From Deltaproteobacteria bacterium (GTDB taxonomy: Bacteria > Myxococcota_A > UBA9042 > DTJE01): DNA of 64,000 bases. Below are positions 1 to 64,000 of the stretch, piece after piece. The stretch lies in the NCBI GenBank assembly GCA_029547805.1, contig JAKPOP010000010.1, positions 397,675 to 461,674 of the forward strand, written 5' to 3'. Made by a program: the position numbers and the translations under genes. The notes below the pieces were generated by a model that was not told the origin of the DNA, ran no database searches, and worked only from the letters and a program-made list of their open reading frames with translations. Numbering within the stretch: position 1 is the stretch's first letter; the number at the start of each line of letters is the position of its first letter.

Positions 1-95
1 AACATTACCACGACCTTGACGGACCGCCAGGGGACTTCTGCCATGGAAACCGGTAAACTGCCTCCGTCTCCAATCGCCCCGGAAGGGAGAAGCAG

Positions 96-692
96 GTGAA
101 GATGGGGTTCCTGAGTTCGGGCCTGTTCTGGGGAGTGCTGCTCATCCTGCTGGGACTGTCGGTGATCCTGAAGGCGGTCTTCCACATCGACCTCCCGCTG
201 TTTCGGATCCTGTTCGCGGTGCTGCTGATCTACCTGGGAGTCCGGGTCCTGGTCGGGGAGCGGGGATGTGGCCCTGGTGGCCACTCGGTCCTCTTTGGGC
301 GGCAGGACCTGCGGCCGGTGGACGGACAGGATCGCTACGCCATCATCTTCGCCCAGGGGTCCCTGGACCTGTCGGAACTCGCCGCCGCGGGGACGTCCCG
401 GACCATCGAGTTGTCCACGATCTTCGGAGAGGGGCGCCTCATCGTGCCACAGGGGGTCCCCTTTCGCATCGAGGCCTCGGCGGCCTTCGCCAGTGTCCGG
501 CTGCCGAATGGCAACAGCGTGGCCTTCGGGACGATGCGCCACGCCGACAACTGGACAGACGGAGGCCCCGGACTGGACCTCCGGGTCCATGCCGTGTTCG
601 GAGAAGTGACCGTCGAGGTGCGGAACACGCCGGACACGCCGGTCCCGGACCCCCGAGAACCGGTCCCTCCGGACCCGCCGCCGTCCACCTGA
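96..692 (+). CDS. LiaF-like membrane protein
   Basis: This 198-residue protein starts at GTG with a purine-rich GGAAGGGAGA just upstream; an ATG two codons later is an alternative start. Two hydrophobic helices (about residues 6-28 and 36-54) are followed by a soluble beta-rich domain with repeated small-residue strands such as TIFGEGRLIVP and AVFGEVTVEV. That layout matches LiaF / cell-wall-active antibiotic response proteins, whose C-terminal domain senses or transmits envelope stress. The last 25 residues are Pro-Asp rich. No sensor kinase or response regulator lies beside it, so a regulatory role is only inferred from the fold. It appears to be monocistronic, since yceD has its own promoter. 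Confidence 0.7.
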   Translation: MKMGFLSSGLFWGVLLILLGLSVILKAVFHIDLPLFRILFAVLLIYLGVRVLVGERGCGPGGHSVLFGRQDLRPVDGQDRYAIIFAQGSLDLSELAAAGTSRTIELSTIFGEGRLIVPQGVPFRIEASAAFASVRLPNGNSVAFGTMRHADNWTDGGPGLDLRVHAVFGEVTVEVRNTPDTPVPDPREPVPPDPPPST

Positions 693-727
693 ACCACCGG
701 CCGCCCCCCCCTTCCGTCGAGGAACAT

Positions 728-743
728 GCCGCCCCGGGGCGGC
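728..743. repeat. 16-bp perfect GC palindrome
   Basis: GCCGCCCCGGGGCGGC lies between the LiaF-like gene and yceD and directly abuts the -35 element of the yceD promoter. It could fold as a short terminator stem for the upstream gene (only TT and no U-run follow) or be a protein-binding operator. The function is not decided by sequence. Confidence 0.4.
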
Positions 744-772
744 TTGACTTGGAGGCCCGGTTGCCGTAGATT
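744..772 (+). promoter_or_regulatory. sigma70-type promoter for yceD-rpmF operon
   Basis: TTGACT and TAGATT are separated by 17 bases, a near-consensus vegetative promoter. Transcription would start near 779, leaving a leader of about 43 bases before the yceD ATG. It probably drives yceD, rpmF, rpiB, nrdR and ribD, because no other gap in that run is large enough for a separate promoter. Confidence 0.7.
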
Positions 773-821
773 GCGCCGCTCCGGATCGGGGTCTTCCTGC
801 GTCCGGAAACCAGGAGGGGCG

Positions 822-1346
822 ATGCTCCGCTTCGTCGTCGAGGAGATCCCCGAGAGCGGGCTTGAGGTCCATCACCACATGGACCCGACCTGGATCTCCC
901 CGCTGATGGGTCCTCAGTTCTCCCCCGGGACCGAGGGCCTCGACCTGACCGCAGACCTGACCCGGGCGGACCGGCTGGTGCTGGTCCAGGGACGGATCGC
1001 GGGCCATGCCACGTTCCAGTGCAGTCGATGCCTGGCCGAGTCGCCCTGGACCGTCGAGGTGTCCTTCCGGCACCTCTTCGTCGAGGACGAGGTCCATGCC
1101 CGGCGCTTCCCGGGGGAGGTCTCGGAGGGAGACGAGATGGAGACCTCCCCCTACCAGGACGGGGTCGTGGACCTGGAGCCCCTGCTGGCGGAGGAGCTGG
1201 TCCTGTCCCTGCCCCAGGCGCCGCTGTGTTCAGAGGCCTGCCGCGGCCTCTGCCAGCGATGCGGCAAGAACCTGAACGAAGGTCCCTGCGGTTGCCCCGC
1301 CGAGGAAGAGGACCCCCGCTGGGCCCCGTTGAAACGGATCCACTAG
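822..1346 (+). CDS. yceD: YceD/DUF177 family protein
   Basis: This is a 174-residue DUF177 (YceD) protein, a family encoded next to rpmF in many bacteria and linked to 23S rRNA and large-subunit maturation. Seen here are the family CxxC at Cys67/Cys70 in the central GRIxGxxxxxCSRCL segment, and a second cysteine cluster at Cys136, 140, 144 and 147 (CxxxC, then CxxC) resembling a zinc site, found in many Gram-positive and deltaproteobacterial members. The start is the ATG after AGGAGG (812-817); the frame stays open upstream but without a better signal. rpmF follows after 10 bases, the conserved order. Confidence 0.88.
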   Translation: MLRFVVEEIPESGLEVHHHMDPTWISPLMGPQFSPGTEGLDLTADLTRADRLVLVQGRIAGHATFQCSRCLAESPWTVEVSFRHLFVEDEVHARRFPGEVSEGDEMETSPYQDGVVDLEPLLAEELVLSLPQAPLCSEACRGLCQRCGKNLNEGPCGCPAEEEDPRWAPLKRIH

Positions 1347-1356
1347 GAGGAGTTCC

Positions 1357-1542
1357 ATGGCCGTCCCGAAGAAGAAGACCTCCAAGGCGCGTCGGGATTC
1401 CCGCCGGGCCACTCACGACAAGGTGACGCTGAAGTCCCTCGTGTCGTGCAGTCGCTGCGGGGAGCCGCGTCTGCCCCACCGGGCCTGCCCGAAGTGCGGC
1501 TTCTACAAGGACCGCATCGTCCCCGGCGTCGCGGAAGGGTGA
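1357..1542 (+). CDS. rpmF: 50S ribosomal protein L32
   Basis: This 61-residue protein begins MAVPKKKTSKARR, the hallmark L32 N-terminus. Two CxxC pairs (CSRCG near residue 31 and CPKCG near residue 44) make it the zinc-binding form. L32 is a small basic protein of the large ribosomal subunit. AGGAGG precedes the ATG, and the gene sits between yceD and rpiB with very short spacers, so it is cotranscribed. Length is normal for the family. Confidence 0.97.
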   Translation: MAVPKKKTSKARRDSRRATHDKVTLKSLVSCSRCGEPRLPHRACPKCGFYKDRIVPGVAEG

Positions 1543-1546
1543 CCCG

Positions 1547-1996
1547 ATGCGGGTGGCGGTGGGCGCGGACCATGCCGGGTACGCCCTGAAGACCGCCCTG
1601 GCGGACCATCTCCGGGGACAGGGCGTTGGGGTCCTGGACCTCGGCACCGACGACGACGCGACGCCCGTCGATTATCCCGATTTCGCAGCCAGCGTGGCAC
1701 GATCCGTGGCCCGGGGGGAGGCGGACTTCGGCCTGCTGTGCTGCGGAACGGGCATCGGGATGTCCATCGCGGCGAACAAGGTCCCGGGGATCCGCGCGGC
1801 CGTGGTCCACGATCGGCAGACGGCGGTGCTGGCCAGGACCCACAACTGGGCCAACGTCCTCTGCCTGGGAGGGCGCCTGCTGTCGATCCCCGAGGCCATC
1901 GCCATGCTGGACGCCTTCCTGCAGGCCACCCCCGAGGAACGTCATCAAGGACGGATCCGGAAGATCGGGAACCTGGAGGAGGAGGCCGGGCGATGA
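1547..1996 (+). CDS. rpiB: Ribose 5-phosphate isomerase B
   Basis: RpiB interconverts ribose 5-phosphate and ribulose 5-phosphate in the non-oxidative pentose phosphate pathway. The 149-residue sequence has the family N-terminus (AVGADHAGY, residues 4-12) and the active-site loop LLCCGTGIGMSIAANK around residues 63-78, with the catalytic Cys at 65/66. Length matches the usual 145-150 residues. The start lies 4 bases after the rpmF stop. Its stop overlaps the nrdR start (ATGA), which suggests translational coupling. Together with ribD and ribE this supplies the pentose substrate side of riboflavin synthesis. Confidence 0.96.
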   Translation: MRVAVGADHAGYALKTALADHLRGQGVGVLDLGTDDDATPVDYPDFAASVARSVARGEADFGLLCCGTGIGMSIAANKVPGIRAAVVHDRQTAVLARTHNWANVLCLGGRLLSIPEAIAMLDAFLQATPEERHQGRIRKIGNLEEEAGR

Positions 1997-2493
1997 GGTG
2001 CCCCTTCTGCGGCCATCCCGACAGCCGGGTCGTGGACTCCCGGGAGGCCTCGGAGGGGGCCGCGATTCGCCGTCGGCGCCTCTGCCCCGTCTGTTCCCGG
2101 CGGTTCACCACCTACGAGCGCCGGGAAGAGTTCGCGCCCCGGGTGATCAAGCGCGATGGACGCCGGGAGGAGTTCCGTCGCCAGAAGGTCCTGGAGGGAC
2201 TCCAGCGGGCCTGCGAGAAGCGGGCCGTCTCCCAGGAGGAACTGGACCGCTTCGTGGACACCCTGCTGCTCAAGATCCAGGACCAGATTCTGACCGAGGT
2301 CGAGACCCGCTGGATTGGCGAGCAGGTGATGGCCTTCTTGAAGGAGCGGGACCCGGTGGCCTACGTGCGCTTCGCAAGCGTCTATCGCCGATTCACGGAC
2401 CTCACGGCCTTCGAGGAGGAGATCCGGGACCTCCTGAGCGCCCGGGTCGGCCACGCCCGGCGGTCTCGACGAGGAACCGGGGGGCCTCCATGA
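1993..2493 (+). CDS. nrdR: Transcriptional repressor NrdR
   Basis: NrdR is a zinc-ribbon and ATP-cone repressor of ribonucleotide reductase genes. The 166-residue protein has the N-terminal zinc finger (Cys3, Cys6, Cys31, Cys34) with the family words SRVVDSR and RRRLCPVCSRRFTTYER, then an ATP-cone from about 47 to 137. It ends in an Arg-rich tail longer than the canonical 150-155 residues. The start is fixed by the ATGA overlap with rpiB, and the stop overlaps the ribD start in the same way. No NrdR-box candidate was identified in the window, so its targets are presumably elsewhere. Confidence 0.96.
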   Translation: MRCPFCGHPDSRVVDSREASEGAAIRRRRLCPVCSRRFTTYERREEFAPRVIKRDGRREEFRRQKVLEGLQRACEKRAVSQEELDRFVDTLLLKIQDQILTEVETRWIGEQVMAFLKERDPVAYVRFASVYRRFTDLTAFEEEIRDLLSARVGHARRSRRGTGGPP

Positions 2494-3593
2494 CCGGGTC
2501 CCACGAGGCCCTGATGGCCCGGGCCCTCCAGTTGGCCCTCCGAGGCCGGGGGACCGTGAGCCCGAACCCCATGGTCGGCGCGGTGATCGCCCGGGACGGG
2601 AAGGTGGTGGCCGAGGGGTGGCACCACCAGGTCGGCGGGGACCACGCCGAGGTGGACGCCCTCAAGAAGGCCCGGGAGGCCGCTCGAGGGGCCGACCTCT
2701 ATGTGAACCTGGAGCCCTGCTGCCATTTCGGCCGGACCCCGCCATGCACCCGGGCCCTGCTGGAGGCTGGACTGCGGCGGGTCTTCATCGCCCACCAGGA
2801 CCCGAATCCCCTGGTCGCCGGGCAGGGCATCGAGACGCTGCGACGGGCCGGCATGGAGGTACACGTGGGGCTGCTGGAGCCCCGGGCCCGGGAGGTGAAC
2901 GCCCCCTTCCTGACCTGGATCACCCGCGGTCGCCCCTTTGTGGTCCTCAAGATGGCCGTCACGCTGGATGGGCGGGTGGCCGACCGGGAGGGCCGTTCCC
3001 GCTGGGTCTCCTCGGAGGCCTCCCGCCGGGAGGTCCACCGCCTCCGGTCCTGGTTCGACGCCGTGATGGTCGGGGCCGGCACCGTGGTCCGGGACGACCC
3101 CCTGCTGCTGCCGACGCTGGTCCGTCCCCGGAGCCGACTCAAGCGCATCGTGGCCGACCTGGACGGCCGCACCCCCCTGGACGCCCGCCTGCTGGGCACC
3201 ATCGACCGGGGGCCCGTGGCCATCGCCGTGGCCGCCGGCGCGCCCCGGGCCCAGGCCTACCAGCAGCGAGGCGCAGAGGTGCTGGAGGTCCCGGCGACCG
3301 CCGACGGCCTGGACCTCCAGACGCTTCTCCAGACACTGGGCAGACAGGAGATCACCTCGCTGCTGATCGAGGGGGGACCGACCCTGACCCGGAGTCTGCT
3401 GGGGGCGGGACTGGTGGATCGGGTCTGGCTCTTCGTGGCCCCGCGGCTCCTGGGGGATCCCCAGGCCCCGGCCTGGGTCTCCGACCTGGGCCTTCGGGAC
3501 CTTCCGTCCGCGCTTCCCTTCGAGATCCTCCGGACCCGTCGGATCGGCCCGGACGTCTGCATCGAACTGCGGCCCGCCCCGGTTTCCGGGTGA
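2490..3593 (+). CDS. ribD: Riboflavin biosynthesis deaminase/reductase RibD
   Basis: This bifunctional enzyme deaminates the 2,5-diamino-pyrimidinone phosphate from GTP and then reduces its ribose chain. The 367-residue protein has an N-terminal CMP-deaminase-like domain with the zinc ligands HAE (His52, Glu54) and PCCHFGRTPPC (Cys77, Cys86). A reductase domain follows from about residue 145 (KMAVTLDGRVA, then GAGTVVRDDP and IEGGPTL). Length is standard. The ATG overlaps the nrdR stop. ribE follows 60 bases later but has its own promoter-like element; ribBA, ribH and nusB, which often follow, are not in this window. Confidence 0.96.
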   Translation: MTGSHEALMARALQLALRGRGTVSPNPMVGAVIARDGKVVAEGWHHQVGGDHAEVDALKKAREAARGADLYVNLEPCCHFGRTPPCTRALLEAGLRRVFIAHQDPNPLVAGQGIETLRRAGMEVHVGLLEPRAREVNAPFLTWITRGRPFVVLKMAVTLDGRVADREGRSRWVSSEASRREVHRLRSWFDAVMVGAGTVVRDDPLLLPTLVRPRSRLKRIVADLDGRTPLDARLLGTIDRGPVAIAVAAGAPRAQAYQQRGAEVLEVPATADGLDLQTLLQTLGRQEITSLLIEGGPTLTRSLLGAGLVDRVWLFVAPRLLGDPQAPAWVSDLGLRDLPSALPFEILRTRRIGPDVCIELRPAPVSG

Positions 3594-3621
3594 GGGGCGG
3601 GTCCCTCTCTCCGACAGGCCC

Positions 3622-3632
3622 GTGCTAGACTC
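3622..3632 (+). promoter_or_regulatory. Extended -10 element upstream of ribE
   Basis: TGCTAGACT forms an extended -10 (TGn plus TAGACT) about 22 bases before the ribE ATG, with no good -35. The 12-base word CGTGCTAGACTC recurs exactly upstream of pduS at 57743-57754. It would give ribE and the sigma / anti-sigma pair their own transcript. Confidence 0.45.
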
Positions 3633-3653
3633 GGCCCCGGCGAAGGGGGGTCC

Positions 3654-4322
3654 ATGTTCACGGGCATCATCCAGGTCCTCGGGGTGATCCAGGAGGTGCG
3701 CCCGGCCCGAGGCGGAGCCCTGCTGGAGGTCCAGGGGACGCTGCCCGGAGAGCCCTTGGCCCTGGGGGAGAGCATCGCCGTCTCGGGTCCCTGCCTGACG
3801 GTCCAGGCGGTTCGAGGCGGCGGCTTCGCGGTCTTCGCCTCCGAGGAGACCCTCCGGCGCACCACGCTCCAGTCGGCCCGGGCGGGCCGCCCGGTGAACC
3901 TGGAACGGGCCCTGCGGCTGGGGGACCGCCTGGGAGGGCACCTGGTCACGGGCCACGTGGATGGCATCGGGAGGCTCCAGCAGGCCACTCCCGTCGGGGA
4001 GGCCCGGCAACTGGCCTTCCGGATGCCCCCGGACCTCCGCCCCCTGATCGCCCAGAAGGGGTCCATCGCCGTGGACGGCGTCAGCCTCACGGTGAACGAG
4101 GTCCGGGGCGATCGCTTCACGGTGATGGTCATCCCCCACACCCTGGCGGCGACCACGCTGGGCCACCTCCGGGTCGGGGACGAGGTGAACCTCGAGGCCG
4201 ATCCCCTGGCCCGGTACGTCCACGCCACACTGGCCGGGTCCGGTGGGGAGACCCCATCGCGCCTGGAGGCCCTGCTGGGCCTCGACTCCCACCGGACCGA
4301 CGGTCCCCGGGGGTCCCGGTGA
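3654..4322 (+). CDS. ribE: Riboflavin synthase alpha subunit
   Basis: Riboflavin synthase dismutates two 6,7-dimethyl-8-ribityllumazine molecules into riboflavin and a pyrimidinedione. The 222-residue protein begins with the diagnostic MFTGIIQ and contains two tandem lumazine-binding repeats (about 1-97 and 98-195), each with a GxSxxVxGxxLTV-type motif: SIAVSGPCLTVQ in the first and SIAVDGVSLTVNEV in the second. HLVTGHVDG lies at the start of the second repeat. The C-terminus is a little longer than usual. Its stop overlaps the GTG of the downstream ECF sigma factor, an unusual coupling of a vitamin gene to a regulator. Confidence 0.95.
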   Translation: MFTGIIQVLGVIQEVRPARGGALLEVQGTLPGEPLALGESIAVSGPCLTVQAVRGGGFAVFASEETLRRTTLQSARAGRPVNLERALRLGDRLGGHLVTGHVDGIGRLQQATPVGEARQLAFRMPPDLRPLIAQKGSIAVDGVSLTVNEVRGDRFTVMVIPHTLAATTLGHLRVGDEVNLEADPLARYVHATLAGSGGETPSRLEALLGLDSHRTDGPRGSR

Positions 4323-5011
4323 TTCGCCTGGGAGCCCTGCCGCTGCTGCTGTTCCTGGTCCAACGATTTCGCCGCTCGTCCGTCGATCTCCTCCGGGGCC
4401 TGTCCGACGAGGACCTCTACCGGCGCTTCGCCGAAGGCGAGGAGGAGGCGTTCGAGGTGCTGCTGCAACGACACGGCGACCAGGTCCACGGCTACCTGTT
4501 CCGGTACTTCGGCGACCGGGAACTGGCGGCGGACCTCTCCCAGGAGGTCTTCCTCCGGGTGGTCGCCTCCGCCCGGGAGTTCCGGGGGGAGTCCTCGTTC
4601 CGGACCTTCCTGTTCCGCATCGTCCGCAACCTCTGCATCGATCACGTCCGGAGCCGTGCCGCGCGCCCGCCGGTCGATTCCCTGGACCGGGCGACCGGCG
4701 AGGACCCCGAGGGCCCTTCGATGGGCGATCGCGTGGCGGGACCGGGTCCCGACCCCTCGGCCGGCACCTTCTCCGGGGAACTGCAGGCGGCCCTGGAAGC
4801 GGCGTTGGCCCAGTTGAGCCCGGGTCTCCGGGAGGTCTTCCTGATGCGGGCCGTGGAGGGCTTGCGCTTCCCGGAGATCGCCGCGATCCTGGGCGTGAAC
4901 GAGAACACCGTCCGGGGACAGATGCACACCGCCGTGACGCGCCTGCGGCGGCAGATGGGGGCCTTCGACGGGGAACCGGAGGAGGGCAAGGAGAGCGGAG
5001 GATCGCCTTGA
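4319..5011 (+). CDS. ECF-type RNA polymerase sigma factor
   Basis: This 230-residue extracytoplasmic-function sigma factor (RpoE-like) has region 2 at about residues 30-100 (LLQRHGDQVHGYLFRYFGD, then DLSQEVFLRV) and region 4 at about 160-215 with a helix-turn-helix (LRFPEIAAILGVNENTVRGQ). An acidic Pro-Gly linker separates them. The GTG start overlaps the ribE stop; the first 20 residues are unusually hydrophobic for a sigma factor, so a later start is possible. Its stop overlaps the next ATG, so it is coupled to its probable anti-sigma partner. Target promoters are unknown. Confidence 0.88.
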   Translation: MIRLGALPLLLFLVQRFRRSSVDLLRGLSDEDLYRRFAEGEEEAFEVLLQRHGDQVHGYLFRYFGDRELAADLSQEVFLRVVASAREFRGESSFRTFLFRIVRNLCIDHVRSRAARPPVDSLDRATGEDPEGPSMGDRVAGPGPDPSAGTFSGELQAALEAALAQLSPGLREVFLMRAVEGLRFPEIAAILGVNENTVRGQMHTAVTRLRRQMGAFDGEPEEGKESGGSP

Positions 5012-6135
5012 TGACCCGGGACGAGGCACAGGATCGCCTGTGGGAACTGGTCTTCGGCGATCTGCCGCCGGAGGATGCCCAGGCCCTCGAGGCCGTCGTC
5101 CAGCAGGACCCGGAACTGGCCCGGGACCTGGAGGCCCTCCGGGCCATGGAACAGGCCAGCCGGTCCCTCCCGGCGCCCCCGCTTCCCCGGGAGGTTCGAA
5201 GGCGGATTCTCCGGGAGGCCCGCCGGAGGGTCCGAGGGTCCGAGGCCCCATCGTTCTGGCAGCGGTGGGTGGGCTGGTCCCCGGTGGCGATGGCCGCCGC
5301 GGCGACCGTCGCGATCGCGGTGGTGGGTGCCCACCTCTGGCAGCGCCAGCAGGAGACCTTGTCGATCCGGGGACCCGAGGGGCTCCCGGGGATCGCGGTC
5401 CGCCAGGCCGAGGCGCCGGCGGCGAGAGAGGAGCCCTCCCCGAAAGGCGAGGCTGCCGGCGAGGGTGCCGAGGTCCGGGCCCTGGCATCCGGGGCAGCGG
5501 TCCCGGAAGCGGAGGCCGGACAGGATCAGGGGCCCAGGACCCTGACGGCGCCGGCGCCGACGATAGAGGCCGGGGGCAAGGCCGGACCGGCCCGGACCTC
5601 CCGCCCGGTGGTCCCGGCCCCGGGCCGGAAGGCGCCAGCCGGCAAGAGGCCAGAGGCCGCCCCGGAACAGGCCCCCCAGGCGCCGCCCTGGGACATGGAC
5701 CGCTTCCGTCCGGTCGATGCGGTCACCGGCGGTGGAGGCCTGCTGGGAACGGCCGCTCCGCAGGAGCCGACCCGAGGGGCCGGCGGCCTCGGGCGGGGAC
5801 CCGCGGAGCGGAAGGCCACCCGGGCACCGGCCCAGGCGGCACCGGCGGCCATGCCCGAATCCCGGGAACGGGAAGCGGGAGCGCGGGAGGAGGCCCCTCG
5901 ATGTCCGGACCGGGTGCGGACCCTCCGGGCCGAGGGGCGCCGCGGGGAGGCCCTGGCCGTGGCCCGGGTCTGCCTGGATGGGGAACTGGCCGGGGAGGAC
6001 CTGCTGGAGACGCTGGACCTGGCGGCCCGGATCGCCCGGGAACTGGGCCGGACCGAGGAGGCGGACGAGTACCTGCGGCGCCTGAGGGCCCTCCCCGGGG
6101 GAGAGGACCGGGCCCGCCGCATCCTCACTCCCTGA
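5011..6135 (+). CDS. Probable transmembrane anti-sigma factor
   Basis: This 374-residue protein is coupled to the ECF sigma gene by a one-base overlap. Residues 1-85 form a charged helical cytoplasmic segment (FGDLPPEDAQALEAVVQQDPE) like anti-sigma domains but lacking the HxxxCxxC zinc motif. One membrane helix follows (about 92-112). The long extracytoplasmic part is rich in Ala, Pro, Glu and Gly and probably disordered until about residue 290. The last 80 residues look like short TPR-type helices (EARRGEALAVARVCLDG-like pattern). The sigma-binding role is inferred from position and topology. The low-complexity region could act as a periplasmic sensor or spacer. Confidence 0.65.
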   Translation: MTRDEAQDRLWELVFGDLPPEDAQALEAVVQQDPELARDLEALRAMEQASRSLPAPPLPREVRRRILREARRRVRGSEAPSFWQRWVGWSPVAMAAAATVAIAVVGAHLWQRQQETLSIRGPEGLPGIAVRQAEAPAAREEPSPKGEAAGEGAEVRALASGAAVPEAEAGQDQGPRTLTAPAPTIEAGGKAGPARTSRPVVPAPGRKAPAGKRPEAAPEQAPQAPPWDMDRFRPVDAVTGGGGLLGTAAPQEPTRGAGGLGRGPAERKATRAPAQAAPAAMPESREREAGAREEAPRCPDRVRTLRAEGRRGEALAVARVCLDGELAGEDLLETLDLAARIARELGRTEEADEYLRRLRALPGGEDRARRILTP

Positions 6136-6157
6136 TCAGACACCGGGGTTCCCGAGA

Positions 6158-6838
6158 TCACCGCGTCGTGTCGGCGCCCCAGATCACCTTGTGCCACTGG
6201 AGTCCCAGGCGGATCGGCCGACCCGACTCCAGCACCCACCGGGCCACCTCGGACGGATCCAGGGCCCCGAAGGCGGGCGTCGCGAAGACCGCTCCGACCC
6301 GGTCCCAGACCCCGGTCTGGTCGGCCCAGGCCAGGGCCCACTGGAACTCCCGCCGGTCCCGGACCACGAACTTCACCTGGTCCGCCGGGCCCAGACGGCT
6401 GAGGTTGCCGGGCCAGAGATGGGGCGCCGGGGGCACGGGGTCCTCCGGCGCCCAGGGGAGGTCGGGGCGATGCACCCAGGGCGTCTTCACGTCCACCACC
6501 CGGGCCGTCCCGGCCGGCAGCATCCCAAGGTCCCGGGTGCCATTCGTGAAGACCTGCACGGCGATCCCCCGGTCCAGCAGGCCCCGGGCCAGGTCCGCGA
6601 CCTCCGGTTGCAGCAGTGGTTCCCCGCCGGTCAGGCACGCCAGGGAGGTCTCCCAGGCCAGCACCTCGGCCAGCACCTCCCGCCAGTCCCGTTCCACCCC
6701 CGCAGCCATCTCCTGGGCCGGTCTCGTGTCGCACCAGGGGCACCGGAGGTTGCACCCCGCAAGACGCACGAAGACGCAGGGGCGTCCCGCCTCGATTCCT
6801 TCTCCCTGCAGCGATCGGAAGACCTCGAAGACCCGCAT
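6158..6838 (-). CDS. queE: 7-carboxy-7-deazaguanine synthase QueE
   Basis: QueE is a radical SAM enzyme that turns 6-carboxytetrahydropterin into 7-carboxy-7-deazaguanine in the queuosine (preQ0) pathway. The 226-residue protein has the N-terminal substrate motif SLQGEG (residues 9-14), the cluster motif Cys29-x3-Cys33-x2-Cys36 (CNLRCPWCDT) and the SAM-binding TGGEPLLQ near residue 70, plus VFTNGT. Length is normal. No queC, queD or queF lies beside it. It converges with the anti-sigma gene, with only 22 bases between them. Confidence 0.93.
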   Translation of the reverse strand: MRVFEVFRSLQGEGIEAGRPCVFVRLAGCNLRCPWCDTRPAQEMAAGVERDWREVLAEVLAWETSLACLTGGEPLLQPEVADLARGLLDRGIAVQVFTNGTRDLGMLPAGTARVVDVKTPWVHRPDLPWAPEDPVPPAPHLWPGNLSRLGPADQVKFVVRDRREFQWALAWADQTGVWDRVGAVFATPAFGALDPSEVARWVLESGRPIRLGLQWHKVIWGADTTR

Positions 6839-6928
6839 GGGGCAATCCTAGCGCCTTTCGGCCAGGCCAGGATCGCCGGGGCCTCCGAAACCGACTATGC
6901 TTCCCTGGACTTCTGCCGGGAGCACCCG

Positions 6929-9019
6929 ATGACCCGGGGATTGCATCGAGTCCTGTGGCCGGCATGGGCGGCAGCCTTGCTGATGCCCATGTCCAGGGCC
7001 GACGGAGCCTTCCTCCGGGACCTCCCGCTGGAGGTCCGCCAGTGCGACGGCAGCCGGCTGGACGTGTGGGTGACCGGTGATGAGTCCCACCGGACGGTCC
7101 GGGACGGGTCGGGGCAGCCCCTGGAACGGGACCCCCTGACAGGCTGCATCGGGCCAGCGTTCGGGACGCAAGTGCCGACATCGGGACGACTCCACCCGGC
7201 GACCTCTCTCCCGGCCCGGGCCTGGGAGCCCTCGGGCCTGCTGGGGACCGTCGTGAACCTGGCCATCTTCGTCCGCTTCGAGGGCGACGACGAGATGACC
7301 GAGCGCATCGAGGACTTCGAGGACCAGTTCAACGCGACGACCCCTGGATCGACGTCGATGCGGGCCTTCTTCCAGGAGGCCTCGGTGGGCGCGGTGGACC
7401 TCCTGACGGTGTTCCTGCCGCCGGCCGACGACCAGGGGTGGGTGGTCGCCTACACCGACCCCCACAGCCGGGGCTACTACGGGGTCTATCACCCCACCGC
7501 GAACCCCTCGGGCTACCGGACCGACCAGGAGGCCGGGTGGCGGGAGCACGCCCTGCTCCAGTCGGCCCTCGAGGCCGTCGAGGCGATGGTCCCGGCGGAC
7601 CTGGACCTGGATGCCAATGACGACGGGTTCGTGGACAACGTGGTCTTCCTGGTGGACGGTCCCCCCGGGGACCCCTGGTCGGGCCTCCTGTGGCCCCACA
7701 TGTGGGCCTTCCCCGACCCGGTGCCGTTCCGGGGCCTCGCCGTGAACCTCTACAACATGAACTTCACCGGCCTGCTGCGGTTCTCGCCGGGGACCTTCGC
7801 CCACGAGATGGCCCACACGCTGGGCGCCCCGGACCTCTACCACTACAACCAGGACGACCTGCGACCCGTCGGTCCCTGGGACCTGATGGAGCAGACCCTG
7901 TCGCCCCCCCAGCACCCGCTGGCCTACCTGAAGTGGCGCTACCTCGGGTGGATCCCGGAGCCCCCGGAGGTCGGCCATGGGGCGGAGGTGCGCCTGTGGC
8001 CGTCCTGGGCGCTGGGGACCCAGGCGGTGTGGGTCCAGGCCGGTCCGGACCCCCGCCAGTCCTTCTGGCTGGAGTACCGCCGGGCCGAGGGCCCCTTCGA
8101 GGGCTCCCTGCCGGCATCGGGGCTGCTGGTCTACCGGGTGGACGACTCGGTGGCAGGGGACGGGAACCGCAGCGGGCCGCCGGACGAGGTGTACGTCTTT
8201 CGCCCCGGAGGAAGCCCAGGGCTCCGGGGCCAGGTGGTGCAGGCCCCCCTGGGAGCCGACACCGGCCGGGACCGGATGCACGAGATGACGGACCCCGCCC
8301 CGTTCCTGCAGGATGGGACCCCCGTGACGCTCCGGGTGTACGACGTGCGGGAGGACGAGGCCGGCGTGACCTTCCGGGTCTGCCTGGTGCCGCCGGACCG
8401 CGGGGATCGGGTCTGTGGCGACGACGGGTGCGGCGGTCTCTGCGGGACCTGTCCCAAGGGCCACCGCTGCACCGAGGGGACCTGCGAGGCCTGCTCCTGC
8501 GAGGGGCGTTCCTGCGGGGACGACGGCTGCGGCGTGTCCTGCGGGACCTGCGACGACGGCAATCCCTGCACGGTGGATCGCTGCGAGGCCTGGACCTGCC
8601 GTTTCGATCAGGTGCCCGTCGGGTCCCCCTGCGACGACGGCGACCCCTGCACCGCAGGAGACCGGTGCGGCCCCGAGGGGACCTGCCAGGGCGATCCCGC
8701 CTGCCTCCCGGAGGACGTCCCGGTGGCGGACCTCGCCACCGACACCCCGTCGCAGGATGCCCTGGACGTGGGGATCGACGGGGCGACTCCCCCGGACCCG
8801 GGCCCCGGCGAGGACCGGGCGACCGACGGACCGTATCCGGAGGATGGCGGCGACAATCCGGCAGATGGGGCCCTCCCGCCTCCGGCAGGGTCAGGCCACG
8901 GATGCGGGTCCGGACCCGCCGGGAGCCCCGTCGGGCTGGCGGCCGGGATCTCCCTGCTCTGGATCTGGGCCTGGCGCAGACGGGGGACAGTCACCCATGG
9001 ACCCCACTCAACCCATTGA
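6929..9019 (+). CDS. M6-type secreted metalloprotease with MYXO-CTERM-like tail
   Basis: This 696-residue secreted zinc protease has a signal peptide (about 1-24), then an M6 (immune inhibitor A-like) catalytic domain with the zinc motif HEMAH at residues 292-296 followed by a downstream Asp-Leu-Tyr segment. Around residues 490-600 there is a Cys-rich region made of CGDDGCGGxCGTC-type units found in many deltaproteobacterial surface proteins. An acidic Pro-Asp linker follows. The last 40 residues carry a Gly-Cys motif, a hydrophobic helix and an RRR cluster, a MYXO-CTERM-like sorting tail. A weak -10 (TATGCT, 6896-6901) precedes the ATG. It probably acts at or beyond the outer surface. Confidence 0.85.
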   Translation: MTRGLHRVLWPAWAAALLMPMSRADGAFLRDLPLEVRQCDGSRLDVWVTGDESHRTVRDGSGQPLERDPLTGCIGPAFGTQVPTSGRLHPATSLPARAWEPSGLLGTVVNLAIFVRFEGDDEMTERIEDFEDQFNATTPGSTSMRAFFQEASVGAVDLLTVFLPPADDQGWVVAYTDPHSRGYYGVYHPTANPSGYRTDQEAGWREHALLQSALEAVEAMVPADLDLDANDDGFVDNVVFLVDGPPGDPWSGLLWPHMWAFPDPVPFRGLAVNLYNMNFTGLLRFSPGTFAHEMAHTLGAPDLYHYNQDDLRPVGPWDLMEQTLSPPQHPLAYLKWRYLGWIPEPPEVGHGAEVRLWPSWALGTQAVWVQAGPDPRQSFWLEYRRAEGPFEGSLPASGLLVYRVDDSVAGDGNRSGPPDEVYVFRPGGSPGLRGQVVQAPLGADTGRDRMHEMTDPAPFLQDGTPVTLRVYDVREDEAGVTFRVCLVPPDRGDRVCGDDGCGGLCGTCPKGHRCTEGTCEACSCEGRSCGDDGCGVSCGTCDDGNPCTVDRCEAWTCRFDQVPVGSPCDDGDPCTAGDRCGPEGTCQGDPACLPEDVPVADLATDTPSQDALDVGIDGATPPDPGPGEDRATDGPYPEDGGDNPADGALPPPAGSGHGCGSGPAGSPVGLAAGISLLWIWAWRRRGTVTHGPHSTH

Positions 9020-9080
9020 CCTTTCTGGCAATCAACCACAACGGGCGTCCCGAAGGGTTCCCGGGCATGTCGGTCGGGAA

Positions 9081-9100
9081 CCATGACACCGCCGTCATGG
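9081..9100. repeat. 20-bp inverted repeat in intergenic gap
   Basis: CCATGAC and GTCATGG flank a 6-base centre between the M6 protease and the Cys-rich gene. The stem is perfect, but no T-run follows, so it resembles an operator more than a terminator. It lies about 50 bases upstream of a possible -10 (TATTCT, 9151-9156). Confidence 0.4.
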
Positions 9101-9234
9101 GAAGGGCGATCCGGGGAGAACCGTTGGTGGTCAATGCCTCGATTTTCCGGTATTCTGGTGCTGGCATGGCTCCTGCAGAATCGAGAGGCAGGCCCCCCCT
9201 TGGGGAGGGGAACCGGTCTTTCAGGAGGTGTTCC

Positions 9235-10296
9235 ATGAGACACGCAATCTCCCTGATGCTGCTGGTCGGACTGGGCGGCTTCCCAGTGGCGGTGCTGGCA
9301 GCCGACAAGTGCACGACCGACGACGACTGTCCCGAGGGCCTGATCTGCATGCCCTCCCCCTGCCCGGCCATCGCCTGTGAGGACCCGACCGACTGTCCTC
9401 CGTGCGACTCCGTGGGTACCTGCATCGATCCCGGACCCTCCGGGGGCAGCGGGATCGGGAAGGAGTGCACCACCGACCCGGACTGCCCCTTCGGCTTCGT
9501 CTGCCAGGAGCAGGAGGTTCCCTGCCCCGGGGCCGCCTGCCCGCCCTGCGACTGCGGCTGCCGTCCTGGAGAGGAGGGCTGCGACTGCCAGTGCCCCGAG
9601 TGCCCCGAACCTCCGCCCTGCGAGCCGATGTTCGTGAAGGTCTGCGTCTATAGGCCCAAGGCCTGTTCGGTGGATGAGGACTGCGGCCCGGGCTTCCAGT
9701 GCGTGGCCGAGGAGGCCTGCTCCGGCGGCTGCGCCTGCGCCGGATGCGCCTGCCCCTCCTGCCCCGAGGGGGCCGATTGCCCGCCCTGCGAGTGCCCGGA
9801 CCCCGATCCCTGCACCTGCGACACCGAGCCGACCTGCGAGGTCACGGGGCACCACTGCGAGCCGATGCAGATCCCCTGCGCCGAGGATGCCCAGTGCCCT
9901 GCCGACTGGACCTGCTCGCCGGTCGGCGGCACCGCCTGCCTGTGCCCCGACTGCGCCTGCCCGTCCCCCGATGGGGAGGGAGGCGCCACCGACTGTGAGT
10001 GCGGTCCCTGCGAGTGCGACCAGGAGTCTTCGGACCAGTTCTGTCTGCCGCCGGGATGGGCCGATCTGGGAATCGTCACCCCGGGCGACGGGTCCTACGG
10101 TCAGCCCCGGACGGACCCCACCGATGGGGAGGCCTCCGGCGGGACCGTTCAGGAAGATGGCACCGCCGCCCCGACGACCCATGAGACCGGCATGGTGCCC
10201 CCCTCCAAGGGAGGCTGCATGGCCGCCTCTCCCGCGGACGCACTTCCCCTGGCGCTGATCCTGCTGGGGCTGGCGGTTCGTCGCCGGCGCCCCTGA
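9235..10296 (+). CDS. Cys-rich surface protein with MYXO-CTERM-like tail
   Basis: This 353-residue secreted protein starts at ATG after a strong AGGAGGTG. Residues 1-22 are a signal peptide. The mature part contains dozens of cysteines in repeated CTTDxDCPxGxxC and CxCPDCxC units, resembling small disulfide-bonded modules in deltaproteobacterial surface proteins. A Thr-Pro-Gly rich linker leads to a C-terminal Gly-Gly-Cys motif, a hydrophobic helix and RRRR, a clear MYXO-CTERM-like signal. No enzymatic motif is visible; a structural, adhesive or metal-binding role is possible. Its neighbour upstream carries the same tail type, so both are probably handled by the same sorting machinery. Confidence 0.85.
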   Translation: MRHAISLMLLVGLGGFPVAVLAADKCTTDDDCPEGLICMPSPCPAIACEDPTDCPPCDSVGTCIDPGPSGGSGIGKECTTDPDCPFGFVCQEQEVPCPGAACPPCDCGCRPGEEGCDCQCPECPEPPPCEPMFVKVCVYRPKACSVDEDCGPGFQCVAEEACSGGCACAGCACPSCPEGADCPPCECPDPDPCTCDTEPTCEVTGHHCEPMQIPCAEDAQCPADWTCSPVGGTACLCPDCACPSPDGEGGATDCECGPCECDQESSDQFCLPPGWADLGIVTPGDGSYGQPRTDPTDGEASGGTVQEDGTAAPTTHETGMVPPSKGGCMAASPADALPLALILLGLAVRRRRP

Positions 10297-10383
10297 GACG
10301 CTCCCTGCTGACCAGGCCACCAGAAGACCCCTTCCAAGCGTCCCAGCCAGCGTTCCGGTTCACGACGGCCATCCCGGCCGGGA

Positions 10384-10412
10384 TTGACCGGGATGCCGCA
10401 ATGGGGTACAAG
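10384..10412 (+). promoter_or_regulatory. Promoter of the cobalamin riboswitch transcript
   Basis: TTGACC and TACAAG are separated by exactly 17 bases. The predicted start site, about 7 bases downstream, coincides with the first base of the riboswitch P1 stem at 10419, which supports both calls. Confidence 0.65.
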
Positions 10413-10418
10413 GCCCAC

Positions 10419-10565
10419 GGATGGGCGGTGCAGGAAGCCGGTGAGAGGCCGGCGCTGCCCCCGCAACTGTCACCGGGGACGAACCCAGAACAGCCACGGG
10501 CGCCGGGTGGCGCCTGGAAGGACTGGGGGAGAGGGATCCGGGAGCCAGGACACTCGCCGCCATCC
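10419..10565 (+). ncRNA. Cobalamin (B12) riboswitch
   Basis: The aptamer closes with a P1 stem, GGATGGGCGG at 10419-10428 against CCGCCATCC at 10557-10565 (one bulged G). Between them are the conserved core words of the class: GCCGGTGAGA (10437-10446), CCGCAACTGT (10461-10470), GCCAC (10493-10497), TGGAAGG (10515-10521) and the B12 box AGCCAGGACAC (10543-10553). It adenosylcobalamin-responsively represses the three-gene uptake operon downstream, as known for this family. The next base pairs form the expression platform. Confidence 0.93.
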
Positions 10566-10598
10566 GGACAACGCACGCGGTTTCGGAGGGAAGCGGTG

Positions 10599-10691
10599 CG
10601 GATCCTCCTCGTCTCCCGGCGGACCAGTCCTCGTCGCGATACGTGAGATCCGGTGCCATGGCTGCCCCCGAGACCCGAACCAGAGAGGAGG
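10599..10691 (+). promoter_or_regulatory. Riboswitch expression platform with anti-Shine-Dalgarno
   Basis: CCTCCTC at 10604-10610 is a perfect complement of the ribosome binding site GAGGAGG at 10685-10691. A second 6-base pairing, CGGATC (10599-10604) with GATCCG (10647-10652), competes for part of the same segment. No U-run is seen, so translational control by masking the ribosome binding site is more likely than transcription termination. This is inference from complementarity. Confidence 0.5.
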
Positions 10692-10696
10692 AGCCC

Positions 10697-12412
10697 ATGC
10701 GTCACCTGGATCAGACCGTTCGTGCCCTGTGGGTCGTCTTCGGGGTCCTCGCAGCGGCGGGATGCGAGACCTCGGAATCGACGCCCGACTCCACTGCGGG
10801 AGACCTCCTGCAGCCGGACATCGCGCCCGATGCCCCCGCCGACTCCCAGCCCCCCGAGGATCCGGGAACCTGGGACTCCCCCGAGGCGACGGACGTCCCG
10901 GGAGAGGACTCCCCCGACGTCGGGACAGCGGACCTCCCCGGAGAACTGGAGACCGAAGACGCCCTCCCGACAGACACGGCGACGGAACTGGCAGCGGACC
11001 TGGCGACTGACACGGGGGAAGACGTCTCGCCGCCCCAGGACCAGGGCACCGACGGCGACCTTCCCGGGCCGCCGCAGGAGGGGATCGAGATCGCCGGCCG
11101 ATGGGTGGACGACTGGGGGGGACGCCACGTGATCCTGGATGGCTCCTGGGAGATGGTCGGGATGGCCTTCTTCCACATCCTGGAGTTCCACAACGACGGC
11201 CGCTGGATCGTGGCCCAGAACGACCTGCGCAACGACTGGAGCCCCGGTCTCTTCAGCCGCTTCGACTGGACTGTGACCGAGGCTGGCCTCTGGTACTGCC
11301 AGACCGCCTTCGCCGCCGCGACCCGGGAAGAGGCCGCCGCCACGCCCGCTGCCGACCCCACCGACCCGGCCACCGGGGGCTGCGGCGGCTTCCCCTGGAC
11401 CCGACTGGTCCCCGATGACCGGGAACGACTGGAGATCGCCGGGACCTGGCAGGACCCCTGGGGCGGAACCCACCGAATCTCCGAGTCCCGGTGGGAGATG
11501 GTGGGCATGGGGTCCTTCGAGGTGCTGGAGTTCCACAACGACGGCCGCTGGATCGTGGCCCAGAACGACCCGGCCAACCAGTGGAACCCGGGCCTCTTCA
11601 GTCGCTTCGACTGGACCTTCCTCGACCAGAACCTCTGGTATTGCCAGACGGCCTTCGCGGCCGCCTCCCGGGAGGAGGCCGCCGCCACGCCTGCGGCCGA
11701 CTCCACCGACCCGGCCACCGGGGGCTGCGGGGGCTTCCCCTGGACCCTGCTGACCCCCGATGGAACCCCGGCAACGGCGGACCTGTGGATCAGTGCCCCG
11801 GGCCACACCGGGACCCACTTCGAGGACGCCTACCGAGCGGTCAACGGCGTTCGGGGCGGCGGCCAGAACGCCGGCAGCACGGACGTGTTCAGCCTGGGCT
11901 ACCGGGAGGGCATCGACAACTACCTCGTGCTGGGATTCCGTGGCTCCCGGATCCGCAATGGCCCCGGGGCCGACTTCGTGGTCTTCGAAAATCCCTTCGA
12001 GTATGCCCCGGGCCAGGTCTTCATGGACCTCGTGGTGGTCTTCCTGTCCCGGGACGGAGTCCATTGGGTCCCCTTCCCGCACCGGTACCTGGCCGAGGAC
12101 CCGGCGGTCTATCAACCGGCCCCCTCCCTGTGGCCGGGATTCGCGGGACGGACGCCGGTCCTCTACCACCAGGAGGACCACGCCGTGGACCCCTTCGACC
12201 CGGACCAGGCCGGCGGGGACGCCTTCGATCTGAGCGACCTTCCCGACGAGGGAGAAGCGGGAGAGATCCGTCGTCAGGGCGTTGCCTACCTGAAACTGGT
12301 CACGGCACCATCGTTGACCAATCCCGACACGGGAGCCCTCTATGTCCGGGACCCGGCCTCGAACGGTGCGGACATCGACGGGGTGATCGCCCGGTACCTG
12401 GCCCCGCGATAG
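10697..12412 (+). CDS. Surface lipoprotein with duplicated domain, B12 operon
   Basis: This 571-residue lipoprotein is the first gene under the cobalamin riboswitch. The signal peptide ends in lipobox AAGC (Cys23), followed by about 100 acidic, Pro-rich residues. Residues about 131-245 and 246-356 are two near-identical repeats (IAGxWxDxWGG, then FHNDGRWIVAQN, then LWYCQTAFAAA and GGCGGFPWT). The last 210 residues form a separate domain with ADFVVFENPF and LSRDGVHWVPF, resembling the family loosely annotated as cell surface protein near B12-regulated receptors. ATG follows GAGGAGGAG, which the riboswitch platform can mask. Cobalamin capture or delivery to the receptor is inferred from the operon; no catalytic motif is seen. 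Confidence 0.75.
   Translation: MRHLDQTVRALWVVFGVLAAAGCETSESTPDSTAGDLLQPDIAPDAPADSQPPEDPGTWDSPEATDVPGEDSPDVGTADLPGELETEDALPTDTATELAADLATDTGEDVSPPQDQGTDGDLPGPPQEGIEIAGRWVDDWGGRHVILDGSWEMVGMAFFHILEFHNDGRWIVAQNDLRNDWSPGLFSRFDWTVTEAGLWYCQTAFAAATREEAAATPAADPTDPATGGCGGFPWTRLVPDDRERLEIAGTWQDPWGGTHRISESRWEMVGMGSFEVLEFHNDGRWIVAQNDPANQWNPGLFSRFDWTFLDQNLWYCQTAFAAASREEAAATPAADSTDPATGGCGGFPWTLLTPDGTPATADLWISAPGHTGTHFEDAYRAVNGVRGGGQNAGSTDVFSLGYREGIDNYLVLGFRGSRIRNGPGADFVVFENPFEYAPGQVFMDLVVVFLSRDGVHWVPFPHRYLAEDPAVYQPAPSLWPGFAGRTPVLYHQEDHAVDPFDPDQAGGDAFDLSDLPDEGEAGEIRRQGVAYLKLVTAPSLTNPDTGALYVRDPASNGADIDGVIARYLAPR
11087..11431 (+). repeat. Tandem domain repeat, copy 1 (345 bp)
   Basis: First copy of an in-frame 115-codon unit in the lipoprotein gene. 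It shares an identical 45-base block with copy 2 (11180-11224 here, 11525-11569 there) and long near-identical stretches near its end, so the duplication is recent or kept homogeneous. Confidence 0.85.
11432..11763 (+). repeat. Tandem domain repeat, copy 2
   Basis: Second copy, offset by exactly 345 bases from copy 1, without the short linker at the end. The Trp, Cys and Gly positions (WYCQTAF, GGCGGFPW) are all conserved between copies. Confidence 0.85.
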
Positions 12413-12429
12413 GTCGACAGGAGGCGATC

Positions 12430-14352
12430 TTGGAGGGAGCCGGCCGCAGGTCCGCCCGTTGCCCAGGCCCCACCGGGACCTGGGCCGTCCTGGTGCTGGG
12501 GTGTGCCGCGCTGCTGCCTGCCCCAGGAAGGGGGGACCCTCCGGCCTCCCCGGAGGTCCTGGAGGTGCCCCCCATCGACGTCGAGGGCCTCCCGCCCGCG
12601 TCCCCCGACGTCGCGGGCTCCCAGGTGCGGGACCCGGTGGATCGCCCCGAGGACCTCGAGGCCCCCCGAGGCCCCGCCGCCGCGGTCGGTCGCCTGCCTG
12701 CCGTGAGGCTGCGGGAGTCTGGGGGACCTGGCCAGCCACAGACCGTGATGATCCGAGGAACGGACCCCTCGGCGACCCTGGCCTCCCTGGACGGGGTGCC
12801 CCTGAACTCCCCATTCCTGGGCGGCGCAGACCTGACGGGCCTGGACCTGATCCCCCTGGAGGGCCTGGAGGTGGTCCGGGGAGGACGGGGACAGGAGGCG
12901 GTCGGGGGACGACTGGAGGCCCGGACGCCGGACCCCCTGGGGGGATCCCGGAGCCAGGCAACGCTGGGCGCCGGGTCCTTCGGGTCCTTCTGGCTGAAGG
13001 GTTTCGCGGTGCAGCCTCTGGGAGACCGGGTCGGCCTGCTGCTGGGCGCCGGGGGCCAGCGATCGGAGGGACGGTTCCCCTTCCGGGACTCCAACGGCGT
13101 GGCCCGGCAACGGGACCATGCCGCCTCGTCCTCCCTGGAGGCCACCATCCGGGTGGACGGGCTGGCGGGGGCCGGCTGGCGCCTGGGGGGTCTCGTGGAG
13201 GGCGCCTTCACCGATCGCCAGGAACCGGGCCTGGAGCAGTTCCCCTCGGAGACCGCCACCCACCAGGACTCCCGGCTGGTGCTTCTGGCCCGGGGCAACG
13301 GCCCCTTGCCGGGGACGATTCCCGGGTCCCTGGAAGGGGCCCTCTACTACCGACGCCTCTCCTTCGTCTACCGAGACCCACGCCCCCCCATGGGGCCGCC
13401 GACGGCCTCCACGCTCATCGCCCACGGAGTCGGGGGCCACCTGACGGCCGAGGTCGCCCCCTGGCCCATCGCCTCCCTCTTCGGGAGCCTCGAGGGGACC
13501 GGCGACCTGGGGAGGGTGTATCGCCTCTCCCAGGCCCCCGAGCGTCCGGCCCGCGGAACCCTCGCCGGGGCCGTCGGGGCCCGCATCGGCCGTTCGTCGG
13601 ACCCCTTCGAGGTCTCGGGAGAGGCCCGGGTGCTCTGGGCCCAGGGGGCCGGGGTGCGCATCGCCCCCCGGATCGGCGTCTGGTGGACGCCATGGGGACC
13701 ATTGCGCCTCTTCCTGAACGGGTCCCGAGCCTTCCGATTGCCCACGCTGGAGGAACTGCACTTCGACGTGGGCTTTGTCCAGGGCAATCCGGACCTGCGG
13801 CCCGAGGAGGCCTGGACCTGGGACGGTGGCCTGGAGGCCGGTCAGCCTGGGACCTGGCGACTCCGAGCCGCCTACTTCGAGAACTATCTGGACAACGTGA
13901 TCCTCTTCCTGCCCCGGTCGGCCTTCCTGGTGAAGGCAGACAACTCGGGACGGGCCACGATGCGGGGAATGGAGGCCCTCGGAGAGTTCACCTGGCGCTT
14001 CCTGTCGGTCCGGGCCTCCTACGCCTTTCTCTGGAGCGCCTTCGGCGCCTCGGGGCTCTCGTTGCCGGACCGTCCTGCCCACACGGTCCAGGGGGAGGTG
14101 GCCCTGACCCTGTGGACCCTGCGCCTGGCGGTCCTGCCAGGCTGGCAGTCGTCCTTCTACCTGGACCGCTTCGAGTCCACCTCGGAGGAGGGACGGTTCC
14201 GGCTGGATGCGCGGCTCGATTGGCGCCTCCGGGACACGGTGCGCCTGTCCCTGGAGGCCCGGAACCTGACCAACAAGCGGGACGCGGTGGATTCCCTGCA
14301 GCGGCCGCTGCCAGGGTTCTCCCTGTGGGCCCAGGTGAGCATCTCCCCATGA
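12430..14352 (+). CDS. TonB-dependent outer-membrane receptor, BtuB-like
   Basis: This 640-residue receptor has an N-terminal signal peptide, a plug domain (about 90-200, with QTVMIRGTDPSATLASLDGVPLNSP and LEGLEVVRGG-type plug motifs) and a beta-barrel ending in the receptor signature LEARNLTNKRDAVDSLQRPLPG. It imports a large ligand through the outer membrane using TonB energy; cobalamin is the likely ligand because the operon starts with a B12 riboswitch. The start is TTG after AGGAGG (12419-12424), as no ATG or GTG fits before the signal peptide. The final residue is Pro rather than the usual aromatic. The stop overlaps the next ATG. Confidence 0.85.
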   Translation: MEGAGRRSARCPGPTGTWAVLVLGCAALLPAPGRGDPPASPEVLEVPPIDVEGLPPASPDVAGSQVRDPVDRPEDLEAPRGPAAAVGRLPAVRLRESGGPGQPQTVMIRGTDPSATLASLDGVPLNSPFLGGADLTGLDLIPLEGLEVVRGGRGQEAVGGRLEARTPDPLGGSRSQATLGAGSFGSFWLKGFAVQPLGDRVGLLLGAGGQRSEGRFPFRDSNGVARQRDHAASSSLEATIRVDGLAGAGWRLGGLVEGAFTDRQEPGLEQFPSETATHQDSRLVLLARGNGPLPGTIPGSLEGALYYRRLSFVYRDPRPPMGPPTASTLIAHGVGGHLTAEVAPWPIASLFGSLEGTGDLGRVYRLSQAPERPARGTLAGAVGARIGRSSDPFEVSGEARVLWAQGAGVRIAPRIGVWWTPWGPLRLFLNGSRAFRLPTLEELHFDVGFVQGNPDLRPEEAWTWDGGLEAGQPGTWRLRAAYFENYLDNVILFLPRSAFLVKADNSGRATMRGMEALGEFTWRFLSVRASYAFLWSAFGASGLSLPDRPAHTVQGEVALTLWTLRLAVLPGWQSSFYLDRFESTSEEGRFRLDARLDWRLRDTVRLSLEARNLTNKRDAVDSLQRPLPGFSLWAQVSISP

Positions 14353-15665
14353 AACGACTGCCGTTGCTGCCCTGGTTCCTGGGACTCTGGCTGGCCTGTG
14401 AGCCCACCCCGGGCCTCGAGCACGACGCCGGCTCGGAAGGCATCCACGACGCCGGCGACCTTCCGGCGTCGGCCGATGGCCCCCAGGACCTTCCCGAGGA
14501 TGCGGCTCCACCCCCGCCGAGGGACATCCCCGGAATCGATGCCCGCGACCCCGGTCCCGACGGAGGGACGGTGGACCTCCCGGACCCCGGTCCCCTCCCG
14601 GACCGGGACTTCTCCACCCCCGAGGGGATCACCCTGGCCGGCCGCCATGTCGTGGTCGCCAATCCCGACTTCCGGTACGACGGCCAGCGGATGGTCTTCG
14701 GCACCGGCTTCCTGACCGTCGTGGACCGAGGGTCGCGCCAGGTGGTCCAGCGCATCGCCCTGCCCTGCCGCAATCCCCAGGAGGTCTCCTGGGACGGGAC
14801 CCGCCTGTGGGCCCTGTGTTCCGGGGAGACGACCTTCGACGGCACGCTGGTCCGGCCCGCCGGGCAGGCGGCCCTGGTGGGCCTCGATCGGTCGGGGGAC
14901 CCGTTTCGCATCGTGGCCTGGATGCCCATCGTCCCGAGCCCCACGCATCCCCTCGTCGGATATCCCTCGTCCATGGCCTTCCTGGACGGACGGGCCTACC
15001 TGGCCAGCGGCACCACGGCCGCGCTGCTGGTGGCGGACCTCGAGGCCGGACACCTGCTTCGATCGCCCGATGCCCCCCTGTCCCTGGAGTCCCTGGGCCT
15101 CGGCGGGCTGGCGGACCAGGACACGGTGAAGGTCCTCACGGGCCCTCCGGGCGTGCTGCTGGCGGGGTCCTTCAACCGGGACCGAGTGCTGGCCTTCCGA
15201 CTCCCGGGAGGGGCCCCGGACCCGATCCAGTCTCTGGAGGTCGGGGTGGAGGGGATGCTGGATGGCGTGCTGGACCTCGCCTGGCGGCCCGGCGGGACCC
15301 CGGAACTCTACGTCCTGCTGGGGCTGGCCCAGCGAGTGGTGGCCGTGTCGGACCTCCTGGGCGCCCCCCGGGTGGACGACCGGTTCGCAGTGACCGGCAC
15401 GATGCCGAATCGGATCCTGCTGGACCGGGACCGCCTGTGGATCCTGGATAGCGGGGACAATCGGGTCACGGCGGTCGATGCCGACACCGGCAGGCCCCTG
15501 GAGGTCCGGGCCCTGATGCCGCCGGGGACCAATCCTTACGCGATGGCCGCCGGGGACTGGGAGGGCCGCCCGGAACTCTACGTGACCGGCCTGCGGTCCA
15601 ACTCCCTGTGGGTCTTCGACGCCGACACGGGTGACCTGCTGGCCCAGGTCCCACCGGTCCCCTGA
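14349..15665 (+). CDS. Beta-propeller (YncE-like) lipoprotein, BtuG-like
   Basis: This 438-residue lipoprotein (lipobox WLAC, Cys17) overlaps the receptor stop by ATGA. After an acidic 70-residue linker it consists of repeated beta-blades with motifs such as GFLTVVDRGSRQVVQ, RLWILDSGDNRVTAVDADTG and LYVTGLRSNSLWVFDADTG, typical of YVTN/YncE seven-bladed propellers. In Bacteroidota the surface lipoprotein BtuG has this fold, sits on BtuB and captures cobalamin with extreme affinity. The same neighbours here suggest an equivalent role, though sequence kinship with BtuG cannot be established by eye. Confidence 0.75.
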   Translation: MKRLPLLPWFLGLWLACEPTPGLEHDAGSEGIHDAGDLPASADGPQDLPEDAAPPPPRDIPGIDARDPGPDGGTVDLPDPGPLPDRDFSTPEGITLAGRHVVVANPDFRYDGQRMVFGTGFLTVVDRGSRQVVQRIALPCRNPQEVSWDGTRLWALCSGETTFDGTLVRPAGQAALVGLDRSGDPFRIVAWMPIVPSPTHPLVGYPSSMAFLDGRAYLASGTTAALLVADLEAGHLLRSPDAPLSLESLGLGGLADQDTVKVLTGPPGVLLAGSFNRDRVLAFRLPGGAPDPIQSLEVGVEGMLDGVLDLAWRPGGTPELYVLLGLAQRVVAVSDLLGAPRVDDRFAVTGTMPNRILLDRDRLWILDSGDNRVTAVDADTGRPLEVRALMPPGTNPYAMAAGDWEGRPELYVTGLRSNSLWVFDADTGDLLAQVPPVP

Positions 15666-15691
15666 CAGCAAGACCGGCACCGACCCGGTCC

Positions 15692-15871
15692 CTACGGCAT
15701 CCGGCCCTCCACCTGGCCCCAGAAGGGGTCCGCGATGCGATCCCCGGCCGCCGCCCCGACCCGGAACCGGCCCCGGGCCTCCCGCCCCTTGCGCTGGTGC
15801 ACCAGGTGTCGGTCCATGCCGTCCTTCGGAGGCCGACCGGTATCTGTCCCCGCGCTGGTGGGTGACCTCAC
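15692..15871 (-). CDS. Possible small ORF, unknown
   Basis: A 59-codon frame (GTG start; an inner ATG at 15817 after AAGGA gives 41 codons) occupies most of the 262-base gap after the B12 operon. Codons end in G or C as in real genes of this window, and the product is basic (KGREARGRFRVGAA) with an FWGQ near the end. No family is recognised. It may be noise in GC-rich DNA. Confidence 0.25.
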   Translation of the reverse strand: MRSPTSAGTDTGRPPKDGMDRHLVHQRKGREARGRFRVGAAAGDRIADPFWGQVEGRMP

Positions 15872-15927
15872 GAGCCCCGTGGCGGTCGGCAGACCGAGGC
15901 AGGAACGGAAGGCTGGAAAGGATGGGG

Positions 15928-17763
15928 TCAGGGAGCCGGGGCGGGGGCGACCGGGGCGCCGGCGGGCTGGCCGGCCGGGGGACGGGTGAGGCCGGCCACT
16001 GCGGCAACGGGCAGATCCAGGCGTGCGCCGATGATGCGTTCCCCGGGGGAACCGGCCACCAGGGAGATCCCGGGTCCGGTCTTGGCAGTGGCCAGACCCG
16101 GCAACTGGGCGGCCAGCGACGGCTCAAAGACCGCCACGAGCCGCAGCACGTCCACCAGGGAGATCCAGGCGCCCACAGACACGGGATACCCCGCCTCCTG
16201 CACCACGGGGTCCAGCACGTTGGCCGCCTGGGGCTTCCCCTTGGCCAGGTCCTGCACGGCTCCCATGGCGTCCTTGCCCATCGCGAAGTACATCTCCTTC
16301 GGGCCGAAGACCAGGGCCCCGTCCAGCCGATTGCCGATCATCCGAGCCGCCTGCTGCACCTCGGGCTTGTCGGCCGATCCAGGGACCCTGGCGTAATCGA
16401 TCCGGAATTCCACCCGATCCCCCTTGAGGTCCCCCTGGTTCACCTCCTCGATGGACGCGTCGATGCCAGACGTCTTGAGCGGAACTTCCAGGCTCTTGAG
16501 CAAAGTCTGCATCGAGGTCCAGTCCAGAGAGCCCAGTTCCCGCAACTGGGGGCCCGCGTATTTCTGAACCAGCACCCCGGCCTTCTGGAACAGCAGCCGG
16601 TAGAGCCCCTGCACCACCTCTCGGGCCTTCGCCCCGTCCTCATAGGCCGTCAGCGACAACACCCGGAACGGGAATTCCCCCTCCCGTCCAAGATAGAAGG
16701 CCGCATCCCCGCTCTGCAGGGCGATCATCTGGTTCCACAGGTCCAGGGTCTTCTGTTTCTCCTCGTCGGTCAGTTGCAGCGACTGGACCCAGAAGTCCCG
16801 GGCCAGGTCGGACCAGGAGGAGAAGGTCTTGGGGTCCAGGTTGCTCGCGACCAGCACCGTCGCCTCCCCGGGCAGTCGACGGAAGAGCTCCATCTTGCGG
16901 GTCTTCATGTCTGCCGCGAGTCGCGCCAGCCCCCCGTCCCCGGTGGCCTTCACCGTGCCGTCCAGCGCCAGCACCGAACCGTCCCACCGCAGCACGATCC
17001 GCCCGACCTCCATCTGCTTCAGCAAGGAGGACAGCAGGTCCAGTTCCTTCTGGAGGACCTGGGCCATCGGAGTTCCCTGCTCCTGGTCCGCAGCCATCTG
17101 ACCGATCTGCTGTCGGGCCTTCTGAATCTGCGACTCGGCGAGGGGGTTCAGGTTCGTCCCGGCCACCTGGACATCCAGGATCTCCGTGCCCGGGTAGCGC
17201 CGCAACTCCTGCAGGAAGGGCTTCGCCGCCCCGAAGGCCCCCGGGTGGAACGAGAACACCACCAGGTCCTCCCCCAGGCCGTTCACGAAGACCTCCTGGC
17301 CCTGGGGCCCGGCGTACTTCCACTCGTTGTCCGGAGCCCCCTTCGCCTTCGTCTGAGGAAGTCCCCCGTTCAGGGCCTCGGCCCCCCGGTGGCTGACGAC
17401 CAGCAGGAGGGGATTGTCGAACTTCTGGTAGTCCAGCATCACGATCCGGACCGGCTTCGTCAGGTCCAGGAACGACAGGCTCGTCAGCCCCAACACCTTG
17501 GCCTGGAGCAATGCCGGGACCTGCCCGGCCAGCATGGCCCCCAGGCCCGGCTGAAACTGGTCCACCACCTCCCCGACGGCCTTCGTGAGGCCATCCAGAG
17601 ACTTCAGCGAGGCGAACGCCAGGACCGGCGCCGGCATCGCAACGGCACCGACCTCCGCCTTCACCGGGGCGCCCACCTCCTCCTTCTTCTTGCACCCCGA
17701 CGCGACCACCGCGCAGAGGCCCAGTACCAGCAACCCGCGCACCGCAAGACGCATCCCCTTCAT
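15928..17763 (-). CDS. Large lipoprotein of unknown function
   Basis: This 611-residue lipoprotein has lipobox ASGC (Cys24) followed by KKKEE. The rest is a soluble alpha/beta protein without recognised catalytic motifs; segments alternate hydrophobic strands with helices (for example around 340-380 and 430-470), reminiscent of DUF3352-type periplasmic proteins. It ends in an Ala-Pro rich tail. The ATG follows GAGGAGA, and a near-consensus promoter lies just upstream. It is probably transcribed alone. An envelope location is well supported; a function is not. Confidence 0.8.
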   Translation of the reverse strand: MKGMRLAVRGLLVLGLCAVVASGCKKKEEVGAPVKAEVGAVAMPAPVLAFASLKSLDGLTKAVGEVVDQFQPGLGAMLAGQVPALLQAKVLGLTSLSFLDLTKPVRIVMLDYQKFDNPLLLVVSHRGAEALNGGLPQTKAKGAPDNEWKYAGPQGQEVFVNGLGEDLVVFSFHPGAFGAAKPFLQELRRYPGTEILDVQVAGTNLNPLAESQIQKARQQIGQMAADQEQGTPMAQVLQKELDLLSSLLKQMEVGRIVLRWDGSVLALDGTVKATGDGGLARLAADMKTRKMELFRRLPGEATVLVASNLDPKTFSSWSDLARDFWVQSLQLTDEEKQKTLDLWNQMIALQSGDAAFYLGREGEFPFRVLSLTAYEDGAKAREVVQGLYRLLFQKAGVLVQKYAGPQLRELGSLDWTSMQTLLKSLEVPLKTSGIDASIEEVNQGDLKGDRVEFRIDYARVPGSADKPEVQQAARMIGNRLDGALVFGPKEMYFAMGKDAMGAVQDLAKGKPQAANVLDPVVQEAGYPVSVGAWISLVDVLRLVAVFEPSLAAQLPGLATAKTGPGISLVAGSPGERIIGARLDLPVAAVAGLTRPPAGQPAGAPVAPAPAP

Positions 17764-17795
17764 GCCCTGTCTCCTCGTGCCCAGAGGCAGGCGGG

Positions 17796-17824
17796 AGCAT
17801 ACGCCGACCCGGGCGAGGGGTCAA
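17796..17824 (-). promoter_or_regulatory. Promoter of the 611-residue lipoprotein gene
   Basis: Read on the minus strand, TTGACC and TATGCT are separated by 17 bases. The predicted start lies about 25 bases before the ATG at 17763. Confidence 0.7.
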
Positions 17825-17976
17825 ACGCCCCCATGCGGAGGGTCCCGCCCCCGAACCGGAGCGAACAAGGCGTTCTACGGCCTGTCGTGGCCATGAATTC
17901 CTCCCTGGCCGGGAAGCCTTTCGTCCCCCCGGGTGGCGCGGAGTGGCGCGTTCCATCCTGGTGGAATCGGGAACAC

Positions 17977-18921
17977 CTATGCAGGAACGGCGGGATCAGT
18001 GCGGTACATCGGTGACTGTCCCTGTCCGTCGGCGGCAAGGGCGTGGGCGATGGGGGCCAGGGTCTGGCGGAACAGGATGCGGGGGCCGTCCACGGCGTCG
18101 AGCAGGTAGTCCAGGAGGTCGGTCCCGTGGGGGCTGCGGGTGTAGTCCCGGTCCCGTGGAACCGCCGTGAAATGCTCGGCCTGGAGCAGGTCCTCCATCG
18201 AGACGCGGCGACCCCCCACCCGGACAAGGCAGTCCAGTCCTCGGACGATGGATCGGACCGGCGCCAGCACCGAGTCCTGGGAGATCCAGCAGGCCATCAT
18301 CCGGGCCTTGGCCTCCCACTCCCGAGCCGTCAGCCGGACCTCGTGGACGGGGTCCCGATGCCACGGGGGAAACCGGAGAGGCACAGGCCAGGCCAGGTCC
18401 AGGATCGGCACCTCGAACAGAAGGGCCTCCGGCAGCCGGTCCAGGGCCCGCCGGACCCAGAGGTGGACCAGGTCATGGATCGGCTGGGCCCCCTGCCATC
18501 CCATCGTGACCACGACGTCGGGCCGAAAGGCCATCACCTCAGCGGCCACCAGGCGCCCGACGTCCCGCATCCGCCCGAAGACCTCGTGGCGCTTCCGGGG
18601 GTCCTGCTGGCACTGCCGAAGGGCCTGGTAGAGCCCGATCTCCCCCTGGCCCAGGAACCGCAGGCGGTCCCCCGAGACCCCCACCGCCGCCATCGCCGCC
18701 TCGGTCTCCAGGCGACGGGCGGCCGCCAGTTCGGCCGGCCGCACCTGAAGCGACTCGGCCAGGCCGTCCCCGTCGGTGACCCACAGGAACCTGGCCGTCG
18801 ATGGCAGGCGTTGGGCCAGCCCTCCACAGGACATCTCGTCGTCGGGATGGGCCATCACCACGAGCACCCGGGCCCCCGGGTCCATCACCCGGGACGGCCA
18901 CGGCAATACAATCCGACTCAT
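17977..18921 (-). CDS. PIG-L/LmbE family deacetylase
   Basis: This 314-residue protein belongs to the zinc-dependent N-acetyl sugar deacetylase superfamily (MshB, LmbE, PIG-L). The signature AHPDDE lies at residues 24-29, and the later His motif HDLVH around 147-151 provides the third metal ligand. Substrates in the family are GlcNAc conjugates; this one is unknown. The ATG follows AGGAGG with 33 bases separating it from the upstream gene, so it is probably the last gene of a three-gene operon with the two secreted proteins upstream. The C-terminal 100 residues extend beyond the core fold. Confidence 0.85.
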   Translation of the reverse strand: MSRIVLPWPSRVMDPGARVLVVMAHPDDEMSCGGLAQRLPSTARFLWVTDGDGLAESLQVRPAELAAARRLETEAAMAAVGVSGDRLRFLGQGEIGLYQALRQCQQDPRKRHEVFGRMRDVGRLVAAEVMAFRPDVVVTMGWQGAQPIHDLVHLWVRRALDRLPEALLFEVPILDLAWPVPLRFPPWHRDPVHEVRLTAREWEAKARMMACWISQDSVLAPVRSIVRGLDCLVRVGGRRVSMEDLLQAEHFTAVPRDRDYTRSPHGTDLLDYLLDAVDGPRILFRQTLAPIAHALAADGQGQSPMYRTDPAVPA

Positions 18922-18954
18922 CGACCGCCTCCTGTGCCCTCCGGTTCTCGCCGT

Positions 18955-19443
18955 TCACCGAGGGGTGGGCTCGATGGGGATTGCCTGCTGGATGCGCACG
19001 CCCCGGACCTCCACCGGCGGGATGGGAACCGCCTGGGGAGTCGGCTGGACCCGGATGGCCTCCCGCGACATCGGCCAGGAGGCCTGGGAGCGGGCACCGG
19101 CTCCCGGCGAGACCATCTCCGCCACCACCGTCGCGGTGCGCCCCTGAAGCCCCTCCACCACGAAGGTCCGGGTCACCTGCCCGGGTTCCGTGGCCCCGGC
19201 CAGGGTCTCCTCGGGCACCCCCTCCACGAGCCGGGCCCCCTCGGGCAGTTGCAGACGCAGCACCGGCGCCGCCGGGAGCCGCCCTCGGACCTCCACCTCG
19301 GCGATCAACGTCGCCCGATCCCCGGCCTCCTCCCCCGACAACGTGACCTTCAGGGGCACCTCGATGCGCGTGTGCCGGTTCCCGCCGGCCTGGGCCCCGA
19401 TCGCCGCCAGCAGTATCGCGATCCCGCAGAACCACCTGACCAT
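18955..19443 (-). CDS. Small secreted protein, unknown
   Basis: This 162-residue protein has a signal peptide (about 1-18, ending AIGAQA) and a mature part of beta-strands (EVPLKVTLSG, ATLIAEVEVRGRLPAAPVLRLQL) resembling an immunoglobulin-like or CARDB-type fold, then a Pro-rich C-terminus. The start is the ATG after GGAGGA; the frame extends upstream without a better start. It lies between the zinc-protease lipoprotein and the deacetylase in the same orientation with short gaps. No function can be assigned. Confidence 0.7.
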   Translation of the reverse strand: MVRWFCGIAILLAAIGAQAGGNRHTRIEVPLKVTLSGEEAGDRATLIAEVEVRGRLPAAPVLRLQLPEGARLVEGVPEETLAGATEPGQVTRTFVVEGLQGRTATVVAEMVSPGAGARSQASWPMSREAIRVQPTPQAVPIPPVEVRGVRIQQAIPIEPTPR

Positions 19444-19483
19444 GGTCCGTCCTCCCGTCCCATCCTCGACCGGATGGGCCTGT

Positions 19484-20821
19484 TCAGGGGCAGCCCGGCT
19501 GCCCATCGTAGGGGAAACCGAGCCCTTCCGTCACCATCCGGGTGACCGATCCCGTCTGCCCGCCCTCGGCGCAGAGCAGGGCGTCCAGGAAATCGACGAA
19601 GTCGGCCCCCTCGCCGCCCCGGTCCCACCGGGTCATCCGCTCGGACCCGAAGGCCCGGAGCACCCGGTCGGTCCCGATGGCGATGCCGTCGTTCCAGGCA
19701 TTGCCCTCGGCCACGTCGGCCCCGTCCCAGAGATGCCACAGCATCGATACGACGTAGGACTCGTCGAGGTTCTGGGCCATGCCGGCCCCCGGGTCCGGCC
19801 GGACCAGGTCCCCGCCGAAGTAGGTCATGGCATCGTAGTCGATCCAGAGGGAGTTGCCCTCCTGGATGTCCCAGTACATCGGGAAGGGCTCCCCGATCCA
19901 GCGGCTGAAGGTGCTGACGGCGAAGAAGGAGGCCCAGCCTTCGGACCAGGCGAAGGCCGGGGCGATCGTCTGGCCGAAGCCGTGGGGCCCCCCGGGGGAG
20001 TCGTCCCGGCTGTAGTTGGCCGCCACCGAGTGACCGAACTCGTGGAGCGTCACCGTGAAGCCCCAGGCCGAGGACTCCTGGGCACCCCCGGCCAGGAAGA
20101 TGCTCTGCCGCATCTCCGGGCCGTTCTGGATCTGCTGGGGCGTCTCCCGGGAATAGCAGGCCCCGCAGGTCCAGTTGACGCCGGGATACCAGAGAATGCC
20201 CACCGAGACCAGGCAGTCCTCGTTGCCGTTGCAGAGGTCCTCCAGGATCGTGGCCTGGGCGGCAATCATGAACAGGAACACGTAGAGGGCCCCGCTGCCC
20301 TGTTCCTCCCGGATCTCCACGCGGCCCACGTCCCCCCCGTCGGGCACCTGCGCCACCCAGGCCCAGGGGGCGCTGGTCGCCGAACCGGGCTCGTAGGTCC
20401 CCGGGCCGTCCACCGGGGGCTGGAGCACCGCCAGAAAGATCCCCGAGGACTGGAGCGTCGGGGCCCACAGGGTCGTGAAGATCAACAGCTCGCCGCCGGC
20501 GAGGTCCCGCTGGAGGGGCACGTCGAAGTTCCCGTCGCCGTCCACCTGGGCCATGCCGATGACCTCGCCGCCGGCGTCGATGACCACCGCCGCGGCCCCC
20601 ACGGCCGGCAGGGTCTCGAGGGTGTCCAGCGTGATGGCGCCTCCCGCCACGCTCGGGAATCGGGCCTGATAGAAGAGGCTGCCCCGGACCCGGTCCCCCG
20701 AGGGCGTCCCACCGCCGCCGCCACCACCGCCGCCGCCTCCCGGAGAGTCGGACGGGGAGGGGCAGCCCAGGAAGGCGAGCAGCAGTCCCAGGCACGCCGA
20801 TCGGCACGGGGAAGCGTTCAT
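19484..20821 (-). CDS. Zinc-metalloprotease-like lipoprotein
   Basis: This 445-residue lipoprotein has lipobox FLGC (Cys20), an 11-residue poly-Gly linker, a beta-sandwich segment (residues 45-170) and a catalytic-like region with HEFGH at 260-264 followed by a WASFF-containing helix that could supply the third ligand. The arrangement suits a gluzincin-type surface peptidase. Six or more cysteines suggest disulfides. The ATG follows GAGG, and a good promoter lies upstream, divergent from the oligoendopeptidase gene. The family is not pinned down. Confidence 0.78.
   Translation of the reverse strand: MNASPCRSACLGLLLAFLGCPSPSDSPGGGGGGGGGGGTPSGDRVRGSLFYQARFPSVAGGAITLDTLETLPAVGAAAVVIDAGGEVIGMAQVDGDGNFDVPLQRDLAGGELLIFTTLWAPTLQSSGIFLAVLQPPVDGPGTYEPGSATSAPWAWVAQVPDGGDVGRVEIREEQGSGALYVFLFMIAAQATILEDLCNGNEDCLVSVGILWYPGVNWTCGACYSRETPQQIQNGPEMRQSIFLAGGAQESSAWGFTVTLHEFGHSVAANYSRDDSPGGPHGFGQTIAPAFAWSEGWASFFAVSTFSRWIGEPFPMYWDIQEGNSLWIDYDAMTYFGGDLVRPDPGAGMAQNLDESYVVSMLWHLWDGADVAEGNAWNDGIAIGTDRVLRAFGSERMTRWDRGGEGADFVDFLDALLCAEGGQTGSVTRMVTEGLGFPYDGQPGCP
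20702..20745 (-). repeat. Gly-codon trinucleotide repeat
   Basis: A run of GGC/GGT/GGA codons encodes the poly-Gly linker after the lipobox of the zinc-protease lipoprotein. Such runs change length easily and could vary the tether length between strains. Confidence 0.6.
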
Positions 20822-20847
20822 GGCAGCCTCGATGGAGGAACGAGAGG

Positions 20848-20877
20848 ATTCTACGCGGAGGCCCCTGGAAAGGTCAA
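20848..20877 (-). promoter_or_regulatory. Promoter of the protease-deacetylase operon
   Basis: On the minus strand TTGACC and TAGAAT are 18 bases apart. The -35 sits only 4 bases from the -35 of the divergent promoter, so the two polymerases must compete. Confidence 0.65.
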
Positions 20878-20881
20878 CGCC

Positions 20882-20910
20882 TTGGACCGCCCGGGGGATT
20901 GCCCTATCAT
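20882..20910 (+). promoter_or_regulatory. Promoter of the oligoendopeptidase gene
   Basis: TTGGAC and TATCAT are separated by 17 bases. The start site would lie about 47 bases before the ATG at 20964. Confidence 0.65.
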
Positions 20911-20963
20911 CGGCCGGCGCGGCATGCTGGAGCCGCGTTGCCGGAGAACTACAGGAGGTCCCG

Positions 20964-22868
20964 ATGCCCGATGTCCGAACTCCCCGCCCCGGATGGGCCT
21001 GCGTGCTGCTGCTGATGGCGCCCTCGGGCGCCCAGGCCGGCTGGCCTGCCTGGACCCCGAAAGGCGACGCGAACCGGGAGGAGATCCCCGGCGAGTACCG
21101 CTGGAACCTCTCCCACCTCTACGAAGACGCCCAGGCCTGGGAGAAGCACTTCGCCCAGGTGGAGACCCGGATCCCGGAGGTCCGGCCCTGCGCCGGCACG
21201 CTGGCCCGAGGACCGGCCCGGCTCCGGGAGTGCCTGGACCTGGCCTTCGACCTCACCTACCAGGTGCAACTGCTGGGGACCTGGGCGGAGGCCGACTTCA
21301 CGACCCGGCGGACCGACCCGGCGGCCAAGGCCCGGTCGGACCGGATCCAGGCCCTCCACACGCGGCTGGCCCAGGCCACCGCCTGGATCGAGCCGGAACT
21401 GCTGGAGATGGACCCGGCCACCCTGCAGCAGTTCGTGGCCGCCGAACCGGGTCTGGCCCAATACGATCACTACATCGACGACCTGATCCGCCGGCGGCCC
21501 CACGTGCTGTCCCGGGACCAGGAACGCCTGCTGGCCCTGTCCGGGGACCTGCTGGCGGCCCCCGAGTCGATTCACGGAGCCCTGGAGGAGGACATCCCCT
21601 TCCCAAAGGTCCGGGACGAGCAAGGACAGGAACAGGCCCTCACCTTCGCCACGTTCCCGAAGTTCCGCGCATCCCCGGACAGGGAGGTCCGCCGGTCCGC
21701 CGTCGATGCCTTCCTGAAGACCATGAAGGCCTACGGGCGGTCCTTCGCGGCGTCGCTTGATGCGGCGGTGAAGGCCCACGTCTTCATCGCCCGGGCCCGG
21801 GGATACGACTCGGCCCTGGTGGCCTCGGTGGACCAGAACGCGGTGCCGGTCCAGGTCTATGAGACCCTGCTGGAGGTGGTGCACCGGAACCTTCCGGCCA
21901 CACTGCACCGGTACGTGGACCTGCGCAAGCGCCTGCTGGGCCTGGACCAGGTCCACTACTACGACCTCTATGTCCCGATGTTCCCGAAGGCCCGCCGGGA
22001 GGTTCCCTACGGCGAGGCGGTGGAGATGGTCCAGCAGGCCCTGAAGCCCCTGGGTCCGGACTACCTGCGAGTGCTGGCCCAGGGCCTCTCGCCGGACCAG
22101 GGATGGGTGGACGTCTTCCCGGCGAAGGGAAAGCGCCCCGGGGCCTACTGCAACGCCGCATGGCGCAAGCACCCCATCGTCTTCCTGAACCACATGAACG
22201 AACTGGAGGACGCCTTCACGCTGGCACACGAGTTTGGTCATGCCCTCCATTTCCACCTGGCCGGCGAGGCCCAGCCCTTCCCGAAGGCCGACGCCCCCAT
22301 CTTCCTGGCGGAGATCGCCTCGACCTTCAACGAGGAGATGCTGCTGGACCACCTGCTGCGCCAGGCCCGGACCCGGGACGAGCGTCTGGCCCTGCTGAAC
22401 AAGCGCCTGGAGAACCTCCGGACCACGATCTTCCGGCAGGCGATGTTCGCGGAGTTCGAGAAGGCGATCCACGAGGAGGTGGAGGGCGGCGGGGCCCTGA
22501 CCGCCGAGCGCATGGCGGAGATCTACGAGGGCCTCGTGCGGACCTACTACGGGCCCGACTTCACCGTGGGGCCCGAGGACGGCTATGAGTGGGCCTACAT
22601 CCCGCACTTCTATTACAACTTCTACGTGTACCAGTACTCCACGGGCCTGATCTCGGCCATCGCCCTGGCCCAGAAGGTCCTGAAGGGCGAGAAGGGGGCG
22701 GTGGCCCGGTATCTGGACTTCCTGAAGGCCGGCGGGTCGGACTACCCGGTCGAGACCCTGAAGCGGGCGGGAGTGGACCTGACCCGGCCCGAGTCCATGC
22801 AGGCCGCCTTCGACCTCTTCGCCAGGACCCTCGACGAGATCGAGGGCCTCACCCGTGGCAGGAGATGA
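20964..22868 (+). CDS. pepF: Exported oligoendopeptidase F (M3 family)
   Basis: This 634-residue M3 peptidase hydrolyses short peptides. Visible are the N-terminal family motif YRWNLSHLY (about 46-54), the zinc motif HEFGH at 422-426 with FNEEMLLDHLL downstream (third ligand Glu), and the C-terminal substrate loop HFYYNFYVYQY typical of PepF. A hydrophobic signal sequence (residues 10-24, ending GAQA) suggests export, unlike most PepF enzymes, which are cytosolic. ATG follows ACAGGAGG. It is divergent from the zinc-protease lipoprotein operon. Confidence 0.92.
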   Translation: MPDVRTPRPGWACVLLLMAPSGAQAGWPAWTPKGDANREEIPGEYRWNLSHLYEDAQAWEKHFAQVETRIPEVRPCAGTLARGPARLRECLDLAFDLTYQVQLLGTWAEADFTTRRTDPAAKARSDRIQALHTRLAQATAWIEPELLEMDPATLQQFVAAEPGLAQYDHYIDDLIRRRPHVLSRDQERLLALSGDLLAAPESIHGALEEDIPFPKVRDEQGQEQALTFATFPKFRASPDREVRRSAVDAFLKTMKAYGRSFAASLDAAVKAHVFIARARGYDSALVASVDQNAVPVQVYETLLEVVHRNLPATLHRYVDLRKRLLGLDQVHYYDLYVPMFPKARREVPYGEAVEMVQQALKPLGPDYLRVLAQGLSPDQGWVDVFPAKGKRPGAYCNAAWRKHPIVFLNHMNELEDAFTLAHEFGHALHFHLAGEAQPFPKADAPIFLAEIASTFNEEMLLDHLLRQARTRDERLALLNKRLENLRTTIFRQAMFAEFEKAIHEEVEGGGALTAERMAEIYEGLVRTYYGPDFTVGPEDGYEWAYIPHFYYNFYVYQYSTGLISAIALAQKVLKGEKGAVARYLDFLKAGGSDYPVETLKRAGVDLTRPESMQAAFDLFARTLDEIEGLTRGRR

Positions 22869-22935
22869 GGGGTTCCTCGTCCGAATCACCAGAGTCCGCT
22901 ATACTGGTCGCCGTGCCTGGGCAATGGGGAGGGCC

Positions 22936-24168
22936 ATGAAACGGGCGTTGATCCTCTGGACCGGCCTGGGAGCGTTGCTGGCGACGCCCGCCGTCGCCCA
23001 GGAGTCCTGGGACCGGGAGAAGGGCAACTGCGAGGGCTTCTTCCAGTCGCCTGACGAGGCCCCGCTGGCGGAGTTGCAGACCTGCCTCAAGATCTGGGAG
23101 GCCTACCGGGACGTCCGGCTCCTGACGGAGGCCCAGCGCCAGACGGCGGCCCGGGCCTTCCAGCGGGTCTTTCGGGACGGGGATCCCGAGTCCCGCTACC
23201 TGGCCCGGACCGCCCTGGGACGCCTGGGATTCGCCCCGGAGGCCGCCCAGACGGGTGCGGCCCAGGAGGCCCCGAAGCGCAAGAAGTACCGGGCCCATCC
23301 GGCCAGCGAGGAGGACCAGAAGGCGGCCCTGCAGATCCGGAAGAAGGGAATGGACCGCTACCAGAAGAAGGACTGGGAAGGGGCCATCGCCCTCTTCGAG
23401 CAGGCCCTGGAGCGGGATCCGGCCAGCACCCAGCTGCTCTATGACGCCGCCTGCGCCCATGCCCTGGCGGGTCACCGGGAGATGGCGGTGGAGTACCTGC
23501 TGCGCCTGGCGGACCTGGCCACCTCCGACGCGATGGCAAAACTGGCAAAGGCCAGAAAGGACAAGGATTTCGAACGAATGCGGGAGGACCCGGACTTCAA
23601 GCGGGCCACCGGGTACGCGAAGGTCAAGGTCCTCAACGGCATGCCGCCGGCCGACGAGGAGATCGGCGAGGACAACGTCTTCCGGCTGGAGGAACTGCTC
23701 CGGAGTCCAAAACTGGGCTACGTGGTGGAGCACGGCGGCAAGGACAAGCACCCCCGGAGCCGGCCCCACATCTGGTTCAAGGACCACGCGAAGGCCCAGG
23801 CGGTGATCGTGATGCGGCTGATCGGCCACCCCCGAACCCGGCTCGTGCCCATCGACTGGGACACGCCCTGGGACCTGATCGTGTCCTGGGCCGATCAGGT
23901 CGAGGTGGTGGATGGCGAGAAGGTCTGCCGCAACGGGGTCCAGAAGAACGACCCGGAGAAGCGCCTGCAGCAGGCCATCGCGGACAAGGACGCCGCCCTG
24001 TCGAGGCCTGACGACTATCTGGCCAAGGCCGACGAGGTGCTGTCTCAACCGGAGCAGACGGTGGACCAGGTGACGGGGCTGGTGGACCGGGTCCAGGGCC
24101 TGGGGGACAAGGCCAAGGGGGCCGTGGACGCAGTCCAGGGCGCAGGCAAGAAACTGAAGGTCTGGTAG
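22936..24168 (+). CDS. Secreted TPR protein, unknown
   Basis: This 410-residue protein has a signal peptide (1-22, ending AVAQ), a Lys-rich region and TPR-like helices around residues 135-190 (MDRYQKKDWEGAIALFEQAL, then DAACAHALAGHREMAVEYL). The second half (about 230-330) is an alpha/beta domain with HIWFKDHAKAQ, and the end is a Lys-Asp rich coiled segment. A -10 TATACT at 22900-22905 with a poor -35 may drive it. ATG follows GGGGAGGG; another ATG lies 12 bases upstream. tatA follows after 30 bases. The role is unknown. Confidence 0.75.
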   Translation: MKRALILWTGLGALLATPAVAQESWDREKGNCEGFFQSPDEAPLAELQTCLKIWEAYRDVRLLTEAQRQTAARAFQRVFRDGDPESRYLARTALGRLGFAPEAAQTGAAQEAPKRKKYRAHPASEEDQKAALQIRKKGMDRYQKKDWEGAIALFEQALERDPASTQLLYDAACAHALAGHREMAVEYLLRLADLATSDAMAKLAKARKDKDFERMREDPDFKRATGYAKVKVLNGMPPADEEIGEDNVFRLEELLRSPKLGYVVEHGGKDKHPRSRPHIWFKDHAKAQAVIVMRLIGHPRTRLVPIDWDTPWDLIVSWADQVEVVDGEKVCRNGVQKNDPEKRLQQAIADKDAALSRPDDYLAKADEVLSQPEQTVDQVTGLVDRVQGLGDKAKGAVDAVQGAGKKLKVW

Positions 24169-24198
24169 GGGCAGGGAGGACCACCCCGGGAGGACGAC

Positions 24199-24558
24199 AT
24201 GTTCGGCATCGGCACGACGGAACTGCTGCTGATCCTGGTGGTGATCCTGCTGCTCTTTGGCGCGAGCCGGATCCCCCAGGTGATGGGGGGGCTCGGCAAA
24301 GGCATCCGGGAGTTCAAGAAGGGCATCCGGGAGGGAGGCGAGGACGCCGAGACCTCGGCCAGTGACACGGTGGCCCGGGAACTGAAGACCCGGGTCGGCG
24401 CGCCCGTGCGGCTGCTCCCGGATGGGACCCTGGAGGTCGGTGTCTCGGGCGGCGCCACGCTGGTCGAGGTGGACCAGGGCTGGGCGGTGCTCAAGACCGA
24501 GGACCACACCGACAAGGTGCCCCTGGTCCAGGTCAAGCGCATCGTGATCCGCACCTGA
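24199..24558 (+). CDS. tatA: Sec-independent translocase TatA/E family
   Basis: TatA forms the pore-like part of the twin-arginine exporter. The N-terminus is classic (FGIGTTELLLILVVILLLFG membrane helix, then the amphipathic GLGKGIREFKKGIRE). Instead of the usual short acidic tail, residues 62-119 form a predicted beta-rich module (VRLLPDGTLEVGVSGG, then KVPLVQVKRIVIRT). Several Tat substrates lie in this window, including NapA and the ferredoxin. tatC is not here. The extra module is unexplained. Confidence 0.85.
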   Translation: MFGIGTTELLLILVVILLLFGASRIPQVMGGLGKGIREFKKGIREGGEDAETSASDTVARELKTRVGAPVRLLPDGTLEVGVSGGATLVEVDQGWAVLKTEDHTDKVPLVQVKRIVIRT

Positions 24559-24575
24559 CCATCGGAAGCAACATC

Positions 24576-25655
24576 ATGGAAACACCGAAGGAAGGAGTCA
24601 TCCGGTTCGGCATCGTGGGTTGCGGCCGCATCTCGGGCTTCCATCTGGAGGCCCTGGAGGCCCTGAAAGGGATCGCCGAGGTGACAGCGGTCTGCGACGT
24701 GGTCCCGGAGCGGGCCGAGGCGGCCGCCCGCAAGGCAGGTGGGGCCCGCTGGTACACCGACCTCGACGCGATGATCGAGGCCGGCGGACTGGACGTCCTG
24801 TCGGTCTGCACCCCCTCGGGCCTGCATCCGGAACATGGCATCGCCGGGGCCCAGGCTGGACTCCACGTGGTCAGCGAGAAGCCCATCGGGATCGACCTGC
24901 CCCGGGTGGATCGGCTGATCCGGACCTGCGAGGAACGGGGCGTCCGGCTGTTCACGGTCCTCCAGAACCGGTTGAACCCCACCATCGTGGCCCTGCGTCG
25001 GGCCCTGGACCACGGACGGTTCGGCCGGATCTCCCTGATGGAGGTCAACGTCTTCTGGTCGCGGCCCCAGGAGTACTACGACCAGGCCCCCTGGCGAGGG
25101 ACCTGGGCCCTGGACGGCGGGGCCTTCATGAACCAGGCCTCCCACTACGTGGACCTGGCCCAGTGGTTCGGCGGCGAGGTCCGAGAGGTCTGCGCCTTCA
25201 CGGCGACGCTGGGGCGACGCATCGAGGCGGAGGACACGGGAACCGCGATCCTCCGGTTCGCCAGCGGCGCCCTGGCCAGCATCAACGTGACGATGCTGGT
25301 CCATCCCCGGAACCTGGAGGGGTCCCTGACGATCCTGGGCAGCCGAGGCACGGCCCGGGTGGGAGGCATCGCCCTGAACCGGATCGACCACTGGGAGTTC
25401 GACTCCTACCAGGACGAGGACCGGGACATCCTGGCCTCCGGATACACGCCTCCCACGGTCTATGGCCACGGGCACCTGGGGTACTACCGGAACGTGATCG
25501 AGGTGATCCGGGGGCGGGCCCAGCCCTCGACCGACGGGAGGGAGGGGCGCAAGTCCCTGGCGGTGATCCGGGCGATCTACGAGTCGGCGGCCCGGGGCGG
25601 CGTTCCGGTGCGACCGGACCTGGGCCAGGACCGGGCCGACCGCGCGCCCTCATGA
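24576..25655 (+). CDS. wlbA: UDP-GlcNAc(A) 3-dehydrogenase, WlbA/WbpB family
   Basis: This 359-residue Gfo/Idh/MocA oxidoreductase has a Rossmann motif GIVGCGRIS (residues 12-20), the EKP motif near residue 104 and the WlbA/WbpB segment QEYYDQAPWRGTWALDGGAF. These enzymes oxidise C3 of UDP-N-acetylglucosaminuronic acid with recycling of NAD(H), giving the ketone that the WlbC/WbpE aminotransferase uses. Other steps are encoded at 29375, 47208, 46538 and 50063. It follows tatA by 17 bases and precedes a sugar aminotransferase gene. Confidence 0.85.
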   Translation: METPKEGVIRFGIVGCGRISGFHLEALEALKGIAEVTAVCDVVPERAEAAARKAGGARWYTDLDAMIEAGGLDVLSVCTPSGLHPEHGIAGAQAGLHVVSEKPIGIDLPRVDRLIRTCEERGVRLFTVLQNRLNPTIVALRRALDHGRFGRISLMEVNVFWSRPQEYYDQAPWRGTWALDGGAFMNQASHYVDLAQWFGGEVREVCAFTATLGRRIEAEDTGTAILRFASGALASINVTMLVHPRNLEGSLTILGSRGTARVGGIALNRIDHWEFDSYQDEDRDILASGYTPPTVYGHGHLGYYRNVIEVIRGRAQPSTDGREGRKSLAVIRAIYESAARGGVPVRPDLGQDRADRAPS

Positions 25656-25665
25656 GAGGTCCACC

Positions 25666-26856
25666 GTGGAGACTCCCGAGTCCTTTCTGCCCTTCGCACT
25701 TCCAGACATCGGTCCCGAGGAGATCGAGGCGGTGGCCGAGTCCCTCCGGAGCGGCTGGGTCACCACGGGCCCCCGGGCCCGGGCCTTCGAGGAGGAGTTC
25801 GCGGCGCACCTGGGCGTTCCCGAGGCGGTGGCGGTGAACTCGGCCACCGCGGGGTTGCATCTGGCGCTGGAGGCGCTGGGGATCGGTCCCGGGGACCTCG
25901 TGCTGACCACCACGAACACCTTCACGGCCACCGCCGAGGTGGTCCGCTATCTGGGTGCGGACATCGTGCTGGCGGACATCGACGACCGTACGATGAACCT
26001 CTCGGCCACGACGGTCCGCCAGGCCCTGGCGGAACTGGACCAGACGGCACCGGAACGGGCGGCTCGCCTGAAGGCCATGATCCCTGTGCACTTCGGTGGC
26101 CAGGCCTGCCCGATGGAAGAACTGATGGCGATCGCTGCCGAGCGAGGACTCCGGGTCGTCGAGGACGCGGCCCACGCCCTGCCCTGCACGGCCGGCGGGC
26201 AGCCCGCGGGCACGCTGGGAGACGTGGGCGTCTTTTCCTTCTACGCGACCAAGACGATGACGACCGGGGAAGGGGGCATGGCGGTGACCGCAGACCGGGA
26301 CCTTGCAGCCCGCATGCGACGGATGCGCCTCCATGGGATCAACCGGGAGGTCTGGGACCGCTATGTCGCCCGGAGCGCCTCCTGGTACTACGAGGTGGTC
26401 GCTCCGGGGTTCAAGTACAACCTCCCGGACCCGGCTGCAGCAATGGGACGCGTCCAGTTGCGTCGGCTGTCGGCCATGTGGAATCGCCGGAGGACCATCG
26501 CTGAACGCTACCTGGAGGCCTTCGCCCAGGACCCCCGCCTGATCCTGCCCTGGCCGGTCAGGCCTGAGGACGTCCATGCCTGGCACCTCTTCGTGGTGCG
26601 GCTTGTCCGGGCAGACCGCGATCGCTTCGTGGAAGGGATGGCCCGGCGAGGAATCGGGACCTCGGTGCACTTCATTCCACTGCACCTGCATCCCTACTGG
26701 CGGGACCGCTACGGCTACCGGCCCGAGCAGTTCCCCGTGGCCCTCCGGTCCTACCGCCAGAGCGTGTCGCTGCCAATCTACAGCCGGATGACCGACGGGG
26801 ACGTGGAGCGGGTGATCGCGGCGGTGTTCCAGGCCCTGGACGAGGCGGAGGAGTGA
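25666..26856 (+). CDS. DegT/DnrJ/EryC1 sugar aminotransferase
   Basis: This 396-residue PLP enzyme of the DegT/DnrJ/EryC1 family transaminates a keto nucleotide sugar. The PLP lysine is Lys196 in FYATKTMTTGEGG, with the phosphate-binding SATAGLHLAL near 59 and the VEDAAHALP Asp region near 167. It looks like PglE/ArnB/PseC-type 4-amino enzymes more than WlbC. The neighbouring fusion gene contains a 4,6-dehydratase, so making a 4-amino-4,6-dideoxy sugar (bacillosamine-type) is a reasonable inference. The start is GTG after AGAGGT; its stop overlaps the next gene. Confidence 0.85.
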   Translation: METPESFLPFALPDIGPEEIEAVAESLRSGWVTTGPRARAFEEEFAAHLGVPEAVAVNSATAGLHLALEALGIGPGDLVLTTTNTFTATAEVVRYLGADIVLADIDDRTMNLSATTVRQALAELDQTAPERAARLKAMIPVHFGGQACPMEELMAIAAERGLRVVEDAAHALPCTAGGQPAGTLGDVGVFSFYATKTMTTGEGGMAVTADRDLAARMRRMRLHGINREVWDRYVARSASWYYEVVAPGFKYNLPDPAAAMGRVQLRRLSAMWNRRRTIAERYLEAFAQDPRLILPWPVRPEDVHAWHLFVVRLVRADRDRFVEGMARRGIGTSVHFIPLHLHPYWRDRYGYRPEQFPVALRSYRQSVSLPIYSRMTDGDVERVIAAVFQALDEAEE

Positions 26857-29378
26857 CCGCGATGGCCGACCGGGCACCAGGAGGTCCATCGCGAACCCAG
26901 CGGGTTCTGAAACGGAGTCTGGACATCCTGGCATCGGCCCTGGGTCTCGTGGTGATCTCCCCGGTGCTGCTCCTGGCGGCCCTCGCCGTGCGCCTCTCAG
27001 GTCCAGGCCCCGTGATCTTCCGGCAGCAGCGGGTAGGCCGTTTGGGCCGGCCGTTCTGGTTGCTGAAGTTCCGGACCATGGTGGCCGATGCCCCGTCCCG
27101 AGGGGCCCCGCTGACGGTGGCGGGAGACCCCCGGATCACCCGGGTAGGGGCCTTCCTCCGGGCGACGAAGATCGACGAACTGCCCCAGTTGTGGAATGTG
27201 CTCCGGGGGGACATGTCCCTGGTGGGGCCCAGGCCGGAGGTGCCCCGGTACGTGGCGATGTACGACGACACCCAGCGCCAGGTGCTGTCGGTCCGGCCGG
27301 GGATCACCGACTATGCCTCGATGGCCTACTTCGACGAGAACGCCCTGCTGGCCCGATCCCCGGACCCGGAGCGGACCTACGTCGAGACCGTGATGCCCGA
27401 CAAGCTGCGCCTGAACCTGATCTACCTGCAACGGATGTCCCTGAAGGAGGACCTGCGGATCCTGCTGGCGACCGTGCTGATGGCCCTGGAACGCCTCTCG
27501 GGACGGGCCGGGGGGCGGGTCATGCAGGTGGCCGCAGACGGGCTGGTGGTGGCCGCGGCGCTCTCGATGGCCTACTGGGTCCGGTTCGAGTGGCCGATGC
27601 CCGACATCCCCCGAAAGCAGTGGATCCTGCTGCTGCCCTACACCGTGATCGCCCAGGTCACGGTGAACCTCCTGACCGGGGTGTATCGGGTCCTCTGGCG
27701 CTACATCTCTCTTTACGACGTGGCCCGGTTTGCCCGATCGGTGGGGCTGGTCACTGGCGTGTTCGTGGTCTTCCGGCTGGCGGCCCCCGAGAACCCCTAC
27801 TACCGCCTCCCCCTGAGCGTCGCGCTGATGTACGGCCTGCTGGCCTTCACGGGCATGGTGGCCCTGCGGCTGCTCCGGCGCTGGCTCCACGAGACCACCG
27901 CTGTCGGGGCCCAGAGCCGCCCCTCCTCCGAGCGGGTCCTGATCCTGGGCGCCGGGGACAACGGACGGGCCATCGCTCGGGAGTGCCGGGTCCGGCCCGC
28001 CCTGGGAATCCAGGTCGCCGGCTTCCTGGATGACGACCCCGCCAAGCGAGGCATGGAGATCGAGGGGGTCCAGGTCCTGGGAACCCTGGAGCACCTGCCG
28101 GAGGTGGTGGCCCGGACCGGAGCGACCCAGGCCCTGCTGGCCATCTCGGACCTGCCCCTGGCCCGGAAGCGAGAGGTGGTGGACCTCTGCGGGCGCCTGG
28201 GCGTGCGCCTCCGGGTGCTGCCGGGCACCTCGGACCTGATCGCCGGCCGGGCCCAGGTGTCCCCGGTGCGGGAGGTCCGGATCGAGGACCTGCTGGGACG
28301 GGAGGTGGCCCAGTTGACCCGGGACGACCCCCTGCTGGGGCCAGTGTATGGCAACCAGCGCATCCTGGTGACCGGGGCGGCTGGGTCCATCGGGTCGGAA
28401 CTCTGCCGCCAGGTGGCGGCCTTGAGGCCCAGCCAGTTGATCCTGCTGGACCATGACGAGAGCGGACTCTTTCTGCTGGACCAGGAGCTGCGCTGGCGCT
28501 GGCCGGACCTGTCGCCGGTCGTGCTGGTCCGGGACATCCGAGAGGAGGACAAGGTCCGGGAGGTCTTTCGCCAGTGGCGGCCAGAAGTGGTCCTCCACGC
28601 GGCGGCCTACAAGCACGTGCCCCTGATGGAGCAGAACCCCCGGGAGGCCATCGAGGCCAACGTGGTCGGGACCCGGGTGGTGGCCTCCCTGGCAGCGGAA
28701 CACGGGGCCGAGGTCTTCGTGATGCTCTCGACCGACAAGGCGGTCCGGCCCACTTCGGTGATGGGGGCCAGCAAGCGCGTTGCCGAGCTGATCATCCGGG
28801 GCCTGGGTGCCTCGGGCACGAGTACCCGGTTCGCATCGGTGCGCTTCGGCAACGTGCTGGGTTCCCAGGGATCCGTGGTGCCCCTGTTCCGGGACCAGAT
28901 CGCCCGGGGCGGTCCCGTGACGGTGACACACCCGGATGTGATGCGCTACTTCATGACGATTCCCGAGGCCGCCCAGCTGGTCCTGAAGGCCGGCACGATC
29001 GGGCGGGAGGGGGAGGTCTTCGTGCTGGACATGGGCCAGCCGATCCGGATCCTGGACCTGGCCAGGGACATGATCCGGCTGTCCGGGTTCCGGGAGTCGG
29101 AGATCCCCATCGTCTTCACGGGCCTGAGACCCGGGGAGAAACTGTTCGAGGAGCTGCTGCTGGACCGGGACGGCGTGTTGCCGACACCGGTGGAAAAGGT
29201 ATTCGTCGCCCGGCCGGAACTGCGAGACTTCACGCTGCTGACCCGACAGGTGGAGGCTCTTGTGGACGCGGCCCGACACGGGCCCCCCGAGGCGATCCGC
29301 CGGGCGTTGATGGCCATGGATATCGAGATGCGGGACCCGGACACCGGCGGGTCCGGCCCCACAGGAGGAACGGCATGA
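26853..29378 (+). CDS. Phosphosugar transferase - nucleotide-sugar dehydratase fusion
   Basis: This 841-residue fusion has two halves. Residues about 15-215 are a bacterial sugar transferase (PglC/WcaJ type: KRSLDILASALGLV membrane anchor, FRTM, TKIDELPQLWNVL, VGPRPE) that puts a sugar phosphate on undecaprenyl phosphate. Residues about 220-830 are a WbpM/PglF/CapD-like protein with four membrane helices, a first Rossmann motif GAGDNG (about 366) and the dehydratase domain with TGAAGSIGSEL (507-517), STDKAVRP and the MGASK catalytic lysine. That half makes a 4-keto-6-deoxy UDP-sugar. The two activities are usually separate genes. ATG overlaps of 4 bases link it to both neighbours. Confidence 0.9.
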   Translation: MTAMADRAPGGPSRTQRVLKRSLDILASALGLVVISPVLLLAALAVRLSGPGPVIFRQQRVGRLGRPFWLLKFRTMVADAPSRGAPLTVAGDPRITRVGAFLRATKIDELPQLWNVLRGDMSLVGPRPEVPRYVAMYDDTQRQVLSVRPGITDYASMAYFDENALLARSPDPERTYVETVMPDKLRLNLIYLQRMSLKEDLRILLATVLMALERLSGRAGGRVMQVAADGLVVAAALSMAYWVRFEWPMPDIPRKQWILLLPYTVIAQVTVNLLTGVYRVLWRYISLYDVARFARSVGLVTGVFVVFRLAAPENPYYRLPLSVALMYGLLAFTGMVALRLLRRWLHETTAVGAQSRPSSERVLILGAGDNGRAIARECRVRPALGIQVAGFLDDDPAKRGMEIEGVQVLGTLEHLPEVVARTGATQALLAISDLPLARKREVVDLCGRLGVRLRVLPGTSDLIAGRAQVSPVREVRIEDLLGREVAQLTRDDPLLGPVYGNQRILVTGAAGSIGSELCRQVAALRPSQLILLDHDESGLFLLDQELRWRWPDLSPVVLVRDIREEDKVREVFRQWRPEVVLHAAAYKHVPLMEQNPREAIEANVVGTRVVASLAAEHGAEVFVMLSTDKAVRPTSVMGASKRVAELIIRGLGASGTSTRFASVRFGNVLGSQGSVVPLFRDQIARGGPVTVTHPDVMRYFMTIPEAAQLVLKAGTIGREGEVFVLDMGQPIRILDLARDMIRLSGFRESEIPIVFTGLRPGEKLFEELLLDRDGVLPTPVEKVFVARPELRDFTLLTRQVEALVDAARHGPPEAIRRALMAMDIEMRDPDTGGSGPTGGTA

Positions 29379-30673
29379 GCCTGAAGAATCGACTGGCTGG
29401 GCCCGATGCGGTGGTGGGTGTGCTGGGCCTTGGCTACGTGGGACTTCCCCTGGCGGCGGCCTTCCTCCGGAAGGGCGTCCGGGTGATCGGCCTGGATACG
29501 GACCCGACCAAGGTGGAACGCCTGCGGGCCGGCCGGACCTACATCCAGCACATTCCCGACCAGGAGATTGCCCGGTGCATGGCCGCGGGCTTCGATCCCA
29601 CGACCGACTTCGCCCGGGCCCGGGACTGCGATGCCATCCTGATCTGCGTCCCGACCCCCCTGAACCGAAACCGGGAACCGGACCTGTCCTTCGTCGAGGG
29701 GTCCTGCCGGAGCCTGGTGCCCCACCTCCGGGCCGGGCAGTTGATCGTGCTGGAGAGCACCACCTACCCCGGAACCACCGACGAGGTGATGCGGCCGATC
29801 CTGGAGACGTCGGGCCTCGTGGCGAACCGGGACTTCTTCCTGGCCTACAGCCCCGAACGGGAGGACCCCAACAATCCAGACTTCCGCACCGAGACGATCC
29901 CGAAGGTGATCGGCGCCGACCACCCCGAGGCCCTGGAGGGGGCCATGGCGCTCTACGGGCGGATCATCGATCGCCTGATGCCTGTCTCCTCGACCCGGGT
30001 GGCCGAGGCGGCCAAGATCCTGGAGAACACCTTCCGGGCGGTCAACATCGCCCTGGTCAACGAACTCAAGATCGTCCTCACCCGGATGGGGATCGACGTC
30101 TGGGAGGTGATCGACGCCGCGGCGACGAAGCCCTTCGGATTCATGCGCTTCAATCCGGGGCCGGGCCTGGGGGGCCACTGCATCCCCATCGACCCCTTCT
30201 ACCTGACCTGGAAGGCCAAGGAATACGATGTCTTCTCGCGGTTCATCGAGACGGCCGGCGAGGTGAACAGCCAGATGCCCGCCTGGGTGGTCCATCGGGT
30301 CATGGAGGCCTTCAGCCAGCGGGGCCGCGGCCTTCGGGGCGCCCGGATCCTGCTGGTCGGCCTGGCCTACAAGAGGAACGTGGACGACGCCCGGGAGTCG
30401 CCATCCTACAAGTTGTGGGAACTGCTGGAGGAACAGGGCGTGGAGGTGGCCTACCACGACCCCCACATCCCGGTGGTGCCCCCGAGCCGGGAGCACGGCC
30501 GCTACGCGGGCATCGCCAGCACGGCGCTGGAGCGGGCCGGAGAGTTCGACGCGGTGCTGATCGCCACGGACCACCAGGCGGTGGACTGGGAGGGGCTGCT
30601 GGAGCGGTCCCGGCTGATCATCGACACCCGGGGGGTCTATCGGCACCCCCACCCGAAGGTGATCAAGGCCTGA
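29375..30673 (+). CDS. wbpA: UDP-N-acetylglucosamine 6-dehydrogenase, WbpA-like
   Basis: This 432-residue nucleotide sugar dehydrogenase oxidises C6 of UDP-GlcNAc to the uronic acid with NAD. The Rossmann motif is GLGYVGLP (residues 18-25), and the catalytic cysteine is Cys269 in GGHCIPIDP. A dimer domain and a C-terminal UDP-binding domain (LAYKRNVDDARESPS) are intact. TviB/WbpA-type enzymes differ from UDP-glucose dehydrogenase by features like these. The ATG overlaps the fusion-gene stop, so it is in the same operon and supplies the substrate of the WlbA homologue upstream. Confidence 0.9.
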   Translation: MSLKNRLAGPDAVVGVLGLGYVGLPLAAAFLRKGVRVIGLDTDPTKVERLRAGRTYIQHIPDQEIARCMAAGFDPTTDFARARDCDAILICVPTPLNRNREPDLSFVEGSCRSLVPHLRAGQLIVLESTTYPGTTDEVMRPILETSGLVANRDFFLAYSPEREDPNNPDFRTETIPKVIGADHPEALEGAMALYGRIIDRLMPVSSTRVAEAAKILENTFRAVNIALVNELKIVLTRMGIDVWEVIDAAATKPFGFMRFNPGPGLGGHCIPIDPFYLTWKAKEYDVFSRFIETAGEVNSQMPAWVVHRVMEAFSQRGRGLRGARILLVGLAYKRNVDDARESPSYKLWELLEEQGVEVAYHDPHIPVVPPSREHGRYAGIASTALERAGEFDAVLIATDHQAVDWEGLLERSRLIIDTRGVYRHPHPKVIKA

Positions 30674-30678
30674 GACGG

Positions 30679-30697
30679 GCCCAGAAGGCACCTGGGC
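30679..30697 (+). terminator. Possible operon-end hairpin
   Basis: GCCCAG and CTGGGC form a perfect 6-bp stem with a 7-base loop right after the wbpA stop, followed by TGGCCTTTC with only a short T-run. This is a weak terminator candidate for the sugar operon. Confidence 0.3.
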
Positions 30698-30757
30698 TGG
30701 CCTTTCGCCACCGGTCCCGCGACACTCTCCCCCGGGACGCGCGACGGAGGGGCCACG

Positions 30758-31345
30758 ATGGTGCGGATGCTGCCGGTCCTGGGAGCGGCGGTGCTGCTGG
30801 CGTCGTCGGCCATGGGGCGGGAGGAAACGATGAAAACCGGATCGCGTGAGGAGGGTGCCCGGGAGGTTGCCTGGTTCGCCGGAGGCTGCTTCTGGGGCGT
30901 GGAATATCACTTCGACCAGGTGCCCGGCGTCGTGGCGGCCGTCTCGGGCTACATGGGTGGACACAAGGACCATCCGACCTACGAGGAGGTCTGCAGCCAC
31001 GGGACTGGCCACATCGAAACCGTCCAGGTGACCTTTGACCCCCGGAGAGTCTCCTACGAGGAGCTGGCTCGCCTGTTCTTCGAGATCCACGACCCGACCC
31101 AGGTGGACCGCCAGGGCCCGGACATCGGGGAGCAGTATCGGTCCGTGGTCTTCTACGGAAACGAGGCCCAGCGACAGGTCGCCGAGCGGCTGATACGGAC
31201 CCTGGTGGCCCGGGGCCTGCCGGTCGCCACGCGGGTGCAGCCGGCCACCACCTTCTGGCCGGCGGAGGAGTACCACCAGGACTACTATGCCCGTCGGGGC
31301 ACGACCCCATATTGCCATGCCCGGGTCCGCCGCTTCGACCCCTGA
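30758..31345 (+). CDS. msrA: Exported peptide methionine sulfoxide reductase A
   Basis: MsrA reduces methionine-S-sulfoxide residues in proteins. The catalytic motif GGCFWG has Cys44, and the substrate-site EEYHQDYY lies near the end, both canonical. An N-terminal hydrophobic stretch (MLPVLGAAVLLASSAMG) looks like a signal peptide, so this copy probably works in the periplasm. A CH pair near the C-terminus (PYCHAR) may supply the resolving cysteine. Upstream is the glycan operon; downstream is the DUF4157 toxin gene with its own -10-like TACAAT. Confidence 0.93.
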   Translation: MVRMLPVLGAAVLLASSAMGREETMKTGSREEGAREVAWFAGGCFWGVEYHFDQVPGVVAAVSGYMGGHKDHPTYEEVCSHGTGHIETVQVTFDPRRVSYEELARLFFEIHDPTQVDRQGPDIGEQYRSVVFYGNEAQRQVAERLIRTLVARGLPVATRVQPATTFWPAEEYHQDYYARRGTTPYCHARVRRFDP

Positions 31346-31399
31346 TCGCGGACACCGCAGTCGAGATACAATCAGGGCTCCCCTGGATGGAGGGCCTCG

Positions 31400-32509
31400 A
31401 TGGACCTGAAGAACACCCGGGACCCGGTTCCGGAGGCGGACCGTGCCGACGGGCCCCAGGTGGCCCCGGCGCCTGCCCGCGGCCGGGCCGTGCAACGCGT
31501 GCTGAAGCGGCGGCCCTACCGGGAGCAGCAGGCCCTGTTGCGCCATGGGGGCGGCGGCGCGGTGGGGCCAGGGGAGGAGGCGGACCTGGCCCGGGCAGGG
31601 TTCTCGACCAGCCCGGGCCCCATTCCCCACCGGGCCCGCATGGAGCAGGCCTTTGGACAGCCCCTGGGGGACGTGAAGGCCCACGTGGGTCCTGATGCGG
31701 AAGCGGCCAGCGAGGCCCTGGGCGCCGAGGCCTACACGGTCGGGAACGAGGTCGCCTTCCGGGACCGGGACCCGTCCCCGGCGACGGTGGCCCACGAGGT
31801 GGCCCACGTCGTGCAGCAGCGCCAGGGCGACGGTCCCGGACGCACCGAGGGCGGCCTGGAGATCGAGGCCGAGGCCGCCGCCCAGCGGGCCGCGAGTGGG
31901 GGAACCGTGGGCGCGCTTGGGGCCGACCGGACCCCCGGGCGTCCCCGGAAGAAGCCCCTTCCCAAGGATTTCGGCAAGATGTGGGAGGCCCATCCCCACA
32001 ACTACCAGGAGCACTGGACCGCCCAGGGGGGCGACCCGTCCCAGGACACCGCCTCGGCGGACCTGCTGGGAGAGGTCGGCCTGCCGACGAACTGGAATAC
32101 CTGCGCGATCCGCCTGAGCCGGATGCTGAACCGCATCGGGGAGCGAATCACGCCGGCAAGAACCCAGGCCGCCGGCCTGAAACGCAAGCCCTACTGGAGC
32201 CGCAAGACCCAGGAGTACCTGATCCTCGCCGCCGGCGAGATGTGGACCTACCTCCAGAAGACCTACCGCAAGGCCGACGCCACCTTCCCGGCCAAGGGCC
32301 GCTACCCGGACGCCCAGGCCTTCCAGAAGGACTTCGACCGGACGATCAAGCCGTTGCTGAAGGGGCGCAAGGGCATCGTGGCCTTCGACAAGATCTTCGG
32401 CTACGGTGGCACCGGCCACGTGGACCTCTTCGACGGGGAGCGGCTCTCCGACGCGCCGGGCTGGTATCCCAGCGAGCGCCTCATGCTCTGGTACGTGGTG
32501 GTGCCATGA
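31400..32509 (+). CDS. DUF4157-Tae4 peptidoglycan amidase toxin
   Basis: This 369-residue protein has a DUF4157 domain (about 70-145) with the motif HEVAH (132-136) and DVKAHVGPDAEA, a domain used as a delivery marker by extracellular contractile injection systems and polymorphic toxins. Residues about 190-369 match the type VI effector amidase Tae4: NTCAIRLSRMLN with catalytic Cys235, TGHVDLFDG with His340, and Asp351 spaced 11 residues later exactly as in Tae4. It lacks a signal peptide, so it needs a delivery machine. TACAAT at 31367-31372 may be its -10. The next gene is coupled by ATGA. Confidence 0.87.
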   Translation: MDLKNTRDPVPEADRADGPQVAPAPARGRAVQRVLKRRPYREQQALLRHGGGGAVGPGEEADLARAGFSTSPGPIPHRARMEQAFGQPLGDVKAHVGPDAEAASEALGAEAYTVGNEVAFRDRDPSPATVAHEVAHVVQQRQGDGPGRTEGGLEIEAEAAAQRAASGGTVGALGADRTPGRPRKKPLPKDFGKMWEAHPHNYQEHWTAQGGDPSQDTASADLLGEVGLPTNWNTCAIRLSRMLNRIGERITPARTQAAGLKRKPYWSRKTQEYLILAAGEMWTYLQKTYRKADATFPAKGRYPDAQAFQKDFDRTIKPLLKGRKGIVAFDKIFGYGGTGHVDLFDGERLSDAPGWYPSERLMLWYVVVP

Positions 32510-33099
32510 GACGGGCAGCATGGCTGCTGCTGGTCCTGCCGGCCATGGCCCGGGCCGACGAGGAGGCCCGGTGGGTCATCGCGCCGGGCCGGGTGGGGGA
32601 GATCCAGGTGGGAAGACCCCTGCCCCGGGCCCTGCGGACCCCGGAGGCCGGAGGGCAGTACTTCGTGGGCTACGTGGCCGACGGACGACCGGTCGAGGGC
32701 CTGGAGTGGACCGACCCGCCGCTGCAGGCGTGGCTGCAGTCCGGGCCCTTCACCCGGAAGGCGGCCCGGGCCTACCGGGCCCCCGACCCCACCCCATACC
32801 GGGAACGGGCCCTGCGGGAGGTCCAAAAGGGAGCCCGGGTCGCGGAGGTCGTCGTGACGGGGCCTGGACCTGCCACCGCCGAGGGACATGGGGTCGGGAG
32901 CACGCTGGCGGACCTGCGGCGCACCTGGCCGGACCTGACACCGCACCCGGTGCCCCCGACCCGAGGGCAGGACGAGTGCGTGGCCGGCCCCCCATCCCTC
33001 CCGGGGGTCTGGTTCTTCTTCCGCTCATGCCGGGAGGCCGAGGCCGGGGGAGCGGTCATTCGGGTGGACGTCCGGGAGCCCAGGACCCGGCGGCGCTGA
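32506..33099 (+). CDS. Secreted protein, candidate immunity partner
   Basis: This 197-residue protein has a signal peptide (1-18, ending AMARA) and no recognised family. Its ATG overlaps the stop of the DUF4157-Tae4 toxin gene, the arrangement expected for a toxin-immunity pair. A periplasmic location fits protection against an amidase that cuts peptidoglycan. A Cys pair in the second half could form a disulfide. It is longer than Tai4-type immunity proteins, and no similarity to them can be seen, so the assignment rests on context. It overlaps the convergent beta-lactamase-like gene by 44 bases. Confidence 0.6.
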   Translation: MRRAAWLLLVLPAMARADEEARWVIAPGRVGEIQVGRPLPRALRTPEAGGQYFVGYVADGRPVEGLEWTDPPLQAWLQSGPFTRKAARAYRAPDPTPYRERALREVQKGARVAEVVVTGPGPATAEGHGVGSTLADLRRTWPDLTPHPVPPTRGQDECVAGPPSLPGVWFFFRSCREAEAGGAVIRVDVREPRTRRR

Positions 33100-34168
33100 G
33101 CGCCCCGGACCGGATCAGGCCCCCGATGGCTCGGGCCGGTTCGTCCAGCGCATCCCGCCCTCCCTGGCCGGCCATGGCGACAATCCAGGTTCTCTGATCC
33201 CGGGGACCGCGCCGCCGCTGCAGGAAGACGTGGTCGCTGAACCAGTCCATCGCATACCCCGGCTTGTGGAAGCACGCGATCCGCTCCGGCAGGAAGGCCT
33301 GCCGCAGGCCCCGAACGACACCCAGGCCCCGGACCCGCCTCCGGGAGAGGGCACTGCGGACCAACGCCACCTCCCAGGGTCCCAGGGCCAGCCGTTCCGC
33401 CTCCGGAAGGTCCCGGTGGATCATCACCCGACGCATCAGGTCGCAGAGGTCCAGCAGGGACGTGCAGTTGCCCAGGTCCCGGCACCCCTCCCGGATCGTC
33501 CCGACGCAGCCCGGTTCCTCCCGGACCCGGGACCCCTCCCAGACAGTCCGCGGCGGCGACACCCGGAGCACTCCGACCCCCAGGTCCGGGTCCATCACCC
33601 GGTGGGAGTAGCCCCGGAGCAGCACCGTGTCCCGAAATCCCCGTTGCTGGAGCCACCGGTTCAGGCCGTCGCCGGTCACCACCTCCACCAGCTGGTCGAA
33701 GGCCTGGTTGTCACTGGCCGTCAGGGCCCGGCGCACAAGGGACTCCACGACCCTCGTCTCGTCGCCGGTCCCGTAATGGAAGGTGACCCGGGCCGCCGGC
33801 GAGAAGCCCCAGGCCCGCAGCCGTTCCAGGGCGGCCACGGCCGCGAAGACCTTCACCGTGGACGCGGGCCACCAGTCCTCCCGATCCCGAGAGGTCCCAA
33901 GCCAGTCCCAGAAGCGGTAGCGGGGCGGGGTCCCCAAAGGCCCCCCCACGACCTGGACCACCAGGGCCTTGAACCCCCGCGGCAGCCCCCCGCGGTCCGG
34001 TCCCCACAGCCGGGGCAGCGTCTCCCGATCCACCGCTGCCTGGTCGCCCCACGAGGCGGCCTTCCCCCACAACGCTGCCTCCACGGGTTCGTTCCTCCGC
34101 GTCTTCCGGACCGGAACAGGGCCTTCGAGTCTTCCCGAAGCAGGCGCCGGGGAGTCGGCCCCCATCAT
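33056..34168 (-). CDS. Beta-lactamase-like serine hydrolase
   Basis: This 370-residue protein resembles class A beta-lactamase / penicillin-binding serine hydrolases. The SxxK motif is STVK (Ser103, Lys106), an SDN motif follows at 152-154, and the third motif is HKPGY where KTG is usual. No obvious signal peptide is seen in the first 30 residues; the export route is unclear. The ATGATG start overlaps the nrdD-type gene's stop (ATGA), so it is coupled to the NrfD-like gene, an odd partner. A role in binding a peptide-linked substrate or in cell wall turnover is possible; resistance is not shown. Confidence 0.7.
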   Translation of the reverse strand: MMGADSPAPASGRLEGPVPVRKTRRNEPVEAALWGKAASWGDQAAVDRETLPRLWGPDRGGLPRGFKALVVQVVGGPLGTPPRYRFWDWLGTSRDREDWWPASTVKVFAAVAALERLRAWGFSPAARVTFHYGTGDETRVVESLVRRALTASDNQAFDQLVEVVTGDGLNRWLQQRGFRDTVLLRGYSHRVMDPDLGVGVLRVSPPRTVWEGSRVREEPGCVGTIREGCRDLGNCTSLLDLCDLMRRVMIHRDLPEAERLALGPWEVALVRSALSRRRVRGLGVVRGLRQAFLPERIACFHKPGYAMDWFSDHVFLQRRRGPRDQRTWIVAMAGQGGRDALDEPARAIGGLIRSGALSAAGSWAPGRPPE

Positions 34169-35457
34169 CCATGCGATGGGGTGCCTGCGGGAAGGCCGTC
34201 TTCCCGGGTCTCGCCCCGTGACAGGATCGGCAAGGCCACCTTCAGGGCCACAGTGTAGATCATCAGGCCCAGGGCCCAGATGCCCGCGGTGACCCGCCAC
34301 TCGGTGACACTGGGGCCATACTCGACGATCTCGTGCAACTGGCTCGGGATGAAGCCCGGGACCACCAGGCCCAGGCCCTTCTCGACCCAGACGCCCAGGA
34401 ACGTCATCGCGCAGGCCCCGAGCAGCACCTCCCGGCGCCGGGCCGTCACCGGCAGATACAGCAGCACCGCCGCCAGCACGTTCAGCACCACCGCGGTCCA
34501 GATCCACGGAACCAGGCGCCCGTGGCCGTGCAGTCCCAGGAAGAGATAGCGCGCCGAGTCGGTGTGGGTGCCCCCGGCGTAGAATTCCGTGAACATCTCC
34601 GAGGCCAGCATGAAGAGGTTCGCCAGCACCGTGACCCGAAGGATCCGGGTCAGGGTCCGGATGGGACCTTCGGCAGGCCGAAAGGAGGCAAGACGCTCCA
34701 CCACCGCCAGGGCGATGATGATGAACGCCGGACCGGACACGAAGGCCGACACCAGGAAGCGCGGCGCCAGCAGCGCCGAGTTCCACAGGGGCCGACCGCC
34801 GAGGCCGCTGTAGAGAAAGGCCGTCACGGTGTGGATCGAGATGGCCCAGGCGATGCTGACCAGCACGAAGGGGACGTACCACTTCGGGTCGGGCCGCCGC
34901 CCCAGGAAGCGGGTGTAGAGCAGGTAGCCGCAGATGTGCAGGTTCAGCAGCAGGTAGCCGTTCAGCACCAGTACGTCCCAGGACAGCATCGACAGGGGCC
35001 AGTTGAACTGCCCCAGGCCGGGCACCAGGTGCCAGAAGCGATCCGGGCGCCCCAGGTCCACCAGCACCGACATCATGGACATCACGATTGCGGCCACTGC
35101 CAGCAGCTCGCCGAGGATCACCACCTCGTGCATGGCGTGATCACGATAGAGATAGGCCGGGATGACCATCATCACCCCCCCGGCGGCCACCCCGACACAG
35201 AAGGTGAAGTTCCCGATGTAGAGGCCCCACGAGACGTGGTCCGACATGCCGGTCAGGGCCATGCCGTCCACCACCTGCCGGGCCCAGGCGTGGGCCCCGA
35301 CGAGTGCCACCGCGGTCAGCACGGTCATCCAGGCGTAGAACAGCGGCGAGCCATCGGTCGCAGCCACGATCGCCTGCCACAGGAAGCGCGGGTAGGCCAG
35401 CCGGTGCGGCTCCCTTCGCATCGCGCCTTCCGGCGACGGCACCTGCAGCCCGTCCAC
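34165..35457 (-). CDS. NrfD-type membrane quinol dehydrogenase subunit
   Basis: This 430-residue NrfD/PsrC/HybB-type protein is an integral membrane subunit that exchanges electrons with the quinone pool. About eight to ten membrane helices are visible, with typical motifs GLYIGNFTFCVGVAAGG near the start and LGRPDRFWHLVPG in a loop. The start is GTG after GGAGGAGG. It follows the ferredoxin gene by 24 bases and completes a quinol-oxidising module (NrfC/NrfD-like plus a tetraheme lipoprotein) divergent from napA. It probably feeds electrons to NapAB in place of NapC or NapGH. Confidence 0.88.
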   Translation of the reverse strand: MDGLQVPSPEGAMRREPHRLAYPRFLWQAIVAATDGSPLFYAWMTVLTAVALVGAHAWARQVVDGMALTGMSDHVSWGLYIGNFTFCVGVAAGGVMMVIPAYLYRDHAMHEVVILGELLAVAAIVMSMMSVLVDLGRPDRFWHLVPGLGQFNWPLSMLSWDVLVLNGYLLLNLHICGYLLYTRFLGRRPDPKWYVPFVLVSIAWAISIHTVTAFLYSGLGGRPLWNSALLAPRFLVSAFVSGPAFIIIALAVVERLASFRPAEGPIRTLTRILRVTVLANLFMLASEMFTEFYAGGTHTDSARYLFLGLHGHGRLVPWIWTAVVLNVLAAVLLYLPVTARRREVLLGACAMTFLGVWVEKGLGLVVPGFIPSQLHEIVEYGPSVTEWRVTAGIWALGLMIYTVALKVALPILSRGETREDGLPAGTPSHG

Positions 35458-35481
35458 GGGACCTCCTCCGGGGCGCCGCCC

Positions 35482-36549
35482 CTAGATCGTGAAGAAGTAG
35501 TAGAAGGAGGGGACGGTTCCCAGTTCCTCCTTCAGGACATAGACCCGCTTGTCTGCAATGACTTGCCGGATCTCGGAGCCCGGGTCGAGCAGGTTCCCGA
35601 AGACCCGGGCCCCGGCGGGACAGACCTCCAGGCATGCCGGCAGGCGCCCCTGACGCACCCGGTGCAGGCAGAAGGTGCACTTCTCCATCACCCCCGGCGG
35701 CCGAATGCGGTTCGAGAGGTAGCCCTGGTCGGGATTCACCTCCGATGGAGGCACCTCGGGCCTCGACCAGTTGAACCGCCGGGCATGGTAGGGACAGGCT
35801 GCGGCGCAGTACCGGCAGCCAATGCACCAGTTGTAGTCCACCACGACGATCCCGTCGGGCTCCTTCCAGGTGGCACGCACCGGGCACACGGCGGTGCACG
35901 GCGGCCGGTCGCAATGCTGGCACTGGACGGGCATGTAGGTCTTGTCCGGCTGCGGCACGGGGTGCTCGTAGCGCGATTGGGCCCTGGCCAGGTCCAGCGT
36001 GCCCTTGTCGATCTCCATCACGGTGATGTAGGTGTTGCGGGTCCTGCGGTCGTGGTTGTTCTCCCGGCGACAGGCCTGGGCGCACTGTCGGCAGCCGATG
36101 CAGAGGGACAGGTTCAGGGCATAGCCGTACTTCGTCCGGGAACGGGGAGGCGGGTCTCCGATGGTCACCGGGACACCGTAGTCCCGTCTCGCCTGTTCCT
36201 CCAGCCGCCGGAAGATGCGCTGCTTCTCCTCGGGAGTCAGTTCCGAGTAGTGGCGCTGGAGCAACTCGTCCAGTGTCATGGACTCGCCGAGACCCGCGAG
36301 GGGCGCCAGGGCCTTCCCGAGGGCCACCAGTCCTGCGGCACCGGCGGCGGCCTTCAACAACGTCCGCCGGGCCAGGGGCCGCGTGTCGCAGGACGCATCG
36401 GACGGCGAAGGGGCCCCCGGCGGGCAGGCGCCCGCCCCCCCACTGGCCGTGGTGCCCTGGCCGGGGAGAGAGGCACCGACCCCATCGGGGCTTCCCGGAA
36501 GACGGTCCGGGGAGGATCCCCCATCTCCGGGAGGCCGCGCATCACTCAT
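35482..36549 (-). CDS. Tat-exported 4Fe-4S ferredoxin, NrfC/DsrO-like
   Basis: This 355-residue iron-sulfur protein carries a long N-terminus (60 residues), then a twin-arginine motif RRTLLKAAAG (61-70), so it is exported folded. The rest holds four ferredoxin-type cysteine clusters (CIGCRQCAQAC, CDRPPCTAVC, CIGCRYCAAAC, CTFCLHRVRQGRLPAC), typical of NrfC/DmsB/DsrO electron-transfer subunits that partner NrfD proteins. ATG follows AGGAGGA. Its start overlaps the cytochrome gene's stop by 8 bases. Confidence 0.92.
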   Translation of the reverse strand: MSDARPPGDGGSSPDRLPGSPDGVGASLPGQGTTASGGAGACPPGAPSPSDASCDTRPLARRTLLKAAAGAAGLVALGKALAPLAGLGESMTLDELLQRHYSELTPEEKQRIFRRLEEQARRDYGVPVTIGDPPPRSRTKYGYALNLSLCIGCRQCAQACRRENNHDRRTRNTYITVMEIDKGTLDLARAQSRYEHPVPQPDKTYMPVQCQHCDRPPCTAVCPVRATWKEPDGIVVVDYNWCIGCRYCAAACPYHARRFNWSRPEVPPSEVNPDQGYLSNRIRPPGVMEKCTFCLHRVRQGRLPACLEVCPAGARVFGNLLDPGSEIRQVIADKRVYVLKEELGTVPSFYYFFTI

Positions 36550-37234
36550 GGTTCTCCTCCTGAACATCGGCCGGGGACATCGCCGGACGGGCCTCCGGGG
36601 CACTGGCGGCCTCTGCATCGTCGGACGGTCCTTCCTGGAAGCGCGAGCGAGGCAGCGGTGCGGGGATCATCGGCGGGAAGGCTGGTCGGTGAGGGTTGTG
36701 GCAGACCAGACAATGATTCCGCACCCGGGGGCCCGCCTGCCGATCCCAGTAGCCGTTCATGCCACCGTGGAGACCTCGCTGGAAGTCCCGGTGCTGGAGG
36801 CCGTGACACTGGGCGCAGAGGCGCATCACGTCGGGGTAGTCCACCGGGCGCCCGTCCTGGAGCCGGAATCCCTGGAACAGCGGCGGTTCGTGGCAGGACC
36901 GGCACGTGAGGTCGCCGTGAGCCAGCCGGATGCCCCTATGGAACCCCCCGATCGACACGGCATACCGGTTCTCCTCCCTCGGTTCCAGGAGGTCATGGCA
37001 GACCCGGCAGGGGATCCGTGCGGGCTTCCCCCGGGCATCGTCGAGTCCCGTCTGGGTCCCCAGGACCCCGTAGGGACGGCGCACCTCGTCGGGATGCCTG
37101 GGGACGCCGTTCTCCACCGGCGAGACGGCATCCCCGGACACGGTCGCGGGAGGTCTGGCGGGCCCGGGGCACGCCGACAGCACGACCGCCAGCAATGTCC
37201 CGGCGATCCGCGTCCTCTGCACCGGTCCGAGCAC
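36542..37234 (-). CDS. Tetraheme cytochrome c lipoprotein
   Basis: This 230-residue periplasmic cytochrome has a lipobox LSAC (Cys22) and four CxxCH heme sites (76-80, 111-115, 140-144, 175-179). The C-terminal 45 residues are Pro-Ala rich. The start is GTG after GGAGGAGG (37237-37244). It is the first gene of the minus-strand half of the nitrate respiration locus and probably shuttles electrons from the NrfC/NrfD-like quinol dehydrogenase to NapAB across the 116-base gap's divergent operon. It is not NapC, which is membrane-helix anchored. Confidence 0.88.
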   Translation of the reverse strand: MLGPVQRTRIAGTLLAVVLSACPGPARPPATVSGDAVSPVENGVPRHPDEVRRPYGVLGTQTGLDDARGKPARIPCRVCHDLLEPREENRYAVSIGGFHRGIRLAHGDLTCRSCHEPPLFQGFRLQDGRPVDYPDVMRLCAQCHGLQHRDFQRGLHGGMNGYWDRQAGPRVRNHCLVCHNPHRPAFPPMIPAPLPRSRFQEGPSDDAEAASAPEARPAMSPADVQEENHE

Positions 37235-37274
37235 CGCCTCCTCCGCGTATCAGACCTTTCGGAAACTCTTTACC

Positions 37275-37295
37275 TTGATTTCTGATCGGAATCAA
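37275..37295. promoter_or_regulatory. Palindromic operator between divergent nap operons
   Basis: TTGATT and AATCAA arms flank a 9-base centre (TCTGATCGG), giving a 21-bp inverted repeat midway between the cytochrome and napA starts. FNR boxes have a 4-base centre, so this is not a standard FNR site. A related palindrome precedes the outer-membrane barrel gene at 43771-43794. Confidence 0.5.
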
Positions 37296-37349
37296 GTGTA
37301 AATCAGTCGAAATAGTGTTCGTACCTGGGCCCAGGGGCGGGAGACGACG

Positions 37350-39761
37350 ATGGACGACAGAGTGAATCGCCGGGACTTCCTGGGAACGATGGCTGCCACG
37401 GCGGTGGCCGTGGCGACGGCCGAGGCCCTTCCTTCGGTCGCGGCGGAGCGGGAGACCCGGCCCTTGCCGGACCTGCCCGGCGTGAAGTGGGACAAGGCAC
37501 CGTGCCGTTTCTGCGGCACCGGCTGCCATGTGCAGGTCGGGGTCAAGGACGGCCGGGTGGTGGCCATCGCCGGCGACCGGCAGGCGGACGTGAACCGGGG
37601 ACTCCTCTGCGTGAAGGGCTACCACGTCGGCCTGGCCCTCTACGGCGAGGACCGCCTGACCCGACCGATGCTGCGCCGGAACGGCAGGCTGGAGCCGGTC
37701 TCCTGGGACGAGGCGCTGGACCTCGTTGCCCGGCGCATCCTGGCCGCACCGGACCGGTTCGCGATGTACGGCAGTGGCCAGTGGACGATCCCCGAGGGCT
37801 ACGCGGCCAACAAGTTCATGAAAGGGGGGTTGGGGAACAACCACATCGACCCCAACGCGCGGCTGTGCATGGCCTCGGCGGTTACGGGCTTCCTGTCGGT
37901 CTATGGGGTGGATGAGCCGGCGGGGTGCTATCAGGACCTGGACGAGGCCGACGTGGTGATCCTGTGGGGGAACAACCCCGCCGAGATGCACCCCGTCCTC
38001 TTCAGCCGCATCGTGGACCGGCGCAGCCGCGGGCAGGACGTGACCATCATCGACATCGGCACCCGGCGGACCCGATCGACGGCCATGGCCCAGCACTTCC
38101 TGCGTTTCCGTCCCCACACGGATCTGGCGATCGCCAACGGCATCGCCCACATGCTGCTGAGGCACGGCACCTGGGACCGGGACTTTGTGAATGCCCACTG
38201 CGCCTTTCGGGCGCCGTCGGACCCTCCGACCCTGAACGGCCGGGCCATCTCCTTCGAAGAGTACCGATCCCTGCTGGAACCCTACACGCCGGAGGCCGTG
38301 GAGCACCTCTCGGGGGTCCCGGCGAGGGACATCCGGATGCTGGCGGACCTCTTCGGTCGCAGGGACCTGCGCATCACCTCCCTGTGGTGCATGGGCATGA
38401 ACCAGCACACCCGGGGCACGGCCATCAACGCCCTGGTTCACTCCATCCATCTGCTGAGCGGCCATTTCGGGAGACCCGGGGACGCCCCGACCAGCCTGAC
38501 GGGACAGCCGTCGGCCTGCGGAACGGTCCGGGAGGTGGGCACGCTGTGCCATGCACTGCCCGGCGGGGGCCTCGTCGCCAACGAGAAGCATCGGCGAATG
38601 GCCGAGGAGATCTGGAACGTCCCGGAGGGCCGCATCGCCCCCGAACCGGGCTTCCACACCGTGAAGATGTGGGAGGAGTTCTGCAAGGCCGACGGGGCGA
38701 TCGATACGATCTGGGTGCAGGTGACGAACCCGGGGCAGACCCTGCCCAACCTCCACCGGCTCTTTCGGGGCAGGAAGGGTCTCGCGCACAAGTTCCTGAT
38801 CGTCTCCGACGTGTACCCGACCGCCACGACGGAACTGGCGGACCTGGTCCTGCCCTCGGCCCTCTGGGTCGAAAAGAACGGCATGTTTGGCAACAGCGAG
38901 CGGCGGACCCAGCAGTGGTTCAAGATGGTGGACCCGCCCGGAGAGGCCCGGGACGACTGCTGGCAGATCATCGCCGTGGCACGGCGGCTTCACGACCTCG
39001 GTCATCCCGGCATGCGGGACCGGGAGGGACGATTCCTCTTCTCGATTCGGGACCAGGCGGGCCGCGAGGTGCCAGCCTGGGACTGGAGGCACTACTACGA
39101 CGTCAACGTGGACAAGGCGCTCTTCGAGGAGTACCGGCGCTTCACGCGCATGAAGCACAAGGATCTGGCGCCCTATGACGAGTACGTGAAGGCCCGTGGT
39201 CTCCGGTGGCCCGTCGTGCAGCAGGCCGACGGGTCCTGGCGCGAGACCCGCTTCCGCTTCGCCGAGTTCGACGACCCCTACGTGCGCAAGGGCGCCGTCA
39301 TCCAGTTCTACCACTCGGTCACCGGGGACGACCGGGCCCAGGTCTGGTTCCATCCCTACGAACCGCCCCCCGAATCCCCCGACGCCGAGTACCCGTTCTG
39401 GCTCTGTACCGGCCGGGTCGTGGAGCACTGGCACACCGGGACCATGACCCGCCGCATCCCCCAGTTGCGGAAGGCGATGCCCGAGGCCTACGTCGAGGTG
39501 CATCCGGACGACGCGGCCCGACTGGGCATCGGCAACGGAGACCTGGTGGCCGTGGAGACCCGGCGCGGACGCGTCGTGCTCCCGGCCTGGATCGAAGGCC
39601 GGGGGGCCCCTCCTCCGGGCACGCTGTTCGTCCCCTTCTTCGACGAACGGAGGCTGATCAACGAGTGCACGCTGGAGGCCCACGACCCCTTCTCGAAGCA
39701 GCCCGACTACAAGAAATGCGCGGCGAGACTGGTCCGGGTGACCTCGGGAGGCCGTCCATGA
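37350..39761 (+). CDS. napA: Periplasmic nitrate reductase catalytic subunit NapA
   Basis: This 803-residue molybdopterin bis-MGD enzyme reduces nitrate to nitrite in the periplasm. A Tat signal NRRDFLG starts at residue 6; the 4Fe-4S ligands are Cys52, Cys55, Cys59 and Cys87; the molybdenum ligand is Cys173 in NARLCMASAV. Segments such as DEPAGCYQDL, NPAEMHPVLF and LPSALWVEKNGMFGNSERRTQ match NapA rather than assimilatory NasA or formate dehydrogenase. napB overlaps by ATGA. No napD chaperone gene is present here. Confidence 0.95.
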   Translation: MDDRVNRRDFLGTMAATAVAVATAEALPSVAAERETRPLPDLPGVKWDKAPCRFCGTGCHVQVGVKDGRVVAIAGDRQADVNRGLLCVKGYHVGLALYGEDRLTRPMLRRNGRLEPVSWDEALDLVARRILAAPDRFAMYGSGQWTIPEGYAANKFMKGGLGNNHIDPNARLCMASAVTGFLSVYGVDEPAGCYQDLDEADVVILWGNNPAEMHPVLFSRIVDRRSRGQDVTIIDIGTRRTRSTAMAQHFLRFRPHTDLAIANGIAHMLLRHGTWDRDFVNAHCAFRAPSDPPTLNGRAISFEEYRSLLEPYTPEAVEHLSGVPARDIRMLADLFGRRDLRITSLWCMGMNQHTRGTAINALVHSIHLLSGHFGRPGDAPTSLTGQPSACGTVREVGTLCHALPGGGLVANEKHRRMAEEIWNVPEGRIAPEPGFHTVKMWEEFCKADGAIDTIWVQVTNPGQTLPNLHRLFRGRKGLAHKFLIVSDVYPTATTELADLVLPSALWVEKNGMFGNSERRTQQWFKMVDPPGEARDDCWQIIAVARRLHDLGHPGMRDREGRFLFSIRDQAGREVPAWDWRHYYDVNVDKALFEEYRRFTRMKHKDLAPYDEYVKARGLRWPVVQQADGSWRETRFRFAEFDDPYVRKGAVIQFYHSVTGDDRAQVWFHPYEPPPESPDAEYPFWLCTGRVVEHWHTGTMTRRIPQLRKAMPEAYVEVHPDDAARLGIGNGDLVAVETRRGRVVLPAWIEGRGAPPPGTLFVPFFDERRLINECTLEAHDPFSKQPDYKKCAARLVRVTSGGRP

Positions 39762-40507
39762 GCAGCGACGGGCGGGTGGCGCGGGGACTGCACCTGCTGC
39801 TGGCGGCCTCCCTGGGCGTGTCGGTGGTGGGATTCGTGGTGGGCCTGCGACCGGTGGAGCGGCTCGATCGGGAGGAGGACCGGGGAGCCGCCCGGGCCGC
39901 CGCCTCGGGGGAGGCGATGCCCGCGACCCCCTGGTGGTCCCTCGGGGACCGAAAGGCAGGTCCCTGGAGACAGGTGACCAGCGACCTCTCGGTGCTGCGG
40001 GCAACCCTCCCCGCGGAGGCTGATCCCGTTCCTCCGTTCGACCCAAAGTCCCGATCGACGGCGGTGGCGCTGCGCGCCCAGCGGCGGGCCTACGACGGAG
40101 CGCCCCCGTGGATTCCCCACCCGGTGGACGAGCAGTCGTCGGCGGCCTGCCTTGCCTGCCACGGCCCCGGGATGCGGGTGGCGGACCGGACGGCGCCGGT
40201 CATGAGCCACGAGCCGCGCAGCCAGTGCCTCCAGTGCCACGTCTCGACCGCAGCGAAGCGGCCGGGTGCCGAGGCCCCTGAGGTCGTCAACACCTTCACC
40301 GGCCTGCCGTCCGCAGGACGCGGGGCGAGGGCCTGGGAAGGCGCACCGCCCCTCATCCCCCACCGGGTCTTCATGCGCGAGAACTGCCGGTCCTGTCACG
40401 GCGTCGCCGGATTGGCCGGTCTCCGGACGACGCATCCCGCACGGCAGAACTGCACGCAGTGCCATGTGCCGGCCGAGTCGCCGCTCCCCTTCGCCCGGGA
40501 ATCCTGA
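39758..40507 (+). CDS. napB: Tetraheme NapB with duplicated diheme module
   Basis: NapB is normally a diheme electron-transfer subunit of nitrate reductase. This 249-residue version has an N-terminal membrane anchor (about 11-30) and then two copies of the NapB core: residues 110-162 (RAYDGAPPWIPH, CLACH 131-135, SH, CLQCH 157-161) and 191-238 (RAWEGAPPLIPH, CRSCH 210-214, TH, CTQCH 232-236). Thus there are four hemes instead of two. The start overlaps the napA stop. Confidence 0.88.
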   Translation: MSSDGRVARGLHLLLAASLGVSVVGFVVGLRPVERLDREEDRGAARAAASGEAMPATPWWSLGDRKAGPWRQVTSDLSVLRATLPAEADPVPPFDPKSRSTAVALRAQRRAYDGAPPWIPHPVDEQSSAACLACHGPGMRVADRTAPVMSHEPRSQCLQCHVSTAAKRPGAEAPEVVNTFTGLPSAGRGARAWEGAPPLIPHRVFMRENCRSCHGVAGLAGLRTTHPARQNCTQCHVPAESPLPFARES

Positions 40508-40509
40508 CC

Positions 40510-40851
40510 ATGCCTGGACGCCTCACCCGGAGATCGTGGCTGACCGGCGCCTGGCTGCGCCCGCCCCCGGCCCCACCGGTGCCGTGGGTGCCCGTCGAGG
40601 CGGGATCGGAGGCACCGGAGCCCCAGGCGACAGAGCCCGACGCCGGACAGCGACGCGTCCCGGTGGCCATCGACCCGCAGCGCTGCATGCCCTTCTGTCT
40701 GACCTGCATCGAGCGGTGTCCCGTGCCGGGGGCCCTGTCCCCGGGACGACGCGGCCCGATCCTGGACCCCCGTTCCTGCAACGGCTGCGGAGTCTGCCTG
40801 CACGTCTGCCCCTCCCCGGGCCGTCCACTGGTCGCCGCCGGCACGCGCTAG
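40510..40851 (+). CDS. napF: NapF-like ferredoxin
   Basis: This 113-residue protein begins with a basic RRSWLTG segment like NapF proteins and has two 4Fe-4S motifs (Cys59, 63, 66, 70 with one extra spacer residue in the first; Cys90, 93, 96, 100). NapF helps activate cytoplasmic NapA before Tat export. ATG lies 2 bases after the napB stop. It ends inside the 3-prime end of the convergent phosphoesterase gene (4-base overlap). The middle is Pro-rich, and canonical NapF proteins carry more clusters, so this is a reduced form. Confidence 0.75.
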   Translation: MPGRLTRRSWLTGAWLRPPPAPPVPWVPVEAGSEAPEPQATEPDAGQRRVPVAIDPQRCMPFCLTCIERCPVPGALSPGRRGPILDPRSCNGCGVCLHVCPSPGRPLVAAGTR

Positions 40852-42398
40852 TCGGGCAATCCGATGCCGGGACGATGCCGGAAGCCTGGCCCCGGACCCT
40901 GGCGAGAACCCGACGGGTCCGGCCGGCGGCGAGACCCGAGGAGGCTTCCGAGGACCAGCCATCCCACCAGGACCGTCTTCCCGGCGTCGGAGACCCTGGC
41001 GGCCACCATGCAGGAACCGCCCCTCGGGGGCGCATCCCCATCCAGGGGGAGGCCCCCTTCCGGATCCGGCGAGCCGACGTCCGCCTCGGTTCCCCCGGTC
41101 AGGTCCGAGAAGGCGTCGTCCTGGGGGTCCCGTTCTGGAGGGCTGTCGTCGTCCGCGGAAGCCGATTGCCCCAGGGAGGGGTCGAAGACCACCGTGAAGC
41201 ACCGATCCTCCAGGCGACCGAACTGCATCGCCGGGGCGTTGCCGCCGTACTCGCCCGTGGTGATGGCATACCACTCCCGGCACTCGGGACAGTCGATCAC
41301 GTGGGCGATCTGCATGAAGCCGCCCTCAAAGACACGCACCTCGGTCCAGGTGCCCGGGTATTCCTTGGTCGAGGCCGTCTCCACGAAGGGCACTCCGGGG
41401 ACCATCAGGGCGTCCAGGCGGGCGTTCCGGTGGGAGTGACCCGCCAGGACCCCCACCACCGCCGGCGCGGCCTGGTCCATCGCGTCCTGGACCCGGAACA
41501 GGGCGTCCCCCAGCACCGCGTAGAGGGGGCCCGCCTCCTCGCAGAGGGCATGGTGCCCCACGACCCAGATCGGGCGCAGAGAGGCCCGAGCGTCGGCCAG
41601 TTCCGCCTCGACCCAGGCCAACTGGTCGTCGCCCAGCCAGCCGGCCCCGGTTTCCGGGGCCACGGTGTCCAGCAGCAAGAAGCGGTGACCCCGGAAGTCC
41701 AATGCCCTCCAGGAACGGGCCAGGCCCAGCGCCGCCGCCCAGTCATCGACGCCACCCCGAACCCGGTCGTGGTTGCCCCGGACCGGGTGCCAGGGCATCC
41801 GGAGCCCGTCGAAGATCGTCTTCGCGAGGACCATCTCCTCGGGCCGGGCCTCGGCCGTCAGGTCCCCCTTGTGGATCACGAACTCCACCCCGGAGGCGTT
41901 GATCTCCCGCACTGCGGCCTCGTTGGTGAACCGCCAGTAGGGATGGTCGGGGTCGGGCCACGAGAAGCCCTGGTATCCCAGACCCCCGACCAGCCCCGCC
42001 ACCTCCTCGCCCACGTGGGTGTCCGTCACGGTGGCGAACCGGAACAACAGGCGCCCGGGCGGCGGCTCCAGCGTCCGGAAACTGGCCGGCGCGAAGTCGG
42101 ATGCCGGGACCTCCAGGCCATCCATGATCACCCGTACCCGGTAATCCTGTCCCGGGGTCAGGTCCGCGACCCGGGCCCGGAAATACCGTCCCTTCACGGC
42201 GTCCACCGACGCCGGGATCTCGCCATCGGGCGTCAGCACGGCCACCGCGACGGTCGCCGGACCGTCCGTGTCCACCACCCACTGGGCGAAATCCGGGCCC
42301 ACCGTGGCGAGTTCCACCCGCACAGGATTGGCCGCCGCGGCCGGCAGGGCGGCCGCCAGCAGCGCCAGCATTGCCGGCCGTCCGCAACACCGCTGCAT
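40848..42398 (-). CDS. Secreted calcineurin-like metallophosphoesterase
   Basis: This 516-residue exported enzyme has a signal peptide (1-23), a fibronectin-like beta domain (25-115, cf. LTPGQDYRVRVIMDG), and a dimetal phosphoesterase domain with DTHVG, KGDLT, RGNHDR, GHH and GHSHRN motifs. The C-terminus carries an acidic linker, a Gly-Ser-Cys motif, a hydrophobic stretch and RRR, a MYXO-CTERM-like tail, but with an unusual 20-residue Pro-Gly extension beyond it. Substrate unknown (family: phosphodiesters or nucleotides). ATG follows AGAGG. Confidence 0.85.
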   Translation of the reverse strand: MQRCCGRPAMLALLAAALPAAAANPVRVELATVGPDFAQWVVDTDGPATVAVAVLTPDGEIPASVDAVKGRYFRARVADLTPGQDYRVRVIMDGLEVPASDFAPASFRTLEPPPGRLLFRFATVTDTHVGEEVAGLVGGLGYQGFSWPDPDHPYWRFTNEAAVREINASGVEFVIHKGDLTAEARPEEMVLAKTIFDGLRMPWHPVRGNHDRVRGGVDDWAAALGLARSWRALDFRGHRFLLLDTVAPETGAGWLGDDQLAWVEAELADARASLRPIWVVGHHALCEEAGPLYAVLGDALFRVQDAMDQAAPAVVGVLAGHSHRNARLDALMVPGVPFVETASTKEYPGTWTEVRVFEGGFMQIAHVIDCPECREWYAITTGEYGGNAPAMQFGRLEDRCFTVVFDPSLGQSASADDDSPPERDPQDDAFSDLTGGTEADVGSPDPEGGLPLDGDAPPRGGSCMVAARVSDAGKTVLVGWLVLGSLLGSRRRPDPSGSRQGPGPGFRHRPGIGLPD

Positions 42399-42550
42399 GG
42401 CATCCTCTTGACCAGACTGCGGGGGATCCTCTCATGCCTGCTTGTCGAAGACGAGTCCCCGGACCTGAGACCGCCCCCCCGCCGAGCCTTGCTCGAATCA
42501 GGTCGCCCCCTCTTTTCAGCCGGGAGAGCCTTCCAGGACACCCAGGATCT

Positions 42551-42814
42551 TCAGCGCGGCCCTCCCGACAGCCAGGTCGAGACCTCCGCCGCCTCTTCGG
42601 AGGACAGGCCAAGACGCTTCACGTGCCATCGCCACACCGCGTCGCGGTCCCGCAAGGGGTCCGGCACCGGAAGCGCGTGACAGCCACCACACCGGGCCCG
42701 GACCACCGGCGGCGGATCGCCGGGACTGCCGACGATCGATGTCCCGGCGGCCCCGGTGGATCCACACCCTGAAGCCCACAGCACGAAGACGACAAGCAGC
42801 GTCACCAGGTCCAT
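42551..42814 (-). CDS. Small cytochrome c lipoprotein
   Basis: This 87-residue lipoprotein has a lipobox ASGC (Cys17) and one heme motif CGGCH (42-46), followed by an amphipathic helical tail with WHVKRL and a WLSGG end like small cytochrome c domains. The start is the ATG at 42814; ribosome binding is weak. It lies 29 bases after the outer-membrane barrel gene and is probably cotranscribed with it. It may carry electrons between envelope complexes; partners are not identified. Confidence 0.75.
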   Translation of the reverse strand: MDLVTLLVVFVLWASGCGSTGAAGTSIVGSPGDPPPVVRARCGGCHALPVPDPLRDRDAVWRWHVKRLGLSSEEAAEVSTWLSGGPR

Positions 42815-42843
42815 CGCAGACCCCTGCCATCCTGCGTCACGCC

Positions 42844-43674
42844 TCACAGGAACACCCCCAGAATGGCCCGGACCTGCCATCGAGGGAAGTCCAGCACGTG
42901 AGTGGGCTGGTACATGCCCCCCAGGGCAAGCCACACCGGGCCCGTCATCAAGGAGAGCGTCGGGCCCAGCCAGAAGCCGTGGTCACTCCACCGCGAGTTC
43001 TCATACTCGACCTTGTACTGCGTCTCCAGGGACAGGGCGACGTGGGGATTGAACTCGTATCCCAGGGCGAAGGAGGGCTTGAACTCGAATGCCCATTCCT
43101 TGCCCCAGTCCCCACCCTTCTGCTCGGCGACGGCATTGAAGGTCAGGAACAGGCCCCCGAAACTCCTTCCCAGGATGACCTTCTCCTCGAAGGCGAAGTC
43201 GTCCACCCCCTGGATCCACTCCAGATAGAACAGCACGTCCACCGGCCACTGTCCCCGCAGCACCGGCATCACGCGGGCCCGGATCTTGTAGCCGTCCCAG
43301 GCCGCCGGCGATCCTTCGGTGTGGGAGAACATCGTGTACAGCGACAGGTCGAAGCGGTCCGTGACGCCCACCTCCACCTCGGCCTGGTGCTGGTACTTGT
43401 TGGACCAGGTCCAGTCCTTGCGCACCGGGTTGCCTTCGTCGTCCAGTTGCAACGTCCCGTCGGAGTTCCGGGCCGGCGCGACTCGCTTGCCCTCCACGGT
43501 CAGGTAGTACTCCAGTTCCACCTCGCCCCGGGGCATCGTCTTGGGTTCGTACGACCAGACCGTGTTGCGCTTGTCGCACCATCCCTCCGCGGGATCCAGC
43601 ATCACGCCCCCCAGGAGAACCGCCCCCATGACCCACGCCCGGACGCCCCACATGCCCACCGTTCCGCCGGCCAT
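42844..43674 (-). CDS. Outer-membrane beta-barrel protein
   Basis: This 276-residue protein has a signal peptide (about 1-31) and alternating amphipathic strands with aromatic girdles (VELEYYLTVEG, RFDLSLYTMFSHT, VALSLETQYKVEYEN) that end in a hydrophobic C-terminus with Phe-Leu, typical of an outer-membrane barrel. The start chosen is the ATG after AGGAGGTG; an upstream in-frame ATG at 43746 is less likely. A perfect 24-bp palindrome lies about 100 bases upstream. It is followed by a cytochrome lipoprotein gene. The cargo is not known. Confidence 0.8.
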   Translation of the reverse strand: MAGGTVGMWGVRAWVMGAVLLGGVMLDPAEGWCDKRNTVWSYEPKTMPRGEVELEYYLTVEGKRVAPARNSDGTLQLDDEGNPVRKDWTWSNKYQHQAEVEVGVTDRFDLSLYTMFSHTEGSPAAWDGYKIRARVMPVLRGQWPVDVLFYLEWIQGVDDFAFEEKVILGRSFGGLFLTFNAVAEQKGGDWGKEWAFEFKPSFALGYEFNPHVALSLETQYKVEYENSRWSDHGFWLGPTLSLMTGPVWLALGGMYQPTHVLDFPRWQVRAILGVFL

Positions 43675-43770
43675 CGTGCACCTCCTAGCAACAGCCCGTG
43701 CCGCAAGAGGACCACCTGCGGACCTCTTACTGAAAGACGTTATCAACAGAAATATCGGAATCGCAACCTC

Positions 43771-43794
43771 TGATTCTCCAAATCATGAGAATCA
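43771..43794. promoter_or_regulatory. Perfect 24-bp palindromic operator candidate
   Basis: TGATTCTC and GAGAATCA arms flank CAAATCAT. It lies upstream of the barrel-protein / cytochrome gene pair. The arms share TGATT/AATCA with the nap-locus palindrome, and the nearby word ATCGGAATC (43754-43762) also occurs inside that site. Confidence 0.5.
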
Positions 43795-43873
43795 AAGCGT
43801 TTTCGCTACCAAAGCGCCCCGACCCAGGCAAGATGGAGCCCGATCTGGCGGCCTGCGGAACCTTGAAGACACC

Positions 43874-44998
43874 CTACCGGGCGGACCCACGGGCCCAGGC
43901 CCAGGCCGTGACCCCGCAGGCGAACCCTCCGAGGTGGGCGAAGGCCGACACGGAGGTGCACCCCATCCGCTGGGAGGCGGCCCCGATCCCCTGGAGGAGC
44001 AGCCACAGGACCATCGCGACCCAGACCGGCATGCGCAGGAAGGCGAACCGCCACCAGAGCCGGAAGGCCAGGGCCACCCGGGCCCGGGGAAAGCGCAGAC
44101 CGTAGAAGGCCAGCAGGCCCGAGACGGCCCCCGAGGCCCCGATCAGCGGCACCTGGGGACGGGGGTCCAGCAGGCCGTGCAGGGCATTCCCGGCCAGGCC
44201 CGCCACCAGGAACAGCAGCCCGAAGCGCCAGGGGCCCAGCACGTCCTCCACGTCGTCCCCGAACACGACCAGGAAGTAGAGGTTGGACAGCAGGTGCCAG
44301 AGTCCCCCGTGCATCACAAGGCTGGAGACCCAGGTGAGGCCCATCCCCCGCCAGGGGTCCGCCGGCAGGAAGCCCAGGGCCCGGGCGTTCTGCCCGGTGG
44401 CGTCCAGGCCTGCCAGACCCAGCACGAGCAGGATCGCCGCGGTGCCCCAGGTGGCCCAGGGCAGGCGCCCTCGGGGCCTCTCCCCGACCTCCGTCGGGAG
44501 CCCGAGGACCGCCGGTATCCACTGCCAGGGCTCGTCGGGCCGTTCGCCGAAGGTCCCCTCGGCGAACCGCTCCTCCGCATCGGCTCGCTCCCGGATCCGC
44601 CGGGCCTCCCAGGTCGCCAGGACCACCCGGGCCTCCGGGGGCAGTTCCGGCGCCGGCGGAACGGCCGGAGGAGACGGCGGCAGGAAGCGGCCCATCTCCG
44701 TCGGGTCGAACCACACCAGACGGCATCGAGGGCAGAGGTCCAGTGCCAGCGCCCCCTGGTCGTCGGCCAGCGACGCCGCCCGCATCGCCCGGCCACAGGC
44801 GGGACAGGGGGGCCCCTCCGGCGCCCCGGTCTGGAGCGCCCGGTCCCGCAGCACGGCGACGGCGCCCTTCCGGGCATGGGGTCGGAGGGACTCCAGCGTC
44901 GCTGCCCGCCCGTCACAGGAGGGGCAGGCGAAGGCCCTGGGACCGTGGTCCGATGCCACCGGCCTCAGGGCGACCTGGCAGCGGGGGCAGGTCAGCAT
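43874..44998 (-). CDS. Rhomboid-family protease with zinc ribbon
   Basis: This 374-residue protein starts with a TFIIB-type zinc ribbon (CPRC near residue 4, CPSC near 27, then CPAC and CPRC), followed by a rhomboid serine protease domain with six membrane helices. The catalytic serine lies in IGASGAVSGLLAFYG and the histidine in AHLGGF. Rhomboids cleave membrane-embedded helices. I start at the ATG giving MLTCPRC; an ATG 30 bases upstream is an alternative. Its substrate is unknown. The zinc-ribbon fusion suggests a regulatory or docking role. Confidence 0.88.
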   Translation of the reverse strand: MLTCPRCQVALRPVASDHGPRAFACPSCDGRAATLESLRPHARKGAVAVLRDRALQTGAPEGPPCPACGRAMRAASLADDQGALALDLCPRCRLVWFDPTEMGRFLPPSPPAVPPAPELPPEARVVLATWEARRIRERADAEERFAEGTFGERPDEPWQWIPAVLGLPTEVGERPRGRLPWATWGTAAILLVLGLAGLDATGQNARALGFLPADPWRGMGLTWVSSLVMHGGLWHLLSNLYFLVVFGDDVEDVLGPWRFGLLFLVAGLAGNALHGLLDPRPQVPLIGASGAVSGLLAFYGLRFPRARVALAFRLWWRFAFLRMPVWVAMVLWLLLQGIGAASQRMGCTSVSAFAHLGGFACGVTAWAWARGSAR

Positions 44999-45524
44999 CG
45001 CCACCACTGGGCCACGGAGTCTCCCCATGGGACAGGGACCAGCGCGATGCTACACCGTTATCGCGGGGGGTGGCGAAAACCGGCAGGCCCATCGCCCCGG
45101 TCGGGGAACCGCACCAACGGCCGTTCCAGGCGGCAGAGGAACGGGATCTCGATGGCCTTGATCAGACCGTCCCGGGACTTGACTCACCGGTGGGACTCCA
45201 GCACGAACTCCCCCATGTCGGAAGACCGCTGCTGGGGCTGGATGCAGTCGGTCACGCGCCCACAGGCCATCTCGACGCTCTCCATGGCAGAGAGCCACGG
45301 GCAGGTCATCGTGATGGGATGGGCTGATCGAATCTCCCCGACAAAAAGGCATCCGACGGGCCTTCTGGAAGTCCCCCTCCTCGAAACGCCGCCAGGCCTG
45401 ACCCGGATGTCCTTGAGAGGAAGGTCCTCGCACCCCGCCGTCTTGGACAGGAACGGCGGCCCCGGAGTAGCATTGGGTCCGCCGACCCGGGGGGCGGATC
45501 CGGGACGGGGGGAAAGGAGGCAAG
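44999..45524. other. Intergenic region without an evident gene
   Basis: About 525 bases separate the divergent rhomboid and epimerase genes. No tRNA or strong promoter was recognised. A 41-codon minus-strand frame (45184-45309) is described separately. Near 45451 a TTGGAC lies 19 bases from a TAGCAT, a weak promoter candidate for the epimerase operon. Confidence 0.5.
45184..45309 (-). CDS. Possible 41-residue CPWL microprotein
   Basis: The frame encodes a protein starting MTCPWL with further cysteines at positions 16 and 22. It resembles the small CPY/WL proteins of deltaproteobacteria, which usually end RHxxCPLY; here a stop replaces that end after ESHR. Codons end mainly in G or C. There is no good ribosome binding site, so this may be a relic. 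Confidence 0.3.
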   Translation of the reverse strand: MTCPWLSAMESVEMACGRVTDCIQPQQRSSDMGEFVLESHR

Positions 45525-46541
45525 ATGGCCACGCTGTTGATCACTGGCGCTGCGGGATTCGTGGGGCATCACCTGGCGTTGCGGCTGGCAGGCGAGGGAC
45601 ACCGGGTCGTCGGGGTGGACGACCTGAACCGGCTCTTCTTCCCGACCCTCAAGGAGGAGCGGGCCCGGCGCATCGCCGGGACGCCAGGGTGCACCTTCCG
45701 GCGGATGGACGTGGCGGACCCGGCGGCGGTGGACGCCCTGTTCCGGGAGTTCGCCTTCGACGGCGTCGTGCACTTCGCGGCCCAGACGGGGGTCCGCTTC
45801 TCGAAGGACCTCCCCTTCGAGTACGAGCGGTCCAACATCCAGGGGACCCTGGCGGTGTTCGACGCCGCAGCACGCCACGGCCGACCTCGGGTGGTCTATG
45901 CCTCCTCCTCCAGCGTCTACGGTGACTCCCCGGACGTCCCCTGGCGGGAGGACCAGGCCGCCGACCAGCCCGTGAGCCTCTATGCCGCCACGAAGCGAGC
46001 CGACGAACTGATGGCCCGGGCCTATCTGGCCACCCACGGCCTCTCGACCGTGGGGCTGCGCTTCTTCACGGTCTATGGGCCCTTCGGTCGCCCGGACATG
46101 GCCGTGTGGACCTTCGCCGAGGCCATTGCCTCCGGGGAACCGGTGCCCCTCTACGACGGGGGCCGGATGAAGCGGGACTTCACCTTCGTGGACGACGCGG
46201 TGGAGGTGACCCGAGCCCTGCTGCAGATGCCGGACCTGGAGGGGGCACGGGTCTTCAACGTCGGTCCCGGGGACCCCCAGGACCTCGATACGCTGCTGCG
46301 TCACCTGGAAGAGGCCCTCGGACGCCCTGCCCGCCGCCAGGTGCTCCCGGCCCAGGCCGGGGACGTGCCGGCCACCTGGGCCGACCCCACGGCCTTGCGC
46401 AAGGCCATCGGGTTCCACCCCCGGACGCCGCTCCGGGAGGGCGTCCAGGCCTTCGTGGACTGGTACCGGGCCCACCCGGACCTGGTGGCACAGGTCCGCC
46501 GGGAACGGGCGGCCTCGGGCCAGCCGGGAGGTGCCCGGTGA
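45525..46541 (+). CDS. NAD-dependent nucleotide-sugar epimerase
   Basis: This 338-residue short-chain dehydrogenase has TGAAGFVG (residues 7-14), the catalytic YAATK (about 152) and SSSSVYGD upstream of it. It is closest in look to UDP-glucuronate 4-epimerases and WbpP-like UDP-N-acetylglucosaminuronate epimerases; the RFFTVYGPFGRPDMA segment is typical. It would act on a UDP-uronic acid in the glycan pathway. The start is the ATG 9 bases after AGGAGG-like GGAGGCAAG. The stop overlaps the GTG of wlbB. Confidence 0.85.
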   Translation: MATLLITGAAGFVGHHLALRLAGEGHRVVGVDDLNRLFFPTLKEERARRIAGTPGCTFRRMDVADPAAVDALFREFAFDGVVHFAAQTGVRFSKDLPFEYERSNIQGTLAVFDAAARHGRPRVVYASSSSVYGDSPDVPWREDQAADQPVSLYAATKRADELMARAYLATHGLSTVGLRFFTVYGPFGRPDMAVWTFAEAIASGEPVPLYDGGRMKRDFTFVDDAVEVTRALLQMPDLEGARVFNVGPGDPQDLDTLLRHLEEALGRPARRQVLPAQAGDVPATWADPTALRKAIGFHPRTPLREGVQAFVDWYRAHPDLVAQVRRERAASGQPGGAR

Positions 46542-47194
46542 AGCCCTATTTCGCGCATCCCACGGCCTGCATCGACGGCGAGGCCCGGTTCCCCGATGCC
46601 GTGGACCCGCGCATCGGGGCCGGGACCCGCATCTGGCACTTCAGCCACGTGATGGACGGGGCCCAGATCGGCCCCGGGTGCAGCCTGGGCCAGAACGTCT
46701 ATGTCGGCGCCTCGGTCCGCATGGGGGCCGGCTGCAAGATTCAGAACCAGGTGAATCTCTACGATGGGGTGGTGCTGGAGGATTCCGTCTTCTGCGGCCC
46801 CTCCATGACCTTTACGAATCTTTCCAAGCCGTTGCCCCGGGCGGCCATCCCGCGCCATGACGCCTACCAGCCGACCATCGTGCGGCGATTCGCCTCCATC
46901 GGGGCCGGTGCGGTGATCGTCTGCGGCCACGAACTGGGGGAGGCCTGCTTCGTCGCCGCCGGGGCCGTGGTGGTCCGGGACGTCCCGGCCCATGGCCTCG
47001 TGGCCGGAAACCCCGCCAGGCTGATCGGCTGGGTCTGCTGGTGCGGATCCCGGCTGCGCCTCGACGGGAACGAGGCCCGGTGCGACGCCCTGCTGCACCT
47101 GCCGGACCAGCCGCCACGGACCTGCGGACGCCGCTACCGGCTTCTGGCCCCGGACCGCCTCGTGGCGCTGGATGCGGAACCCGACCCCCGGTGA
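46538..47194 (+). CDS. wlbB: UDP-amino-sugar N-acetyltransferase WlbB/WbpD-like
   Basis: This 218-residue left-handed beta-helix acetyltransferase has hexapeptide repeats from about residue 20 to 150 (IGAGTRIWHFSHV, GQNVYVGASVRMG, VVLEDSVFCGPSM). WlbB/WbpD N-acetylates the 3-amino group of UDP-GlcNAc3NA. A short C-terminal cysteine-rich segment (CWCGSRL, then CGRRYRL) resembles the zinc-like tail of some WbpD proteins. The start is GTG, overlapping the epimerase stop. wlbC follows after 13 bases. Confidence 0.87.
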   Translation: MKPYFAHPTACIDGEARFPDAVDPRIGAGTRIWHFSHVMDGAQIGPGCSLGQNVYVGASVRMGAGCKIQNQVNLYDGVVLEDSVFCGPSMTFTNLSKPLPRAAIPRHDAYQPTIVRRFASIGAGAVIVCGHELGEACFVAAGAVVVRDVPAHGLVAGNPARLIGWVCWCGSRLRLDGNEARCDALLHLPDQPPRTCGRRYRLLAPDRLVALDAEPDPR

Positions 47195-47207
47195 GAGGAG
47201 TCCGTCG

Positions 47208-48329
47208 ATGAAGGTGCCCCTGCTGGACCTGGGCCCTCAGCACAGGACGCTGCGTCAGGAGATCCTCCAGGCCGTCGAGGAGGTGCTGGACTCCCAGCAC
47301 TTCATCCTGGGACCGGTGGTGGAACGCTTTGAGGCCGCCTGCGCCGCCTATTGCCAGGTCCCCCATGCCCTCGGGGTCTCATCGGGCACCGATGCCCTGC
47401 TGCTGGCCCTGATGGCCCTGGGAGTCGGTCCCGGGGACGAGGTGATCACGAGCGCCTTCTCGTTCTTTGCCACGGCGGGGTCGGTGGCCCGGCTCGGGGC
47501 ACGACCGGTCTTTGTGGACATCGACCCGGAGACCTTCCTGTGGGACCTGAACCAGGTGGAGGCCCGCATCGGCCCCCGGACCCGGGCGCTGCTGCCGGTG
47601 CACCTCTTCGGCCAGTGCGTGGACCTCGATCGCCTGGAGGGCCTGGCCCGGCGCCATGGGCTGGCCCTGGTGGAGGATGCGGCCCAGGCCCTCGGGGCCG
47701 AGTGGCAGGGACGCCGGGCCGGGTCCGTCGGGGAGGTCGGGTGCTTCTCCTTCTTCCCGTCCAAGAACCTGGGCGGGGCCGGCGACGGGGGCCTCGTCAC
47801 CACCGGCCATCCCGACCTGGCGGACCGGATGGCCCGGCTGCGCAACCACGGGGCCCGTCCCAAGTACTTCCACGACCTGGTGGGGGGCAACTTCCGCCTC
47901 GATGCCCTCCAGGCGGCGATCCTGGCGGTGAAACTGCCGCACCTGGACCGATGGACCGCCCGGAGGCAGCAGAACGCCGCCTTCTACCAGGAGTCCCTCC
48001 AGGACCTGGAGCATGAGGGACTGCTGCGGCTGCCAGCGGTCCGGGCCGGTGGGAGGCACATCTTCAACCAGTACACGATCCGGGTCCCCGAGGGCCGACG
48101 GGACGCCCTCCGGCGCCATCTGGCCGAACGGGAGGTGGGAACCGAGGTGTACTACCCCTGTCCGCTCCACCTGCAGCGCTGCTTCGCGGACCTGGGATAC
48201 CGGGAGGGGGACCTCCCCGAGGCCGAGAAGGCCTCCCGGGAGGTCCTGTCGATCCCGGTGCACCCGGACCTGGCCCCGGACCAGCGGGACCACGTCGTCG
48301 CATCCATCCGCTCCTTTTTCCGGAGTTGA
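47208..48329 (+). CDS. wlbC: UDP-sugar 3-aminotransferase WlbC/WbpE-like
   Basis: This 373-residue DegT/DnrJ/EryC1 PLP enzyme has the PLP lysine Lys186 in FFPSKNLGGAGDGG and the family start PLLDLGPQH. WlbC/WbpE adds the 3-amino group to the 3-keto sugar made by the WlbA homologue. It differs from the 4-aminotransferase at 25666. ATG follows GAGAGGAG. Encoded in order wlbB-wlbC as in known ManNAc3NAcA clusters, but here separated from wlbA by 22 kb. Confidence 0.87.
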   Translation: MKVPLLDLGPQHRTLRQEILQAVEEVLDSQHFILGPVVERFEAACAAYCQVPHALGVSSGTDALLLALMALGVGPGDEVITSAFSFFATAGSVARLGARPVFVDIDPETFLWDLNQVEARIGPRTRALLPVHLFGQCVDLDRLEGLARRHGLALVEDAAQALGAEWQGRRAGSVGEVGCFSFFPSKNLGGAGDGGLVTTGHPDLADRMARLRNHGARPKYFHDLVGGNFRLDALQAAILAVKLPHLDRWTARRQQNAAFYQESLQDLEHEGLLRLPAVRAGGRHIFNQYTIRVPEGRRDALRRHLAEREVGTEVYYPCPLHLQRCFADLGYREGDLPEAEKASREVLSIPVHPDLAPDQRDHVVASIRSFFRS

Positions 48330-48332
48330 CCC

Positions 48333-50066
48333 ATGAACCCATGGACCAAGGCACGTCTGCTGGCCCATGTGGCCTGGTGGCGGATGACCTGGAGCCGCCA
48401 TGACCTGGACTACCGTCCCCCGGGCCTGGACCCCCGGCGATTCCTGACGGCCCGGGAGGCCGCCGATCGGGTGGCCGACGGGACGGTCTGCTTCTGCAAT
48501 GGCATGGCCGGCAACGGCCGCTGCAGCATCTTCTTCTGGGCCCTCCGGGACCGGTTCCTCCGGACCGGCCACCCCCGGGACCTCACCTGGATCACCGTCG
48601 GCGCCCAGGGAGGCCGTGGGAAGGCCCCCGGGACCCTGGAAGAGATCTGCCTGCCGGGTCTGATCACTCGCCACATCGGAGGTCACCTGGAGACCAAGAA
48701 GGCCCTGCTCCGACTGGCGGACCTGGGCCAGGTGCGCCTGCACACGATGCCCCAGGGCCAGATGACCTTCCTGCTGGAGGCCCAGGCCCGGGGCGAGGAC
48801 TCGGTCCGGAGCACAACGGGGGTGGGGACCTTCCTGGACCCCCGGGTCGGCCGGGGCAGCCGGGTCTGGGGAGAGGACGACGAGGCCTTCATCGAGGCGG
48901 ACGGTGATGCCCTGCGCTACCGCCTGCCCCGGGTCCAGAACACCTTCCTGTCGGCGTCCTACGCCGACGCGGAGGGCAACATCTACATGCGCCACGCCAC
49001 GACCCTGACCGAGATCCGGGAGTCGGTCCGGGCGGCCCGGGCCAACGGGGGCCAGGTCTTCGCCGGCGTCGCGGACCTGGTCCCGCCGTGCCCCGAGGAG
49101 GTCTTCCTGCCCGCCTCGGAGGTGGACGGCATCGTGGTCCACCCCTGGACCGAGCAGACCGGATCGGTCCAGCAACGCCACTACTGGCCCATGTTCACGA
49201 CCCGAGCCGACGTCTCCCCGATCGAGGGCGCCGCCCGGACGAAGTTCCTCAACGAGACGGTCCGGATCACCCCCCGGCGAGGACCGGTGGAGGACGCCCT
49301 GGCCCGCCTGGGGGCCCGGGTCTTCTGTGCCATCTCCCGCCCCGGGGCCCTGGTCAACATCGGCGTCGGGATGCCCGAGGAGGTCTGCCGGGCGGTGGTC
49401 CAGGCCGGCTTCATCAATGACGTGCAGTTCATGAGCGAGACGGGGGTCATCGGAGGGCTGCCGGCGCCGGGGGTCTTCTTCGGCGCCGCCATCTGCCCCA
49501 CCCGGATGGTCTCCTCGGCGGAGGTCTTCCACCTGGCCTATCGGGAACTGGACACGACGATCCTGGGCCTGCTGGAGGTGGACTCGGAGGGGAACGTCAA
49601 CGTCTCCCGCCGGGGGCCCCGGGCCCTGGACTACGTCGGCCCCGGGGGACTGCCGGACCTGACCGCCGCTGCCCGGAACATCCTCTTCGTTGGTTCATGG
49701 CAGGAGGGGGCCCGCTACGCCATCCGGGACGGCCGGCTGGTCTGCCTGCGACCGGGCAGGCCCAAGTTCCTGGACCGGGTCGCCGAGGTGACCTTCTCGG
49801 GGCGCTGGGCGATCTCCCAGGGGAAGATGGTGCGCTATGCGACGCCGGTGGGGGTCTTCCGGTTGACCGATCGGGGCGTCGAGGTCGAGGCGGTGATGCC
49901 CGGCGTGGACCTGCGGCGGGACGTCCTGGAGGGAGCCCCGATCCATCTGGTGGCCCCGGAGGGCGAGGTGCCGGTGGTGGATGCCTCGGTATTGACGGGC
50001 CGGGACTTCCGGATCCGGTGGGGGGGCCTGCCCTGGGAGAACCCCCCGGCGTCGGGGCGCCCCTAG
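48333..50066 (+). CDS. Family I CoA-transferase (Pct/YdiF-like)
   Basis: This 577-residue protein has fused alpha and beta subunits of a family I acyl-CoA:acetate/propionate CoA-transferase. The alpha part (about 40-300) includes GMAGNGR; the beta part holds the active-site glutamate Glu369 in FMSETGVIGG, preceded by NIGVGMPEEV. Such enzymes move CoA between short-chain acids. Length exceeds YdiF by about 45 residues, owing mainly to an N-terminal Arg-Trp rich extension. It is 3 bases after wlbC, so it is in the glycan operon by position, yet its chemistry does not fit that pathway. Confidence 0.85.
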   Translation: MNPWTKARLLAHVAWWRMTWSRHDLDYRPPGLDPRRFLTAREAADRVADGTVCFCNGMAGNGRCSIFFWALRDRFLRTGHPRDLTWITVGAQGGRGKAPGTLEEICLPGLITRHIGGHLETKKALLRLADLGQVRLHTMPQGQMTFLLEAQARGEDSVRSTTGVGTFLDPRVGRGSRVWGEDDEAFIEADGDALRYRLPRVQNTFLSASYADAEGNIYMRHATTLTEIRESVRAARANGGQVFAGVADLVPPCPEEVFLPASEVDGIVVHPWTEQTGSVQQRHYWPMFTTRADVSPIEGAARTKFLNETVRITPRRGPVEDALARLGARVFCAISRPGALVNIGVGMPEEVCRAVVQAGFINDVQFMSETGVIGGLPAPGVFFGAAICPTRMVSSAEVFHLAYRELDTTILGLLEVDSEGNVNVSRRGPRALDYVGPGGLPDLTAAARNILFVGSWQEGARYAIRDGRLVCLRPGRPKFLDRVAEVTFSGRWAISQGKMVRYATPVGVFRLTDRGVEVEAVMPGVDLRRDVLEGAPIHLVAPEGEVPVVDASVLTGRDFRIRWGGLPWENPPASGRP

Positions 50067-51190
50067 ACAGGCCCGACGGACCTCGCCCCCAGCACCGAGG
50101 CCAGGTGGTCCGCCACCCGATCGGCAGCCCGGCCGTCACCGTAGAGGGCAGGACGGTCCGGTGGCAGTGGACCCTGTTCGAGAGCCTGGCGCACCGCCGC
50201 CTCGATCCGGTCGGCGTCGGCCCCCGCCAGCCGGTTCGCCCCGGCCTGCACCGATTCCACCCACTCGGTCTCGTCCCGGAGCGTCACGCAGGGAACCCCC
50301 AGCAGGTAGGCCTCCTTCTGGATGCCCCCGGAGTCGGTCACGACCACCGCAGCCCGGGCCATCATTCCCAGCATCTCCAGGTAGGGAAGCGGGGGCAGGC
50401 CCCTCACCCCGGACGGCAACGTCCGGCCCGACGTCCGCAGGCGTTCCTGGACCCTTGGATGCATCGGGAACCACAGGGGCAGATGGCGAGCCAACCGCCC
50501 CAGTCCCTCCAGGATCGCCGCCAGGCGGACCGGGTCGTCGGTGTTCTCGGCCCGGTGACAGGTCACGACCCCGAAAGGTCCGGCGATCCCCATCACCCCC
50601 GACGGCGGAAACGGGGCCCGGGGCGCGAAGGTGATCACCGCATCGGCCATCACGTCACCAGTCAGGGCGATGCCCTCCCGGATGCCCTCCCGCCGCAGGT
50701 TCTCCTCGGCCACCGGCGTGGAGCAGTAGTGCCAGGTGGCCAGGTGGTCCGTCACGACCCGGTTCAGTTCCTCGGGCATCCGCCGGTTGAACGACCGCAT
50801 CCCCGCCTCGACATGGGCCACCGGGACGTGCAGTTTCGCCGCCGCCAGGGCCCCGGCCACGGTCGAGTTGGTGTCCCCGAAGACCAGCACGGCGTCAGCC
50901 GGCTCCCGCAGCAAGACCTGTTCGACCCCCTGGAGCACCCGGGCCGTCTGCTCCCCGTGAGTCCCGGACCCCACGCCCAACTGATGGTCCTCCCGAGGAA
51001 TGCCCATCTGCCGAAAGAAGACATCCGACATCTCCGGGTCATAGTGCTGGCCCGTGTGGAGAATGCGCTCCCGGATCCCCCGGGATCGAATCGCCAGGCT
51101 GACCACGGCCGCCTTCACAAACTGGGGTCGGGCTCCCACCACCGTCAGCACCCGGGGTCCCTCTTCCCCGGCCCTCGGTCCCTCGTTCAC
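50063..51190 (-). CDS. wecB: UDP-GlcNAc 2-epimerase family, WecB/WbpI-like
   Basis: This 375-residue non-hydrolysing 2-epimerase family enzyme begins VLTVVGARPQFVKAA and has GDTNS (about 100), HVEAGMRS, PEELNRVVTDHL and SGGIQKEA motifs. WecB makes UDP-ManNAc; WbpI acts on UDP-GlcNAc3NAcA to give UDP-ManNAc3NAcA. Given wbpA, wlbA, wlbB and wlbC homologues in this window, the WbpI role is plausible; sequence alone cannot decide. The start is GTG after GGGAGG. It converges with the CoA-transferase gene with a 4-base overlap. Confidence 0.88.
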   Translation of the reverse strand: MNEGPRAGEEGPRVLTVVGARPQFVKAAVVSLAIRSRGIRERILHTGQHYDPEMSDVFFRQMGIPREDHQLGVGSGTHGEQTARVLQGVEQVLLREPADAVLVFGDTNSTVAGALAAAKLHVPVAHVEAGMRSFNRRMPEELNRVVTDHLATWHYCSTPVAEENLRREGIREGIALTGDVMADAVITFAPRAPFPPSGVMGIAGPFGVVTCHRAENTDDPVRLAAILEGLGRLARHLPLWFPMHPRVQERLRTSGRTLPSGVRGLPPLPYLEMLGMMARAAVVVTDSGGIQKEAYLLGVPCVTLRDETEWVESVQAGANRLAGADADRIEAAVRQALEQGPLPPDRPALYGDGRAADRVADHLASVLGARSVGPV

Positions 51191-51290
51191 CTGTGCCTCC
51201 CTCGGTGTCCCAGAGTGCCTGAAAGCATCGCACACCCGTCCCCGATGCCCAAACCGGGAACATCCGGGTCCCTGTCTTCGATTCCTCCCC

Positions 51291-53666
51291 ATGACCGCTC
51301 GCCTGTCCCCGGCCCTGATCGCCTTCCTGGTCCACTGGGCGGGTCTGCTGGCCGCGGGTCTTCTGGGTCCCGTCCACGCCCTGGCCGCCGGGGTCGGAGT
51401 CGCCGGGGTCGCCGGAGTCCACCTGACCCTCCGGCGGCGCCGCCCGCCTCCGGTGCTGTGGTGCCTCGGGGCCATCGGGGCCGCCGGTCCTCTCTCCCTG
51501 GCCCTGCGCCCGGGAACCCCGATCCCCGGTGCCGGACTGCCAGGACCCCCGGACCCGGTCCAGGTCGAGGTCACGGTCCAGGAGGTCCTTCGCCAGGACC
51601 CCATTGCGGCGGAGGCCCTGGTCCGGGTCGATCGCCTCGACGACCCCTCGGGCCTCGCCCGCCTTCCGGAGGACCTCCTCGTGGTGTTCCGGGGGCCCGG
51701 GGACCTCGCCCTCTGGCGCTCCCAGGTCCTGGCCTGTCGAGCCCGCTGGGTCCCTGCCCCCCCTCCCTCGGAGGTCCTCGGGCCCCGCTGGCCCGTTCCG
51801 ACGCAGCGCCCCCGCCTGCTGGCGGACCGGTCCTCGACCCCGGTGGTGGTGAGGGACCCGACGCGGGCGGACCTCGGGGCCTGGGACCGCCTGCGACATG
51901 GCCTGGGCCGGAGGCTGATCCAGGGTCTCGGGGATCGGGAGGCGGCACTGGTCCTGGCCGTGACCCTCGGGGAGGGCCGGGCGGTTCCGAAGGACCTCCG
52001 GGCGGACCTGGCGGACCTGGGCACGGCCCACATCCTCTGCGTCTCGGGACTCCACGTCACCGTGGCAGCCTGGATCGCCGGTCTGCTGGTGACCCGCCTG
52101 CTGGGTCCCCTGCTGGTCCGTCGCCGCCCCCAGACGAACCTCGTGGGCCTCGAGCGCCTGGCCTCTCTGCTGGCGGCCCTGGCCTTCGCGGCCCTGGCGG
52201 GCTTTCCGGTATCGGCGATCCGGGCCGCCGGGATGTTTGGGATGGCGACCCTCGGGGCCCTGCTGGGCCGCCCGTCGACCCTGGCCAACGCCCTGGGCCT
52301 GGCAGGCCTGGTGGACCTGGTCCTGTGGCCGACGGACGCCTTCGACCTCTCCTTTGACCTCTCCTACGGGGCCTTGCTGGGCCTGGCCCTCCTCTCCCCG
52401 ACCGGGGTCCACCCTCCCGGGGCCTCTCGGGGTCTGGCACGCCTGGGTGCATGGCTCGGCCATGGGCTCCGGGCCTCGCTGGCCGCCACCCTGGGCACCA
52501 CGCCCTGGACCCTGGCATTGCTGGGCCAGGGGAGCCTCCTGGGGCCTCTGGCGAATCTCGTGGTGCTGCCCACATTCTCCTTCCTGGTGATGCCCGCGAT
52601 CTTCGGGCAACTGCTGCTGGCGGTCCTGGTGCCTGCCGCAGTCCCCTCCACGGCTCCGGCCATCCACGGCCTCCTGGTCCTCTTCCTGGACGTCCAGGCC
52701 TGGGCAGGGTCTTCGGTCCCGGCCCTCCGGGCCCCCTCGCTGGAGGTCTTCCTCGCATCCGCGACACTGCTGGCGCTCGCCTGGGGCCTCCTGTCAGGCC
52801 TGCGGGGCCGACCCCTGGCGGCCCTGGGGGCCGTGGGTCTCTGGATCGGAGCCATCACTGGGCCTCGGGAGGCCCCGCCGTCGGCGGGGTCGCTGGTGCT
52901 GGAGGTGCTGCCGGTCGGCAAGGGGGATGCGCTGTTGATCCGGTGCCCCAACGGAGACCGATGGCTGGTGGACACGGGCGAGGCCCGCACGGCCGAAACC
53001 CTGGTGACCCAGATCCGATCCCGGGGCATCCGGCGCCTCCGGGGGGTCGTGCTGACCCATGCCGACGAGGACCACGTGGGCGGAACCTCCGCCCTCCTTC
53101 GATCGATCCGGGTCCAGGAGGTCCGGGTCTCCCGCCCCGTTCGGGGCGACTCGCCGCTGCGAGAGGTGCTGGAAGGCGTCCCGACGGTGCCCGTCCAGGC
53201 CTTCGAGGCCGGCCAGCCGGTGATCCCCGACTGCGGCGACCCCACGATGGCCCTCTGGCCGCCGCCGGGGGAGGACCTCCACGGAAACGGGGCCTCCCTG
53301 GTCTTCCCCCTGGGCCTGGCGGGCCGACGGGTCCTTCTGACCGGCGACCTGGAGGCCCCCGAGGAGAATCGCCTCCTGGACCAGGGCCGGGTTCCCCGGG
53401 CCGATGTCCTGAAACTGGGCCACCACGGGAGCCCAGGGGCCTCGTCCCAGGCCTTCCTCGAGGCCGTCTCACCCCGATTCGCACTGGTTTCCGGCTTTCG
53501 CACCCGGCGCCAGAGGGGCCCGTCCCTCGAGACCCGGCAACGGGTCGAGGAGGTCGGGGCGAAGTGGCTGGACGCCACTGCCCTCGGGGGCCTACGGGTG
53601 GTCCTGACCCCCGACGGGGAGGTCCTGGCCGGAGGCCGGAAGACCCCCGGCCCCTGGGCTCACTGA
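51291..53666 (+). CDS. comEC: ComEC/Rec2 competence channel
   Basis: ComEC carries single-stranded DNA across the inner membrane during natural transformation. The 791-residue protein shows an N-terminal membrane and OB-fold region (about 1-180), the competence membrane domain (about 200-520 with GTAHILCVSGLHV and seven or more helices) and a C-terminal metallo-beta-lactamase domain with LTHADEDHVGG and GHHGS. Length is normal. The ATG lacks a clear ribosome binding site. Its 3-prime end overlaps the convergent nuclease gene by 75 bases. No other competence genes are in the window. Confidence 0.9.
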   Translation: MTARLSPALIAFLVHWAGLLAAGLLGPVHALAAGVGVAGVAGVHLTLRRRRPPPVLWCLGAIGAAGPLSLALRPGTPIPGAGLPGPPDPVQVEVTVQEVLRQDPIAAEALVRVDRLDDPSGLARLPEDLLVVFRGPGDLALWRSQVLACRARWVPAPPPSEVLGPRWPVPTQRPRLLADRSSTPVVVRDPTRADLGAWDRLRHGLGRRLIQGLGDREAALVLAVTLGEGRAVPKDLRADLADLGTAHILCVSGLHVTVAAWIAGLLVTRLLGPLLVRRRPQTNLVGLERLASLLAALAFAALAGFPVSAIRAAGMFGMATLGALLGRPSTLANALGLAGLVDLVLWPTDAFDLSFDLSYGALLGLALLSPTGVHPPGASRGLARLGAWLGHGLRASLAATLGTTPWTLALLGQGSLLGPLANLVVLPTFSFLVMPAIFGQLLLAVLVPAAVPSTAPAIHGLLVLFLDVQAWAGSSVPALRAPSLEVFLASATLLALAWGLLSGLRGRPLAALGAVGLWIGAITGPREAPPSAGSLVLEVLPVGKGDALLIRCPNGDRWLVDTGEARTAETLVTQIRSRGIRRLRGVVLTHADEDHVGGTSALLRSIRVQEVRVSRPVRGDSPLREVLEGVPTVPVQAFEAGQPVIPDCGDPTMALWPPPGEDLHGNGASLVFPLGLAGRRVLLTGDLEAPEENRLLDQGRVPRADVLKLGHHGSPGASSQAFLEAVSPRFALVSGFRTRRQRGPSLETRQRVEEVGAKWLDATALGGLRVVLTPDGEVLAGGRKTPGPWAH

Positions 53667-54287
53667 CCGATAGCGGGCCGATCGAGGATGGGGATACTTC
53701 CACCCGAAGTCCTCACAGAATCCCTCCCGGACCATCCATTCCCCGTAGTCGGTGCCGTCGGGCAGGCGCACGTAGGCCAGGACCCGGCCATAGGGATCCC
53801 GAGAGAAGGGGCCCTCCAGCGTCACCGCCTGCTCCTCCAGCAACCGTCTCGCCTGGCGCTTCGCCGCAATCCCCCGGGGCACCTGCCAGTCGCAGTCGTG
53901 ACGCCCCTGCCGGCCATCCCGCGCACACTTCGCGTTGTGGCTCGATTCCGGGCAGTCGATGCCCAGGACCCGGATCTTCTCCCTGCCCTGGGGCCCCCGG
54001 ACCGTGAGGGTATCGCCGTCGGCCACCGACACCACCTGGACGGTCCGCCGGGGCCCGGACCAGGGCTCCTCCCGGCCTGGTCCCGGGGCGCCAGACCGGG
54101 AAGCCGCCCCATCCTGCGGCACCCGTTCCGGGTGGCAGTGCCGTTGTCCCGAGGGGACCCCGTACCGGGCGCAGTTCCGACGACAGACATGGCAGCCCTG
54201 GCCGTCCACGGGTCCGGGATGCCCCTGCGCAACGATCGGGACCACGCCCATCAACGCCGCGACGAGGGCTGCCAGCCACCGGTTCAT
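53592..54287 (-). CDS. Secreted thermonuclease-like (SNase) protein
   Basis: This 231-residue protein has a signal peptide (1-20), a short Cys-His motif (GCHVCRRNCARYG, then RHCH) typical of YHYH-like small domains, and an SNase fold from about residue 95 (VVSVADGDTLTVR, RVLGIDCPES, DPYGRVLAYVRL) with the catalytic Arg, Glu and Arg positions present. The last 35 residues depart from the family and overlap ComEC coding DNA, so the end may be altered. ATG follows GGAGG. It lies 31 bases after the surface lipoprotein gene. Confidence 0.8.
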   Translation of the reverse strand: MNRWLAALVAALMGVVPIVAQGHPGPVDGQGCHVCRRNCARYGVPSGQRHCHPERVPQDGAASRSGAPGPGREEPWSGPRRTVQVVSVADGDTLTVRGPQGREKIRVLGIDCPESSHNAKCARDGRQGRHDCDWQVPRGIAAKRQARRLLEEQAVTLEGPFSRDPYGRVLAYVRLPDGTDYGEWMVREGFCEDFGWKYPHPRSARYRSVSPGAGGLPASGQDLPVGGQDHP

Positions 54288-54318
54288 GGATGCCTCCGAG
54301 GTCGGAGACCCGAGGCCA

Positions 54319-57300
54319 TCAGGACGTGAGACAGAGGGTGTCGTACTCGATCCGGATCTTCTGGCCGGGCTGGGGCATGCAGGGCCCCTGCTCATCGAAG
54401 ACCACCGAGTTGGAGGGGGCGTCGTACCGCCAGCCCGCCGTGCAGGTCTGACCGGCCACCTGCACCGTCACCGTGGCCGGGTCCGCCAGGCGGGACAGGA
54501 AGAACTGGACCTTCGGGTGGAACGAGACGGTGCCCACCTGGTTCATGATGGGGGCATAGGAGTCCTTGCAGATGGAGTCGTAGAGGCCCCCGGTCTGCTG
54601 CACGACATCGATGTAGCGCTTCCCCTCGTCGGCGGTGCCCCCGTCCGACGCGACGCAATCGCCCGTGCTGCTGCCGCTGCCGCTCGGCCTGGCGGGCACG
54701 CCTTCGACCCCCACGATGGCATTCACGTGCATCATGTTCAGGTTGTACCAGCCCTTGATGTTCTTGAAGAAGTCCACGTAGAAGGCCGTCCCGGCCGACG
54801 ACTGGTCCTCCTCGTCGGAGAGGATCAGGACCTCCAGCTGGGCATCGTCCCGGAGGAAGCCGGCGTTGTAGCCGCCGCATCGTCCGTTCACGCAGGAGTA
54901 GCCGCAGGTCGCCGGGTCTGGGCAGATGTTGGGGTCGCTGGTGCAGTCGGTGGTGGACGTGCAGGGAACGCCGGTGTCCGTCGCCAGGGGGGCCGACAGG
55001 GCCGTCTGGGCCGCCTGCAGGCCCGCCTCCTGGCTGTCAGACCCACCCTCGGACCCATACTGCACCATCTTTGCGAAATTGCCGCCGCTGGTGGGCGTCA
55101 GGTACCGGGGCGTCACCTTGTCGTCCCCGCGGTTGAGCCGCCCGATCACGTCCTCGTCCACGACGTTCACGCTGATCGCCCCAATATGGTAGTCGTTGTT
55201 CCAGACGGCGGCCTGGCCGATGAAGTCCCCGAAGGACCGGGCCAGCCGGGTCTGCTCCTCGGACATGGACACCGAGTCGTCGATGACGAAGAGGATGTCC
55301 ACCTCCTGGCCCGTGACCTGGGTGAACTCGTCCACCTGATGCGAGTCCCGGGTCCCCTCGCCGCCCAGCTTCACCATGACCGTCGGGGTGGACTGGTCGG
55401 TGGCCTGGATCCGCACCGAGCAGGTGTCCTTCCCCTCGTCCTGTGGCGCATAGACCACCTCGAAGCACTTGGGCACCCCGTTGCTGACCGACATGGGCAG
55501 TTTGGGCAGGCTCTTGACCCGCACCTCGGGGGTGCAGCCGACCGTCGAGATGTCCGTCACCTTCAAGGGGGCATTGCCCGAGTTGTAGATGCAGATCTTG
55601 TAGGTCTTGCTGAAGCACCCGATCGTGGTGAGACCGAACTTGACCTCCCCGGGGAGCACGCTGATCTTCGCGATGCCCGAGGCCCCCAGGATGTTGGCCT
55701 GGTAGGTCCCCGACGGCGAGGTCGGCGTCACGATCGTCTTGTTCAGCAGCTCGTCCCGGACCTCGACGGCCAGCAGGGCCGAGTAACTGTTCAGGAGCCC
55801 GAACAGCGGGCTCGCGGCCGGCGGGACGAACCGCACCGTCATCGGGGTGGTGGACCCTGGCGCCAGGCCGTCCTTCACCACCGGGGGCAGTCCCCCCAGC
55901 AGGAAGGTCCGGGAGGCGCTTCCCGTGAAGGGCGCGCCGCAGGTGGCCCCGCCGAACATCCCCGACTGGCAGTCCTGGATCAGGGCCCGCCGGAAGGTGC
56001 AGTAGCCGGTGCCCACGTTGATGATGTTGACCGTCCGCTCCTCGGGGAACCCGATGGCCACCGTGCCGAAGTTCACTCCACCGGGCATCAGGGCCACGTT
56101 GCACACCGGGGACCCGGACCGCTGGACCGTGATGGGGACGTCGATGACCTCGTGGCCCCGGTAGTCGGACTGGATGCGCAACGTGGCGGTCACCGTTCCC
56201 TTGTCCGGTCCCCGGTTCGTGAAGACCACCAGGATCCCCTCGGAACTCTCCCCGGCCACCTCAAAGGCCTCCAGACGGTCCCCCCGCTGGTTGCCCCGGA
56301 CCACCTCGATCTCGGTGCCGTAGGTCGTGTCAGAGACGTCGATGATGGAGACGGCCCCGATGTGCAGGGTGCCGTGACCGGCATTCTGCAACGTCACCTG
56401 ACGCTGCACCGGCGTCATCTGGGCCCCGAAGCCCAGGTCCACCGCGTCGGGAATCACCACCAGGACCGGGGCGTCGGGCCGCCCGAAGACGGGAATCGGG
56501 GTCGGGCTCTGGGACAGGTCGTTGCTGGCGATCATGACCTGGCCAATGGGGGTGCCGGGGTCCAGCAGGCCGACCTCCTTCGGGGTCCAGCCGACGGTCA
56601 GGTCCACCGACTTCCCGGGCTGGATCACCAGGTCCTGCCCGGGGGTCATCCCCTCCACGACGATGTTCGGGTCCGATCCGGGCCACAGGGTGATGCCCCC
56701 GTCGGGAATCACCAGGTCCGCATTGCCCTCGTTGGCCACCATCAGCAGCAGGTCCTTCCGCTGGTCCAGCGGCACCCACTGGAAGTCCAGCTGCCCGGGC
56801 GTCGCCACCAGGTGTGGTCCCAGTTCCTCTCCGAGCACGTCGAAGGACCAGTAGGACACCGTCCCCTGGGTCTCCCCGGCGACGACCAGCGCCGAGAAGT
56901 CCGCCCCGCCGCCCCGGGGCTCGTAGCGCATGACCAGGCCCATGGACTCCCCGGGGGCCAGCGTCACCGGCAGGCTCGACTGTCCCTCGGGCAACGCGAA
57001 GGCCTCGATGGTGAAGTCCACGCTGCCGTCCAGGCGGAGATAGATCTCCGTGACCGTGACGGCATCGGACCCGTAGTTCTTGAGCAGCACGTCCAGGTCC
57101 CGGAACTTCCCGACCTCCACCTGCCCGAAGTCGATGGGGTTCGGGTCGGTGTTCAGGTCCCCCACCTGTCCGTTCGCCGTGAGGCTGATCCGGGTCACGT
57201 TGCCCTGCTGGGCCACGTTGTGGGTGATGACCAGATAGCCGAAGTCCGCCAGGGAGTCCTTCGGGGTATAGGTCACCCGGATCTCGGTGGACTCTCCGAC

Positions 57301-57594
57301 GGCCAGGGTCTTCACCTCGGGCCCTTCGACCTGGAACTCCTGCTCCTTGACGCCCTCCAGATAGACCTGGTCCATCTCGACGACGCCGCTGGTCCCCACG
57401 TGGGTCAGGGTCACCGTCAGCGTCTTCGACTGGCCCAGCGCCACCGTGCCGTAGTTCAGGACGGTGGGATTCGCCAGCAGGTTCAGGTCCTCCGCCACGG
57501 AACCGCCGCTGTCCTTGCAGGAACAGCCGCTGCCCCCCGGGCCCGTCGCCAGCAGCAGGACGGTGCCCAACCAGATCCAGCGCGCCTTGTTCAT
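54319..57594 (-). CDS. Giant surface lipoprotein with ASH-like and VWA domains
   Basis: This 1091-residue lipoprotein (lipobox GSGC, Cys24) contains a series of beta-sandwich repeats of the choice-of-anchor D / ASH type (about residues 40-720; for example LNYGTVALGQSKTLTVTLTHVG, IDFGQVEVGK). From about 765 a VWA domain starts with the metal site DDSVSMS, interrupted by a Cys-rich insert near 890. It should be an outer-surface adhesion or scaffold protein. ATG follows GGAGG-type sequence; the promoter lies 50 bases upstream. No enzymatic motif. Confidence 0.85.
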   Translation of the reverse strand: MNKARWIWLGTVLLLATGPGGSGCSCKDSGGSVAEDLNLLANPTVLNYGTVALGQSKTLTVTLTHVGTSGVVEMDQVYLEGVKEQEFQVEGPEVKTLAVGESTEIRVTYTPKDSLADFGYLVITHNVAQQGNVTRISLTANGQVGDLNTDPNPIDFGQVEVGKFRDLDVLLKNYGSDAVTVTEIYLRLDGSVDFTIEAFALPEGQSSLPVTLAPGESMGLVMRYEPRGGGADFSALVVAGETQGTVSYWSFDVLGEELGPHLVATPGQLDFQWVPLDQRKDLLLMVANEGNADLVIPDGGITLWPGSDPNIVVEGMTPGQDLVIQPGKSVDLTVGWTPKEVGLLDPGTPIGQVMIASNDLSQSPTPIPVFGRPDAPVLVVIPDAVDLGFGAQMTPVQRQVTLQNAGHGTLHIGAVSIIDVSDTTYGTEIEVVRGNQRGDRLEAFEVAGESSEGILVVFTNRGPDKGTVTATLRIQSDYRGHEVIDVPITVQRSGSPVCNVALMPGGVNFGTVAIGFPEERTVNIINVGTGYCTFRRALIQDCQSGMFGGATCGAPFTGSASRTFLLGGLPPVVKDGLAPGSTTPMTVRFVPPAASPLFGLLNSYSALLAVEVRDELLNKTIVTPTSPSGTYQANILGASGIAKISVLPGEVKFGLTTIGCFSKTYKICIYNSGNAPLKVTDISTVGCTPEVRVKSLPKLPMSVSNGVPKCFEVVYAPQDEGKDTCSVRIQATDQSTPTVMVKLGGEGTRDSHQVDEFTQVTGQEVDILFVIDDSVSMSEEQTRLARSFGDFIGQAAVWNNDYHIGAISVNVVDEDVIGRLNRGDDKVTPRYLTPTSGGNFAKMVQYGSEGGSDSQEAGLQAAQTALSAPLATDTGVPCTSTTDCTSDPNICPDPATCGYSCVNGRCGGYNAGFLRDDAQLEVLILSDEEDQSSAGTAFYVDFFKNIKGWYNLNMMHVNAIVGVEGVPARPSGSGSSTGDCVASDGGTADEGKRYIDVVQQTGGLYDSICKDSYAPIMNQVGTVSFHPKVQFFLSRLADPATVTVQVAGQTCTAGWRYDAPSNSVVFDEQGPCMPQPGQKIRIEYDTLCLTS

Positions 57595-57642
57595 CGTGGA
57601 GCCCTCCCTGGAGAATCCGGCCCGGACGCCGGGTTCGGAATC

Positions 57643-57669
57643 ATTCTACGGATTCCCATCGCGGATCAA
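57643..57669 (-). promoter_or_regulatory. Promoter of the giant lipoprotein gene
   Basis: On the minus strand TTGATC and TAGAAT are 15 bases apart; the -10 is strong but the spacing is short, so confidence is moderate. Confidence 0.4.
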
Positions 57670-57742
57670 GGGGCATTTCATGGCTTTGCCGATCCTGGCA
57701 CAATGTGCCCAGTTCCGGATGGTTGACCGGTCGGGTCATCAG

Positions 57743-57754
57743 TCGTGCTAGACT
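57743..57754 (+). promoter_or_regulatory. Extended -10 element upstream of pduS
   Basis: CGTGCTAGACTC (extended -10 TGCTAGACT) sits 30 bases before the pduS GTG. A TTGACC lies 20 bases upstream, too far for a normal -35. The same 12-base word precedes ribE. Confidence 0.45.
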
Positions 57755-57783
57755 CCGCCGGACCGCGGAGGGGGACAGGGACC

Positions 57784-59115
57784 GTGGAACTCGCCAGGGC
57801 TGCCCGGGAGGCCGGGGTCGTCGGGGCCGGAGGCGCCGGCTTCCCCACCGAGGTGAAGGTCCGGGCCCGGGCAGACACCGTGATCGCCAACGGCGCCGAG
57901 TGCGAGCCCCTGCTGGTCACCGACCAGCGGGTCCTGATCCACCATGCCGAGGAGGTGCTGGCGGGGCTCCGGGCCGTCGGGGAGTCGGTGGGGGCCCGGC
58001 GGATCGTGCTGGCCCTGAAGGAGCACTACCACGAGGCCATCGAGGCCGCCCGCCCCTTCCTGGACGGCCCGCCCCCGGTGGAACTGGCCCGGGTGGGGGA
58101 CTTCTACCCGGCCGGCGACGAGCAGGTGCTGGTCCGGGAGGTCACGGGCCGGGTCGTCCCCGAGGGCGGGATTCCGCCGGAGGTGGGCGTCGTGGTGCAG
58201 AACATCACCACGCTCTGGAACCTCCACCGGGCCCTCCAGGGCCTGCCGGTGACCCACCGCACCCTGACGGTCACGGGCGTGGTGGCCCGCCCCGGGGTCT
58301 ATCACGTCCCCCTGGGGACCCTGGCCTCGGACGTGCTGGCGATGGCCGGAGGCGCCACGCGGCCCGACATCGCGGTGATTGACGGCGGCCCGATGATGGG
58401 GTTCCTGCTGCCGGATCTCGACCATCCCGTCACCAAGACCACGTCGGCGCTGCTGGTCCTCCCGGCGGACTCGGCCTGGATCGAGGCCCGCCGGCGCCCC
58501 CTCGCGATGGACCTGCGACGGGCCGCGGCCATCTGCTGCCAGTGCCGGATGTGCACGGACCTCTGCCCCCGGTGGCTCCTGGGGCACCGCCTCCAGCCCC
58601 ACCTGGCCATGCGGGCGGCCCTGGCAGGCGGGCCCGTCCCCGACGCCGTGGAGGCCATGGGTTTCCTGTGCAGCCAGTGCGGCGTCTGCGAGGTCCATGC
58701 CTGTCCCCTGGGCCTCTCCCCCCGTCGGGTCCTCGGGGAGTTCCGGGGCCAGCAGGCCGCCCGGGGGCGACGCAATCCCTTCCGGGACCGCCCAGATGCC
58801 CCCCGGGAGGCCCAGGCCTGGGCCCGGGTGCCGAAGCCCCGTCTGGTCCAGCGTCTGGGACTCGACGACTGGAAGATCGCCGCGACGGGCCCCATCACGG
58901 AAGTCCGGGACCCCTGGGAGGTCCGCATCCCCCTGCGGCAGCACGTCGGGGCCCCGGCCCGGCCCGTGGTCCGCCCGGGGCAGCGGGTGCACCGGGGCGA
59001 CCTGATCGCCGAGGCCCCTTCCGAGGGCCTTGGAGCCAGGGTGCATGCCTCCGTGTCCGGGGTCGTCCGGGTCGTCCAGGACCGGTTCATCCAGATCGAA
59101 CAGGAGGCCCCATGA
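57784..59115 (+). CDS. pduS: PduS-like cobalamin reductase / RnfC-like flavoprotein
   Basis: This 443-residue protein has the flavin-binding N-terminus GAGGAGFPTEVK and NGAECEPLL (residues 14-45), an SLBB domain (about 160-230), two 4Fe-4S motifs (CCQCRMCTDLC and CSQCGVCEVHAC, about 250-310) and a C-terminal barrel-sandwich domain. PduS in propanediol microcompartments reduces cob(III)alamin and binds the shell protein PduT; the next gene encodes PduT. The start is GTG after GGAGGGGG. Rnf partners are absent, so PduS is a better call than RnfC. Confidence 0.87.
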   Translation: MELARAAREAGVVGAGGAGFPTEVKVRARADTVIANGAECEPLLVTDQRVLIHHAEEVLAGLRAVGESVGARRIVLALKEHYHEAIEAARPFLDGPPPVELARVGDFYPAGDEQVLVREVTGRVVPEGGIPPEVGVVVQNITTLWNLHRALQGLPVTHRTLTVTGVVARPGVYHVPLGTLASDVLAMAGGATRPDIAVIDGGPMMGFLLPDLDHPVTKTTSALLVLPADSAWIEARRRPLAMDLRRAAAICCQCRMCTDLCPRWLLGHRLQPHLAMRAALAGGPVPDAVEAMGFLCSQCGVCEVHACPLGLSPRRVLGEFRGQQAARGRRNPFRDRPDAPREAQAWARVPKPRLVQRLGLDDWKIAATGPITEVRDPWEVRIPLRQHVGAPARPVVRPGQRVHRGDLIAEAPSEGLGARVHASVSGVVRVVQDRFIQIEQEAP

Positions 59116-59663
59116 GCGACGGTCCCGCGATCGGCCTGCTGGAACTGACCTCCATCGCCCGGGGCATCGTGGCCGCCGACGCGATGGTGAAGCGGGCCTC
59201 GGTGCAGGTGGTCCAGAGCCGGACCGTCTGCCCCGGGAAGTTCTACACCCTGGTGTCGGGTGACGAGGAATCGGTGCGTCTGGCACTGGAGACGGGGGTC
59301 CACTACGCCGGCGACTACCTGGTGGACCGGCTGGTCATTCCCCGGGTCCACGAGCAGGTCCTCCCGGCGGTGCTGGCGGTGCAGCCGCTCCCGGGCCTGC
59401 TCTCCGTGGGCATCATCGAGACCTTCTCCCTGGCCGGGACCATCCTGGCCGCGGACGCCGCCTGCAAGACCGCTCCGGTGACCCTGATCGAGGTGCGCCT
59501 GGGCATGGGCCTGGGGGGCAAGGCCTACGTGACGATGACCGGCGATCAGCACGACGTCGAGGCGGCCCTGGCGGCCGGGGTGGCCGCCATCGACCCGGCC
59601 CTTCGCCTCCGGAGCGAGATCATCCCGGCCCCCCATCCCTCCCTGGGCCCATCCCTGATCTGA
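59112..59663 (+). CDS. pduT: PduT-like tandem BMC shell protein
   Basis: This 183-residue protein has two BMC domains in tandem (about 5-90 and 96-180; AIGLLELTSIARGIVAADAM, then SVGIIETFSLAGTILAADAA). PduT trimers carry a 4Fe-4S cluster through a cysteine; the matching Cys38 is in SRTVCPGKFY. It overlaps the pduS stop. No other shell proteins or microcompartment enzymes are encoded in the window. Confidence 0.9.
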   Translation: MSDGPAIGLLELTSIARGIVAADAMVKRASVQVVQSRTVCPGKFYTLVSGDEESVRLALETGVHYAGDYLVDRLVIPRVHEQVLPAVLAVQPLPGLLSVGIIETFSLAGTILAADAACKTAPVTLIEVRLGMGLGGKAYVTMTGDQHDVEAALAAGVAAIDPALRLRSEIIPAPHPSLGPSLI

Positions 59664-59695
59664 CCCCCCGTTCTGACCGACCCGCAAAAAGACGC

Positions 59696-59723
59696 TTGAC
59701 TTCCCGAGGCCCAGGCATACAAT
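59696..59723 (+). promoter_or_regulatory. Promoter of the ribosomal protein cluster
   Basis: TTGACT and TACAAT are separated by 16 bases. The predicted start near 59730 is 60 bases before the rpsL ATG. Confidence 0.7.
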
Positions 59724-59732
59724 CTCGCCCTC

Positions 59733-59759
59733 GCCCCCGGACCATGTCCGGACGGGGGC
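59733..59759 (+). promoter_or_regulatory. Hairpin at start of rpsL leader
   Basis: GCCCCC at 59733-59738 can pair with GGGGGC at 59754-59759 around GGAC/GTCC. The hairpin lies at the very 5-prime end of the predicted transcript. It may stabilise the mRNA or take part in ribosomal protein feedback; neither is shown. Confidence 0.4.
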
Positions 59760-59789
59760 TGGTGACGGGACGCCAAGGGAGGCGACGGA

Positions 59790-60170
59790 ATGCCGACGAT
59801 CAACCAGCTGGTCCGGAAGGGGCGCCAGCCCCCGAAGTACAAGTCCAAGTCCCCGGCGATGACCGGGTGCCCCTGCCGCCGCGGCGTCTGCACCCGCGTC
59901 TACACGACCACCCCGAAGAAGCCGAACTCGGCCATGCGGAAGGTCGCAAAGGTCCGCCTCACCAACGGGTTCGAGGTCATCGCGTACATTCCCGGCGAGG
60001 GGCACAACCTGTCCGAGCACTCGCAGGTGCTGGTCCGGGGCGGACGCGTGAAGGACCTCCCGGGCGTCCGCTACCACATCATCCGGGGAACGATGGACAC
60101 GAAGGGGGTCGATGCCCGGCGGCGCAGCCGATCCCGCTACGGCGCGAAGCAGCCCAAGGGCGTGAAGTAG
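59790..60170 (+). CDS. rpsL: 30S ribosomal protein S12
   Basis: This 126-residue S12 has the canonical [12 protein letters not shown] start and the decoding loop TPKKPNSA with Lys43/Lys44, where streptomycin-related changes occur in other species. Residues Cys27, Cys29 and Cys33 (CPCRRGVC) are extra cysteines, possibly a metal site as in cysteine-containing S12 variants; most proteobacteria have none there. It opens the str-like cluster under a strong promoter. Confidence 0.98.
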
Positions 60171-60188
60171 CACCGAAGGAGGCATGCG

Positions 60189-60659
60189 ATGCCCAGGCGC
60201 AGGGTGGTCGAACATCGGGAGATCGAGCCGGACCCCAGGTTCGGGGACTGGCTGGTGGCCAAGTTCATCAATTGCATGATGCACGACGGCAAGAAGGCCG
60301 TGGCCGAGAAGGTCTTCTATGACGCGATGGACCTGATCGCCCGGAAGACCCGCGAGGACCCGCTGAAGATCTTCAAGCGGGCGGTGGAGAACGTGAAGCC
60401 CCAGGTGGAGGTCAAGTCCCGGCGGGTCGGCGGCGCCACCTACCAGGTCCCGGTGGAGATCCGGCCCGAGCGGAAGACCGCCCTGGCGATCCGCTGGATC
60501 ACCTCGTATGCCCGCGGGCGGTCCGAGAAGGGCATGGTGCAGAAGTTGTCGGCGGAGCTGATCGACGCCTTCAACGGTCGAGGAAACGCGATCAAGAAGC
60601 GGGACGACACCCACAAGATGGCCGAGGCCAACAAGGCATTCGCCCACTATCGCTGGTGA
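60189..60659 (+). CDS. rpsG: 30S ribosomal protein S7
   Basis: This 156-residue S7 binds the 3-prime major domain of 16S rRNA and organises the head of the small subunit. [12 protein letters not shown] and the C-terminal [20 protein letters not shown] are typical. An AGGAGG-like GAAGGAGG precedes the ATG, 18 bases after rpsL. Its stop overlaps a possible GTG for fusA, but the EF-G start is taken 18 bases further on. Confidence 0.98.
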
Positions 60660-60676
60660 CGTCCCAGGGGATTCCC

Positions 60677-62770
<2,094 letters not shown>

Positions 62771-62772
62771 AG

Positions 62773-63081
62773 ATGGGCATCCAGAGGATTCGCATTCGGC
62801 TGAAGGCGTACGATCACAAGATCCTGGACCAGTCGGTGGCGGAGATCATCGCGACCGTCCGCAAGACCGACGCCACCGTCGCGGGCCCGATCCCCCTGCC
62901 GACCAAGATCAGCCGCTATACGGTGCTCCGGTCGCCCCACACCGACAAGAAGAGCCGGGAGCAGTTCGAGATCCGGACCCACAAGCGGCTGATCGACCTG
63001 CTGGACCCGTCCCAGCAGACCCTGGAGGCCCTGACGAAGCTGGACCTGAGTCCGGGCGTGGACGTGGAGATCAAGGCCTGA
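62773..63081 (+). CDS. rpsJ: 30S ribosomal protein S10
   Basis: This 102-residue S10 (also NusE) has [16 protein letters not shown] at the start and [11 protein letters not shown] near the end, as in all bacteria. It starts 2 bases after the fusA stop, so the str and S10 clusters are fused here without tuf. rplC (L3), which should follow, is missing. Confidence 0.98.
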
Positions 63082-63098
63082 ATCGAGGCGAGGACACC

Positions 63099-63719
63099 AT
63101 GCCGAAACTGACCGTATATGACATCCAGAAGGCGAAGGTGGACGAGATCGACCTCTCGGACGAGGTCTTCGCGGCCGATTCCCGCCCCCACCTGTATCAC
63201 CCCGTGGTCCGGGCGCTGCTGCTGGCGAAGCGCCAGGGCACCGTGAAGACCAAGAAGCGCAGCGAGGTGGCCGGGTCCACCCGGAAGGTGTATCGCCAGA
63301 AGGGCACCGGAAACGCCCGACATGGCGACTCCCGGGCCCCGAACTTCCGGCGTGGCGGCGCGGTCTTTGGACCCCAGCCGCGCCCCTGGGACGTCCGGGT
63401 GCCCCGGAAACTGCACAAGGCGGCCCTGATCTCGGCCCTGTCGGATCGGGTCCGGGAGGGGCACGTGCTGGTGCTGGACCGGTGGGCCTCGGACGAGATC
63501 AAGACCCGGAAGGTGGCGGATTTCCTGAAGCGGTTCGACCTGTCGTCGGCACTGCTGGTGGACGTGTCGAACCGGTCGCTGTCGCTTTCCTGCCGGAACC
63601 TGCCGGCGGCGCGGTACCTGTCGTCGAAGGGCCTCAACCTCTTCGACGTTCTCAAGTACGACCACCTGGTGCTGACCCGGGAAGCGGCCCTGGCCATCGA
63701 CGGAGCGTTGAAGCCATGA
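63099..63719 (+). CDS. rplD: 50S ribosomal protein L4
   Basis: This 206-residue L4 has the conserved loop [27 protein letters not shown] and [11 protein letters not shown]4 also autoregulates the S10 operon in some bacteria. It follows rpsJ by 17 bases, with no rplC between. Its stop overlaps the rplW ATG. Confidence 0.97.
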
Positions 63720-64000
63720 AGAGCCCCTACGACGTGATTCGTCGCCCTCTCATCACCGAGAAGGCGAACATCGACAAGGAACGGCGGAACACCTACCACT
63801 TCGAGGTCCCCCTGACGGTGGACCGGCAGGAGATCCGCCAGGCGGTCGAGGCGGTCTTCCACGTCCACGTCGAGGACGTCCGGACGATGGTGGTGCAGGG
63901 CAAGGAGCGCCGCCTGGGGCGTTTCCTGGGCCGCAAGCCCTCCTGGAAGAAGGCGATCGTGACCCTCCGGGAGGGGGACGCGATCGACATCTTCGAGGCC
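63716..64000 (+). CDS. rplW: 50S ribosomal protein L23 (partial)
   Basis: The window ends inside this gene after 95 codons. [18 protein letters not shown] and [13 protein letters not shown] are the L23 signature; the protein sits at the polypeptide exit tunnel and docks trigger factor and SRP. ATG overlaps the rplD stop (ATGA). Confidence 0.95.

Follow-up and report, generated by a model that had tools for sequence, protein, structure and literature searches.

Do bacteria outside the Bacteroidota capture vitamin B12 at their surface with lipoproteins? The question is raised by a locus in a Myxococcota genome (4.08 Mb, 96.7% complete), contained in a window of 64,000 nucleotides, the whole stretch of DNA that was analysed. 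To our knowledge, lipoprotein-mediated surface capture of B12 has been worked out only in gut Bacteroides. BtuG has been reported to be exclusive to Bacteroidetes (PMC6143338), BtuH has been described in Bacteroides (PMC8941943), and in other phyla B12 binding has been shown for DUF4465 proteins alone (PMC13398666).

Operon organization and the cobalamin riboswitch

A cobalamin riboswitch aptamer (RF00174) spans positions 10432-10554 on the forward strand with an Rfam score of 74.2 bits (E = 2e-16), above the gathering score of 31.5 bits, and is the sole match to this family in the 4.08 Mb genome. It lies 142 nt before the ATG of gene 1 (10697-12412, 571 aa), a lipoprotein gene with the SD-like sequence AGGAGGAG; the start at 10384 in the initial annotation is an arbitrary upstream TTG, and we placed the start at ATG 10697. 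Gene 2 (12430-14352, 640 aa), encoding a TonB-dependent receptor, has a TTG start and the SD sequence AGGAGG, and gene 3 (14349-15665, 438 aa), encoding a β-propeller lipoprotein, begins at ATG 14349 and shares 4 bases (ATGA) with the end of gene 2, stop codon included. All three are on the forward strand, and because the next gene downstream is on the opposite strand, the operon was taken to end with gene 3. This order, riboswitch, lipoprotein, receptor and propeller lipoprotein, confirms the annotated arrangement of a TonB receptor flanked by two lipoproteins behind a riboswitch. A riboswitch occupies the equivalent place in the related loci L038 and L028 and in other kin.

Just 3' of the aptamer, sequence comparison revealed a hairpin (10572-10600, forward strand; CGCA..GTTTC(GGAGG)GAAGC..TGCG), which probably represents the kissing-loop element P13 of the expression platform. 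An equivalent TTCGGG-loop hairpin is present 3' of the aptamer in all inspected relatives. In L035 and L040, a change of the aptamer loop from GCCCCCGC to GCCGCCGC goes together with a hairpin loop of GAGCG, and we infer a kissing contact between the two loops. The expression platform was judged by comparison only, because the leader RNA folded with a stability no greater than that of shuffled sequences (z -0.12) and neither an intrinsic terminator nor a promoter consensus was found. Without a visible terminator, regulation more likely acts at the start codon.

The TonB-dependent receptor

The gene 2 product contains the Pfam Plug (PF07715, 4e-9) and barrel (PF00593, 2e-29) domains. Its best NCBIfam family is TIGR01779 (TonB-B12; 82.4 bits, against 53 for siderophore), siderophore and haem family scores being lower but not nil, and its best solved relative is E. 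coli BtuB (E 2e-16). It therefore shares plug, barrel, best family and best solved relatives with the BtuB proteins (E. coli, PDB ID: 1NQF; Bacteroides, PDB IDs: 8P97 and 8P98), but its score is far under the TIGR01779 equivalog cut-off of 599.7 bits. In the receptor tree it clusters with receptors linked to riboswitches in Myxococcota, WOR-3 and Bacteroidota, and a branch with support of 99/96 parts this group from FepA, CirA and FhuA, and also from E. coli BtuB; a tree that included the three paralogues of the genome had long branches and was unusable. By these comparisons, gene 2 encodes a BtuB-type receptor with cobalamin transport as its predicted function. A place in a siderophore clade, the outcome that the initial annotation had set against its own reading, is not supported by either the family scores or the 99/96 branch.

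A lipoprotein with a BtuH-like domain

The gene 1 product consists of a signal peptide, a lipobox (...LAAAG-C23), an acidic linker, two LIC13354-like domains and a C-terminal LIC_13355/BtuH-like domain. The tandem copies of ~110 aa (11084-11413 and 11429-11758, forward strand), the second 75% identical to the first, correspond to the duplicated domain of the initial annotation, which overlooked the C-terminal domain of ~206 aa (11777-12394, forward strand). The assignment rests on an alignment (A3) of 34 copies of the LIC13354-like domain, 18 of which match NF047669 (E <= 1e-3); the gene 1 product itself scores 24.3 bits against the cut-off of 130 and is related to, rather than a member of, that family. 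AlphaFold models the second copy as a small β-barrel (pLDDT 94.7), for which a fold search of the PDB gave no match better than E 0.4. This barrel may serve as an accessory module for corrinoid binding or docking.

The C-terminal domain brings gene 1 above the cut-off for NF033170, the LIC_13355 family (133.2 bits, cut-off 120), and was modeled with a pLDDT of 95.8. PDB searches with the single sequence and with the LIC_13355 profile returned nothing, and only a profile of the non-Myxococcota relatives found BtuGH (8blw_B). Alignment of the domain with BtuH by hhalign gave a probability of 93-95 and E values of 4e-8 to 3e-7, mainly over 50-100 residues, and reciprocal HMM searches (12,546 and 641 ORFs) matched exclusively each other's families. 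The motif F-E-N-P-F (11984-11998, forward strand) is invariant in 41/41 and 44/44 sequences, and in the alignment its Asn and its second Phe correspond to Asn399 and Phe401 of BtuH2, both of which contact B12 (PMC8941943; the numbering of 7biz was checked on Gln333, Asn399 and Phe401). In all 85 aligned members, the Asn of this pair is invariant and the aromatic residue conserved. The C-terminal domain of gene 1 is thus a remote homologue of the BtuH B12-binding domain.

Gene 1 resembles BtuH (BT_1956/BT_1488; PDB ID: 7BIZ) and the H-domain of BtuGH (BT_1490; PDB ID: 8BLW, chain B) in this C-terminal domain with its aligned Asn399 and aromatic 401, in being a lipoprotein encoded together with BtuB and a propeller in one riboswitch-controlled operon, and in the occurrence of propeller fusions in both families. 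In contrast, its domain is ~60 residues shorter, with the region of the BtuH contacts His476, Tyr510, Trp511 and Trp577 missing or unaligned, LIC13354-like barrels stand where BtuH and BtuGH carry PKD/Ig domains, and the host belongs to a different phylum. Foldseek searches with the BtuH-like model gave weak matches to discoidin/CBM32 folds (E ~0.01), BtuH (7BIZ) being absent among the 50 matches listed. At nine Bacteroidales btuH loci, btuH itself was the sole gene of LIC_13355 type. The BtuJ/DUF4465 jelly-rolls are likewise surface B12 binders encoded near BtuB and propellers in several phyla (PMC13398666), but they form a different family; assignment of gene 1 to it was rejected, as neither the gene 1 product nor LIC_13355 family members gave a Pfam match to DUF4465.

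The propeller lipoprotein

The gene 3 product has a lipobox (LWLA-C17) and a divergent propeller (14598-15635, forward strand; represented by the Myxococcota propeller profile A2) with a weak YVTN repeat, and its best solved relative is the S-layer propeller 1l0q. The locus could be a true BtuBG system whose propeller came from Bacteroidota and is simply a BtuG orthologue that evolves fast. Gene 3 does fit the description of BtuG (BT_1954; seven-bladed, capping BtuB) as a propeller lipoprotein encoded beside btuB, it too is under a cobalamin riboswitch, and profile A2 finds structures of BtuG (E 3e-6 to 3e-5). However, unrelated propellers match A2 equally well or better (1l0q, E 2e-22; YncE, 6e-7). 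Against a profile of Bacteroidota BtuG, the gene 3 product scores 14.7 bits, below E. coli YncE (60.2) and another propeller of the host genome (42.2); true BtuG proteins reach E ~1e-85 and WOR-3 propellers 100-110 bits. This ranking places gene 3 outside the BtuG sequence family and makes acquisition of a BtuG orthologue very unlikely. The propeller looks like a separate lineage recruited to the same place as BtuG. The link to Bacteroides drawn in the initial annotation therefore holds through the C-terminal domain of gene 1, and its route through a propeller related to BtuG by descent was not borne out.

In five other Myxococcota loci (L029, L034, L039, L041 and L042), a propeller homologue is fused to a BtuH-like domain. 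These fusions parallel BtuGH, the propeller/BtuH-type fusion of Bacteroides (PMC12751083, PMC10404256).

Predicted corrinoid capture and the nature of the cargo

The riboswitch, the order of the genes, their domain families, the distant relationship to BtuH, the repeated occurrence of this arrangement and the lack of a corrin-ring marker together make it highly probable that the operon captures corrinoids (vitamin B12) and imports them across the outer membrane, in agreement with the B12 uptake operon with surface lipoproteins originally proposed for this non-Bacteroidota locus. We infer B12 as the ligand, surface exposure of the lipoproteins and the cap role of the propeller. At low levels of cellular cobalamin, the riboswitch would keep the transcript open to translation, and the cell would then make the three outer-membrane proteins. 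The BtuH-like domain of the gene 1 lipoprotein would bind corrinoid at the cell surface, its conserved Asn and Phe gripping the nucleotide loop, and the BtuB-type receptor would import the corrinoid with TonB energy; the propeller lipoprotein may associate with the receptor and cap it or provide a second binding site, doing for it what BtuG does in Bacteroides.

CbiC/CobH, the corrin-ring marker, was not found in the 96.7% complete genome, which encodes 21 B12-binding domains and four TonB receptors, and for these reasons the host is a probable B12 auxotroph. The cargo could instead be cobalt, a cobalt chelate (cobalophore) or corrinoid precursors, with the riboswitch sensing cobalamin as the end product. 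Cobalamin riboswitches also govern cobalt uptake genes, which speaks for this proposal. In Leptospira, for example, a riboswitch lies ahead of cbtAB and the cob operon (PMC3493377). Free cobalt would not, however, meet the need of a cell lacking CbiC/CobH, and the lipoprotein domain is akin to a B12-binding domain and the receptor to BtuB. We regard such a cargo as unlikely and retain corrinoid import as the predicted function of the operon.

Distribution of the family and its Leptospira members

Among Myxococcota, 56/82 LIC_13355-family hits are preceded by a riboswitch on the same strand, at most 8 kb away, where ~0.1 would be expected assuming ~2 riboswitches per genome. Across the named loci, drawn from at least six phyla, a riboswitch likewise lies upstream in 59/80, and 31/80 also have a BtuB-like receptor and a propeller; Rfam confirmed the riboswitches at 8/8 Bacteroidota loci and at 8 loci of other phyla. 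The BtuH-like family is thus found behind cobalamin riboswitches in Myxococcota, Bacteroidota, Sumerlaeota/BRC1, WOR-3, Planctomycetota and Chlorobiota, and probably also in Spirochaetota, these counts covering genomes other than those of Leptospira. Surface capture of B12 beyond the Bacteroidota, as first suggested for this locus, is supported and extends more widely than proposed. At L025, cobS comes next after the gene led by the riboswitch. About one-third of the family hits have no upstream riboswitch (some contigs are short), the riboswitch is absent from most genomes of the Myxococcota family f28, and several relatives have no receptor adjoining the lipoprotein genes. A search of the phylum around L138 reached 28 genomes, with weak matches, and a plasmid search gave no match.

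Gene 1 fuses two LIC13354-like domains to one LIC_13355 domain (NF047669 and NF033170), whereas LIC_13354 and LIC_13355 of Leptospira are separate genes with consecutive locus numbers and have been studied as adhesins. Both are up ~3.7-fold in host-adapted cells (PMC3953431); no riboswitch has been reported at either, the known ones being at btuB and the cob operon (PMC3953431, PMC3493377). The lipoproteins of our operon might accordingly be adhesins, as proposed for LIC_13355, beside a siderophore or haem receptor and a coincidental riboswitch. The adhesin study reports that refolded recombinant LIC_13355 bound laminin, plasminogen and endothelial cells, and the sections consulted describe no corrinoid test (PMC11891782), and the residual siderophore and haem scores of gene 2 point the same way. 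The adhesin data, however, come from refolded protein, and the association of LIC_13355 with riboswitches is far above chance and extends to free-living and gut bacteria of many phyla. Together with the receptor tree and the reciprocal BtuH homology, this renders the adhesin proposal highly improbable and favors corrinoid capture.

More tentatively, and with slightly more doubt than confidence, we suggest that LIC_13355 and its partner LIC13354 are cross-phylum surface corrinoid-scavenging lipoproteins, of which BtuH is one branch and which include the Leptospira "adhesins"; the LIC13354-like barrel would be a second, structurally new corrinoid module, and the Myxococcota propeller an independently recruited BtuG analogue. 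A riboswitch-marked BtuH-like family in several phyla gives LIC_13354 and LIC_13355, whose job was unknown before, a testable function, and a Leptospira surface lipoprotein so far treated as an adhesin may be read in another way. Myxococcota may have dedicated surface proteins with which they compete for corrinoids, and a propeller seems to have been paired with a BtuB-type receptor more than once.

The upstream neighbors of the operon are Cys-rich proteins whose C-terminal tail has the look of MYXO-CTERM, as initially annotated, and one is an M6-like metalloprotease.

A riboswitch-led operon encoding a BtuB-type receptor

The sole Rfam family in the 64-kb window is the cobalamin riboswitch, at 10432-10554; it scores 74.2 bits, with the gathering threshold at 31.5, and is the single copy in the genome (4,076,059 bases in 32 contigs, 96.7% complete). 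It leads an operon of three genes on the same strand: P0001 (10697-12412, +), a protein of 571 aa with a lipoprotein signal; P0002 (12430-14352, +), a TonB receptor of 640 aa with a TTG start preceded by AGGAGG; and P0003 (14349-15665, +), a propeller of 438 aa with a lipoprotein signal, whose gene overlaps P0002 by four bases. In all relatives inspected, a hairpin with a TTCGGG-type loop lies 3' of the aptamer. In L035 and L040 its loop and that of the aptamer change together, as they should in a kissing-loop platform. The leader shows no terminator.

P0002 possesses the plug and barrel of TonB receptors (Pfam), and its top NCBIfam model is the vitamin B12 receptor TIGR01779 (82 bits, far under the equivalog cut-off of that model), ahead of BtuB PRK10641 (76 bits), siderophore (53 bits) and haem (50 bits) models. 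The closest solved structures are E. coli BtuB followed by Bacteroides BtuB. In a maximum-likelihood tree, P0002 groups with receptors adjacent to LIC_13355 genes from Myxococcota, WOR-3 and Bacteroidota, and a branch (99/96) splits this group from E. coli FepA, CirA and FhuA, and also from E. coli BtuB. The receptor thus lies outside a siderophore clade; placement inside one was part of what the initial annotation had named as refuting its reading. The genome encodes only four PF00593 barrels. CbiC/CobH, a marker of corrin-ring synthesis, is absent from the genome as searched (96.7% complete), yet 21 B12-binding domains are present, and the organism therefore probably depends on imported corrinoids.

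The first lipoprotein contains a remote BtuH-superfamily domain

P0001 had been described as carrying a duplicated unknown domain. The duplication was borne out (two copies of ~110 aa with 75% identity), and a third domain behind it had been overlooked. The repeated domain shows kinship with LIC13354 exoproteins (NF047669), a family that matches P0001 itself weakly and 18 of 34 related copies, and the C-terminal domain belongs to the LIC_13355 lipoproteins (NF033170; 133 bits against a cut-off of 120). LIC13354 and LIC_13355 have consecutive locus numbers in Leptospira; in P0001 they are fused as 54-54-55.

A profile of non-Myxococcota relatives found as its top PDB match Bacteroides BtuG1 (8blw_B, E 3e-4), at the C-terminal BtuH domain (434-498) and not the propeller. 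Genuine BtuH was identified in one genome of the Bacteroidales (7biz, E 8e-54; 8blw_B, E 7e-68), and ten BtuH sequences were collected; profile-profile comparison of LIC_13355 with BtuH gave a probability of 93-95% (E 4e-8 to 3e-7). The reciprocal tests agreed: the LIC_13355 profile retrieved from 641 ORFs of nine btuH loci the nine BtuH proteins only (E 7e-9 to 6e-4), and the BtuH profile retrieved from 12,546 ORFs of 121 loci 62 ORFs, every one a LIC_13355 member. The aligned core includes an invariant FENxF motif, whose Asn and aromatic residue align with BtuH2 Asn399 and Phe401 (numbering verified on Gln333, Asn399 and Phe401), residues which according to the crystal structure (PMC8941943) touch the phosphate and the lower ligand of B12. 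BtuH is longer by ~60 residues, including Tyr510, Trp511, His476 and Trp577. For the P0001 domain, the AlphaFold model (pLDDT 95.8) gave weak matches to discoidin/CBM32 folds, with BtuH not among the matches listed. Given these two limits, the domain is here termed a remote BtuH-superfamily domain and not BtuH.

The duplicated domain was modeled by AlphaFold as a confident small β-barrel (pLDDT 94.7), and a fold search with this model found no solved counterpart at E < 0.4. In Myxococcota, and also in one Spirochaetales record (L138), one or two copies of this barrel precede the BtuH-like domain; our guess is that it serves as an auxiliary corrinoid-binding or docking module.

LIC_13355 genes are found behind cobalamin riboswitches in several phyla

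LIC_13355 matches (E ≤ 1e-3) were present in 95 of 237 genomes of the host's phylum, Myxococcota. A riboswitch search of 80 of these 95, plus the window's own genome, placed a same-strand riboswitch ≤8 kb upstream of 56 of 82 hits, typically at 200-1400 bases, where about two riboswitches per ~6 Mb genome would give ~0.1 by chance. With the family alignment as query, 84,980 species genomes yielded 80 loci, from Myxococcota, Bacteroidota, BRC1/Sumerlaeota, WOR-3, Planctomycetes, Chlorobiota and others. This set partly overlaps the first, and some of the records are metagenome-assembled genomes (MAGs), which may be mis-binned. A same-strand riboswitch lies upstream in 59 of the 80 loci (median 1.4 kb), and a BtuB-like receptor and propeller are also present at 31. 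Rfam itself bears out the riboswitch in all eight Bacteroidota loci tested and in eight loci of other phyla, one of them weak (L138, 34.8 bits). Among the loci found, L138, a Spirochaetales MAG (RUG12558) in which the LIC13354 and LIC_13355 domains are fused behind this riboswitch, comes closest to the Leptospira pair.

In one Myxococcota genome the riboswitch is followed by a LIC_13355 lipoprotein gene and then cobS, encoding cobalamin-5-phosphate synthase (L025:6298-7659, -), and in several other relatives no receptor adjoins the lipoprotein genes. The loci without a receptor suit a binder that is mobile, as BtuH is, better than an obligate receptor component. L066 (7530-7965, -), and likewise L023 and L027, have a second LIC_13355-like stretch upstream of the riboswitch-led operon, within a large divergent ORF. 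In one Myxococcota family (L048:8749-10641 and L057:8534-10447), a ~630-aa protein without a Pfam or NCBIfam match is encoded directly 3' of the LIC_13355 gene and is possibly an unrecognised outer-membrane partner.

We found no paper tying LIC_13355 or LIC13354 to B12. One report describes LIC_13355, from refolded protein, as an adhesin binding laminin and plasminogen (PMC11891782). The riboswitches known from Leptospira sit at btuB and at the cob operon (PMC3953431, PMC3493377), and the B12 link of the two families there is therefore by homology only.

The propeller resembles BtuG in position and build, but probably not by descent

The initial annotation had called P0003 BtuG-like, which holds for its position and build. 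The protein matches solved propellers generally, with the S-layer protein 1l0q on top, then hydrazine synthase, YncE and BtuG. A profile built from Bacteroidota propellers adjoining BtuB, which found true BtuG at E about 1e-85, scored P0003 at 14.7 bits, below another propeller of the same genome (42.2) and E. coli YncE (60.2); WOR-3 propellers scored 100-110. Descent of P0003 from BtuG is therefore not supported.

Propellers homologous to P0003 are fused to the BtuH-like domain in five Myxococcota loci (L029, L034, L039, L041 and L042), paralleling the BtuG-BtuH fusion BtuGH of B. thetaiotaomicron (PMC12751083, PMC10404256), and the fusions support a joint role for propeller and BtuH-like domain. 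In some of these loci, a BtuB-type receptor is transcribed divergently. No cobalamin riboswitch was found anywhere in four of the five genomes (all except G229, which carries L039), so regulation there must differ.

Like the Bacteroides B12 system, the operon encodes a BtuB-type importer with putative surface binders, here one remote BtuH relative and one BtuG-like but apparently unrelated propeller. BtuG was reported as known only from Bacteroidetes (PMC6143338), and DUF4465 B12 binders were later demonstrated in several phyla (PMC13398666). At low cobalamin the leader would open; the lipoproteins, presumably surface-exposed, would capture the corrinoid, and the propeller would cap the receptor or feed it by hand-over, for TonB-energised import.

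Upstream of the operon, two ORFs (6191-9019 and 7690-10296) encode proteins with Cys-rich repeats that end in a hydrophobic/arginine tail of MYXO-CTERM appearance; the first also contains a domain resembling M6 metalloproteases (TIGR03296, 108 bits, slightly below cut-off). The downstream genes are ordinary, encoding a PIG-L type deacetylase (17977-18921, -) and an M3 oligopeptidase F (20820-22868, +).
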